A DNA stretch of 38,770 bases from a virus. A program made the position numbers and the translations under genes. The stretch is from IMG/VR virus record IMGVR_UViG_3300009154_000116, positions 1-38,770 of that record; one strand, 5' to 3'. This document shows positions 1 through 38,770 of the stretch, in pieces (the first letter of the stretch is position 1; every line of letters begins with the position of its first letter). The notes beneath the pieces were generated by a model that saw only the letters and a program-made list of their open reading frames with translations, was not told the DNA's origin and did not search any database.

Positions 1-16
1 CCTCTGGGTGGGGTGA
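1..16 (+). CDS. 3' end of an upstream phage gene (partial)
   Basis: Only the last four sense codons (reading L-W-V-G) and a TGA stop lie inside the window. The stop sits 3 bases before the ATG of the head-tail adaptor, so it is probably the last gene of the head or connector operon. By usual siphovirus gene order this would be a head-tail connector. Nothing in the few visible codons can confirm that. Confidence 0.45.
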
Positions 17-19
17 CGC

Positions 20-343
20 ATGGCATGGGCCGGCAGCATGCGCGAGCGGTTGACGATCCAGAGGCCGGTCGAGCGGCAGAATGCCGGCTTCGGCGAGGCG
101 ACGATTGAGTGGGAGACCGAGGGTGAGGTGTTCGGAAGCGTCATGGGGCTCAGGGTCTCCGACTACGTCGCCGCGCAGCAGGCGGGGTCGATCGTGACCC
201 ACCGCATCCGCATCCGGTTCTTCCCGACGCTGACGCATCAGCACCGGCTGATCTGGCGGGGTCGGAAGATGGAGATTTCAGCCATCCTCGAGCGTGAGAC
301 GCGGGCAATCCACGAGATTCTCGCCAGAGAGGACGCCACATGA
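20..343 (+). CDS. Head-tail adaptor / head closure protein
   Basis: A 107-aa protein of the usual length for the phage head-tail joining family (SPP1 gp16 / HK97 gp7-like). The family layout is visible: an N-terminal 'MRERLTIQRP' strand, a central 'W...GEVFGSVMGL' segment, a 'THRIRIRFFPTLT' strand, and the closing 'W.GRKMEISAILERETR' region. Such proteins sit below the portal and close the neck after packaging. The ATG at 20 and one at 38 are both possible; the first was kept. It overlaps the next gene by 4 bases (ATGA), as expected for a coupled structural operon. Family call is fairly firm from the pattern; no homology search was possible. Confidence 0.8.
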   Translation: MAWAGSMRERLTIQRPVERQNAGFGEATIEWETEGEVFGSVMGLRVSDYVAAQQAGSIVTHRIRIRFFPTLTHQHRLIWRGRKMEISAILERETRAIHEILAREDAT

Positions 344-1083
344 TCACGCAAGGCATCGGCTCGCCCCGCACGATCGGCGGGCAGACGGCGAAGCAGCTCA
401 CGCAGGCGTTCGTCACCGTCAAGACGGCCGGCGTCCGCGAGATGGCGGAGAAGCTACGAAAGCTCGGCGAACAGATGGGGGAGCCCAAGGCACTCGAGAA
501 CGCCTGCAAGCTGGCCGCCAAGCACATTGAGCGAGGCTACAAGGCCAAGATCGGCAACGTGACGGGCAACCTCCGCAAGTCGGTGACGATTCGGACGAAG
601 CTCTACGACGCCGCCGCGGTGGCGATCGTTGGCCCCCGGCAGACAGGCACCGGCGCGAGCAAGGAAGGCCGAGAATCGGGAAACCACGCATGGCTCGTGG
701 AGTTCGGGACGGGCGTGCGAAAGCCCGGCACAAGGGGCCGCCGCACCTATCTGAACGTCCACCAGCTCATCAACGGCAAGATGCGGCGGCACTCGTCGGC
801 GAACAACACCCAGTTCGCCAACATGAGCAAGGGCTACTACTTCCTGATGGGCAGCAAGTACGAGCCGACCAGGCAGGCGAGGGCCGGCAGCGGCGGCGAC
901 CATGACTTCTGGACGCCGGAGTCGGGTGGCCCGCAGCGTCCGGTCACGCTGCACCCCGGTGAGACCTACGGAGCGATGCCGGCCAGCCACGCGATGCAGA
1001 AGACGATCTCCGAGCAGCAGGGGGCCGTGTTCGGGAGCCTGGTGGCAGCCATCCAGAACTCGCTCGACAGGTTGACCAGATGA
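340..1083 (+). CDS. HK97 gp10-like tail/neck component
   Basis: A 247-aa protein with HK97 gp10 family hallmarks: an N-terminal helix 'MAEKLRKLGEQM', a 'G.LRKSVTIRTK' core strand and the 'HAWLVEFGTG' motif near residue 130. The family helps join or complete the tail at the neck. This copy is longer than the typical 110-150 aa, because a roughly 100-residue Gly/Arg-rich segment follows the motif (an apparent insertion near residues 135-205) before a C-terminal helix. It overlaps both neighbours by 4 bases, between the adaptor and the tail terminator candidate, which is the canonical order. Confidence 0.8.
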   Translation: MITQGIGSPRTIGGQTAKQLTQAFVTVKTAGVREMAEKLRKLGEQMGEPKALENACKLAAKHIERGYKAKIGNVTGNLRKSVTIRTKLYDAAAVAIVGPRQTGTGASKEGRESGNHAWLVEFGTGVRKPGTRGRRTYLNVHQLINGKMRRHSSANNTQFANMSKGYYFLMGSKYEPTRQARAGSGGDHDFWTPESGGPQRPVTLHPGETYGAMPASHAMQKTISEQQGAVFGSLVAAIQNSLDRLTR

Positions 1084-1505
1084 TCCTCGGCCCCGAAAAG
1101 CACGTCTTCCAGAAGCTCGTCACCGCACCGGCGGTGGCGAGGCTCATCGGCTTTCAGGTCTACCCGATCGCGGTTCCGAAGAACGCCGTCCTGCCGTTCT
1201 GCGTCTACAAGCGGCCGAACGTCACCCGCGAGAGCACGATGGCTGGCCCTCTGTACCAGCCGATCGTCCACCTCCAGATCGCCTCGTGGGCCTTGTACTA
1301 CGACGACGCTCGAGAGTTGGCGGAGGCCGTCAGGCTGACTCTGGATGGCAACATCGGCACGCTCTCGGGCGTTACAATCAGTGATATGCGGCTTGTGTCC
1401 GAGACGGACGACTACCTCGACCCCGCGACAGTCGGAGCCCAGCTCCCCCCCGCATACGAAGTACGACAGCTTTTTCAGATTCGGTGGTCGGAAGCCACCG
1501 AATAA
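1080..1505 (+). CDS. Tail terminator / DUF3168-like tail completion protein
   Basis: A 141-aa protein with a DUF3168-like layout: a short N-terminal helix, 'IGFQVYPIAVPKNAVLPFCVYKR' (split strand pair), then a strand 'PIVHLQIASWALYYDDARELAEAVRLTL' typical of the family's 'v.i..wa....eA..la.av...L' pattern. Homologues cap the tail tube and define its end. It starts with ATG at 1080 overlapping the stop of the gp10-like gene by 4 bases and lies directly before the tube genes, which supports the role. Function is inferred from family pattern and gene order. Confidence 0.7.
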   Translation: MILGPEKHVFQKLVTAPAVARLIGFQVYPIAVPKNAVLPFCVYKRPNVTRESTMAGPLYQPIVHLQIASWALYYDDARELAEAVRLTLDGNIGTLSGVTISDMRLVSETDDYLDPATVGAQLPPAYEVRQLFQIRWSEATE

Positions 1506-1529
1506 CACTTCGCGTAAGGAGACGCATCT

Positions 1530-1859
1530 ATGGCCGGTGTTGCAGCGATGGGCGTGACGATGACCTACGGGTCTCAGACGCTCGTCATCACGAGCTTCAA
1601 TGTCAACGACCAGATCGACAACGCCGACGGCTCGCACCTTGGCATCCCCATTGGCGGCCGTCGGGAGTACGTTCCGACGTTCGTGCAGCGGGAGATTTCC
1701 TGCGACTACATCGCGACGACCGTCGTCACCGTGCAGTCGGCCGCGATCAGCATCACCGGCCCGGTCAGTTTCAGCGGCAACGCCACCCTCCAGGCATCGA
1801 CCGTCGGCGGCACCGTGGGCGACCTCATCAAGGGCAACGCCACCTGGCGCGTGGCTTGA
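1530..1859 (+). CDS. Small tail tube-like protein, copy 1
   Basis: A 109-aa, Thr/Ser/Val-rich all-beta protein preceded by a good ribosome site (AAGGAG at 1516-1521). It begins MAGVAAMG and ends with a GDLIKGNATW strand. The next gene begins MAGVTAHG and ends GDLVKGSLRF, so the two look like paralogues. Position between the terminator and the assembly chaperone is where the major tail protein normally lies, so a tail tube role is inferred. It is smaller than most tube proteins (about 150-250 aa). Function is not proven by a recognised motif. Confidence 0.5.
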   Translation: MAGVAAMGVTMTYGSQTLVITSFNVNDQIDNADGSHLGIPIGGRREYVPTFVQREISCDYIATTVVTVQSAAISITGPVSFSGNATLQASTVGGTVGDLIKGNATWRVA

Positions 1860-1879
1860 TGACCAGGGGGTGACCCGCA

Positions 1880-2266
1880 ATGGCCGGAGTCACCGCGCAT
1901 GGCGCACAGTTCACGTTCAGGCCGTCGAGCCTGGGCATACAGGCGTTCTCCGCCTCCGCGGTCGGCATCTCAGTCGAGACGCCGACCGCGGAGGTTGTCG
2001 ATATGACGGGGGCCACCGACCCCACGGGGTACATCGTCAAGGTGCCGACCGGCGACTGGTCGGGCGGCTCGGTGGCGGTGGACTTTCTGTATGCGAACTA
2101 CGACCCCTCTGGTCTGGTTCGCATCCCCGGCACGCTCGTCTTCACCTCACCCGGCATGACGATCTCCAGGCGAGTGATTCTGGAGTCGGCGTCTGTCAAC
2201 GCCACGGCTGGCGACTTGGTCAAGGGTTCACTTCGGTTCAGCCTCACTGACTATCAGGGGCAGTAG
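1880..2266 (+). CDS. Small tail tube-like protein, copy 2
   Basis: A 128-aa beta-rich protein starting 20 bases after the previous stop, with a GGGGGTGA-type Shine-Dalgarno region upstream. N-terminal MAGVTAHG and C-terminal GDLVKGSLRF segments resemble the ends of the preceding 109-aa protein, and the middle has diverged. It is probably either the major tail tube protein or a second tube/decorating subunit. The pair could have arisen by tandem duplication. No family motif was recognised, so the role rests on gene order. Confidence 0.5.
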   Translation: MAGVTAHGAQFTFRPSSLGIQAFSASAVGISVETPTAEVVDMTGATDPTGYIVKVPTGDWSGGSVAVDFLYANYDPSGLVRIPGTLVFTSPGMTISRRVILESASVNATAGDLVKGSLRFSLTDYQGQ

Positions 2267-2278
2267 AAAGGTTTTCTC

Positions 2279-2650
2279 ATGGCTCTCAGCAAGTCCAGCA
2301 TCATCGCGGTCGAGGATTTTCGGCTCGAGAAGGTTCACGTCCCCGAGTGGAAGGGCGACGTGTACCTCCGCGTGATCAGCGGCACCGACCGCGATCACTT
2401 CGAGGAGTCCTACGCGGACCAGAAGATGCGGGCCTTCCGCATCCGCTTCCTCCTGATCACGCTCTGCGACGAGGGCGGCGAGCGGCTCTTTGAGGACAAG
2501 GACATCGACCTCCTCGGCAAGAAGTCGAGCGTCGTGATCAACCGGCTCTTTGAGGAGGCGTGGAAGCTCAACGCCTTCACGCAGGAGGCAGTTGATGCCT
2601 TGGGGGAAGATTCCGCCGACGCCCCGAGCGGCGATTCTACTTCAAGCTAG
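2279..2650 (+). CDS. Tail assembly chaperone, zero-frame product (gpG-like)
   Basis: A 123-aa acidic protein, 12 bases after the tube-like gene, directly upstream of a frame-shifted reading frame and the tape measure gene. This is the classic G/GT arrangement of siphoviruses. It contains 'VHVPEWKGDVYLRVISG', 'FRIRFLLITLCDEGGERLFED' (split strands) and a helical C terminus, a layout shared by many phage chaperones of this class. The product should coat the tape measure protein during tail assembly and be absent from mature virions. The run of G at 2602-2606 near its 3' end is a candidate slip site. Confidence 0.75.
   Translation: MALSKSSIIAVEDFRLEKVHVPEWKGDVYLRVISGTDRDHFEESYADQKMRAFRIRFLLITLCDEGGERLFEDKDIDLLGKKSSVVINRLFEEAWKLNAFTQEAVDALGEDSADAPSGDSTSS
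2602..2608 (+). promoter_or_regulatory. Candidate -1 ribosomal frameshift site
   Basis: The heptamer G-GGG-GAA lies at codons 108-110 of the chaperone. Slipping back one base re-pairs the P-site glycine codon perfectly (GGG to GGG) and moves translation into the frame that encodes the downstream extension. That frame is open from 2596, so the slip must occur after that point, and this is the best slippery run in the interval. The A-site re-pairing (GAA to GGA) is imperfect. A weaker alternative is the C run at 2622-2625. Confidence 0.5.
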
Positions 2651-2928
2651 CCGCGATGTTCGGGATGTCGGTCAAGAGGATGCTGGCCGAGGTTGATTCG
2701 GAGGAGATCGCTGAGTGGCACGCCTATGACCAGAGGTGGCCGCTCAACGACGGCTGGCAGCAGACCGCGAGGGTATGCCGGGTCATCATGGCGGCGTCGG
2801 GCCACTTCAAGAAGCACGACCTACCGGACGAGTCGGCGTTCATCCCCGCGGTCGTCAAGCCGGAGCAGACGAACGAGCAGATGTTGTCCGAGTTGCTGAA
2901 GCTCAAGACGCCGATCAACCAGGGATGA
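2605..2928 (+). CDS. Tail assembly chaperone, -1 frame extension (T domain)
   Basis: This frame has a conserved-looking start, RFYFKLAAMFGMSVKRML, that lies upstream of the only ATG (2656). The 'F(Y/W)FKLA..(L/F)GMSV..LL' pattern followed by 'DSEEIAEWHAYDQ' is typical of the T part of siphovirus GT chaperones. The T-like domain therefore begins before any start codon, which argues that it is made by frameshifting from the preceding gene, giving a fusion of about 216 residues. It ends 4 bases before the tape measure ATG. An independent 90-aa product from ATG 2656 is possible but less likely. Confidence 0.7.
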   Translation, partial: GRFRRRPERRFYFKLAAMFGMSVKRMLAEVDSEEIAEWHAYDQRWPLNDGWQQTARVCRVIMAASGHFKKHDLPDESAFIPAVVKPEQTNEQMLSELLKLKTPINQG

Positions 2929-2932
2929 AGCG

Positions 2933-5900
2933 ATGGCAAACGGCTATCTCGGCAAGATCAGCGCCATCGTCTCGGCGAACACGGCCGACTTCCAGAGCAA
3001 GATCAACGCCTCTGCTCAGGATGTCGGCCGGTTCGCCAAGCGGGTTGAGAGCGACCTAAACGCGGCGTCCCGCCAGGCGTCGCGGTCGCTCGAGAACATC
3101 TACACGCCTCTTCAGAAGGTGGAGCGAGCCCTGAAGGCGGCGAACAGCATGAAGCTGTCGTTCCAGGGCTTCAAGGGTGCGGTGCGGACTGTCGAGGAGC
3201 TTTCCCAGCGGCTGGCGGAGCTGGGGAAGCGGCAGATCGACATCAGCGTCCGCGGGACCGGCTTCAAGACGGCAGCCCAACTCCACGACGCGATCCGCGG
3301 TATCTCGTCGAAGGAGGTGAACCTCGTCGCCAGCGTCGGCGGGTTGAAGGAGGCGAGGGAGCTGGTCGCCTCCATGCAAGCCGCCGACGAGTACGGCAAG
3401 CGGCGTGGCGTTGCCTTTGGCAAGGACACCTCCACGGGGGCGGTCGTCAAGGTCAGGCAGACGCAGCTTGAAGAGGCCGTCGCGAAGCTGGCTCAGTTCC
3501 GCGACCTCGACCAGATCAAGATCGCGCTCAAGGTCGTCGGCACGCAGCAGCTCGACGAAGCGACTCGCAAGTTCAAGCAGATGGTCTCGCTCGGGCAGGA
3601 GGTCACGGCTCCGCTCGAGAAGATTCAGAGCGAGCTATCCTCATTCCCAGCAGACATCCAGGCGGCGTTCCAGCCCACTCTGATTGAGTTGCAGAAACGA
3701 ACCGAGCGCGTCAGCGCGAGCATCGAAAAGGTCGGCACGACGGGCCGCACCTTCAACAGGCTGACCGCCGACGTTCGCGGCGCAACTCAGTCTGTTGGCT
3801 TTCTCAGCGAAGCGGTCGCCTCGCTCGGAGCGATCAACGCTCGGGGAATCGTTGACAGGGCTCCGGCGTTCAAGCAGGCGCTCGACTCAAGCGCCGCCGC
3901 CACGAAGATGCGGGACTCTCAGCCCGCGTTCGTCACCCGCAACGCCGATGTCGGCGCACTCGACGAACGAAGGCTCGACGCCGTGAACAAGCTTGTCGCG
4001 GCCTACGCCAAGCTTGAGGGCGAGGAAAGCCGCGGCGGCGCGAGCGCGAAGACGAGCCGAGAGTTTGAGCGACAGGTCGGGATCGTCAACCAGTTGACCG
4101 ACAGTTTCAACGAGTTGGTGGCCTCAACGAAGGGCGCGGCGTTCGACGAGATCGCGCTTCAGGCGAACCGCGCAAACGCAATCTTCTCCACGCTCTCGCC
4201 GCAGGCCGCCCGCGGCCTGCTGGCGCTACAGAAGGAGGCGACGGGGCTGATTGCAGCCTACCGCGACACGGGGGCTGGCGCAGCACAAGCAGAGGCCGCA
4301 ATTCGCCGGCTTTCGGAGGCTTCGTCAATCGCCAGCAGCGCCGACAAGCTGCGAACAGCAGCGGCCGCAATCGGCGATCCTTCGGTTTTTGCCAGCGTTG
4401 AGGCAGCGGCAGCCCGGACGCTGTCCGCGTTTGATGCCCTGCCAGAGTCGCTTCGGCAGCGTTTCTCGCCGGAGATGCGCAAGGCTCTCGGCGATGCGGC
4501 GTCCTTGGGCGACGCGGTCTCAGCAGGCGGCGCTCGCGGCACCGAGTCTCTTGACAGGATGGTCGCCACGCTGGGGAGGCTTCAGTCGGCGTTCAAGGCC
4601 AGCGGAAATGCCGCTCAGGCCAGCCAGGCGCTCGGCGATGCAGCCAGCCGAGTCCGCGTGAGGACGCCGGTCAACGTGTCGGCCATTGCCAACCAAGCGA
4701 CGGCGGCCGTCGGCGAGTTTGAGACCCTGTCCGAACCTATCCGCCGGCAGCTCATCCCGGCCTTCTCCGACGCGATCGGTCGCGCCGCCGCCCTCGCGCA
4801 AGCGATCAGGGACGGCGGTTCGGCGAGCGTCTCCGACATCAACGCTGTTGCGAAGGCCGTCGGCAATCTGTCGGCAGAGATGCAGCGGGCTCGAGCATAC
4901 GCCGAACTCGTCAACACCGGCCTCTTCAAGGGCGAGGGCGGCTCGCGGAGCGTCGAGGCGCTGAACACTGACGTTCGGGCTTTGAGCGACTCGTTCAAGA
5001 CTTTGCCGGCAAGTTCTCGCACGGCGCTCGCCCCGTTTGTCAAGGAGGTCAAGGACGCAAGGTCTGCCCTTCGCGCCGGCGCTGGTTCGGTTCGCGACTA
5101 TCAGGCCGCCGTGTCGGCACTCGCGGCGGCGACAAAGTCGATCTCGGCCACCTCTGGCGCGTTTGTGTCGGACAACTCGTCGGCTGGCAGGGCGAAAGCC
5201 GTCGCGGATCTAGAGGCTCGCATCACTTCGGCGAGCAAGGCGAGCGAAGATTTCGGCAGGGCTGCTCGGAGGTCTCTGCAAGATGTTGCCGAGGCCGCGA
5301 GAGCGGCTGCGGCTGCGTTCGCCGCCGGAGTTCAGCCGCTGTCGGCGGCCGAGCGAGCCATCGCTGTGCTCGAGGAGAGGGTTGATTCCATTGGCCGCGG
5401 CGAGGGCATCAAAAACCTCTTCCGCGTCGGCAGCGAGAGCACGCAGCTTGATCGCTTGCTCGGCGAGATGAAGTCCCTGGACGAGCGATTCGCCGCACTC
5501 GACATCACGCAGCGGCGAGCGCTTCAGAACACCGCAAAAAACCTGAAGGCTGCCGCGCAGGCTGCGGCCGAAGCAGGGCGAGCGACGACGCAGTTTCGCG
5601 ACGCGATGGCTGCGACGGAGGCCGGCGTCGGCGAGAGCGAAACCCGACCGGCCGAGAACCGTCGCCGGGTCGATGCGGCCAATCAGTTTCTGCTCCCGCC
5701 CGTTTTGCAGCGAGAGTCAGAAATCCTGTCGAATCAGGGGCTTGCGACCGACGTTCGGGGGCGGCTGGCGAGGGCGGCTCAACTGCGGCAGATCCAAGAG
5801 GCGAGGACCGAGGCGCAGGCAGAGCAGCGTCGTCGGGTGGCAAGCGCGAACGAGTTCATGCTCCCGCCCGTCTTGCAGCGGGAGTCCGAACTCATCTCAA

Positions 5901-8900
5901 ACCAGGGGCTCGCCACAGACGTTCGAGCGCGTCTGGCGGCGGCTGCTGCGGCAAGACAGCGTCAAGAGCAGCGGGACGAGGCGCGTGCCGAGCAGAGGCG
6001 GCGAGTCGAGAACGCGAATCAATTTCTTCTGCCACCTGTGCTTCAAGACGAGTCACGCGCCTTGTCGAACCAAGGCTCCGCGACCCGTCTTGGGCAGAAC
6101 TACTTCTCCGACTCCCTGCGAAGCCGCGCCACACAGTTGCTCGGCCGCCTGCCGAATGACCCTGCCAAGATGCTTTCGGGCGTCGGGCAATCAATCGTTT
6201 CGTTGCAATCTCAGATCGAAAGTCTGCCCGGCCCGCTCCAGGCCCGCATGATCCCAGCCATCATTGAGGCGAGGGAAGAGTTCAGGCGGCTCAACGCCAT
6301 TGGTCCGCACGCCACGGCGCAGGAAATCGAAGCCGCCCGCGCGAGCCTCATTCACCTGACGCAAGACGCGACCCGCGCCGCCGGCGCGATGAACTTCTCT
6401 CGCTCGTTTGGCGGAGAGGGCGTGACGGGAGTCGGCCTCGGACTCGACCAGAACGCACTGAGAGGCGTTAGCGCGCAACTGCAAATCCTTCAAGGGTACA
6501 TCGGCCGCGTCTCGCGAGATGCCCGAGGGCCGGCGGTTGCCGCGTTCAATGAGCTGCGCAACGCCGCCGCCGCCGCTTTCGCGGCCGGCACGCTGGACAC
6601 GCCAGCGGTCGAGCAAGAACTGGCGAGGCTTAGGACCGCAGCAACTCGCACCACCGCAACCCTCGCCAGAGTCAACGAGAGAGGGCTCGGCCGCGAACTG
6701 GGGCGGGCTGGCGACATTGGCAGGCAGGGCGTAGACAGGTGGTCCCTCGCTTTGAATCAAGCCGCTTTTGCCGTTGACGACTTCTTGTCGTCCACGGGCG
6801 GCATTGAGTTCAAGCTCCGCGCCGTCAGCAACAACATCACGCAGCTCGCCTTCGTGCTCGGCGGCACCACCGGCCTGTTCGTCGGCCTCGGGGCGGTGCT
6901 CGCAGGCCAGGCGGCGGTCGCTCTGATCCGATGGGCAAACAACGGCCGCAGCGCAGAAGACCAGACTCGAGCACTCAACGATGCCCTCGCCAGGCAGAAG
7001 AACCTCGTCGAAGAGTTGGGGCAGTCGTTCAAGTCGCTTGGGGACTCTGTCGCAAGGGGGCTTTTTTCGGACGCTGGAGAGAAGGCGGCCGACTTCGCCA
7101 GGCAACTTGAGGCGATTCAGCGGAAGCAGGCAGAAGTCGCAGCCGAGCGACGCGCGGCGGCGAACTCGTCGCCGGCAGCCCCGCAAAACCTCGGCAGGAC
7201 GATCGGCGAACTGTACGCCCCGCCTCTTCGACGCCAGGAGTTTCAGGGAGTCGCCGAGATTCGGGCCGAACTGAACAAGCTCCAGAAGGAGCTTGAAGGG
7301 GCGACCACCGCCGGGGAGCGAGCGATCACGCAGGGCCGCATCAGGACAACGCGGCAGCAGGAGCGAGCAGCGCTCAATCGTCTTTCTGTGGAGCCGGCTC
7401 CCGATGACACCGTCGTTCGCTCGGCGGTGCGCAATTCAGCGAGGGAGTCTGGTCGCGCGGCGAGCGCTGGTCAGTTCTTGTTTTCAAACATCGTCACGGG
7501 CTTTTCGTCGCTCCTGCTCGGCATCGACCGCGAGCGCACTTCGCAAACGGTTGACGCAGCAGGGCGTCTGCGACGACTTTCTGGCGAGGTGGGCAGCGAC
7601 CCGCAGTCGCAGGTTGAAGTTCTGCGCAGAGCGCAAGAACTCAAGCGGCCGGAAGCTTCGCAGAGAGACTTCTTTGGCCTCATCAAGACGAACTCGGCGA
7701 TCTCCGCAGAGCAAGAGATCGCGAAGTTTGAGGAGCTGATCCAGTCGCTTCAGAACGTCATTGACAAAGGGCTCAACAAAACCGCCAACGAGATCGTGAC
7801 GGCGGCTCGTGGGCCTGCGGAGGCCATTCGGCAGGCGCAGGAAGAGGTCGCCAAGGCGATTGAGGCTGGCCTGCCGGGCGCGAGGCTCTTCGGCCTTGAA
7901 CTGGACGCAGCCGCCAAGCGACTCGAGGAAGCAAACAAGCGGCTGGAGCAGTTCGCCTCTGGCAAGGATGAGAACGGCAGGGATCTGACCGACGCGGATC
8001 GCGAGAAGCGGGTCGATGAGGCGAAGGCCGAGGTCGATACGCTTCGCCGGCAGCAGGCTGCGATTGAGGCCAGAACCGACGGCTTCCGGCGCGAGAGGAC
8101 GCTCGACCCTCAGCGGCAGATCGACGCTCGCCTAGGTCGCGCTGCCGGCAACTTGCAGGCGGCCGGAATGCAGGACGGCGCAGTTGCCAGGCAGATGCGT
8201 GATATTGAGTACCAGCGAGAGACGATCCGCCGGCAAGCCATGAAGCCGGAGTTCCAGACCCCGGCAGCCCGCGGGCGTCTTGAGAAGCAGGAAGCAGCCC
8301 TCAACGCCGAGGCCGCCGCCATTGAGGCCGCGACCATCCAGCTCAAGGCATTCGCTGACGCTCTGAATCGCGCGACCGAGGAGGCCAAGGGCAACCTCAA
8401 CTCGGCGCAACAGGCCGCTGACGAGGCTCGGCGGGCCGATCTGGCGATGAGCACGCCGCAGACGCAGGAGGCTCGCCGGATCGCCGACGCGAACCTTGAG
8501 CGGCAGCGCGAGCTTGAGCGGCGGGTGCAGAACGAAGCCAAGGCTGACCTCGAGCGTCAGGCAAAGATCGCCGCGTCGCCGGAAGCCCTCCGCATCCGCC
8601 AGATCGACGAGGAGATGCAGTCGGGCAGCGGGGCCAAGCGGGAGGAGTTGATCCGCGAGCGGGCACAGCTTCAGGCCAAGGTGGACAAGGCAGCCCGCGA
8701 GAGCGCGGCTGGCCTGAACGCGGCTCGCGATGTAAGCACCGCCGAAGCCGAGCGGGCACGAATGGCCGCGCGGGGTGCCGAGATGGCGAAGACGCCGGAG
8801 CAGCGGTTCAACGAGGAGACCCGCACCGGCCTCGCGTCGATCGGCGAATACTTCAAGAGGGAGGCGAACGGCGGCCCCGTGGACGCCGCCGGGCAGCGGC

Positions 8901-9370
8901 GGGCCGAGCAGCGGTACATGGAGGATCGCGGCAAGGAGTTCCGCCAGCAGACTTCTGTCGGCCGCGGCGTTGACCTGATGATGACCGAGCAGGAGCGATT
9001 CGCTCGCGACATCCGCGAGGGTGCGGCGAAAGACCTAGGTGCCGCCGCCAAGGAGATGCAGGCCGCCGGCAAACCCCGCGCCGAGGTCGCCGCCTTCCTG
9101 CGACAGGGCATCCAGAACCAGATGGAGCAAGTCGCTCCGATGTTCAAGCAATTTGAGGACGAACGGCGAACGGCCCAGCTTCAAGGCCCGTCGCGCGCCG
9201 CCCTCCAAGTCTCCGACGTGACGACGACCGGCGGGGCCAGCGAGCTGACCCGCCTCCTCCGCGGCGACGACTCGGCGAAGAACGAGAACCTCGCCGAACT
9301 GCGGCGGCAGAGCGAAAAGCTCGACGAGGTCGTAAAGGCCGTCCGCGAATCCGCCCCAGGAGTGCTCTGA
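2933..9370 (+). CDS. Tape measure protein
   Basis: At 2145 residues this is by far the largest gene. It follows the G/GT chaperone, and its sequence is long, helical and Ala/Arg/Glu/Gln-rich with extensive predicted coiled coil. These are the features of a tape measure protein, which sets tail length and passes into the host envelope during DNA entry. A hydrophobic stretch at about residues 1303-1334 (nt 6840-6935) follows 'FAVDDFLSSTGGIEFKLRAV', the usual central membrane-active part of such proteins. Residues 910-1050 contain tandem 56-residue repeats. The C-terminal 700 residues are strongly charged coiled coil. No peptidase or lysozyme motif was seen. Confidence 0.9.
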   Translation: MANGYLGKISAIVSANTADFQSKINASAQDVGRFAKRVESDLNAASRQASRSLENIYTPLQKVERALKAANSMKLSFQGFKGAVRTVEELSQRLAELGKRQIDISVRGTGFKTAAQLHDAIRGISSKEVNLVASVGGLKEARELVASMQAADEYGKRRGVAFGKDTSTGAVVKVRQTQLEEAVAKLAQFRDLDQIKIALKVVGTQQLDEATRKFKQMVSLGQEVTAPLEKIQSELSSFPADIQAAFQPTLIELQKRTERVSASIEKVGTTGRTFNRLTADVRGATQSVGFLSEAVASLGAINARGIVDRAPAFKQALDSSAAATKMRDSQPAFVTRNADVGALDERRLDAVNKLVAAYAKLEGEESRGGASAKTSREFERQVGIVNQLTDSFNELVASTKGAAFDEIALQANRANAIFSTLSPQAARGLLALQKEATGLIAAYRDTGAGAAQAEAAIRRLSEASSIASSADKLRTAAAAIGDPSVFASVEAAAARTLSAFDALPESLRQRFSPEMRKALGDAASLGDAVSAGGARGTESLDRMVATLGRLQSAFKASGNAAQASQALGDAASRVRVRTPVNVSAIANQATAAVGEFETLSEPIRRQLIPAFSDAIGRAAALAQAIRDGGSASVSDINAVAKAVGNLSAEMQRARAYAELVNTGLFKGEGGSRSVEALNTDVRALSDSFKTLPASSRTALAPFVKEVKDARSALRAGAGSVRDYQAAVSALAAATKSISATSGAFVSDNSSAGRAKAVADLEARITSASKASEDFGRAARRSLQDVAEAARAAAAAFAAGVQPLSAAERAIAVLEERVDSIGRGEGIKNLFRVGSESTQLDRLLGEMKSLDERFAALDITQRRALQNTAKNLKAAAQAAAEAGRATTQFRDAMAATEAGVGESETRPAENRRRVDAANQFLLPPVLQRESEILSNQGLATDVRGRLARAAQLRQIQEARTEAQAEQRRRVASANEFMLPPVLQRESELISNQGLATDVRARLAAAAAARQRQEQRDEARAEQRRRVENANQFLLPPVLQDESRALSNQGSATRLGQNYFSDSLRSRATQLLGRLPNDPAKMLSGVGQSIVSLQSQIESLPGPLQARMIPAIIEAREEFRRLNAIGPHATAQEIEAARASLIHLTQDATRAAGAMNFSRSFGGEGVTGVGLGLDQNALRGVSAQLQILQGYIGRVSRDARGPAVAAFNELRNAAAAAFAAGTLDTPAVEQELARLRTAATRTTATLARVNERGLGRELGRAGDIGRQGVDRWSLALNQAAFAVDDFLSSTGGIEFKLRAVSNNITQLAFVLGGTTGLFVGLGAVLAGQAAVALIRWANNGRSAEDQTRALNDALARQKNLVEELGQSFKSLGDSVARGLFSDAGEKAADFARQLEAIQRKQAEVAAERRAAANSSPAAPQNLGRTIGELYAPPLRRQEFQGVAEIRAELNKLQKELEGATTAGERAITQGRIRTTRQQERAALNRLSVEPAPDDTVVRSAVRNSARESGRAASAGQFLFSNIVTGFSSLLLGIDRERTSQTVDAAGRLRRLSGEVGSDPQSQVEVLRRAQELKRPEASQRDFFGLIKTNSAISAEQEIAKFEELIQSLQNVIDKGLNKTANEIVTAARGPAEAIRQAQEEVAKAIEAGLPGARLFGLELDAAAKRLEEANKRLEQFASGKDENGRDLTDADREKRVDEAKAEVDTLRRQQAAIEARTDGFRRERTLDPQRQIDARLGRAAGNLQAAGMQDGAVARQMRDIEYQRETIRRQAMKPEFQTPAARGRLEKQEAALNAEAAAIEAATIQLKAFADALNRATEEAKGNLNSAQQAADEARRADLAMSTPQTQEARRIADANLERQRELERRVQNEAKADLERQAKIAASPEALRIRQIDEEMQSGSGAKREELIRERAQLQAKVDKAARESAAGLNAARDVSTAEAERARMAARGAEMAKTPEQRFNEETRTGLASIGEYFKREANGGPVDAAGQRRAEQRYMEDRGKEFRQQTSVGRGVDLMMTEQERFARDIREGAAKDLGAAAKEMQAAGKPRAEVAAFLRQGIQNQMEQVAPMFKQFEDERRTAQLQGPSRAALQVSDVTTTGGASELTRLLRGDDSAKNENLAELRRQSEKLDEVVKAVRESAPGVL
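5660..6094 (+). repeat. Tandem 168-bp repeats inside the tape measure gene
   Basis: Two full units (5660-5827 and 5828-5995) and a partial third (from 5996) encode a 56-residue module beginning RRRV..AN(Q/E)F and continuing LLPPVLQ.ES..(L/I)SNQG.AT. The unit length is exactly 168 bp in both full copies, so the reading frame and coiled-coil phase are kept. Codons differ between copies, so this is not a very recent expansion. Confidence 0.9.
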
Positions 9371-10482
9371 TGCCACGCATGGTCAAGGAACTCGCGCAGG
9401 GCAACGCCTACTCCCGCAGCTCGGACGGGGGCGGCAGCGCGTACCAGGCCACCCGGAAGTGGCGGGTGCTGCTCTCCGCGCCGAACGAGTCGTGGGACGT
9501 TCACCAGGCGATCGGCGTGCAGATCGGCGACGCCTACGGGCCGAACGAGCCGCTCCCGTGCGTCAGCGTCGAGGCCGCCGCCGACGGCGAGAGTCGGCAC
9601 GTTCGGATCGTCACGGCGACCTACCGGACGAGCCCGAGCGCCTCCCCCGGCGTCCCCGACCCGAAGACGCAGGAGCCGGCGGTCAGGCCAGCCCTCTACT
9701 CAATGTCCACGTCGCTCACCGAGATCGCCGCCTGGAGCGGAAAGCTCGTGACCAACGGAGTGTCGGGCGATTGGAAGCCGAACACCAACCCTGCCGGCGA
9801 CCTCGTGGACGGCCTGTCCCGGCTCGAGCCGGTCGTGACGGTGAACATTGAGCAGTATTCGACGAGCGACCAGAGTCAGCTCATCCAGTACACTGGCTAC
9901 GTCAACTCCGACACGTTCGCCTTTAGCTCCCTGACAATACTTCCCCACGGCTGTATGCTCCAGTCGGTCGTGTCCAACCCAGTGGTCGAACAGTTCGGCG
10001 GCAGCACGTTCCGCGGCTTCAAGGTCTCTTTTGGCTTCGCCATCCGCGCGCACTGGACGGCCACACGAAACGGCACTGAGGCGATCGGCTGGGATATGGC
10101 GGTGCCGCAGACGGGGATGAACATTGTCAACACCGGCCTCGGCCGGAGCGACGTTGATCAGCAGGCACTCGCCTTGGAGCACTCGCTGGGCAAGGTGCTC
10201 GTTTTCGGCAATGACTACGCCGTCACGGCCGACCGCGGCAAACCGTCTGCGTTGGCGGTGGGAACGTCAGGCAAAAGAGGTCGCGCGATGGTGACCATGC
10301 CGGCCGGCGACGGCGGCTACCTCCAGCGCCCATCCGCCCAGCCGGTCGCCTTGAATGACGACGGCACGCCCCGCAACGTGCAGACGCAAAACCCGCCGGT
10401 GCTGATCAATCGCATCTGCATCCAGCCCGAGCGGCCGTTCGGCAACAACTTCTCCGCCTTCGGCATCCGGTGGATTTCCTGA
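9370..10482 (+). CDS. Putative distal tail / tail tip protein
   Basis: A 370-aa protein whose ATG overlaps the tape measure stop by one base. Gene order (tape measure then this gene) is that of the distal tail or tail tip protein. The sequence is beta-rich and lacks a recognised domain. Visible segments include 'ATRKWRVLLSAPNESWDVHQAIG' (split) and 'VVTVNIEQYST', and a C-terminal 'RICIQPERPFG'. It could equally be a baseplate hub or other minor tail protein. The functional call is inferred from position only. Confidence 0.5.
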   Translation: MPRMVKELAQGNAYSRSSDGGGSAYQATRKWRVLLSAPNESWDVHQAIGVQIGDAYGPNEPLPCVSVEAAADGESRHVRIVTATYRTSPSASPGVPDPKTQEPAVRPALYSMSTSLTEIAAWSGKLVTNGVSGDWKPNTNPAGDLVDGLSRLEPVVTVNIEQYSTSDQSQLIQYTGYVNSDTFAFSSLTILPHGCMLQSVVSNPVVEQFGGSTFRGFKVSFGFAIRAHWTATRNGTEAIGWDMAVPQTGMNIVNTGLGRSDVDQQALALEHSLGKVLVFGNDYAVTADRGKPSALAVGTSGKRGRAMVTMPAGDGGYLQRPSAQPVALNDDGTPRNVQTQNPPVLINRICIQPERPFGNNFSAFGIRWIS

Positions 10483-10483
10483 T

Positions 10484-10840
10484 ATGGCAGAGCCAGGCCG
10501 CTATCTCGTCGGCGAGAAGTTCAAGCAGAAGCTCGAGGCCACCATCGAGAAGGTGGACTCGCTGCCGCTGGGTGGCGGCGGCACGAAGATACCGACGTAC
10601 CTGGACAGTGGCCCCGACTACGTCTCTCCGCCGCTCCGGCTGGGCACCGTTTCTGCCACTTGGAGCAAGGGCAGCAGCGCGACGGTTACTCAGCAGAACG
10701 GCGACGGCACAGCGATCTCGCCCGCGCAGACGTTCACGGCTACGAACTACTTCGCGACGATCACCGTGAGCAGCGGCACGAAGAGGGTTGCGTGCGGCCT
10801 TGTCGGCTCGACGTGGATTCTCATCGCTGCGGAGTGCTGA
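10484..10840 (+). CDS. Hypothetical virion-region protein
   Basis: A 118-aa protein starting one base after the previous stop. It has a charged N-terminal helix (KFKQKLEATIEKVDSLPLGG) and a Ser/Thr-rich beta C terminus ending 'CGLVGSTWILIAAEC'. A closing 'W.L.AAEC' strand suggests a small beta domain exposed on the virion. It is co-transcribed with the distal tail candidate. No function is recognised. Confidence 0.6.
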   Translation: MAEPGRYLVGEKFKQKLEATIEKVDSLPLGGGGTKIPTYLDSGPDYVSPPLRLGTVSATWSKGSSATVTQQNGDGTAISPAQTFTATNYFATITVSSGTKRVACGLVGSTWILIAAEC

Positions 10841-10841
10841 C

Positions 10842-11639
10842 ATGCTCGGGAGCCCGTGTTCGCCGTGCTGCTCTGTTCCCGAGCTACTAAGGTGGGCTCC
10901 AACAAACGCCAGTGCGTTTTTCTCAAGCGTTCGCACGTCGCGCGGGGCAGTTTTTGGCTTTGATGTTTGCGGAACAAAATCAAGCCTTACATCACAAAGC
11001 GGCTCGGGCTTTGACGTACTCGACTGTTCAGAAGGGAACGCGATCGAGTGTGAGCTTGGATTCTATAACAACTACACCGGCTCAATTTCGATGGACTGTG
11101 CGCTGCGAGTTCCGGTTGGCTCGGAAGTAACGCTTACGCTCTCCGGCGACATACCAAACAAGGCGTACATCTTTGCGGGTCTGAAATCAGCGAGCGAGGC
11201 GACTGTCCGGAACAAAGCCAGTAGCTTCCAGTGGCAGAGACAATACACTCCGGACGTATTGTGGGACCCAATGCCTTATCAGTTTGGTGGCAGTGAGCTG
11301 ACCGACGTAGTGTTGTGGGAGCGGGCAGAGTTATATTCGTGGCCGTGCGGTAGTCTGAATACGGTCTTCCCGATTTATTCACTTAACGCCAACGCGCCTC
11401 CGCGATTCAATGGAAACGCGATTCAGGTAATGCTCAACGAGCTGCAACTGACGACATTCAGGGGCGATGTCGTGTGTACTACCGATCAGTCAGGGTTTCG
11501 GTCGTGCTCTCCTAAGAGCACCATTTCTCGCACAACTCAGCACACAACATCCGATCAATACTGCATGCTTGAAATGTTCTTTCGTCGGAATGGTGGCTCG
11601 TCTGGCAAGCACGCTTTTGCGGTGACGCTGTCGTGGTAG
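10842..11639 (+). CDS. Hypothetical beta-rich protein with Cys-rich N terminus
   Basis: The chosen ATG at 10842 is one base past the preceding stop and gives a 265-aa product starting MLGSPCSPCCSVPEL. Longer upstream starts would overlap the preceding gene. The N-terminal CSPCC cluster may bind metal or form disulfides. The rest is Thr/Ser/aromatic-rich and beta-like. The third codon position is clearly less GC-rich than in neighbouring genes (many A/T-ending codons such as aca, tct, att), which suggests recent acquisition. Position among tail genes suggests a virion or tail-tip protein, but no domain was recognised. Confidence 0.65.
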   Translation: MLGSPCSPCCSVPELLRWAPTNASAFFSSVRTSRGAVFGFDVCGTKSSLTSQSGSGFDVLDCSEGNAIECELGFYNNYTGSISMDCALRVPVGSEVTLTLSGDIPNKAYIFAGLKSASEATVRNKASSFQWQRQYTPDVLWDPMPYQFGGSELTDVVLWERAELYSWPCGSLNTVFPIYSLNANAPPRFNGNAIQVMLNELQLTTFRGDVVCTTDQSGFRSCSPKSTISRTTQHTTSDQYCMLEMFFRRNGGSSGKHAFAVTLSW

Positions 11640-11995
11640 ACGCCAGATCGCACATCGCCGAAGCGTGCCCACGGTGCGACGTGGCGTTGGTATTGGCTGT
11701 CGCTGCAAGCAAGGCGACCGACGACGCCTTGGCGGCAATCGTGTCTTCGCAGGGTGGCGATGCGACGGCAGTGCTGCGTGCCGTCCGGCCTCCGCGATCG
11801 CCCGGCCTGGGCGACTACGTCCACGCCGGCCTGTCGGCCGTCGGCATCACGCCCGGTCGCGTGGCCGCCGCGCTCGGCGTCGAGGACTGCGGGTGCGAGG
11901 AGCGGCGGGAGCTGCTGAATCAGGCGGGGTACGCCCTCGGGATCGGATCGCCGCCCTCCCCCCCACCGGGGGAGCCACCGGACGGGGTAAAATAA
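11633..11995 (+). CDS. Hypothetical small protein with CGC motif
   Basis: A 120-aa protein with a GTG start overlapping the previous stop by 7 bases. It contains 'CPRC' near residue 12, an Ala-rich middle, 'GLGDYVHAGLSAVGITPGR', and 'EDCGCEERRELLNQAG' near residues 86-101, then a proline-rich tail. The paired cysteine motifs suggest a small metal-binding or disulfide protein. The CGC-x-x-R-R-x-x-LN pattern recurs in small phage-borne proteins of unknown role. No function assigned. Confidence 0.55.
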   Translation: MVDARSHIAEACPRCDVALVLAVAASKATDDALAAIVSSQGGDATAVLRAVRPPRSPGLGDYVHAGLSAVGITPGRVAAALGVEDCGCEERRELLNQAGYALGIGSPPSPPPGEPPDGVK

Positions 11996-11997
11996 GG

Positions 11998-12025
11998 TTG
12001 ACCCCAAAGCGTCCTACCGGACAAT
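11998..12025 (+). promoter_or_regulatory. Candidate sigma-70-like promoter
   Basis: TTGACC (11998-12003, one mismatch to the -35 consensus) and GACAAT (12020-12025, four of six matches to -10) are separated by 16 bases in a 55-base gap between chained genes. This is one of the few non-coding gaps in the late region. It would drive the phosphoesterase/endonuclease/nucleotide-enzyme block. Seen by eye only; host promoter rules are unknown. Confidence 0.3.
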
Positions 12026-12050
12026 ACAACCTCGCTCAAGGACTCGAGCG

Positions 12051-12161
12051 ATGCCCTGGTGGCCCATCGACGACGAGTTCTGCGACGACCTCGACGCCGA
12101 GGTCGAGGAGATGCTCCCCATCCAGTTCGAGCGAGGGTCTGGTGGACGAAGCACTGGCTGA
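12051..12161 (+). CDS. Small acidic ORF (36 aa), doubtful
   Basis: It starts MPWWPIDDEFCDDLDAEVEE and ends RSTG before a TGA at 12159. It follows the candidate promoter directly and could be translated, with its end overlapping the next reading frame by 20 bases. The N-terminal 20 residues are strongly acidic and look protein-like, while the last 10 look like frame shadow of the next gene. It may instead be the true 5' end of the next gene if a frameshift or sequencing error occurs near 12130. Confidence 0.35.
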   Translation: MPWWPIDDEFCDDLDAEVEEMLPIQFERGSGGRSTG

Positions 12162-12402
12162 CAAGATTCTCGCCGAAGCCACCCAGGCTTCGGTCCGGAA
12201 GGTGGCAGACTGGTTCGACGCGATCCCCGAGGAGCACAAGGCCACGCTCCTCCTCGTCAGGCAGCGGTTCCAGGCGACCAGGCAGGCGACCAAGACGCTG
12301 CCCATCCGCGTTGCTGAGAACATCTACCGCCAGCTTGAGCCGCTCGGCTGCAAGCTCCCGGCCAACAAGAGGACCGTCGCCGGATGGCTGACCAGCAACT
12401 AG
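12142..12402 (+). CDS. Small HTH-like protein
   Basis: An 86-aa helical protein. The GTG at 12142 with a GCGAGGG sequence upstream is the most plausible start, since the frame upstream reads like noise. The C-terminal part ('LPIRVAENIYRQLE' followed by 'LPANKRTVAGWLTSN') has the look of a helix-turn-helix ending with a recognition helix and a Trp. It overlaps the phosphoesterase gene by 19 bases, so the two are probably co-translated. Function unknown; a DNA-binding or scaffold role is a guess. Confidence 0.5.
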   Translation: MDEALADKILAEATQASVRKVADWFDAIPEEHKATLLLVRQRFQATRQATKTLPIRVAENIYRQLEPLGCKLPANKRTVAGWLTSN

Positions 12403-13559
12403 CCGACGGCATCCTGGCAGCCGCCGCCGCCGCGACCACGCCGAAGCCGGCCGCCGACGCCGAACAGGTGACGCAGCGGCGCGAGGGCGACGTTGTCGAG
12501 GCACGCTCGACCAGCCGCCGCATCAAGACCGTCGAGGACTTGCTCGCGCACATCGAGGCGGATATGAGCCGCTACGAAGTCGCCGCATCCGAGGCGACCA
12601 AGTGGGAGGTCGGGGCGGCAGACGGCGAGGGCGGCGTAACAGTCACCGAGCTGCACCGCGTCTGGGTGAAGCTCAAGCCGAAGGCTGGGCCGAGCGTCAA
12701 GGAATGCGTCGAGGCGATGGTCGCGGCGGCGAGCAAGCAGATCGCCGTACCGAAGACGCCGAAGCACCGCAAGCGACGGGACGGCCTCTGGAGCCTCGTT
12801 GTCATCAGCGACCTCCACATGGGATCGCGATCGTGGAGGCACGCCACGGGCCACGACTACGACATCTCCATCGCTGAACAAGTCGCCGCCAAGACCACCT
12901 CGGAGCTGATTCAGAGGAGCGAGTCGCTCGGCGTCACGAGACGGTCCATCGTACTTGCCGGGGACACACTTCACTTCGACACGATCTCCGGCACGACCAC
13001 CTCTGGCACCTACCTCGACCGTGACACCCGCATCCAGAAAGCCATCGAAAGCGCGGCGGAGGTGGTGTTCAAGGCCGTCGAGATGTCTGCGGGCAGCGTT
13101 CAGACCGATGTTGTCATCGTCCCCGGCAACCACGACACGGCGATGACGTGGGCACTTCAAAAGATACTGGTCGAGAGATACCGCAACGACAAGCGGGTCA
13201 CGGTGAACGCGGAGTACACAAGCCGAAAGTACCTCGTTCACGGCAAGAACCTTGTTGGCGTGACGCACGGCGACAAGGGAAAGAAGAGGCTAGCCGGGAT
13301 CATGGCGCTCGAGGCTGCCGCCCACTGGGCGCACTGCGCTCACAGGGAGTGGCACGTCGGCCACCTCCATCACCAGGCCGCGGAGATCAGCACCATCGAC
13401 GGGGTCATTGTCCGAACGCACCCCACTGTCGTCCCAAGCGATGCGTGGCATTTCGACATGGGTTTTGTCGGCGCGGAGCGGGCCATGCAGGGATTCGTCT
13501 ACGCACCGGAGGGCGGAATGCTTGAGTTGCACATGGCATACGCGGGGAGCAAGCCGTGA
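12384..13559 (+). CDS. Calcineurin-like metallophosphoesterase
   Basis: This 391-aa protein has the full set of metallophosphoesterase motifs in order: SDLHMGS (about residues 142-148), LAGDTLH, PGNHD, THGDKGK and GHLHH. These hold the two metal ions of the calcineurin/Mre11-type fold. The first 130 residues are an unassigned helical extension. Members act on phosphodiesters, including DNA ends, RNA or nucleotides, and the substrate cannot be told from sequence. It overlaps the small HTH-like gene upstream and the HNH gene downstream (GTGA), within the late region, so a role in DNA end processing or nucleotide turnover is plausible. Confidence 0.85.
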   Translation: MADQQLADGILAAAAAATTPKPAADAEQVTQRREGDVVEARSTSRRIKTVEDLLAHIEADMSRYEVAASEATKWEVGAADGEGGVTVTELHRVWVKLKPKAGPSVKECVEAMVAAASKQIAVPKTPKHRKRRDGLWSLVVISDLHMGSRSWRHATGHDYDISIAEQVAAKTTSELIQRSESLGVTRRSIVLAGDTLHFDTISGTTTSGTYLDRDTRIQKAIESAAEVVFKAVEMSAGSVQTDVVIVPGNHDTAMTWALQKILVERYRNDKRVTVNAEYTSRKYLVHGKNLVGVTHGDKGKKRLAGIMALEAAAHWAHCAHREWHVGHLHHQAAEISTIDGVIVRTHPTVVPSDAWHFDMGFVGAERAMQGFVYAPEGGMLELHMAYAGSKP

Positions 13560-14341
13560 CCAAAGACGAGAGGCTCGCTGCAAGAAGAGCCGCATACGCA
13601 TCAATGCCAGCCGAAAAGAAGGCGGAGATGCGTAAGAGAGAAAACGCCGCGTCTCAAGAGAGACGCCGGACTGAGACGCCTGAGCAAAGAGAACGTCGCC
13701 TGAGCGAAATGAGAAAAAGGGCGGCAAGAATACGCGCGTCGGAGAGTCCCGAGAGAAGGATCGCGAGGCTTGCCTATCTGCGCGAATATAAGCCGCGGTA
13801 CGCGGAAGAAAACAAAAGCAAGATTGCGAAGCAGTCAAAAGAGTGGTACGCGAGATGCCGCGAAAGCATTTTGGAGAAGTGTCGCAAATATCGAGCCGCG
13901 AACAAGGCTCTCGCCTACCGGAGGCACAAAGCCAAGCTGAAGTCGAACGTGCAGTACATGATTGCCAGCCGACTTCGACACAGGGTTTACATGGCTATCA
14001 GAAGCGCGGCCGCAAAGAAGTCTGCCAGGACGATTGAGCTTGCCGGCTGCACGGCCGACGAGCTGGTTGGATGGCTTGAGTCGCAGTTTGTCGATGAGAT
14101 GAGCTGGTCGAACGCGGGCAAATGGCACATCGACCACGGCGTTCCGTGCGCGGCGTTTGACTTGGCCGACGAATCGCAGCAGCGAATCGCGTTCCACTAC
14201 ACAAACCTCCGGCCTTTGTGGGCCAAAGAGAACTGCGCCAAACGAGACCGACTCGTCATACAGAAGCCGGAGGGCAGGCGGTGGAGTCTCTCCGACATAG
14301 CCAGGGCGAAAGAAGCGTGTCCCGCACCGAGGACCGCATGA
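13556..14341 (+). CDS. HNH homing-type endonuclease
   Basis: A 261-aa, Arg/Lys/Glu-rich protein with a GTG start overlapping the phosphoesterase stop by 4 bases. The C-terminal half carries the HNH signature 'WHIDHGVPCAAFDL...HYTNLRPLWAKEN', shared by phage free-standing HNH endonucleases. The N-terminal 120 residues are a basic helical region likely to contact DNA. Codon use is more AT-rich than in flanking genes, a sign of independent mobility. A 19-base copy of the start of the dCMP deaminase gene lies right at its 3' end, suggesting it moved or rearranged this locus. Confidence 0.85.
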   Translation: MTKDERLAARRAAYASMPAEKKAEMRKRENAASQERRRTETPEQRERRLSEMRKRAARIRASESPERRIARLAYLREYKPRYAEENKSKIAKQSKEWYARCRESILEKCRKYRAANKALAYRRHKAKLKSNVQYMIASRLRHRVYMAIRSAAAKKSARTIELAGCTADELVGWLESQFVDEMSWSNAGKWHIDHGVPCAAFDLADESQQRIAFHYTNLRPLWAKENCAKRDRLVIQKPEGRRWSLSDIARAKEACPAPRTA

Positions 14342-14406
14342 CCGAAACCGACTACCGCCCCGAGGGCGGCCTTTCTTCCATGCACGTTGCGGGGCCGACG
14401 CAATGA
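14338..14406 (+). CDS. 22-codon ORF duplicating the dCMP deaminase start
   Basis: The first six codons (MTETDY) and 19 bases at 14338-14356 are identical to the start of the deaminase gene at 15031. The frame then continues through Pro/Gly/Ser codons to a TGA at 14404. ATGA overlaps join it to both neighbours. It is either a tiny translated leader or a remnant left by duplication or endonuclease insertion. Confidence 0.35.
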   Translation: MTETDYRPEGGLSSMHVAGPTQ

Positions 14407-14420
14407 CCAAGGAGCCTCGA

Positions 14421-14759
14421 ATGCCCATTGATCTCACCAGGCGATACGCCAAGTTTCGGGTAGCGCGGCGATTCATCTGCGAGCACCCGGCGGTCACGGC
14501 GGAGTTCTTTTCTGCCATGCAATTTATCCCATTTCGCGTTGATTATCTGCTTGAGCAGGACGAGCTTTTCTATACGGGATGCAGCCCCCTCTTTCCAGAG
14601 TGCCCGCCGGAATGCTACGCGAGCGAAGTGCTCGTTGTTGGCCGAAGGGAAGGCGAAGACCGCGACATCTTTCTTGCTCAGTGCTTCCGCGGGGCGATGA
14701 AAAGGATTGTCGTCGCACTGCCTGCCCGTGAGAGCGCAGACGTGAAGGAGTCGCCATGA
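14421..14759 (+). CDS. Hypothetical protein
   Basis: A 112-aa protein. The ATG at 14421 is preferred over the one at 14403 because AAGGAG sits at 14409-14414, six bases before it. It has no recognised domain. The sequence is mixed, with aromatic-rich 'EFFSAMQFIPFRVDYLLEQ' and a Cys/Pro segment 'GCSPLFPECPPECY' near the middle. It ends with an ATGA overlap with the next gene and sits between the HNH gene and the deaminase, so it probably belongs to the nucleotide-metabolism block. Confidence 0.55.
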   Translation: MPIDLTRRYAKFRVARRFICEHPAVTAEFFSAMQFIPFRVDYLLEQDELFYTGCSPLFPECPPECYASEVLVVGRREGEDRDIFLAQCFRGAMKRIVVALPARESADVKESP

Positions 14760-15034
14760 CCTTCTGTCACCTGTTCGCTTTCGTCTGCCTGTTTGCATTT
14801 GGGAATACGTTTTCGCACGGGTGGGAAGGCGAGCCGCCGGGGCAGGAATACTCGCTCAAGGCTGGCGATCGGGTGCTGTTTTGGGTTCCAGACGAAATGC
14901 CGCCGCAGTACGGCGAGGCGATTCTCATGTGGGGCTACGTCCCGGCGATTCGGCGAGACAACGGCGGCGGAACTCTGTTTTTCTGGCGGGGGCACCGTGC
15001 CGCCCGCGTGCATTGGGTAAAGGGTGAAACATGA
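14756..15034 (+). CDS. Hypothetical exported small protein
   Basis: A 92-aa protein whose first 20 residues are hydrophobic (FCHLFAFVCLFAFG then NTFSHG), compatible with a Sec signal peptide or a single membrane anchor. The rest is a small beta-like domain ('LKAGDRVLFWVPDEMP', 'GTLFFWRGHRAARVHW'). It overlaps both neighbours by 4 bases. Phage proteins of this type may act at the membrane in exclusion or lysis, but nothing here identifies the role. Confidence 0.55.
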   Translation: MTFCHLFAFVCLFAFGNTFSHGWEGEPPGQEYSLKAGDRVLFWVPDEMPPQYGEAILMWGYVPAIRRDNGGGTLFFWRGHRAARVHWVKGET

Positions 15035-15513
15035 CCGAAACCGACTACCTCCGCGAAGCCTGCCGCTACGCGGCCACCCGATCCGATGACCCGAGCACCC
15101 AGAACGGCGCGGTGCTGGCGTCTGGCCGGCGGCTGATCTACGCCGCCAACAGATTCCCGGCGGGCGTCGCAGTTACGGGCGAGCGGCTCGAAAGGCCGCT
15201 CAAGTATTCGTTCATGGAGCACGCCGAGCGCGGGGTGATCTACGCCGCGGCGGCGGCCGGCGTGCCGACGGCTGGGGCGACGCTCTACTGCCCCTGGTTC
15301 GCCTGCGCCGACTGCGCGCGGGCGATCATCTGTGCCGGCATCAAGGAGGTCGTCGGGCTGTCGCTGCCGATGGACGACGAGGCGGCGAAGCGCTGGGCCG
15401 AGAGCGTCGAGAAAGGGCTTTCGATGCTGGCGGAGGCCGGCGTCGGCCAGCGGTGGCTGACGGTTGAACTAGGTGTGACAATGCTTCGCGATGGGAGGTA
15501 CATCCGATGCTGA
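15031..15513 (+). CDS. Deoxycytidylate (dCMP) deaminase
   Basis: A 160-aa zinc-dependent cytidine/dCMP deaminase. Motifs are 'DPSTQNGAV' near residues 20-28, the catalytic HAE at residues 64-66, and the zinc ligands in 'ACADC' (Cys92 and Cys95). The residue before the first Cys is Ala where most family members have Pro. It converts dCMP to dUMP, the precursor for dTMP. The next gene overlaps by 7 bases and encodes a nucleotide kinase, so the pair raises the dTTP pool for phage DNA synthesis. The start ATG is preceded by AAAGGGTGAA. Confidence 0.85.
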   Translation: MTETDYLREACRYAATRSDDPSTQNGAVLASGRRLIYAANRFPAGVAVTGERLERPLKYSFMEHAERGVIYAAAAAGVPTAGATLYCPWFACADCARAIICAGIKEVVGLSLPMDDEAAKRWAESVEKGLSMLAEAGVGQRWLTVELGVTMLRDGRYIRC

Positions 15514-16043
15514 TTGGGCTCTGCGGTGCCGCCGGTTCCGGTAAGGATTCGGTAGCATCTTTCCTTACAGAATACCGCAAGGTCGCCTTTGCCGATCCGC
15601 TCTATGAGTGCGTCTCGGCCATCACCGGCATCCCGGTAGAGCAGCTCAAGGATCGGGTGGTCAAGGAGTCGGTGATCCCGTGGATCGGGAAGTCGCCGAG
15701 GCAGTTGATGCAGTCTCTCGGCGGCGATTGGGGGCGCGACACGATCCACCGCGAAATGTGGGTCAGGCGGGCCTTTCAGCGAGTTGACGCAACCCTCACC
15801 AGCTTCGGCGACGATATTGTGCTTCCCGACGTTCGGCACATCAACGAGGCGTCGGAGGTTCTGTGCAGGAGCGGCCTGATCTGGAAGATCGTCAGGCCGG
15901 GGCACGTCTGCCTTGCCAGCGAGGCCGCCAAACATCCCAGCGAGGCCGGAATCCCCGACAGAATGGTGTCGAGGGTAATCCTCAACGACGGCACCCTCGA
16001 TGACCTCAAGCGGAAGGTGCAGGAGGCTATAATTCGGAGATAG
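15507..16043 (+). CDS. Deoxynucleoside monophosphate kinase
   Basis: A 178-aa P-loop kinase with Walker A GAAGSGKD at residues 7-14, then 'VAFADPLYE', 'RQLMQSLGGDWGR' and 'LPDVRHINEA', the layout of phage T5-type dNMP kinases. It would phosphorylate dNMPs to dNDPs in the cytoplasm. It overlaps the deaminase gene by 7 bases, so the products act in one pathway. The length is shorter than the 240-250 residues of the T4 and T5 enzymes, with a reduced lid region. Confidence 0.8.
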   Translation: MLIGLCGAAGSGKDSVASFLTEYRKVAFADPLYECVSAITGIPVEQLKDRVVKESVIPWIGKSPRQLMQSLGGDWGRDTIHREMWVRRAFQRVDATLTSFGDDIVLPDVRHINEASEVLCRSGLIWKIVRPGHVCLASEAAKHPSEAGIPDRMVSRVILNDGTLDDLKRKVQEAIIRR

Positions 16044-16079
16044 CCACCAGCCAAGACATCCCGCCCAAGGAGGGGCAGA

Positions 16080-16400
16080 ATGGAATCCGACGAGCAGACC
16101 CCTTCTTCGCTGGCCGAGATGGCCTACCGCGTGGCGGAGCGATTCGGCCTGCCCGTGATCATCATGGGCGTCGTCCTCTGGTTCGCACGGGACGCCGCGG
16201 TCGTGCTCCACAGCACGGTGTTCATCCCGATCGTAAAGGGACACACCGAGTTCCTCGACAAGACGAGCAACACGCTCGAGGAAATCAGCACGACGCAGCG
16301 GCAGCAGGCAGCGACCATTCAGGAACTCGCCGCCGGCCAGCGCGAGATCCACCAGGCGGTGGTCAGGAAGACGGGCCAAGCATCGCCGCCCACGAACTAA
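16080..16400 (+). CDS. Small membrane protein with coiled coil (holin candidate)
   Basis: A 106-aa protein with a strong AAGGAGG ribosome site just upstream. A hydrophobic segment at about residues 23-42 (LPVIIMGVVLWFARDAAVVL) is followed by a hydrophilic helical coiled coil (about residues 55-95). One membrane span plus a coiled coil fits some phage holins or membrane-anchored accessory proteins. No endolysin gene was found beside it, so the lysis role is only a suggestion. It lies directly before the fibre cassette. Confidence 0.55.
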   Translation: MESDEQTPSSLAEMAYRVAERFGLPVIIMGVVLWFARDAAVVLHSTVFIPIVKGHTEFLDKTSNTLEEISTTQRQQAATIQELAAGQREIHQAVVRKTGQASPPTN

Positions 16401-16412
16401 GGGAGCGACGCC

Positions 16413-16778
16413 GTGCCAACATTCAGTCAGCTTCCAGGCGCACTCGACCTCGTCTTCATCAAGTCCGATGAGGTGAACGTCGCGCTGAACCTTCAGCGTA
16501 ACATCACCGGCTACACGCTCACGTCGGCGATCTTCGACGCCACGCCGAACGCCATCGCCGGAGGCTTCGGCTCGCAGGCGGCGTTCGGGGCCACCGTCGT
16601 GCAGCCGACGATCGGCGTCGTCAACGCGACCACGGGCGAGCTGATCCTTGGGCTCTCCGAGGCTCAGACCGGCACGCTCTCGACTACCGGCAGCTATCGC
16701 TGGTACTTGCGCTGGGTGGCCCCCGGCGACATCACCCGCACCATCGTCTCGGGCTCCGTTACGGCGAGCGCACCATGA
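16413..16778 (+). CDS. BppU-like small tail/baseplate protein, copy 1
   Basis: A 121-aa protein starting at GTG 16413, 12 bases after the previous stop, with AAGGGAG upstream. It begins TFSQLPGALDLVF and contains the beta pattern 'YTLTSAIFDAT', 'VNATTGELILGLSEAQT' and 'GSYRWYLRWVAPGDITR', resembling the upper baseplate BppU N-terminal domain that anchors receptor-binding fibres. A paralogue with the same TFSQLPG start lies at 18712. It is ATGA-coupled to the fibre gene, so it probably attaches that fibre to the tail. Confidence 0.65.
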   Translation: MPTFSQLPGALDLVFIKSDEVNVALNLQRNITGYTLTSAIFDATPNAIAGGFGSQAAFGATVVQPTIGVVNATTGELILGLSEAQTGTLSTTGSYRWYLRWVAPGDITRTIVSGSVTASAP

Positions 16779-18715
16779 GCGAAATCTCTGTCGTTGTCGT
16801 CGGCTCGACAAGCATCTCAAGCACCGTCGGGAACGGCGACAGCGTCAACATCTCGGTCACCGACCAGTACCAGGGCGGCGGCAACGGCGCTGCTGCGACG
16901 GTGCAAGTCGGCACCGTCACGACGCTGGCGACCGGCGAGAACGCCACTGTCCAGAACGCGGGCACGGCCTACGCCGCCAAGCTGAACTTCGGGCTGCCGC
17001 GGGGGGCGGCCGGCGCGAGCAACACGCTCACCATCGGCACCGTGACCAGCGGCACGGCGGCGGCAGCCACGATCACCGGCAACTCGCCCAGCCAGGTGTT
17101 GAGCCTGACGCTGCCGGCCGGCGCTGCCGGCCCCGCGAACAAGCTGACCATCGGCACCGTTGCCGGCGGCACGGCGGCGGCGGCCACGATCACAGGCAAC
17201 GCCCCCAGCCAAGTGTTGAGCCTGACGCTGCCCGTCGGGGCCACGGGGCCGGCAAACAGCCTATCCATCGGCACCGTGTCGGCCGGCACCGCCGCGGCGG
17301 CAACCATCACGGGCAACGCCCCCAGCCAGACGCTCTCCCTGACGCTGCCCTACGGCCAGCCGAACAGCCTTGCCATCGGCACGGTCTCGAGCGGGACGGC
17401 AGCCTCGGCGACGATCACCGGAACCTCTCCCAGCCAGACGCTCTCGCTCGTCCTGCCTGCCGGGCCGCAAGGTGCGACCGGCCCCGCGGGGCCGGCGAAC
17501 AGCCTGTCGATCGGCATCGTCGCATCCGGCTCATCGCCGGCCGCGTCGATCACCGGGACCGCGCCGAATCAGGTGCTCAATCTTGTGCTGGCACGCGGCG
17601 ACGCTGGCGCGGCGGGGGCGACCGGGGGTGTTGGTCCCGCGAACACGCTTGTGATCGGCGATGTCGTCGCCGGCTCGCAGGCCGGTGCCAGCATCACGGG
17701 CACCGCCCCGTCGCAGACGCTCAACCTCGTCCTGCCCGTCAGCAACATCTCCATTGGCACGGTCTCGAGCGGCACCGCGGCGAGTGCGGTCATCACCGGC
17801 TCTGCGCCAAGCCAGGTGCTCTCGCTTGTACTGCCCGCTGGGGCGCAGGGAAATGTCGGCCCCGCCAACAGCATCGCGATCGGGACGGTGAGCAGCGGGA
17901 CGGCGGCGGCGGCGACCATCACTGGTGCTGCGCCGTCGCAGACCCTCTCGCTCGTGCTGCCGGCCAGCAGTCTCTCAATTGGCACCGTGAGCAGCGGCAC
18001 CGCGGCCTCTGCCACGATCACCGGCTCTGCCCCCAGCCAAGTGCTTTCGCTTGTGCTGCCCAAGGGCGACAAGGGCGACACCGGGGCGGGCGGCGGCGGT
18101 TCGTTCTCGTGGGCAAGCGTACCGTCGCTCCCAAACTCGGCCGGCTCGCCGGGCGATCAGGCTTACGACGACAGCTACCACTACATCCGCGTCTCAAGCC
18201 AGTGGAAGAGAACGCCGCTATCGACGTGGGGGTCGTTCCTTCCAATCCCGCTGATGACGAGCAGTACGGCACCCAGCGGCGCGGCGTCGGCGTCGGCAAT
18301 TCTGTCGAGCGGCCTTGAGGCGTGGCACGCCTTCGACAAGACGACCGTTACCACCGACGACTCGTTCTACGCCTCGCCGAACCCCGCCACGAACAGTTGG
18401 ATTCAGTACGCATTTGACTCTGGAACAACCAGCCAGGTTGGAGGCTACACGATCACGAGCCGCGCGAGTTACGCTTATGGCAACTCAGCATCGGCGCAGT
18501 CGCAGGCACCGACGGCGTGGACGCTCTCTGGATCAAACGACGGCTCATCGTTCGACACGCTCGACACCCGCACGGGGCAGACATTCTCAGAAGGTCAGAC
18601 CCGCACCTTCACGCTGGGCGCTAGCGCCAACTATCGCTTCTATCGCTGGACGTGGACGGCAACTCCCGCGGGCGGGCCCGTTGTGGTTCCGAAGATTCAA
18701 CTGGTGGCTGCATGA
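16775..18715 (+). CDS. Collagen-like/repeat tail fibre with C-terminal discoidin-like domain
   Basis: A 646-aa fibre. Residues 45-430 are about ten copies of a 30-37 residue unit reading roughly L.IGTVSSGTAA.ATITG followed by .PSQ.LSL.LP, separated by short Gly-x-Pro collagen-like links, a design for trimeric fibre shafts. After a 'KGDKGDTGAGGGG' hinge the last 200 residues resemble an F5/8 type C (discoidin) domain, with 'AWHAFDKTTVT...SWIQYAFD...YTITSR...PTAWTLSGSNDGSSF', a fold that binds sugars or cell-surface glycans. It probably mediates receptor binding. It is coupled to both flanking small genes. Confidence 0.85.
   Translation: MSEISVVVVGSTSISSTVGNGDSVNISVTDQYQGGGNGAAATVQVGTVTTLATGENATVQNAGTAYAAKLNFGLPRGAAGASNTLTIGTVTSGTAAAATITGNSPSQVLSLTLPAGAAGPANKLTIGTVAGGTAAAATITGNAPSQVLSLTLPVGATGPANSLSIGTVSAGTAAAATITGNAPSQTLSLTLPYGQPNSLAIGTVSSGTAASATITGTSPSQTLSLVLPAGPQGATGPAGPANSLSIGIVASGSSPAASITGTAPNQVLNLVLARGDAGAAGATGGVGPANTLVIGDVVAGSQAGASITGTAPSQTLNLVLPVSNISIGTVSSGTAASAVITGSAPSQVLSLVLPAGAQGNVGPANSIAIGTVSSGTAAAATITGAAPSQTLSLVLPASSLSIGTVSSGTAASATITGSAPSQVLSLVLPKGDKGDTGAGGGGSFSWASVPSLPNSAGSPGDQAYDDSYHYIRVSSQWKRTPLSTWGSFLPIPLMTSSTAPSGAASASAILSSGLEAWHAFDKTTVTTDDSFYASPNPATNSWIQYAFDSGTTSQVGGYTITSRASYAYGNSASAQSQAPTAWTLSGSNDGSSFDTLDTRTGQTFSEGQTRTFTLGASANYRFYRWTWTATPAGGPVVVPKIQLVAA
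16912..18062 (+). repeat. Fibre shaft repeats (about 100-110 bp units)
   Basis: About nine or ten degenerate tandem units encode the IGTV.SGTAA.ATITG module. Unit spacing varies because collagen-like links of differing length separate some units. A 45-base stretch (17374-17418) is identical to two stretches in the second fibre gene (19352-19396 and 19523-19567), so sequence is being exchanged between the genes. It is protein-coding and not a CRISPR array. Confidence 0.9.
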
Positions 18716-19038
18716 GCGCAACCTTCTCCCAACTCCCCGGCACGATGAACCTCGCCCTCAAGCGGGGCGACTCCTTTGCTACCACCGTAGACTTCGACGG
18801 CGTGACGCTGGTCGGCTACACGGCGACGGCGACCGTTGCGAGCCTTGTGACGGGCACCACGGTTGCCACGATGACGACGAGCATCGTTGATCCCGCCGCG
18901 GCGAAGGTCACGATCGGCCTGACGAACGCGCAGACCGCTGGTCTGACCTCCGGCACCTACGCCTGGCGGATGGATTGGGACGCCCCCGGCGGGACGCACC
19001 GCGCGGCCCTCCAGGGCACGGTGGAGGTCATCCCGTGA
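18712..19038 (+). CDS. BppU-like small tail/baseplate protein, copy 2
   Basis: A 108-aa paralogue of the 16413 protein. It begins MSATFSQLPGTMNLALKRGD, and shares the later segments '(T/V)GLTNAQT.GL..GTYAWRMDWDAPGGTHR' in the same positions as 'GLSEAQTGTLSTTGSYRWYLRW'. The ATG at 18712 overlaps the fibre stop (ATGA), and the next fibre starts at GTG overlapping its own stop. It is probably an anchor for the second fibre, duplicated together with it. Confidence 0.65.
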   Translation: MSATFSQLPGTMNLALKRGDSFATTVDFDGVTLVGYTATATVASLVTGTTVATMTTSIVDPAAAKVTIGLTNAQTAGLTSGTYAWRMDWDAPGGTHRAALQGTVEVIP

Positions 19039-20537
19039 GCGACATCGTCGCCGTCGCACAGCCGTCGGTCATCTCGGCGAGCGTCTCTGGCGGCTCAATC
19101 TCGGCGAGCGTGTCGGCAGCGTCGATCACGGCGTCTGCCGGCGGCGGCGCTGGTGCTCAAGGCCCGCCGGGCTCACCCGGGCCAGCGAGCAGCCTGTCGA
19201 TCGGCACCGTGACCAGCGGCACCGCCGCCGCGGCAATGATCACGGGGGACGCCCCGAGCCAAGTGCTTTCGCTGGTGTTGCCTCGCGGGGCGGCTGGAGC
19301 GGCCGGCAGCCAAGGGCCGGCGGGCGCGGCCGGGCCCGCGAACGTCTTGACCATCGGCACGGTCTCGAGCGGGACGGCAGCCTCGGCGACGATCACAGGC
19401 AGCTCCCCCAGCCAGGTGCTCTCGCTCGTTCTCCAGAAGGGCGACCAGGGCAGCGTCGGCGCGCAAGGGCCGGCGGGCGCGACGGGGGCCACCGGCGCGG
19501 CCGGGCCCGCGAACGTCTTGACCATCGGCACGGTCTCGAGCGGGACGGCAGCCTCGGCGACGATCACTGGAAGCTCCCCCAGCCAGGTGCTCTCGCTCGT
19601 GCTCCAGAAGGGCGACACCGGCGCGGCCGGCACGACGGCCTTCTCTGGACTGACCGGCACGCCGACAACGCTCGCGGGATACGGGATCACCGACGCCGCG
19701 GTCTCCAGCCACACCCACGGCAACCTCACGAACGCCGGCGCGATCGGCTCGACGGCCGACCGCATCGCCGTCACGACGACGAGCGGCGTTCTCACGACCG
19801 CGGCGATCGGCTCTGGGCTGACGCTGTCCGGCGGCACGCTGACGGCCACGGGCGGCGGCGCCTCGCTCCCCGACCCCTACGAGTGCGGGACGTTCCCGTT
19901 GGTGAGCATCTCCGCGCAGCCGCAGGCCGCGAGCGTGACCGCCGGCGGCTCCGCGACGTTCTCGACGACCGCCACGGCCACGCTGCCCACGTCCACGATC
20001 TCCTACCAGTGGCAGCAGAGCACCGACGGAGGCACGACGTGGGCCAACGTCTCCGGAGCCACGTCGTCGTCGCTGACGCTGTCGAGCCTCACCACCGGAA
20101 GCAATGGCTACCGCTACCGCTGCCAGCTCGCGGCGAGCCTGTCGCTCGTGTACACGTCCTCGGCCACGCTCGCTGTGTCGTCGGGCAACCCGTTCTCGGC
20201 CATCCCGTCAGGTTGGACGGGAAGCGGCACGAGCGCGAGCCCGGTGGTTCCGAACGCGAACACGTCGCAGCAGGGGACGCTGACAGCCGGCGTCTCCGGG
20301 ACGCTGCGAATCACTGGGACTGTTGCAGTGGATTCGGACGACGTGCCGGGCGTGATCCAGGTTGCAGGCGTAACGGTGAGGACATTCACCAGCGCTGGCA
20401 CCGCCAACCCGCAGAGCGTGAATATCTCGCAGGCCATCACGGCGGGGCAGGTGGTAACGCTCACCGCGTGGCCCCTCGGCATCAGCAGCGGTGGCTATAG
20501 CGGATGGGGAACAAACCTCAAGTTCTGGATCGCGTGA
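19035..20537 (+). CDS. Second repeat fibre with Ig-like domain
   Basis: A 500-aa protein starting at GTG 19035 (VSDIVAVAQPS). The longer upstream reading is a shadow of the preceding gene. It has an N-terminal beta segment, then three IGTV.SGTAA units alternating with collagen-like GPAGATGATG links (residues 35-195), then 'AGYGITDAAVSSHTHGNL', a motif seen in many phage fibres. An Ig-like domain follows at about 285-380 (VSISAQPQAASVTAGGSA..., ending YTSSATLAVSS), then a C-terminal beta domain. It is the second copy of the cassette at 16413-18715 with a different adhesive end. Confidence 0.85.
   Translation: MSDIVAVAQPSVISASVSGGSISASVSAASITASAGGGAGAQGPPGSPGPASSLSIGTVTSGTAAAAMITGDAPSQVLSLVLPRGAAGAAGSQGPAGAAGPANVLTIGTVSSGTAASATITGSSPSQVLSLVLQKGDQGSVGAQGPAGATGATGAAGPANVLTIGTVSSGTAASATITGSSPSQVLSLVLQKGDTGAAGTTAFSGLTGTPTTLAGYGITDAAVSSHTHGNLTNAGAIGSTADRIAVTTTSGVLTTAAIGSGLTLSGGTLTATGGGASLPDPYECGTFPLVSISAQPQAASVTAGGSATFSTTATATLPTSTISYQWQQSTDGGTTWANVSGATSSSLTLSSLTTGSNGYRYRCQLAASLSLVYTSSATLAVSSGNPFSAIPSGWTGSGTSASPVVPNANTSQQGTLTAGVSGTLRITGTVAVDSDDVPGVIQVAGVTVRTFTSAGTANPQSVNISQAITAGQVVTLTAWPLGISSGGYSGWGTNLKFWIA
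19326..19616 (+). repeat. Near-identical 120-bp direct repeat in the second fibre gene
   Basis: Bases 19326-19445 and 19497-19616 match at all but about three positions, offset by exactly 171 bp (57 codons). The near identity at synonymous sites shows recent duplication or gene conversion, in contrast to the codon-diverged repeats of the tape measure gene. Confidence 0.9.
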
Positions 20538-20540
20538 CGC

Positions 20541-20762
20541 ATGGCCGCACCCTACACCAATCCTCCCCCGCAGCAGCCCCGCGGCACCGCGGCGGCGCTC
20601 GCCGCGAGCAATCTCGTAATCCCCGACGGCGTGATCGTCGTGGAGACGGACACGGGCAGGCTCAAGATTGGCGACGGCAGCACGGCGTGGAACTCGTTGC
20701 GCTACAGCACGATCGTAGTGGACGACGATCAGATCATCCTCGCCGCACAAATCTACGGGTGA
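20541..20762 (+). CDS. Mtd N-terminal-like / hyaluronidase-type fibre attachment protein
   Basis: A 73-aa protein built around RGTAAALAASNLVIPDG followed by VVETDTGRLKIGDGSTAWNSL. This matches the short 'RGT...GE...ETDTGR.K.GDG...W..L.Y' module found at the N terminus of Mtd-type receptor-binding proteins and other phage tip proteins. Here it stands alone as almost the whole protein. It begins 3 bases after the fibre stop, and probably links or trims fibres at the tip. Confidence 0.75.
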   Translation: MAAPYTNPPPQQPRGTAAALAASNLVIPDGVIVVETDTGRLKIGDGSTAWNSLRYSTIVVDDDQIILAAQIYG

Positions 20763-20765
20763 CGC

Positions 20766-21134
20766 ATGGCAACGTATTCCAAAATCCTCCTGTCCGGCAG
20801 CACGCAGGGACGCGCGATCAAGGTGGCTGCGACAACGTCTGGCTCCGCAGGCACGACGCTCCACACCACCGGATCGTCCGCGTCGGTGCTCGATGAACTG
20901 TGGCTGTTCGCCGCGAACACCTCGTCGTCGCCAGTCGTGCTGACGATCCAGTGGGGCGGCACGACGGCCGTGGACAACGAGATCCCGCTGACGATCCCGC
21001 CGCGCTCCGGCCTCACGCTGGTCGTGCCGGGGCTCCCGATCACGGGCACCGGATCAGCGGGCAGCACGGTCGCGGCCTACGCGGCGACCGCGAACGTAAT
21101 CACGATCAGCGGCTACGCGCACAGGATCACCTGA
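20766..21134 (+). CDS. Hypothetical virion protein (beta sandwich)
   Basis: A 122-aa Thr/Ser/Gly-rich protein with regularly alternating strands ('ELWLFAANTSSSPVVLTIQWGG', split, and 'IPPRSGLTLVVPGLPITG'). It has the look of a small decoration or fibre-tip beta sandwich. It lies between the Mtd-N-like protein and the lectin-like adhesin and overlaps the latter by one base. No function is recognised beyond its adhesion-module context. Confidence 0.6.
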   Translation: MATYSKILLSGSTQGRAIKVAATTSGSAGTTLHTTGSSASVLDELWLFAANTSSSPVVLTIQWGGTTAVDNEIPLTIPPRSGLTLVVPGLPITGTGSAGSTVAAYAATANVITISGYAHRIT

Positions 21135-21967
21135 TGGCAAATCCTCTGCGCCGCATGGGGGCGTCGGGCCAAGTCGCCGACTGGTTTCCACAGTCGGCGT
21201 CGATCGTGATCCCGTCGCGCGACGTGACGCCAATCCTGTCACCGCTGTCGCTGCCGGGCTTGATCTCGTGGCACGACTTTTCGTCAGCGTCGTTTCTCGC
21301 CACGGCGACGAACGGCACGGGGGCTGTGTCCAACTCGTCGCAGATCGCTTACATCGCCGACCGCAGCGGCAACGGCTGGCACGCCACGCAGTCGACAGCG
21401 AACAACCGGCCGACATGGAACAGCAGCGCAATTAACTCGCTTGGCGCGGGCAATTTCAATGGAAGCTCCAACTCACTGGCGACGACCGGCAATTACCCGT
21501 TGTCCGGTGACACGCCGTTCACTGTCGTGTGCGTCTCGACCCGCACGAGCGGCGTGCAGTGGAGCGTCAGCAACGCGGGGAACACGCAGGTAGCGTATTT
21601 CGCCGATGGGTTTGCGGGTGTCAGCTCGTTTTCTTTCAGCAGTCCGACCCTCTCCGGGCGGTTTACGCCATCGTCCGTTACGACGCCCGTAGTAACGTCC
21701 GTCACGGTCGGCGGGAGCGGTTTACAAAACTGCTACTTCCGGCGCAACGGCTCGCTGCAAGCCGTCACGTCGATAACGCAGCTGGGCTTGCGCAACTTCG
21801 ACGCCACCGGGCTCGTGCTGCGGCTCGGAATAATGCAGTTGGCCTCAACCTCGTATCACTTGGGACTCTTGGGCGAGTGCGTGGTGTACGGCCGGGCGAT
21901 CTCGTTGGCCGACCTGACGGCGCTCGAACGGCTGCTCGGCGCAAAGTGGGGGATCACGGTCGCATGA
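21134..21967 (+). CDS. LamG/concanavalin-like tail adhesin
   Basis: A 277-aa protein starting with ATG at 21134, which overlaps the previous stop. After about 35 residues comes 'LPGLISWHDFSSASF...YIADRSGNGWHATQS', then 'NFNGSSNSLATTG' and 'PFTVVCVSTR', ending '...LGECVVYGRAISLADLTALERLLGAKWGI'. This is the layout of LamG/concanavalin A-like lectin domains in phage tail proteins (start 'L..W.D.S', closing 'E.++Y.R.Ls..e...l..YL..KWG'). It probably binds a surface glycan. It is coupled by ATGA to the last gene of the module. Confidence 0.75.
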   Translation: MANPLRRMGASGQVADWFPQSASIVIPSRDVTPILSPLSLPGLISWHDFSSASFLATATNGTGAVSNSSQIAYIADRSGNGWHATQSTANNRPTWNSSAINSLGAGNFNGSSNSLATTGNYPLSGDTPFTVVCVSTRTSGVQWSVSNAGNTQVAYFADGFAGVSSFSFSSPTLSGRFTPSSVTTPVVTSVTVGGSGLQNCYFRRNGSLQAVTSITQLGLRNFDATGLVLRLGIMQLASTSYHLGLLGECVVYGRAISLADLTALERLLGAKWGITVA

Positions 21968-22218
21968 CGCTTTCGTACTACCGCGCCGACGCCGACACCT
22001 ACGAGCGAGTCCGCGCCGCGATCGACGCGGCGTGCGGCTGGCCCGACGCCGGGACGAAAACGTCGATCGAGCCGGCCGCGACGGCCCCGCGCGACGCGGC
22101 CGGGCGGGTGCTGCTGGCGGTGCAGCAGTGGCTCGCGGCCGCGGCGGCGGAGCAGCTCGCCGGGCTGGAGGAGATCACTGAGAGCGACTACCTGCCGGTG
22201 CCGCCGCCCGCGACGTGA
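21964..22218 (+). CDS. Hypothetical small protein closing the tail module
   Basis: An 84-aa, Ala-rich helical protein. The ATG at 21964 overlaps the adhesin stop. It starts MTLSYYRADADTYERVRAAI and ends in a Pro-rich tail. Its stop lies one base from the stop of the convergent integrase gene, so it ends the rightward late operon. There is no space for a terminator between the two genes. Function unknown; a fibre chaperone is possible from position. Confidence 0.5.
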   Translation: MTLSYYRADADTYERVRAAIDAACGWPDAGTKTSIEPAATAPRDAAGRVLLAVQQWLAAAAAEQLAGLEEITESDYLPVPPPAT

Positions 22219-22219
22219 T

Positions 22220-23080
22220 CTACACAACCCTCGGCAGCACCTTCGGTGCGGGCTCCCCCGGCGAGACGATGCGGGGGTCGATGTAAGCCCGTGTTGTCGC
22301 GGCGCTCGCGTGCCCGAGGAGCCGCTGCGCCGAGCCCGGCCCGCAGGCCAACTCGTAAAAACTCGCCGTCGTCTTCCTGATCCTGTGAAACTTGCTCCGC
22401 CGATCTGACGGCAGCCCGGCTCGCTTCAGTAGCCGCGTGTACCTGGCCCAGAGGTGCGTCGGCGCGCGGTCCCACGGGATCGCCGTGTCCTCTGGTCGCC
22501 GCCGAATCGACCACAAGGCATCCGCGGTCTCGACGCTGATCTCGCGGAGGATGTCGCGCGACCGCCCCTTCCGGTTCTCGGCGCGGAAGAGCACGCTGCA
22601 CCCGCGCACGTCGGAGCAGCGGAGAGCCATCACCGCCGAGATGCGTTCGCCCGTGTCGTAGCAGAGCAGCAAGAGCGCCCGCCACACCCTCTCCGCAGGG
22701 AAGCCGCAGATCACGGTGAGATCAAGCGCGGTTGCGGCGACGAGCTGCCGCATCTCGTCAGGCATCCACGCCTCCGGCACCCGCTCGGGGACGACGATGC
22801 GTGGCACCGAAGGCCACGTCGAGCAGAGGGAGCGGCGAGCGCAGAATCCCCAGATGGCCCTGATCTGCGTCCGGTCCTTGGCGGCAGTGGCGGCGGCCTT
22901 CGTCCGCACGCGGTGCGAGAGGAACTGAGCGACCGCCAGCTCCTCGAGGTGCGTCGTCTCTGGCGGCGCGCGAAGGAAGTCGCCCCACGACCGGATCGTG
23001 TAGCCGTAGAGCGAGACGGTCCTCTCAGACACGCCTGTCAACGGCGCGTAGAGGTTGTGAAGCACGTCGGTGAGAAGCAT
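22220..23080 (-). CDS. int: Tyrosine recombinase integrase
   Basis: A 286-aa protein with the catalytic set of the phage integrase family: Arg146 in GERISAV, Lys171, His232 and Arg235 in HRIR, His257 in LLGHAS, and the nucleophile Tyr266 in TRAYIDP. The N-terminal 100 residues form a SAM-like core-binding domain (TVSLYGYTIRSW...). It is read leftward against all flanking gene blocks, as expected for an independently regulated lysogeny gene. It should recombine attP with a host attB; the att core was not identified. It is an intact gene with no sign of decay. Confidence 0.9.
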   Translation of the reverse strand: MLLTDVLHNLYAPLTGVSERTVSLYGYTIRSWGDFLRAPPETTHLEELAVAQFLSHRVRTKAAATAAKDRTQIRAIWGFCARRSLCSTWPSVPRIVVPERVPEAWMPDEMRQLVAATALDLTVICGFPAERVWRALLLLCYDTGERISAVMALRCSDVRGCSVLFRAENRKGRSRDILREISVETADALWSIRRRPEDTAIPWDRAPTHLWARYTRLLKRAGLPSDRRSKFHRIRKTTASFYELACGPGSAQRLLGHASAATTRAYIDPRIVSPGEPAPKVLPRVV

Positions 23081-23087
23081 GGTGGCC

Positions 23088-23108
23088 GGTTACCCCTTAA
23101 GGAGTACC
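23088..23108. promoter_or_regulatory. Inverted repeat just upstream of int
   Basis: Centred on the 8-base palindrome CCTTAAGG, with arms GGT(T)AC and GTACC that pair apart from one bulge and one mismatch. It begins 8 bases upstream of the integrase ATG on the minus strand. It could be an operator for int, a translational control hairpin, or part of attP. Confidence 0.35.
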
Positions 23109-23120
23109 GCTTCCATGCGG

Positions 23121-23324
23121 CTATGCAAGGGCGCGAATCCGTTCCGCCGTGAGAATCCACGCCTTCACCAGCCGGCAGTGCGGGTGAGTCTGTCCAACAG
23201 TCTCCCGCCACCTCCTCCGAGCCGCCTGCACCGCGCCCTGCGGAGTTGCAGCCGTCACCACCATTTCGTCCGCGTCCTCGACTTCCCCATCTTGCCAATA
23301 CATAATCACGGTGAACCGCGGCAT
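23121..23324 (-). CDS. Small hypothetical protein near int
   Basis: A 67-aa protein. The ATG at 23324 is chosen because GGAGGG lies just before it; an upstream ATG at 23366 is possible. It starts MPRFTVIMYW and has a beta-beta-alpha look: 'RFTVIMYWQDGEVEDADEM' (split), 'AATPQGAVQAARRRWRE', 'HCRLVKAWILTAERI'. It is transcribed leftward toward int, probably as one lysogeny unit, and a TTGACA box (complement of 23374-23379) lies upstream. Function unknown; its position would suit a regulator or excision accessory factor. Confidence 0.5.
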   Translation of the reverse strand: MPRFTVIMYWQDGEVEDADEMVVTAATPQGAVQAARRRWRETVGQTHPHCRLVKAWILTAERIRALA

Positions 23325-23371
23325 GATGCCCTCCACATCGGTGAGGAAGAATCCTCTATCCTCCACTCGAG

Positions 23372-23380
23372 GTTGTCAAC
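23372..23380. promoter_or_regulatory. Candidate operator/-35 in the divergent control region
   Basis: GTTG-T-CAAC is a short palindrome in the 80-base gap between the leftward small gene and the rightward HTH gene. On the minus strand it contains a perfect TTGACA -35 box, but the matching -10 (GAGGAT at 17 bases) is poor. It is a reasonable place for the divergent promoters and an operator of the lysis/lysogeny switch. Confidence 0.3.
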
Positions 23381-23404
23381 TGCACCTATAGGAAGGGGCA
23401 TTTC

Positions 23405-23953
23405 ATGGCCGGTTTTTCATTACCAGACCTGGCTCTAGGCTCTTTTGAGGCGGCTTGTGTCCTCGGCGTCCACTGGACTACCCCGGCCCGCATGGCGGAA
23501 AAAGGGCTCCTGACCACCCGCACGCTCCGCTCGCCGCTCGAGAATGACACCGACCGAGAGTTCGTCGTCTACTCCCTGCACGAGTGCATGAGGGACTTCG
23601 CGGAATACGAGGAGAAGCTCCGCTCTCGGGGGGGCAAGTCCGATCGCCGGCCCCGCGGCTTTGTGGACGAGCGGCCCCCGATGCTCAAGTACCTCGCCAC
23701 GGTCGAGCCGATTCTGTTCGGCGACGCGATTTCCACGGGGGACGCTGGCGAGGTGCTCTGCACCCACTGGACGTTCTGCGCCCGACTCGCCGGCCAGAAG
23801 AAGATCAAGGGGCGCGTGCTCAGAAACAGTCGCCACCAGAAGAGTCGCGTCTGGGTGTTCTCCCGAGCGTCGTGCGAAGTGAACGCCGCGACGGCCATGC
23901 GGCAGCAAACCGCCGGCACGAAGAAGGGGCGTCCGCGGAAAAAGCCCGCTTGA
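23405..23953 (+). CDS. DNA-binding protein with two HTH-like halves and AT-hook-like tail
   Basis: A 182-aa protein, first gene of the rightward early operon. Residues 12-55 (GSFEAACVLGVHWTTPARMAEKG...REFVVYSLHECM) and 115-165 (GDAGEVLCTHWTFCARLAGQKKI...RVWVFSRASCEV) look like two diverged copies of a MerR/Xis-type winged helix-turn-helix. The C terminus KKGRPRKKPA is an AT-hook-like basic tail. It could be the phage repressor, an excisionase or an early activator; its position facing the int unit suits a switch protein. Start: ATG 23405 after AGGAAGGGG. Confidence 0.55.
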   Translation: MAGFSLPDLALGSFEAACVLGVHWTTPARMAEKGLLTTRTLRSPLENDTDREFVVYSLHECMRDFAEYEEKLRSRGGKSDRRPRGFVDERPPMLKYLATVEPILFGDAISTGDAGEVLCTHWTFCARLAGQKKIKGRVLRNSRHQKSRVWVFSRASCEVNAATAMRQQTAGTKKGRPRKKPA

Positions 23954-24005
23954 CTCTCGTTCGACAGCCTAGTACCCTGCCTCCACGACACCGGAGGCAC
24001 AGGCT

Positions 24006-25385
24006 GTGCTTTGGACACACCAGCGGGAAGCTATTGAGTGGGCGAGGGGCCGCCGCTCCGTCCTCCTCCACATGGGGATGGGGACGGGCAAAACGAGAAC
24101 AACGCTCGAGATCGTGAACGAGCTGCTCTCCAGCCGCAGCATCCGCCGGATTCTTGTCGGATGCCCCAAGGCAGTGATCCCCGCCTGGGCCAAGCAGGCG
24201 AGCCTCTGGCTCCCCGGCGTCCGTGTGATCTTGCTCGACAAACCGTCGTCGGCCGCGAAGGGCAAGCAAGTGGCGGCCGCGATGGCCGACACGACCCCCT
24301 GCATTGTCGTCGGCAACTACGAGAGTCTCTGGCGAATCAAGGAGATCGACAAGGTCGCCTGGGACGTTTTCGTCTGGGACGAGATCCACAAGCTCAAGAG
24401 CCACTCGGGCGCGGCCAGCAAGTGGGCGTCGAAGCTGGTCGCCAAGAATCCAAGGTCGATCCGAATCGGACTCTCCGGCACGCTGCTTGCCCACTCGCTG
24501 CTCGACGCCTTTGGCGTCTGGCGAGCCGTTGAGTCGCCTGAGTGCCCGACGTTCGGGACTCGGTGGGGGTTTTTCAAAGACCTCTACGCGATGACGAACC
24601 CGTCGGTGCCGGGGATGGTCATCGGCTGGAGAAACAAGGAGCAGTTCGCCAAGAAGGTCGCCGACACGACATTCGTGCGTCGGTCGGAGGACGTGCTCGA
24701 CCTCCCCCCGATCCACCACGTTGACGTGCCGGTCGAGATGACGCCACGCGAGGGCAACGTCTACACGCAGCTCGAGAAGGACTTCTGCGCGGACGTTGAG
24801 GAAGGCCGGATCACTCCCGCAAACGCGATGGTCGGCCTGCTGCGGATGCTCCAAGCTTGCAGCGGGCACATGCGGCTCGACGAGCAGGATGCTGCCGTCG
24901 CCATCGATGACACGCCCAGCAAGAAGGCCGCACTCAGCGAACTCCTCGAGAACATGGATGACGGGGTTCGCGTAGTTGTTTTCTGCCGCTTTCGGCATGA
25001 CATTGAGAGTGCGTTGGCTGCTTGCCGAGACATCGGCCTCGGTGCCAGCGAGCTGTCTGGTAAGATCGACAGGCTCGCCGACTGGCAGGCCGGAAAAACG
25101 TCGGTGCTCGTCGCGCAGATCAAGTCTGGCGGCGTGGGCATCGACTGCTCGAGCGCCAGCGTCGGAGTCTTCTACAGCGTCGGCCACAGCCTCTCAGACT
25201 GGCTCCAGGCCATCGCTCGCATTCACCGCCCCGGCCAGACCAAGACGACTCGTTTTTTCAGTCTCATCTCAGTCCTACGGGGCAAGACAACGGCCGACGG
25301 CCGCTGCTTTCAAGCCCTTCAGAAACGGCAGGAGGTCATTGATGCAGTCGTCAGCAGCTACCGAGCGGCTCGGGTCAACGCTTGA
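24006..25385 (+). CDS. SNF2-like superfamily 2 helicase/translocase
   Basis: A 459-aa protein starting at GTG 24006, with GGAGG 8 bases before it. Motifs include Walker A GMGTGKT (Lys29), 'VGCPKAVIPAW', Walker B DEIH (residues 125-128) followed by KLKS, SGT (motif III), then the C-terminal RecA lobe with 'VVVFCRFRHDIE' and the motif VI signature QAIARIHRPGQ typical of SNF2 proteins. Compact phage versions like this one probably act in replication initiation, fork restart or recombination. The small coiled-coil gene downstream overlaps it by 44 bases, so the two are probably partners. Confidence 0.85.
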   Translation: MLWTHQREAIEWARGRRSVLLHMGMGTGKTRTTLEIVNELLSSRSIRRILVGCPKAVIPAWAKQASLWLPGVRVILLDKPSSAAKGKQVAAAMADTTPCIVVGNYESLWRIKEIDKVAWDVFVWDEIHKLKSHSGAASKWASKLVAKNPRSIRIGLSGTLLAHSLLDAFGVWRAVESPECPTFGTRWGFFKDLYAMTNPSVPGMVIGWRNKEQFAKKVADTTFVRRSEDVLDLPPIHHVDVPVEMTPREGNVYTQLEKDFCADVEEGRITPANAMVGLLRMLQACSGHMRLDEQDAAVAIDDTPSKKAALSELLENMDDGVRVVVFCRFRHDIESALAACRDIGLGASELSGKIDRLADWQAGKTSVLVAQIKSGGVGIDCSSASVGVFYSVGHSLSDWLQAIARIHRPGQTKTTRFFSLISVLRGKTTADGRCFQALQKRQEVIDAVVSSYRAARVNA

Positions 25386-25797
25386 GAAGATCGCAACCTT
25401 GAGCGATGAGATCAGCGGGCTTGATGCAAAGGTGAAGGAGTTGGAGAAGCGCAAGGACGCGCTCGAGGAGATCGCCGTCGAGGAGATGGCGGCGGGGCGG
25501 CTCGACGGAGTTCGGGTCGCGGGAAGGAGTTGGCGCGTGTCCTGGGAGCACAGGATCAGCGCCACGGCGGCACAGACGGACGCTGTGCTCGCCGCCGTGA
25601 AGACCCTTGGGCTTTCGCCTGCGGAGCAGGCGAGTCTCGTCGGCGTGAACACCGGCAAGATCAAGACCATGCTCAAGGAGATGGCGGAGGCGGCCGGCAA
25701 GGATGTCCGCGCGCCTTGGGCCGATGGCACGCCGCTGGCCGGGCTCATCCACGAGTACGTCCAGCCGGTGCTCCGGTCGCAGAAGGCTGGTCGATAG
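25342..25797 (+). CDS. Coiled-coil protein coupled to the SNF2-like helicase
   Basis: A 151-aa protein with ATG at 25342 preceded by GGAGG, starting inside the 3' end of the helicase gene. Residues 12-50 form a coiled coil (LEKIATLSDEISGLDAKVKE...). The rest includes 'GVRVAGRSWRVSWEHR' and 'LVGVNTGKIKTMLKEMAEAAG', which may be a small DNA-binding domain. The strong translational overlap suggests a stoichiometric partner of the helicase. Gam-like nuclease inhibitors also begin with a coiled coil, but the similarity is not enough for that call. Confidence 0.6.
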   Translation: MQSSAATERLGSTLEKIATLSDEISGLDAKVKELEKRKDALEEIAVEEMAAGRLDGVRVAGRSWRVSWEHRISATAAQTDAVLAAVKTLGLSPAEQASLVGVNTGKIKTMLKEMAEAAGKDVRAPWADGTPLAGLIHEYVQPVLRSQKAGR

Positions 25798-25799
25798 GA

Positions 25800-25820
25800 G
25801 GGCCGGCAGCGTGCCGGCCC
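25800..25820 (+). other. Intergenic hairpin, 9-bp GC stem
   Basis: GGGCCGGCA and TGCCGGCCC form a perfect 9-bp stem with a 3-base loop, 2 bases after the previous stop. Only a short T run follows, so it is more likely a processing, stability or weak attenuation element than a strong terminator. The next gene begins 31 bases later. Confidence 0.5.
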
Positions 25821-25851
25821 CGAAGGACGGTTTCTGGTCAAGGAGTTTCCA

Positions 25852-26637
25852 ATGACCACGGCTCTTGCTCTGAAGACGATCGACTACCCCGCACTCGTGC
25901 CCAACAGCCGGCAGGCCCGCATCATCGCGGCCAACGTCGGCAACGAGCCCGTGCGGGAGCAGGACTTGACGAAGGTGTCCACGCCGGCCGGCGGCGGCAC
26001 GGTGTGGAGCATCGACAACCTCGGCAACGTCGAGAGCACCGACGAGATCGTCGGGCTCTTGGTTGCCGAGGGCTTCCGCGGGACGCTCTGGCCGAAGGAC
26101 GATCCGAGCGACAAGAGGCCGGTTATCGTGTCGCACGACGGCCTGGTCGGCTACCGCGTCGGCGACGATCTCGGGGACTGCGACCCGAAGGCGCTCGAGA
26201 AGTACCGGATTGGCGACCGCAAGTACGACTGGACGGCGATCTCGACCGGTCCTGAGTTCGGTTGGGGCTCCGGCAAGGGCGGCAAGAAGACTCGGAAGGT
26301 GAAGGAGTCCCGCGTGCTCGCGATCGTGCGGGTCGGCGAGATTTGGCCGCTCCTCGTGACCGTCGGACCCGGCAGCCTCGCGAACTGGGTGCCGTGGCGC
26401 AAGCGGCTCCCGTCGTTCGGCTACGAGTGCGTGATCGGGCTGAAGCTCCAAAAGGTGAAGAACGACGGCGGTCAGCCCTACTCCCAGATCGTGCCGCGGT
26501 TCGTCGGCCTGATCACCGAGGAGCAGGGTGCCGTCGCCGAGGAGATCTACCACAAGCCGCTCACGGCGATGTTCAACGCGCAGCCGCTGGGTGGCAGCGT
26601 GATCAGCAGCGAGGACGACGGCTCCACCGAGGAGTAG
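25852..26637 (+). CDS. Conserved-looking phage protein of unknown function (SSB candidate)
   Basis: A 261-aa protein with ATG 25852 preceded by AAGGAG. It has ordered beta segments such as 'GTVWSIDNLGNVESTDEIVG', 'RGTLWPKDD', 'PVIVSHDGLVGYRVG', 'RKYDWTAIS' and 'SRVLAIVRVGEIWPLLVTVG', a GKGGKKTRK basic loop near residue 143, and a strongly acidic C terminus (SSEDDGSTEE). The mixed beta core with an acidic tail in a replication operon resembles single-strand DNA-binding proteins in general layout. The pattern alone does not prove an OB fold. It ends the first early operon before a terminator. Confidence 0.55.
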   Translation: MTTALALKTIDYPALVPNSRQARIIAANVGNEPVREQDLTKVSTPAGGGTVWSIDNLGNVESTDEIVGLLVAEGFRGTLWPKDDPSDKRPVIVSHDGLVGYRVGDDLGDCDPKALEKYRIGDRKYDWTAISTGPEFGWGSGKGGKKTRKVKESRVLAIVRVGEIWPLLVTVGPGSLANWVPWRKRLPSFGYECVIGLKLQKVKNDGGQPYSQIVPRFVGLITEEQGAVAEEIYHKPLTAMFNAQPLGGSVISSEDDGSTEE

Positions 26638-26708
26638 TCGCCGCGCCGTCGAGTCGGCGGCGACATCGGCTGGTCTCATCATCCCCAGCCGACCGGCAGC
26701 CTAGCCGG
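26637..26708 (+). other. Three consecutive stem-loops in the long intergenic gap
   Basis: After the stop of the previous gene come stems at 26637-26644/26657-26664 (8 bp), 26666-26673/26685-26692 (8 bp) and 26693-26697/26704-26708 (5 bp), almost without spacers. With the terminator at 26791 this makes a structured 190-base stretch with no convincing gene. It may be a 3' untranslated element or a small RNA. Confidence 0.45.
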
Positions 26709-26790
26709 CGTTGGCTCGTAACCGCCGGAAGTCGTTGGCGCAGATCACCCCGGTCACCTATCCGCCGTGGGCCTGTGCTGGCGCATCTCT

Positions 26791-26835
26791 CCCCCTCCCG
26801 GTCGCCGCTGATGGCGGCCGGGAGGGGGTTTCTTT
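26791..26835 (+). terminator. Strong intrinsic terminator
   Basis: An 11-bp perfect stem (26791-26801 with 26818-26828, CCCCCTCCCGG/CCGGGAGGGGG) is extended by a T-G pair and CGCC/GGCG to 16 bp, closed by the loop GCTGAT, and followed by TTTCTTT. It lies between two rightward operons, so it ends transcription of the helicase/SSB-candidate unit or limits read-through into the CoiA/primase unit. Confidence 0.85.
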
Positions 26836-26850
26836 GTGGAGGGTTCGTGG

Positions 26851-27711
26851 ATGCTGTACGCGGTGGACGAGAGCGGGCGAACGATTAGGGCCGCTCCGAA
26901 GCTGGACGCTTCCTGCCCCGGATGCGGAGAGAGCGTTGTCGCAAAGTGCGGAAATGTCATCGCGTGGCACTGGTCGCACAAGGCCGACGCTGACTGCGAC
27001 AAGTGGAGCGAGCCGGAGACGATCTGGCACGCCGCGTGGAAGTCTCGGTTCAAGGATGTCGAGGTCGTGCGGGAGCGCGGAGGCGACAGGCACCGCGCTG
27101 ACGCAGTTGGGCGCGGCGGGGTGGTGGTCGAGTTTCAGCACAGCTCAATCAGCCCGCTCGACATCGAAGACCGCGAGTACTTCTACGGAAACATGGTGTG
27201 GGTTCTGGATGTCGCCGATGCCTACAAAAAGGGGCGGATAAGAATAGATCACGCAGTCGGCAGCGACGGGGGCGAGTTCTGGAAGTTCCGCTGGAAGAGC
27301 AGGAAGACTTCGTTCGACTGCTCCGAGAAGCCGATCTTTTTAGACCTCGGCCGGGTGTGGACTCCGATCGGTCAGTACTTCTTCAAAGACAGGCTTTGGC
27401 GAGACATCGATTGGAAGCGGGACAACTTGCCGAGGTCTGCCGGGTGGTGGTGCCGAGCCATGCGAGCACCGACGCTTTTGCGGATCAAGAAGCACACCGC
27501 CGGCAAGGGGTGGGGCGTCGTGATGACGCACGCCGACTTTTGTCGCCACTTCGGTGGCGACCGGCACGCAGAGACGCTGGTGTCGCGGGTTGACTTTGAC
27601 TACTTCTCGACAGAGTGGGTTGATGACCGGCGAATGCACGGCACGTCGCTCGGCCACTCGTGGGCTCTTGAGCAACTGGAAGCAACACACGGCAAGGAGG
27701 CTTCACAATGA
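26851..27711 (+). CDS. Competence protein CoiA-like nuclease
   Basis: A 286-aa protein. ATG 26851 is chosen because GGAGGG lies 8 bases upstream; an in-frame GTG at 26836 lies within that site. It shows the CoiA-like order: zinc motif CPGCGESVVAKCG, then 'WHWSH', 'EPETIWHAAWKSRF', 'HRADAV' and 'VVVEFQHSSISPLDI', then 'REYFY.NMVWVLDV'. The D...EFQ residues are compatible with a PD-(D/E)xK-type nuclease core. CoiA-family proteins act in DNA uptake and recombination in competent bacteria; phage copies are probably recombination or repair nucleases. It is ATGA-coupled to the primase gene. Confidence 0.8.
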   Translation: MLYAVDESGRTIRAAPKLDASCPGCGESVVAKCGNVIAWHWSHKADADCDKWSEPETIWHAAWKSRFKDVEVVRERGGDRHRADAVGRGGVVVEFQHSSISPLDIEDREYFYGNMVWVLDVADAYKKGRIRIDHAVGSDGGEFWKFRWKSRKTSFDCSEKPIFLDLGRVWTPIGQYFFKDRLWRDIDWKRDNLPRSAGWWCRAMRAPTLLRIKKHTAGKGWGVVMTHADFCRHFGGDRHAETLVSRVDFDYFSTEWVDDRRMHGTSLGHSWALEQLEATHGKEASQ

Positions 27712-29459
27712 GCGACGCCATCTTCAAAGCGGCGGCATGGTACGCGGCGCAGCACGGCTGGCCGCTGGTGCAGATTTACGGCATGCGCAACGGCGTGTGC
27801 ATGTGCCGCAAGGGGGCCGAGTGCGGCACCCCCGGCAAGCATCCGATCCACGACGAGTGGCTGTCCCATGTGACAACCAACGAGGACGTGATCGCGAGCT
27901 GGTTTGAGGGCGGGCAGCCGTGGAACATCGGCCTGCCCCTCGGCCCGTCGAGCGGGCTGGTTGACATTGAATGGGACGACGAGAAGTCGTTCGCCGTGGC
28001 GAAGAGGTTTGGCCTGCTCGGCATCCCGACCGTCGGCTACTCCTCAAGCCGAGGCGGCCACCGCCTGTGGAAGCTCGACAAGCGGCTGATTGATCTACCC
28101 AAGGGCGTCCAGAAGCTCGACGGCCTTGAGGTGCGGTTCGGCGGCGGCGGCAAGATGTCGCAGTCGATCATTCCGCCCAGCGTGCATCACACCGGCAAGT
28201 GCTACGCCTGGGAGCCAGGGATGTCGCCCGACGACATTGAGCCTGCCGCCATGCCGGAGGCGCTCGTCCTCGCGGTGATCGCCGCGGTCGGCGGAGACGG
28301 CGGCGGCGAGGGGATGGTTACGAAGGACACCATCTTCCAGAAGGTGATCCTTGAGGGCGAGCGGCACGACTGCATGGTGAGCTGGATTTCGTCCGAGATC
28401 ATGCGGATGCGTGATCCGCACTCGCCCGAAGAGCAGCAGAACGTGCTGATGATCGCCAGGGCGCTCAACAAGACCCAGATGGCCGATCCGCTCAAGGACG
28501 CCGAGATCAAGTCGATCTGGCAGTCGCAGCTCCGGTGGGGCATGAAAGCCCGCGCGGCTGGGGCCGTGAAGATCGCCAGCACCGACGAGAACGCCGACGA
28601 AAAGGTGCGGGAGGCGAAGGCCAAGAGCCCGCACACCGCCAGCGGCCTTGAGTTCCGCAGCGGCGAGTGGTTCCCCGGCCTCTGGCGGCTGACGGTTGTC
28701 CACTCTGACCCGAAGGAGTTCCGGCTGGGCGTGCCGTTGCCGGGTGCCGTCGATGACGACGACGACCGGATGCGGGTGTTCGTGTCGCTCACAAGCGCCG
28801 ACTGGTCGAGCCCCATCGCCGTCGCCAGGAAGGTGCTCGAGGTCACGGGGACGATCGACGTGACCGACCCAAACCCGAAGGAGTGGGCGAAAATCTGGAA
28901 CGGCTACTCCTTTAAGCCAGAGGGCGAGAAGAAGTCGGTCAAGGTGCGTGGCCTGAAGGTCAAGCTCATGGATGACCGGGAGGAAGAGTGGCCGCCGGCC
29001 GAGCAGCAGCGTTACGCTGTTGTCGCCGGCTGGCTTCTAGACGCCCTGTCGAACGTCGCCAGACCCGAGCCTGACTCCGATGACTCCTCGCCGCACCCGT
29101 CTGGCAGACCGTGCTGGGTGCGGGCCGGCGAAGGCTACGACCTCTACTTCTCGTGGAGCCGGGTGTTTGAGGACATCCAGAAGACGAGGAAGGTGCCGCT
29201 CAACGAGGGAGACCGGATTTCGCTCAAGAGGCGGATTCTGGCGAAGACAAGAGAGGCTGAGTTTCGGGTCGAGAGGGTCAGGACTGAGGCCGGCGTGAAG
29301 CGGAGGTACATCGTCTGGACTCAGGCCCATATTGCCCATCTTGAAGATATTGCCCATCCTAGCGGCCAAGAAGACCAAAAAGCCCTTATATATGGGGGCC
29401 AAATTGAATCTGAAAAACCAATTACGAGCGCGGGAAACCGGGAAAGTGGGCCAAATTGA
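27708..29459 (+). CDS. Prim-pol type DNA primase/polymerase
   Basis: A 583-aa protein. Residues 1-200 form a bifunctional primase-polymerase domain: 'AAQHGWPLV', 'CGTPGKHPIHDEW', 'NIGLPLGPSSGLVDIEWDD' (acidic catalytic patch), 'SSRGGHRLW', and 'IPPSVHHTGKCYAW'. Residues about 205-285 fit a primase C-terminal helical domain ('GERHDCMVSWISSEIMRMRD...LKDAEIKSIW'). The last 290 residues have no recognised helicase motif, so the helicase is supplied by a separate gene. The 3' end is unusually AT-rich and carries short direct repeats. It would make primers, and possibly DNA, at the phage origin. Confidence 0.85.
   Translation: MSDAIFKAAAWYAAQHGWPLVQIYGMRNGVCMCRKGAECGTPGKHPIHDEWLSHVTTNEDVIASWFEGGQPWNIGLPLGPSSGLVDIEWDDEKSFAVAKRFGLLGIPTVGYSSSRGGHRLWKLDKRLIDLPKGVQKLDGLEVRFGGGGKMSQSIIPPSVHHTGKCYAWEPGMSPDDIEPAAMPEALVLAVIAAVGGDGGGEGMVTKDTIFQKVILEGERHDCMVSWISSEIMRMRDPHSPEEQQNVLMIARALNKTQMADPLKDAEIKSIWQSQLRWGMKARAAGAVKIASTDENADEKVREAKAKSPHTASGLEFRSGEWFPGLWRLTVVHSDPKEFRLGVPLPGAVDDDDDRMRVFVSLTSADWSSPIAVARKVLEVTGTIDVTDPNPKEWAKIWNGYSFKPEGEKKSVKVRGLKVKLMDDREEEWPPAEQQRYAVVAGWLLDALSNVARPEPDSDDSSPHPSGRPCWVRAGEGYDLYFSWSRVFEDIQKTRKVPLNEGDRISLKRRILAKTREAEFRVERVRTEAGVKRRYIVWTQAHIAHLEDIAHPSGQEDQKALIYGGQIESEKPITSAGNRESGPN
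29329..29459. other. AT-rich segment with paired direct repeats (origin candidate)
   Basis: ATATTGCCCATC occurs at 29329-29340 and 29347-29358, an 18-base period. GGGCCAAATTGA occurs at 29396-29407 and 29448-29459. Between them lies a TTATATATGG run and A-rich sequence, in a genome that is otherwise strongly GC-rich. Iteron-like repeats next to an easily melted stretch inside the primase gene are typical of phage replication origins, but this is only suggestive. Confidence 0.35.
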
Positions 29460-29537
29460 CGCAAGTGGCTACCGGGCAAGACTTTACGCTGGCCCACAAA
29501 CCCGGACCACAAATCCTCAAGGAAGGAAAAGCGGGAC

Positions 29538-32096
29538 ATGACTCAGATTGCCAGGCTTATCGGCGGCGCGGGCACGGGGAAGACCACCGAGCTTCTCAAG
29601 ATCATCACTGAGGCGGCGGGGGGGGTCGGCGGTGACCCGTCGGCGATTGGCTTCGCCAGCCTCACGAGGGCGGCGAGAGAGGAGATGGTGTCGCGGGCGT
29701 CAGAGGCTTTCCAGTGCCACGCCAGCGCCCTTGAGAAGCATGGCTGGTTCCGAACCGTCCATTCGACTTGCCACAAGATGCTGAAGATCGGCGGAGACGA
29801 GATGCTGGGCAACGACGACAAGGCGTCGAAGTGGATCGCAGACCGGCTGCGGGTGTCTGTGTCGTGGAAGAAGGTCGCCGACAGCGGCTACTCGGCCTGC
29901 GTCGGCGACACCGAGGCGGCTGCCTCCCTGACGCTCTGGGACATCTCCAGAAACCGCATTGAGCCGCTGGCGGCCATCCATGCCGAAAAGTCGAATGCGG
30001 GCCTGGAGGTGCCTCCTATCGCCACCGTGAGGCACTTCGTCAAGAAGTACGAGGAGGCGAAGCGGCTGGACGGGAAGAGGGACTTCGTGGACATCCTCGG
30101 CCGGTACTCTGGCGTTCGGTTCGGGATCGACGGGCCGGAAGAGGTCGAGCCGGAGGGCGACACGCCGCTTGGCGTGCGGGTGTGGGTTTTCGACGAGGCC
30201 CAAGACTCCTCGAGGCTGGTCGATCGGGTGTGCCGGAGGCTGGCGCATGGGCCGGGGGTCAAGTGGACGTATCTCGCCGCAGACCCTTTCCAATGCCAGC
30301 CTGCGGGAACGCCCGTGCTCACGACAGCCGGATACCGTTCGATTGAGTCGCTTGACCCTGCGTCCGATTGGCTGATCGCTTTCAACACCAGAGAAAGCAC
30401 CTTCTACGGGTTTGGGAAAAAGATACCGTTCCAGACGGCGAGCCGAGAAGTGGACTCCGGCGACCTCGTCGAAGTCACTTTTACAGACGGCACAAAGTCG
30501 CTCTGCACGCCGAATCACAAATGGGTAGTTAGGACAGTGAAGAAGGAGGCATACGCGACGTACATCATGCGGAAGGGCGATCGGTGGCGCATCGGAACGG
30601 TTCAGATGTTCGCGAATTCGTCGCCTGCGTCGAAGAACAAGAACGGCGAGTTTCGCGTGAAAATGCGCATGAACCAAGAGGATGCGGACTCTGTGTGGTT
30701 GCTTCGCGTCTTCAATACAGATCGGGAGGCCCGCATGTACGAGCAGATCGTCTCGTTCAAGTACGGCATCCCGCAGGTCACCTTCAGGCCACCTTGTGGC
30801 TGCAAAAACAACCTAGACGCAGAGTTCATCGAAACGGTTTTTTCTTCGCTAGGAGACTTGACCGACAAGGCGACAGCCTGCCTCGCCGATCATCGCCTAG
30901 AGATTCTTTTTCCGTTCTGCTCAAAATCCTGTCGGTCGAAAAACGGGAGCTTTGCGACACGCCTAATTCAGGCTGCGAATCTCCTGCCTGGGATTCACAT
31001 TGTCCCCAAGATGCTGCCCGATCGCCATGCCCGCAGGAGCCGTTGGACGGACTCAATCGGGCCGCGGTCTATCGGCAACCAGTGCGAGTGGGTCGGTATT
31101 CAGTCGGTCAATAGACTACCGAGCGGGGCGTCGATTCGAGTCTATAGCCTCAATGTCGAAAAGCACCACACTTACGTCACGACAAACGGGATCGTGACGG
31201 GGAATTCAATTTTCGGCTTCGGGGGGGCAGACTACAACAACTTCCTCGCATGGGAGGTTGACAAGGAGCGGACGATGCCGCAGTCGTGGCGGTGCCCGCG
31301 GCCGGTCATGGAGCTTGGCGAGAGGTGCCTGAAGCGTATGAATCGGGGTTACTTCGACAGGAAGATCGCCCCGGCCGCCCACGACGGCTGCGTCATCCGC
31401 GAGCAGTCTGTCGAGCGTGCCCTGGGTCAGGTGGACAGCAGCCGAACGACCCTGATTCTGGCGAGGTGCAACTACTCGCTGGCGAAGTTCTCCGAGATCC
31501 TCGAGTCGAGGAAGGTGCCGCACGCCGGCATCAACGAGAAGGACGACACGAAAAGCCTCGTCGCCTACAACGCCTACTGGAAGCTCCAGCACGGCAAGGG
31601 GATCGGCGGGCACGAGTGGAAGGCTGCGATCGAGCTGACGCCCGTGAAGGCGACCGGAGACGCCGTGTTCCTCCGCCGCGGCGAGAAGGCGGCGTGGAGC
31701 CAAGGCCGCCGGGAAAACATCGACTTCATCGGAGCCGACGAGATCATGCAGCTCGGAGGCGCGACGGAGGCGCTGGTGGCGGCGATCTCCAGCGGAGGGT
31801 GGGCCGCCCTCCTCGACCGCGGCAAGAAGTGGTATGACGCCGCCAGGCGTCATGGCCCCGAGACGGCGACGAGGCCGAATGTGAGGCTCTCGACCATCCA
31901 CGGCGCGAAGGGAATGGAGGCCCAAGACGTTATCCTCGCGACCGAGACATCGGCTCGCGTCGAGCTTGAGCGGGAACTCGACCCGCGGTGCCACGACGAA
32001 GAATGCCGGCTTGAGTACGTCGGCGTCACCAGGGCAAAGGAGCGGTTGGTGGTCTGCGATTCCGACGAGCCCCACGCGATGGAGATCCCTCGATGA
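29538..32096 (+). CDS. UvrD/Rep-type superfamily 1 helicase interrupted by an intein
   Basis: The 852-aa precursor has SF1A motifs: Walker A GGAGTGKTTEL (residues 8-18), Walker B 'VWVFDEAQDSS' near 215-225, motif III split as ADPFQ / SIFGFGGAD, motif IV 'RTTLILARCNYSL', motif V 'LSTIHGAKGMEAQDV' and motif VI 'YVGVTRAKERLVV'. An intein of 304 residues sits between Gln252 and Ser557. Removal gives a 548-residue helicase. Function: 3'-5' unwinding in phage replication or recombination. ATG 29538 follows AAGGAAGG. The C terminus overlaps the next gene by 4 bases. Confidence 0.9.
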   Translation: MTQIARLIGGAGTGKTTELLKIITEAAGGVGGDPSAIGFASLTRAAREEMVSRASEAFQCHASALEKHGWFRTVHSTCHKMLKIGGDEMLGNDDKASKWIADRLRVSVSWKKVADSGYSACVGDTEAAASLTLWDISRNRIEPLAAIHAEKSNAGLEVPPIATVRHFVKKYEEAKRLDGKRDFVDILGRYSGVRFGIDGPEEVEPEGDTPLGVRVWVFDEAQDSSRLVDRVCRRLAHGPGVKWTYLAADPFQCQPAGTPVLTTAGYRSIESLDPASDWLIAFNTRESTFYGFGKKIPFQTASREVDSGDLVEVTFTDGTKSLCTPNHKWVVRTVKKEAYATYIMRKGDRWRIGTVQMFANSSPASKNKNGEFRVKMRMNQEDADSVWLLRVFNTDREARMYEQIVSFKYGIPQVTFRPPCGCKNNLDAEFIETVFSSLGDLTDKATACLADHRLEILFPFCSKSCRSKNGSFATRLIQAANLLPGIHIVPKMLPDRHARRSRWTDSIGPRSIGNQCEWVGIQSVNRLPSGASIRVYSLNVEKHHTYVTTNGIVTGNSIFGFGGADYNNFLAWEVDKERTMPQSWRCPRPVMELGERCLKRMNRGYFDRKIAPAAHDGCVIREQSVERALGQVDSSRTTLILARCNYSLAKFSEILESRKVPHAGINEKDDTKSLVAYNAYWKLQHGKGIGGHEWKAAIELTPVKATGDAVFLRRGEKAAWSQGRRENIDFIGADEIMQLGGATEALVAAISSGGWAALLDRGKKWYDAARRHGPETATRPNVRLSTIHGAKGMEAQDVILATETSARVELERELDPRCHDEECRLEYVGVTRAKERLVVCDSDEPHAMEIPR
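30294..31205 (+). mobile_element. In-frame intein in helicase motif III
   Basis: The intein begins at Cys1 (CQPAGTPVLTTAGYRSIESL, block A), has block B 'SLCTPNHKWVVR', block F 'VYSLNVEKHHTYV' and ends 'NGIVTGN' before Ser+1. The penultimate residue is Gly where His is usual. The flanks rejoin as DPFQ-SIFGF, the highly conserved nucleotide-sensing motif of SF1 helicases. The linker of about 175 residues has no LAGLIDADG motif. It contains 'ATYIMRKGDRWRIG' and 'LLRVFNTDREARMYEQ' plus a cysteine cluster. Codons are more AT-rich than in the helicase parts, indicating a separate origin. Confidence 0.9.
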
Positions 32097-32560
32097 CCCT
32101 GCTTTTCGACATCTCGCCAGACGAGCCGACCCGCGGGGGCAAGCGGAAGCCGGCTCCGCTGCCGCAGGCCGCCGAAGGGGCGTCGGTCGCGATTCCAGAA
32201 TCGCGACCGACGCCACAGCGTGCCCTCCTCCCGCTCGGCAAGCTCGACCACACCTACCAGTGCGCTGACGAGCGGTGTCGGGCGGAATGCCACGACATCC
32301 TGCACGAGGACGGCCGGGAGTGGCTGATCTCGTGCTGCTTCTGCGGCACGGCACAGTGGGTGCGTGTGATCGCCGGCCACCTCCCTCCCGAGGCCAACTT
32401 TGTCCTTCGGGATGGTCGGTTCGCCGGGCTGACGCTGGCGGAGGTGGCTCGTGATCCTCGAGGCCAGGACTACATCGCCTGGGCGGCAGAAAGTCACCCA
32501 AGGAAGCCGGTGAGGGAGGCCGCAAAAAGACATCTTGTGGCGAAGGCGGCGACTTGCTAA
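32093..32560 (+). CDS. Zinc-binding protein with DUF3820-like C terminus
   Basis: A 155-aa protein whose ATG overlaps the helicase stop. The middle has paired Cys motifs ('YQCADERCRAECHDIL' and 'SCCFCGTAQW') that probably bind one or two zinc ions. The C-terminal part 'LRDGRFAGLTLAEVARDPRGQDYIAWAAES' matches the short 'GK+.G.t+.eia..D..YL.W' module of DUF3820-like proteins, often joined to nucleases. A role with the helicase is suggested by coupling. No catalytic residues can be identified. Confidence 0.6.
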   Translation: MTLLFDISPDEPTRGGKRKPAPLPQAAEGASVAIPESRPTPQRALLPLGKLDHTYQCADERCRAECHDILHEDGREWLISCCFCGTAQWVRVIAGHLPPEANFVLRDGRFAGLTLAEVARDPRGQDYIAWAAESHPRKPVREAAKRHLVAKAATC

Positions 32561-32597
32561 CCTACCCACCGCGACAACCGGAAAGGACTCCGATCTT

Positions 32598-32783
32598 ATG
32601 GCCCTCTGCCTCACTCGCCGCCCCGGCCAGACTCTCGTTCTGGACCGCCCGAAGATCCGAATCACGATCGACAGCGTGAAGGGGAAGAGCGTGAGGATCG
32701 TCATCGACGCGCCGTCGCACGTCAAGGTTCTGCGAGAGGAGCTTGTCCTGCGGCTTCCCGCCGCCACCGAAGGAGAGAAATGA
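32598..32783 (+). CDS. csrA: CsrA-like translational regulator
   Basis: A 61-aa protein of standard CsrA length, with ALCLTRRPGQTLVLDRPKIR, 'DSVKGKSVRIVIDAPSHVKVLREEL', and a short C-terminal tail. The RNA-binding residues of strand 1 (LTRRPG) and the conserved Arg in 'VLREEL' are present. CsrA dimers bind GGA in mRNA leaders and change translation or stability. A phage copy could alter host carbon or motility programmes, or regulate phage mRNAs. ATG 32598 lies about 10 bases after GGAAAGGA. It is followed closely by a coiled-coil gene. Confidence 0.85.
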   Translation: MALCLTRRPGQTLVLDRPKIRITIDSVKGKSVRIVIDAPSHVKVLREELVLRLPAATEGEK

Positions 32784-33241
32784 TGGCGAAGAAGACTTTG
32801 GTCGCACCGACGAAGCAGAGCGTGGAGGAGTGGATGAAGTGGATGACGAACGTGCTCTCGCCGAGGGTGACGAGCACCGAGCAGGCCGTGTCTGCGTTGC
32901 GTCGCGACCTTAACCAGCTTGGTGCCGTCTCGTCGGCGAAGATCGTCGGGCTCGAAGGGGCCACCTCCGACCTGTTGAAAAAGATCAGCGATGTTGAGGC
33001 GCACGGTTGCGGTATCAGCAAGTTAAACGACTTGAATGACCGCAACCTCCGCAGGCTTGTCGAGTCGTTTGACGAGGGCTCCGAAAGGCGCGACTGCGAG
33101 CTTCGCGGGGAGATCAACCGTCTTCGTGGCGTGACCGACGCCCTCCGCTTGGAGATCAACCGCCTCCACACCGAAATCATCGTGACGCAGGGCCGACTTG
33201 AGCAGGCCAGCCAGCGGCCGTGGTGGCGCAGGATTCTGTGA
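32783..33241 (+). CDS. Hypothetical coiled-coil protein
   Basis: A 152-aa protein. The ATG at 32783 is chosen for its spacing to AAGGAG (32770-32775); another ATG lies 3 bases upstream. It has basic ends and a long heptad-like helix over residues 25-140 (SALRRDLNQL, GEINRLRGVTDALRLEINRLHTEI), ending 'RPWWRRIL', which could touch a membrane. It overlaps the CsrA stop by one base. No enzyme motif. Confidence 0.55.
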   Translation: MAKKTLVAPTKQSVEEWMKWMTNVLSPRVTSTEQAVSALRRDLNQLGAVSSAKIVGLEGATSDLLKKISDVEAHGCGISKLNDLNDRNLRRLVESFDEGSERRDCELRGEINRLRGVTDALRLEINRLHTEIIVTQGRLEQASQRPWWRRIL

Positions 33242-33264
33242 TCGTCTTCCCAGAGGGGTATGAG

Positions 33265-33639
33265 ATGGCTGTTACGCACCGAATGGCGACGTTCGCGACC
33301 GGCACCTCGCCGAGCTACGCCCAGTTTTACGATGCTGGCTTGCGAAGTGAGCAGCTCGCGTGGGCAGAGCTTCGCCAGCGCGGCGACCACCTGCAAGCAA
33401 CCCTCGACGCCGAGCACTCGTGGGAAACCCGCCGCTGGCGGCTCGCGCACGACCTCGCCGTGGCGATGGCTGACCGCTGCCAGGACGGCCTGATGACGCC
33501 GGGTCAGTTTGGCGAGCTGGTTACGGACATCGCGACCGCAGTTGTCGTATCGTGCGGGATGAGAGAGAAGGACGAGGAGGCCGAGCGGCAGCGCGTCGCC
33601 TGCGCGAAGCTCTTCGACGAACTGGAGAAGAAGAAGTGA
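33265..33639 (+). CDS. Hypothetical helical protein
   Basis: A 124-aa protein. The ATG at 33265 (MAVTHRMATFATG) follows AGAGGGG; an upstream GTG at 33220 lies within the previous gene and is less likely. Mostly helical and charged ('AWAELRQRGDHLQATLDAEHSWETRRWRLA', split; 'RCQDGLMTPGQFGELVTDIATAVV'). The stop overlaps the GTG of the first Tat-signal protein. No function recognised. Confidence 0.5.
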   Translation: MAVTHRMATFATGTSPSYAQFYDAGLRSEQLAWAELRQRGDHLQATLDAEHSWETRRWRLAHDLAVAMADRCQDGLMTPGQFGELVTDIATAVVVSCGMREKDEEAERQRVACAKLFDELEKKK

Positions 33640-33917
33640 ACGACTCCCGACGCGGACTGCTTCAGTCGCTCCTCGCCACGCCGGCCCTGGCCGCCGCCGG
33701 CATCAAGAACGTCGAGGGCAAGGAAGTCGCCGTGCCGAAGGCTGGCAGGACGCTGCTCGTCTTCAAGTTCACGGCACCAGCAACGCTTGATGCCCACGAG
33801 CACTTGAGCGGAAAGGTTCGGGCGATGCTCGACGACGCCGGCCTCGTGGACGTTCCCGCCATCCTGCTGCCGCACTGTGTCGATGTTCAGCCAGTTTCTC
33901 TAACGGAATGGGAATGA
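33636..33917 (+). CDS. Small Tat-signal protein 1
   Basis: A 93-aa protein starting at GTG 33636. The N terminus, MNDSRRGLLQSLLATPALAAAG, has the twin-arginine consensus S-R-R-x-(F/L)-L-(K/Q), then a moderate hydrophobic core and an AxA-type site (ALA-AAG). The mature part, about 70 residues, looks like a small beta domain ('RTLLVFKFTAPATLDAHEHLSG', split), reminiscent of short phage beta modules. It is ATGA-coupled to the TatA gene, so cargo and translocase would be made together. Tat export is inferred from the motif. Confidence 0.6.
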   Translation: MNDSRRGLLQSLLATPALAAAGIKNVEGKEVAVPKAGRTLLVFKFTAPATLDAHEHLSGKVRAMLDDAGLVDVPAILLPHCVDVQPVSLTEWE

Positions 33918-34105
33918 CCATGTTCGGACTTGGAACGATTGAGATCGCGATCATCGGTGCCGTCGCTGTGATGCTGTTCGGAGGCCGGCTTCCGAAGGTT
34001 GCTCGCAGCTTCGGCCAGAGCATCGTGGAGTTCAAGCGCGGCTTCCTTGAGGTCGAAGCCGAGTGCAAAGAGATTGAGAAGACGATTGAGGGGAAGGTGG
34101 GGTGA
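33914..34105 (+). CDS. tatA: TatA-family twin-arginine translocase subunit
   Basis: A 63-aa protein with complete TatA architecture: short N-terminal membrane helix (FGLGTIEIAIIGAVAVMLFG), the hinge FGGRLP, then the amphipathic helix KVARSFGQSIVEFKRGF and a charged tail. The FG-x-x-(K/R)LP and FKxG residues conserved in TatA are all present. TatA oligomerises to open the membrane for folded proteins delivered by TatBC. No TatC is present in the window, so it would have to work with host TatC. ATG 33914 overlaps the upstream stop; 33920 is a possible alternative. A gene for a Tat-signal protein lies directly upstream. Confidence 0.9.
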   Translation: MTMFGLGTIEIAIIGAVAVMLFGGRLPKVARSFGQSIVEFKRGFLEVEAECKEIEKTIEGKVG

Positions 34106-34542
34106 TGGCCTTCAACGTCAAGAAGATGGTTGCCGAGGCACAGGCAGCCGCAGAGAAGTGGCTGGCCGAGGAGAGCGTCGAGTCTCGTGTCAGTCGCATT
34201 CTGCACCGTCGGCTCGAGGCGATCTCGGCGCAGCTCCTCGGTTTTCAGCCGCCTGGATGGGGTGGGCAAAAACACTGGGAAATCGACAACTGCAACGGAC
34301 GCACTGCGAACACCGCGGCTGGAAGCTACATCCGCGAGCACGCCGAGTCGGCCGTCAAGCAGGTGCTCGACGAACTCGTCGGCAAGCTGCCGCCGCTGCC
34401 GGCGTCTGCAAAGAAGTCGCTGATCCGGTACTACCACGACCGCGTCGAGTACGAGGTTCGCCAAGAGTTGAAGGAGCTTGCGGTCGAGCGCGCGAAGGAG
34501 CTGGCGAAGCGCATTCTTGATGACGCTGTGGAGCCGCAATGA
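34105..34542 (+). CDS. Hypothetical helical protein next to TatA
   Basis: A 145-aa charged, helical protein. ATG 34105 overlaps the TatA stop and follows GGGGAAGGTGGGG. Features: 'VSRILHRRLEAISAQLLGF', 'WEIDNCNGR', then 'IRYYHDRVEYEVRQELKELAVERAKELAKRIL' (split) at the C terminus. It has no signal peptide, so it should stay in the cytoplasm. Possibly a partner or chaperone for the adjacent export genes, but only position suggests it. Confidence 0.5.
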   Translation: MAFNVKKMVAEAQAAAEKWLAEESVESRVSRILHRRLEAISAQLLGFQPPGWGGQKHWEIDNCNGRTANTAAGSYIREHAESAVKQVLDELVGKLPPLPASAKKSLIRYYHDRVEYEVRQELKELAVERAKELAKRILDDAVEPQ

Positions 34543-34772
34543 ACAACTGGATTCAAGCCACAGAGCAGTCCCCGCCGGTCGGCAAGCTTCTCGTTGTCGG
34601 CCGTCCGATGCCCGATGGCACCGAGGACATCTTCGTTGGATTCATTTCGCCGAGGGTCAGGGTGCCGACTTGGACGCGAGTCTCGCTTGTGGCGAGCGGC
34701 GATGTGCAACCGACGGTCGTCGGTTCGGTCAGAACAACGGACTTCTGGCGGCCCCTTCCGGAGTGGATTTGA
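34539..34772 (+). CDS. DUF551-like small protein
   Basis: A 77-aa protein starting NNWIQATEQSPPVGKLLVVG and ending 'TTDFWRPLPEWI'. This 'WI...e..P..g...lv.......v..WrPLPe' layout matches the DUF551 family of small phage-borne proteins of unknown function. ATGA coupled to the previous gene. Nothing further can be said about its role. Confidence 0.65.
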   Translation: MNNWIQATEQSPPVGKLLVVGRPMPDGTEDIFVGFISPRVRVPTWTRVSLVASGDVQPTVVGSVRTTDFWRPLPEWI

Positions 34773-34774
34773 TT

Positions 34775-35113
34775 ATGAACCGACGAGACTTCTCAGCCGC
34801 GATTTCAGCCCTGCCGGCGTACTTGGGGTGCGGCCGGATTGCGGCATCAGCAGCCGAGCCGCGTGCGAAGCGCATCGTGAATCGGAGGAGCGTGACGATC
34901 CTCAAGGTGCCCGACGACTGCCCGTGCCGGATCTTCGACGCCAACGGCGTCGAGATCATGTACGCGACACATGCGGAGATTGAGACTGGTGTTGTTGAGC
35001 AGCTTGTGTGCGACGACTCGAGCGGAACGCCGGTCTTCGCCCTCGACAACTACCGCGAGATCAAGCGTGTGCGAACGACGTTCCCGGCCCCGCTGACCTA
35101 CATCCGAGGTTGA
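34775..35113 (+). CDS. Small Tat-signal protein 2
   Basis: A 112-aa protein with N terminus MNRRDFSAAISALPAYLGCG, followed by 'RIAASAAEPRAKR'. The RR-D-F motif, hydrophobic core and AxA (ASA-AEP) fit a Tat signal. The Cys in YLGCG could alternatively be a weak lipobox. The mature part includes 'RRSVTILKVPDDCPCRIFD', a segment with a CxC pair, and beta-like strands. Starts 2 bases after the previous stop. Unknown function at the cell surface or periplasm. Confidence 0.6.
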   Translation: MNRRDFSAAISALPAYLGCGRIAASAAEPRAKRIVNRRSVTILKVPDDCPCRIFDANGVEIMYATHAEIETGVVEQLVCDDSSGTPVFALDNYREIKRVRTTFPAPLTYIRG

Positions 35114-35115
35114 GC

Positions 35116-35553
35116 ATGGATCGTCGCGGATTCATCGGTGCTATCTCGGCGTTTGTCGCCGCCACAACTTCAGGCGTGCGGATGCCGTCCGGTGCGGAGG
35201 CCGCATCAGCGGCCTCCGCACTTGCTGCGCCTGTGCCGCCGCCCCAAGCGAAGAAGCCAGCCGCCGACCCGTCCGAAGCCATCGTTCTTCAAGACAACCT
35301 CCTCTCAGAGATTCGCGGATTCAGCGTCATCTCGTATTCCGAGAACATCGGCTACGAGGGGCGGCGGCTTCGGCTCGTGTACGTTTACGACGGCCCGAGC
35401 CTTCTGACAGGAAAGCAGCACGACGAATTGATCTCTTTCTTGAGGCCGGTGCGGGTCACGATAAGCAGCGACCCCATCGTAGTGTCGAGCATGGGAGGGC
35501 TTGCTCACCGACTCGTCCCTGGCCCTCGCACCGTCACCGTGGAGTACGCATGA
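35116..35553 (+). CDS. Small Tat-signal protein 3
   Basis: A 145-aa protein with N terminus MDRRGFIGAISAFVAATTSG. The RRGF motif is followed by a hydrophobic region and an Ala-rich, Pro-rich linker (ASALAAPVPPPQAKKPAA) before a small beta domain of about 80 residues ('FSVISYSENIGYEGRRLRL', 'VRVTISSDPIVVS'). It starts 2 bases after the previous Tat protein and is ATGA-coupled to the RNA ligase gene. Export is inferred. No known domain. Confidence 0.6.
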   Translation: MDRRGFIGAISAFVAATTSGVRMPSGAEAASAASALAAPVPPPQAKKPAADPSEAIVLQDNLLSEIRGFSVISYSENIGYEGRRLRLVYVYDGPSLLTGKQHDELISFLRPVRVTISSDPIVVSSMGGLAHRLVPGPRTVTVEYA

Positions 35554-36188
35554 CCACCGACTTCTTTCCGCACCACCAGCCGTTCCAGAAGATCCCGCGG
35601 CTGATGCGCGAGATTGTCATCACCGAGAAGATCGACGGCACGAACTGCCAGGTGACGATCAACAACGGCCGTATCTTCGCTGGCTCAAAGAACCGTTGGA
35701 TCACGCCCGAGAGCGACAACTACGGCTTCGCGGCGTGGGTGCAGAGGCATCACGACGAGCTGCTGGGGCTCGGCGAGGGCACGCACTACGGTGAGTGGTG
35801 GGGCGGCGGATGCCAGCGCGGCTACGGCCTCAAGAAGGGCGACATGCGCTGGAGCCTCTTCAACGTCGGCCGGTGGTGCCTGCACAACGACTTGCCGAAG
35901 CCCCGCACCGGCCCCGGAGGAGTCCAGGGCTACAATGACAGCGGGCCTGCCATGCAGGAGCCGCTCCCGGCGTGCTGCGGCCTTGTGCCGGTGCTGTACC
36001 GCGGGCCGTTCAGCGAGAACGCCATTGCTTTCAAACTTGGAAGCCTGAAGCTACGCGGCAGCTTTGCCGCCCCCGGCTTTATGCAGCCCGAGGGCATCAT
36101 CGTCTATCACGTTGCCGGCAAGCACTACTACAAGCGAACGCTCAAGCGCGACGAGGAACCGAAGGGGGTGCGCAATGTTGCGTCGTGA
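35550..36188 (+). CDS. RNA ligase (Rnl2-like)
   Basis: A 212-aa nucleotidyltransferase-type ligase. Visible motifs: I, EKIDGTN with the adenylated Lys27; a 'FAGSKNRWIT' segment; IIIa-like HYGEWWG; IV, EGIIVY; and V, YKRT near the C terminus. The order and the short length match phage and bacterial Rnl2/Rnl-family RNA ligases, which seal nicked or cleaved RNA in the cytoplasm with ATP. Phage copies repair tRNAs cut by host defence nucleases. It shares 14 bases with the following Tat protein gene. Confidence 0.85.
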   Translation: MTTDFFPHHQPFQKIPRLMREIVITEKIDGTNCQVTINNGRIFAGSKNRWITPESDNYGFAAWVQRHHDELLGLGEGTHYGEWWGGGCQRGYGLKKGDMRWSLFNVGRWCLHNDLPKPRTGPGGVQGYNDSGPAMQEPLPACCGLVPVLYRGPFSENAIAFKLGSLKLRGSFAAPGFMQPEGIIVYHVAGKHYYKRTLKRDEEPKGVRNVAS

Positions 36189-36852
36189 GTTCCTCCAGTC
36201 GCTCGCCGCCTTTGCCGCGGCGGCGGCAGCCGGCGGCACCGTCGCCAAGGCTGGCTTCACGCCGCCGGCAATTCCAGAGCCGGCCGTGTGGACCCCACCG
36301 CCCCCCGCGATCGGGCCTGGGATTGCGAATCTGACCGTAGTTCGCGGCGATGAGCTTCGCATGGACTTCGACTGCCCTGATGTGTCTTTGCCAAGGCACG
36401 AGGTCGGTTGGTGGGTGGGCAGGCTTAGTGGTCAGGCCGAGCAAATCAAGGGACAGTGGACGGGCTTTCGGCTCCACGCCGCCGCCGAGCAGACGGCGCG
36501 CATGCGGCCCGGCGTCGTGCCTTGGGGCATCGCGATCCAGGGACGAATCGACGGCGCTGCCCCGCAGACTCTTATCACCGGCCTTGCCACCATCCTCCCT
36601 GACGCATTCTGGAAGTCGCAGGAAGAGGTGCTCGGCTGGCTGCCCCGGATGCACGCCCTCGGCGTCGAGCCCCCTCGTCGCGGCTCCGGCGTCGAGCAAG
36701 TCTGGTTCCGCGAGCGGCTGCGGCCAGACGAACGCTCGATTGAGGACGACCGCGTGGCGTCGATCTTGACGCACAGCCGCCCCGTCGGCGCGACGATCAT
36801 CAATCGCGGAGCGGGGTGCGTTATCGACTTTGCCAAGGAGGAGCTTCTGTGA
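36175..36852 (+). CDS. Small Tat-signal protein 4
   Basis: A 225-aa protein, the largest of the four. N terminus MLRREFLQSLAAFAAAAAAG closely fits the Tat consensus RR-x-F-L-(K/Q), with an Ala-rich core and an AKA-G cleavage site. ATG 36175 overlaps the ligase gene; the longer upstream reading is a shadow. The mature part has a Pro-rich linker then a domain with 'VGWWVGRLSGQAEQIKGQW', 'LPDAFWKSQEEVLGWLPRM' and 'RRGSGVEQVWFRERLRPD', of unknown function. Coupled at GTG to the desaturase gene. Confidence 0.65.
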   Translation: MLRREFLQSLAAFAAAAAAGGTVAKAGFTPPAIPEPAVWTPPPPAIGPGIANLTVVRGDELRMDFDCPDVSLPRHEVGWWVGRLSGQAEQIKGQWTGFRLHAAAEQTARMRPGVVPWGIAIQGRIDGAAPQTLITGLATILPDAFWKSQEEVLGWLPRMHALGVEPPRRGSGVEQVWFRERLRPDERSIEDDRVASILTHSRPVGATIINRGAGCVIDFAKEELL

Positions 36853-37373
36853 TTGAGACCCTGCTTGCCGCCTGGCTCGTGGCTGACTTCTTCTCGGGCC
36901 TGTTTCACTGGTGGGAGGATCGCTACGGCGACCCGTCGTGGCCGATCGTCGGCAAGTACATCGTGCAGCCGAACGTCAGGCACCACGAGGAGCAGACGGC
37001 GTTTCTTGCGGGCGACGTGTGGACGCGGAACTGGACGACACTCGTGCCGTGTCTCGTCGCGTCCTGGGTGTGCTTTGCTACCGGCCAACACTTTCTTGCG
37101 ATCGTGTTTTCGTTCCTTGGATTCAGCAACGAGATCCACGCCTGGTCGCACCAGAAGTGCAGCCGGCCGATCCGCGGCCTTCAGATGCTCGGCCTCCTGC
37201 ATTCTCAAGAACAGCACGCCGAGCACCACAAGCAGCCGTTCGACCGGCGCTACTGCGTAATGACTGACTGGACGAATCAGGTGCTCGAGGCGATCGACTT
37301 CTGGGGAATGCTCGAGGACGGCGTCTTCCGCGTGACCGGGATTGAACCGCGAAAGGAGAGGGAGCGGGCATGA
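36849..37373 (+). CDS. carF: CarF/TMEM189-type plasmanylethanolamine (lipid) desaturase
   Basis: A 174-aa membrane protein with a GTG start overlapping the previous stop. The lipid desaturase domain is nearly the whole protein: 'LVADFFSGLFHWWED' (His20), 'RHHEE' (His45/46), two central membrane segments (about residues 63-92), 'NEIHAWSHQ' (His97/101), 'LLHSQEQHAEHH' (His118/123/126/127) and 'YCVMTDWTNQVLE'. These His residues bind the di-iron centre. CarF/PEDS1 makes the vinyl-ether bond of plasmalogens from alkyl-ether lipids. A phage copy would alter host lipids, possibly for singlet-oxygen sensing or membrane properties. It is intact, with no missing catalytic His seen. Confidence 0.9.
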   Translation: MIETLLAAWLVADFFSGLFHWWEDRYGDPSWPIVGKYIVQPNVRHHEEQTAFLAGDVWTRNWTTLVPCLVASWVCFATGQHFLAIVFSFLGFSNEIHAWSHQKCSRPIRGLQMLGLLHSQEQHAEHHKQPFDRRYCVMTDWTNQVLEAIDFWGMLEDGVFRVTGIEPRKERERA

Positions 37374-37633
37374 AGACTTGCCACGTTTGCGGAGTGAGCA
37401 CAATCACGTCGTGGTGCGCGTCGTGCGCGCAAGACACCTGCGGCGGCTGTGCTCCGTCGCACACTCCGCAATGCTTCAACGCGGCGAAGAATCGCTGCCA
37501 TCAGTGCGGCAAAGCAATCGGAGAGGTTGCAAGCATTGCCGATATGGGCGGCATTGTCATTCAGTCGTTCACGGGGCGCGTGTTTTGCGATCTCTTCTGT
37601 TTTGAAGAGTACCGCGAGGGCGAAGGGTTTTGA
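37370..37633 (+). CDS. Small zinc-finger protein (B-box/FYVE-like Cys pattern)
   Basis: An 87-aa protein coupled by ATGA to the desaturase. It has a dense set of CxxC motifs: CHVCG, CASCAQDTCGGC, HTPQC, CHQCG, and FCDLFCFEEY at the end. That is enough for two or three zinc sites. The final 'FC..FCF.EY' strand resembles MYM/TRASH-type fingers. It may bind nucleic acid or protein. No enzyme domain. Confidence 0.65.
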   Translation: MKTCHVCGVSTITSWCASCAQDTCGGCAPSHTPQCFNAAKNRCHQCGKAIGEVASIADMGGIVIQSFTGRVFCDLFCFEEYREGEGF

Positions 37634-37791
37634 AAAATGCCAAGAGAGCAGCATTGACGGCTGGTGGATGTGCGACGCCTGTGCGAGGGACGGAATTGCG
37701 AAGTGTGGGTGCGGCGCACACGCCAATATGCCTGCGGGGCAGGCGTTCAGGACATTGTGGCAGCGTGGAACTCTGGAAGGAGAGGGGAGGC
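37634..37791 (+). other. Gap encoding an extra Cys-rich frame without a clear start
   Basis: No gene is clear here. In the third frame it reads 'EKCQESSIDGWWMCDACARDGIAKCGCGAHANM', a coherent zinc-binding pattern (CxxC, CxC) with no in-frame start except ATG 37668. It could be a continuation of the preceding zinc-finger protein after a frameshift, a separate tiny gene, or chance. The ribosome site of the next gene (AAGGAGAGGGG) occupies the last part. Confidence 0.35.
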
Positions 37792-38256
37792 ATGAGAGGC
37801 TACGCCGCGATCGGATTGCTTTCGCCAAAGCACGAGTGCAACGTCGGCGGCGTCCTGCGGGCCGCGAGCTGCTACGGCGTATCAATGGTCGCCTACACCG
37901 GCCGACGGTATCGCGACATGAGCAGCGACACGACGAAGGCGTGGAAGCACATGCCCCTCATAAGGGCAGAAGACCTCTATGACGTGGTGCCTCACGGGTG
38001 CGTCCCGGTCGCCGTTGAAATCCGCGACGACGCCCGATCGCTCGTGACCTACACGCACCCGGAGAGTGCGTTCTACGTTTTCGGCCCCGAAGACGGCTCG
38101 CTCGGAGCAAGCGTGACGGGCTGGTGCCGAGACGTTGTGTACGTCCCGACGAGGCACTGCATGAACCTTGCGGCAACGGTGAACGTCGTGCTTTACGACA
38201 GGCTGGCGAAGCGTGGCTCTTTGGATTACTCACGCACAGAAAGGTGCAAAGAATGA
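37792..38256 (+). CDS. SpoU-family RNA 2'-O-methyltransferase
   Basis: A 154-aa protein; ATG 37792 follows AAGGAGAGGGG. It has the SPOUT knot motifs: 'PKHECNVGGVLRAASCYGV' (motif 1, N..N/R), 'YVFGPEDGSLG' (motif 2) and 'VYVPTRHCMNLAATVNVVLYDRL' (motif 3, split), with the Asn and Ala residues of SAM binding. Compact SpoU proteins of this size (TrmL-like) methylate the ribose of the tRNA wobble base. Phage copies may protect tRNA or alter decoding, which fits with the nearby RNA ligase. It may act on tRNA or rRNA; the substrate is unknown. Confidence 0.85.
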   Translation: MRGYAAIGLLSPKHECNVGGVLRAASCYGVSMVAYTGRRYRDMSSDTTKAWKHMPLIRAEDLYDVVPHGCVPVAVEIRDDARSLVTYTHPESAFYVFGPEDGSLGASVTGWCRDVVYVPTRHCMNLAATVNVVLYDRLAKRGSLDYSRTERCKE

Positions 38257-38471
38257 ACATCAAGCAGATGACCCTGACCACCGGATACGTCGCCGTCTAC
38301 GAGGACGAGGATGGCGAGGATCTGGTCGAGCCCGTGATCGGCCTTGCCGTCGTCGGCGACGAAGACGGCGACCGGATCATGCCGTTCACGATCGACGATG
38401 ACGGCGTTTCGTTCCCCGAGCAGTGCGAGAACTTTTCGTTCTTCGCGAAGGCGGTGGGGGCCGAAGAGTGA
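38253..38471 (+). CDS. Small acidic hypothetical protein
   Basis: A 72-aa very acidic protein starting MNIKQMTLTTGYVAVYEDED, rich in Asp/Glu and Gly, ending 'CENFSFFAKAVGAEE'. ATGA-coupled to the methyltransferase and GTGA-coupled to PhoH. Small acidic phage proteins often bind host enzymes or mimic nucleic acid, but nothing here identifies a target. Confidence 0.5.
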   Translation: MNIKQMTLTTGYVAVYEDEDGEDLVEPVIGLAVVGDEDGDRIMPFTIDDDGVSFPEQCENFSFFAKAVGAEE

Positions 38472-38770
38472 CCCGACGCAAAGAGCGGCAAGCCAAGAAG
38501 AAGCCCGCACCACCACCGCCGCCCGAGGGCTACTCGGCCAGAACGAAGGCGCAGGCCCACGCGCTCGAGGTGGTCGGCCGGAGCGTTATCACGTTCATCC
38601 TCGGCCCCGCCGGCACGGGGAAGACGCATCTGGCGAGCGGCTACGCCGTGCAGAGCCTTCTGGACGGCAAGGTCGAGAACATCGTCATCACGAGGCCCAG
38701 CGTGGCGACCGAGCAGCTCGGCTATCTGCCGGGGAGTGCCGAGGAGAAGGTCGGCCCGTATCTGGTGCCA
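38468..38770 (+). CDS. phoH: PhoH-like ATPase, 5' part
   Basis: The first 101 codons lie in the window, from GTG 38468. After a basic/Pro-rich N terminus (RKERQAKKKPAPPPPPEGY) come 'RTKAQAHAL', 'FILGPAGTGKTHLASGYAV' (Walker A) and 'NIVITRPSVATEQLGYLPG', the conserved PhoH pattern. PhoH is an ATPase found in many phages and linked to RNA metabolism or phosphate starvation. The rest of the gene runs off the right end. Confidence 0.85.
   Translation, partial: MTRRKERQAKKKPAPPPPPEGYSARTKAQAHALEVVGRSVITFILGPAGTGKTHLASGYAVQSLLDGKVENIVITRPSVATEQLGYLPGSAEEKVGPYLVP

Follow-up and report, generated by a model that had tools for sequence, protein, structure and literature searches.

A phage tatA gene beside candidate twin-arginine cargo genes: a putative Tat export module

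The tatA locus and its neighbours

The window analysed here, 38,770 bases long, is a single IMG/VR virus record in the linear class; such records are often fragments. Genes were called with a simple codon-usage caller of our own, not a published program, and are named by sequence reading unless a profile match is cited. Read in this way, the left of the window holds tail-like genes, the minus strand a recombinase-like gene, and the right replication genes followed by an accessory stretch. We found no closely related reference phage. The locus of interest comprises the following genes.

32598..32783, plus strand: csrA-like gene, fixed left neighbour of the cargo-tatA cassette (named by sequence reading)
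33238..33639, plus strand: gene X, 5' of P1 (133 aa; phmmer 6e-14 to 2e-5)
33636..33917, plus strand: P1, candidate Tat-signal protein of family 1 (93 aa, GTG start; 6-member family)
33914..34105, plus strand: tatA (63 aa; PF02416 8e-10, TIGR01411 6e-11, 8-copy phage alignment, dN/dS)
34105..34542, plus strand: small protein directly 3' of tatA (by reading, a look-alike at the same place in L014)
34775..35113, plus strand: P2, candidate Tat-signal protein (112 aa; from sequence, with signal-less homologues in two relatives)
35116..35553, plus strand: P3, candidate Tat-signal protein of family 2 (145 aa; 11-member family, TIGR01409 15.2 bits)
36175..36852, plus strand: P4, candidate Tat-signal protein (225 aa; RREF start, PF10518 13.3 bits, below cut-off)

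A sequence-only reading of this DNA had recognised a full TatA at 33914-34105, and profile comparison bears it out. The product scores 38.2 bits against Pfam TatA_B_E (cut-off 21) and 41.7 bits against TIGR01411 tatAE, under that model's curated 53.9, and does better with TatA models than with TatB (TIGR01410 tatB, 21.3 bits). It displays Glu10, 12 hydrophobic residues (11-22) ending in Phe22, a Gly23 hinge and an amphipathic helix with FKRG. Essential or strictly conserved features of TatA include a polar residue, a run of about 12 hydrophobic residues with Phe at its end, and next a Gly (PMC9527704), and the phage protein retains these positions. Glu10, Phe22, Gly23 and FKRG are invariant in the eight aligned phage copies, among about 35 invariant columns, and dN/dS between phage copies is mostly 0.07-0.38. 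The phage TatA is under purifying selection and, judged by its sequence, is a bona fide TatA.

Such a protein might instead serve as a small holin-like or depolarising, membrane-thinning protein for lysis or takeover, with the RR genes encoding membrane proteins of separate function. TatA's too-short helix stresses membranes, and TpeE-type holins have the same topology (PMC9527704). Yet all TatC-contact and hinge positions are retained, although a protein that only disrupted membranes could dispense with them, and tatA is tightly linked to the RR genes; we consider this use possible but improbable.

The four RR-x-(F/L) starts noted earlier near tatA, at 33636, 34775, 35116 and 36175, all exist: MNDSRRGLLQSLL for P1 (MNDSRRGLL, from a GTG), MNRRDFSAAISAL for P2 (MNRRDF), MDRRGFIGAISAF for P3 (MDRRGF) and MLRREFLQSLAAF for P4 (MLRREF). 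In each, the motif is followed by an uncharged, moderately hydrophobic stretch and an AxA-type site, and by our own reading plausible Shine-Dalgarno-like bases lie 5' of each start. The stop of P1 overlaps the start of tatA (ATGA), so synthesis of the two is likely coupled. Against curated Tat-signal profiles, three of the four proteins match below cut-off (PF10518 at 11.4 and 13.3 bits, cut-off 22.7; P3 against TIGR01409, cut-off 16.7) and P2 gives zero matches; we therefore based our judgement on comparison and not on single-sequence calls.

Homologues of P2 in L146 and L188 (E 4e-5) do not carry the signal, and P4 has no relatives among the viral contigs or reference phages searched. A query with P1 singly returned its own contig only from the viral collection, and the P1 family alignment is too variable for a scan. 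The predicted structure of P1 was too weak for a fold search (pLDDT 63); a model of the P3 family (pLDDT 68) found nothing at E<=0.001 in a fold search of PDB and viral structures.

Several neighbouring genes deserve mention in their own right. Gene X also precedes P1 in L087, L088 and L110. The csrA-like gene stands 5' of the cassette across the phage group and is retained in L100, a sister that lacks tatA; a phage-carried csrA may merit separate study. Between two cargo genes lies an RNA ligase (35550-36188; PF09414 2.5e-11, PHROG 548 5e-28), and the end of P4 is overlapped by a lipid desaturase domain protein (36849-37373; PF10520 2.6e-43) that is CarF-like at 87.6 bits in NCBIfam, under cut-off; a phage membrane-lipid enzyme would suit an envelope theme. 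The UvrD-like helicase at 29538-32096 contains what reads as an intein, an insert of about 303 residues (253-555) that runs from CQPAGTPVLTTAGYRS to HHTYVTTNGIVTGN and is followed by SIFGFGG. In close relatives, L006/L007 for example, it is missing, and the length of the L002-L005 proteins suggests its presence there.

Twin-arginine genes accompany tatA across phages

We collected relatives by scanning viral contigs with TatA queries and with the helicase. This gave 12 other distinct TatA-bearing contigs: nine relatives of the window phage (L008, L009, L011-L016 and L096; with L010 and L097 as near-copies) and three phages that clearly differ from it, L017/G015, L180/G412 and L190/G413, the first of which encodes a terminase, helicase and ribonucleotide reductase. 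The set seen in the window, TatA plus Tat-signal genes, recurs among them: all 13 distinct contigs, window included, carry twin-arginine genes, and in 11 one of these adjoins tatA. In G413, MPDRRGFIGACFAGLAGV overlaps the end of tatA and is followed by MSSRRGFIGRCLAGLVGV; in G015, MINRRNFFGSVSVAAVAIG begins 30 bases past tatA. The exceptions are L009, where tatA and the RR gene are about 5 kb apart, and G412, where MVSRRDFLKTTTGLATGLAAG lies on the other strand at 20 kb; one RR gene in the 59 kb of G412 is, alone, not beyond chance under the loose motif used. In G412, L192:10542-12101 encodes a protein of 519 residues whose Tat signal (SRRDFLK) is of textbook form and which contains an intein- or Hint-like stretch, GDCFAAGTMVQTSMSVVPIEDIQVGDQVFTG; large, possibly structural genes lie nearby.

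Among 50,697 reference phages there was no match to the window TatA, and the hits of a generic TatA query were confined to six records without annotation (five Listeria/Staphylococcus, one faecal), which we suspect hold bacterial DNA. The pairing of TatA with cargo looks to span up to four separate phage lineages. Convincing Tat-signal genes also occur in five relatives that lack TatA (L091, L100, L105, L115 and L141), where TatA is thus dispensable. It therefore looks like an optional booster and not a requirement, an addition that probably helps but can be spared.

Two cargo families could be aligned. Family 1, to which P1 belongs, has six members in six phages, each directly upstream of tatA, with only M1, R5, R6 and P79 invariant. 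Family 2, that of P3, has 11 members from phages with and without TatA. RR.F is invariant in this family, and in more than half of its members the hydrophobic stretch is followed by GVR or GVK plus (L/M/I)P. A basic residue of this kind after the hydrophobic stretch disfavours the Sec route. TIGR01409 matches eight of the 11 at E<=1, the best of them at 3e-4. In both families the twin arginine is among few invariant residues and the rest is mostly 20-45% identical; cargo outside the two is unrelated to them.

These families also bear on a reading in which the phage interferes with its host, extra TatA and abundant RR proteins occupying the host TatBC and thereby keeping host Tat substrates from being exported. 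The parts list would be identical, and in a B. subtilis mutant background secretion could be blocked by tatAy or by tatCy alone when carried on a plasmid (PMC3068169). A decoy needs signals only, yet in families 1 and 2 the mature domains, too, remain recognisable as families of folded-looking proteins; interference is possible, and we judge it unlikely.

One cargo protein outside these families, L147:13970-14605, lies just 5' of tatA and joins a Tat-like signal to an HK97 capsid family stretch (PF05065 4.4e-7, above cut-off). A related cargo protein in L163 weakly resembles the capsid protein that L163 itself encodes (27% across 74 residues). Such capsid-like cargo may be a decoy, a means of interference or recombination debris. 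A portal-like assignment of the L163 protein was dropped (PHROGs match 0.026); the Pfam portal match belongs to the L147 cargo and is below cut-off.

The association with tatA was quantified with a loose motif test (RR-x-(F/L), an uncharged hydrophobic stretch and an AxA-type site) that shuffled N-termini pass in 0.05% of trials. Within 6 kb of tatA, 19 of 247 genes pass (7.7%), compared with 6 of 552 (1.1%) further away (Fisher p=3e-6), and three of those six are one family (MSEPKIRRKF) whose signal is not a convincing Tat signal. The rate in contigs without TatA is 1.2%. We also compared 59 loci anchored on the helicase, each extending at least 6 kb to its right. Downstream of the helicase, ORFs with an RR signal are present in 10/10 loci with TatA versus 14/49 without, with p-values (Fisher p=3e-5; Mann-Whitney 1e-6) that are optimistic since near-copies were removed only in part. 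The mean is 2.3 such ORFs per locus with TatA and 0.37 without, the latter near the noise level of the reverse strand of the same stretches (0.27). On the helicase tree, TatA state must have changed six times or more. Among independent pairs, with RR presence curated by us from the relatives' RR-gene list, RR genes follow TatA 5:0, at a median p of 0.06 that is limited by the number of pairs.

A direct exchange is visible between L100 and L110, whose helicases are almost identical and whose DNA is about 94% identical across the helicase and the gene that follows it. From there up to a downstream gene common to both, L110 carries two genes, then csrA, then X-P1-tatA. After csrA, where L110 has X-P1-tatA, L100 has queD- and queE-like genes and others (L100:12331-14591; read from sequence, with no profile). 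Cargo and tatA thus enter and leave this accessory site jointly, behaving as a swappable cassette. The queD/queE-like genes at the same site may form a 7-deazaguanine DNA or tRNA modification cassette.

Origin of the phage TatA and the part of the host

The closest cellular TatAs are mostly from Planctomycetota, at 45-65% identity to phage TatA, and among 392 sampled Planctomycetota genomes no TatA copy scored near the phage ones. In a TatA tree that left out L180 and L190, L017 falls with Phycisphaerae TatA, and a single phage clade is not rejected (p-AU 0.47). Phages have likely captured tatA separately, and the host is probably a Planctomycetota bacterium, as judged from TatA only.

This ancestry invites a reading by coincidence, in which tatA was captured from a host and matters little, and RR starts abound simply through the heavy use of Tat by Planctomycetota hosts. 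Both the apparent Planctomycetota derivation of tatA and the Tat-signal genes of the five relatives without it would fit. The association statistics, adjacency in 11/13 contigs, recurrence in phages that are not closely related and purifying selection on tatA all argue against it, and we hold it to be very unlikely, more so than either the holin-like or the interference reading.

As reported earlier for the window, TatC is absent: PF00902 was found in 0 of 14 phage records, the window contig included. It is present in 52 of 59 Planctomycetota, so TatC must be supplied by the host.

A proposed export module and known systems

From the genes, their order, conservation and co-occurrence we infer an active phage TatA and exported cargo, and our main reading, to which we give a probability of roughly 70%, is that the phage carries, at this locus, a Tat export module in which its TatA and host TatC would export dedicated phage cargo. 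The phage would make its own TatA plus a set of small twin-arginine proteins, with P1 probably coupled to tatA in translation, and the host would provide TatC, and TatB if its system needs one. During infection the extra TatA could raise the capacity of the host translocase or bias it towards phage cargo. Folded phage proteins would then reach or pass the cytoplasmic membrane, where they most likely alter the envelope of the infected cell; an envelope change is our preferred guess for the purpose of the cargo. The sequence-only reading had proposed the same division of labour, with superinfection exclusion, envelope change or lysis timing as conceivable purposes. Related phages with TatA but no Tat-signal genes would have counted against it, and none appeared among the 13 distinct contigs; the invariant twin arginine and the cassette swapping strengthen its pairing of phage TatA with phage cargo. 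A strict dependence of the cargo on phage TatA is unlikely, given the five relatives that carry cargo without it.

TatA can bind substrates independently of TatBC, aiding transport (PMC4361764), and in B. subtilis TatAd can cooperate with TatCy (PMC3068169); by analogy with these two studies a phage TatA might join host TatC for its own cargo. On a broader reading, which we favour with somewhat less confidence, several phage lineages would have assembled a travelling cassette of a phage-adapted TatA and changing Tat-tagged proteins, some of them phage domains joined to a Tat signal (the HK97 capsid-family stretch included), by which folded proteins are exported via host TatC.

If this is true, phages gain a lysis-free export route for folded proteins, and the locus would offer a natural example of a TatA adapted to few substrates, bearing on TatA's part in the choice of cargo. 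It would also point to uncharacterised phage proteins acting beyond the bacterial cytoplasm. In the open-access literature we found neither a phage TatA with cargo nor a phage-supplied part of an export machine with cargo, an absence that is not proof.

Cellular Planctomycetota TatA belongs to the same family as the phage protein and shares its key residues, whereas most of the sampled cellular proteins have a longer C-terminal tail. Holins of the TpeE/BhlA type are likewise small phage-related membrane proteins with one short helix and an amphipathic helix that move proteins across the membrane (PMC9527704), but they are unrelated in sequence to phage TatA and have neither twin-arginine cargo nor TatC. 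In the phoD-tatAd-tatCd locus of B. subtilis a cargo gene stands beside a dedicated tatA, and cargo and translocase genes are induced together (PMC3068169). The likeness lies in a Tat cargo gene directly upstream of a dedicated tatA; the B. subtilis locus, however, is cellular, with its own tatC and a single phosphodiesterase cargo, whereas in the phage unit tatC is missing and the set of cargo, of unassigned function, varies. Since it lacks its own tatC, the phage unit resembles that locus only in part, and we do not file it as one. The parts are of known kinds; their combination in phages, and its recurrence, appear to be new.
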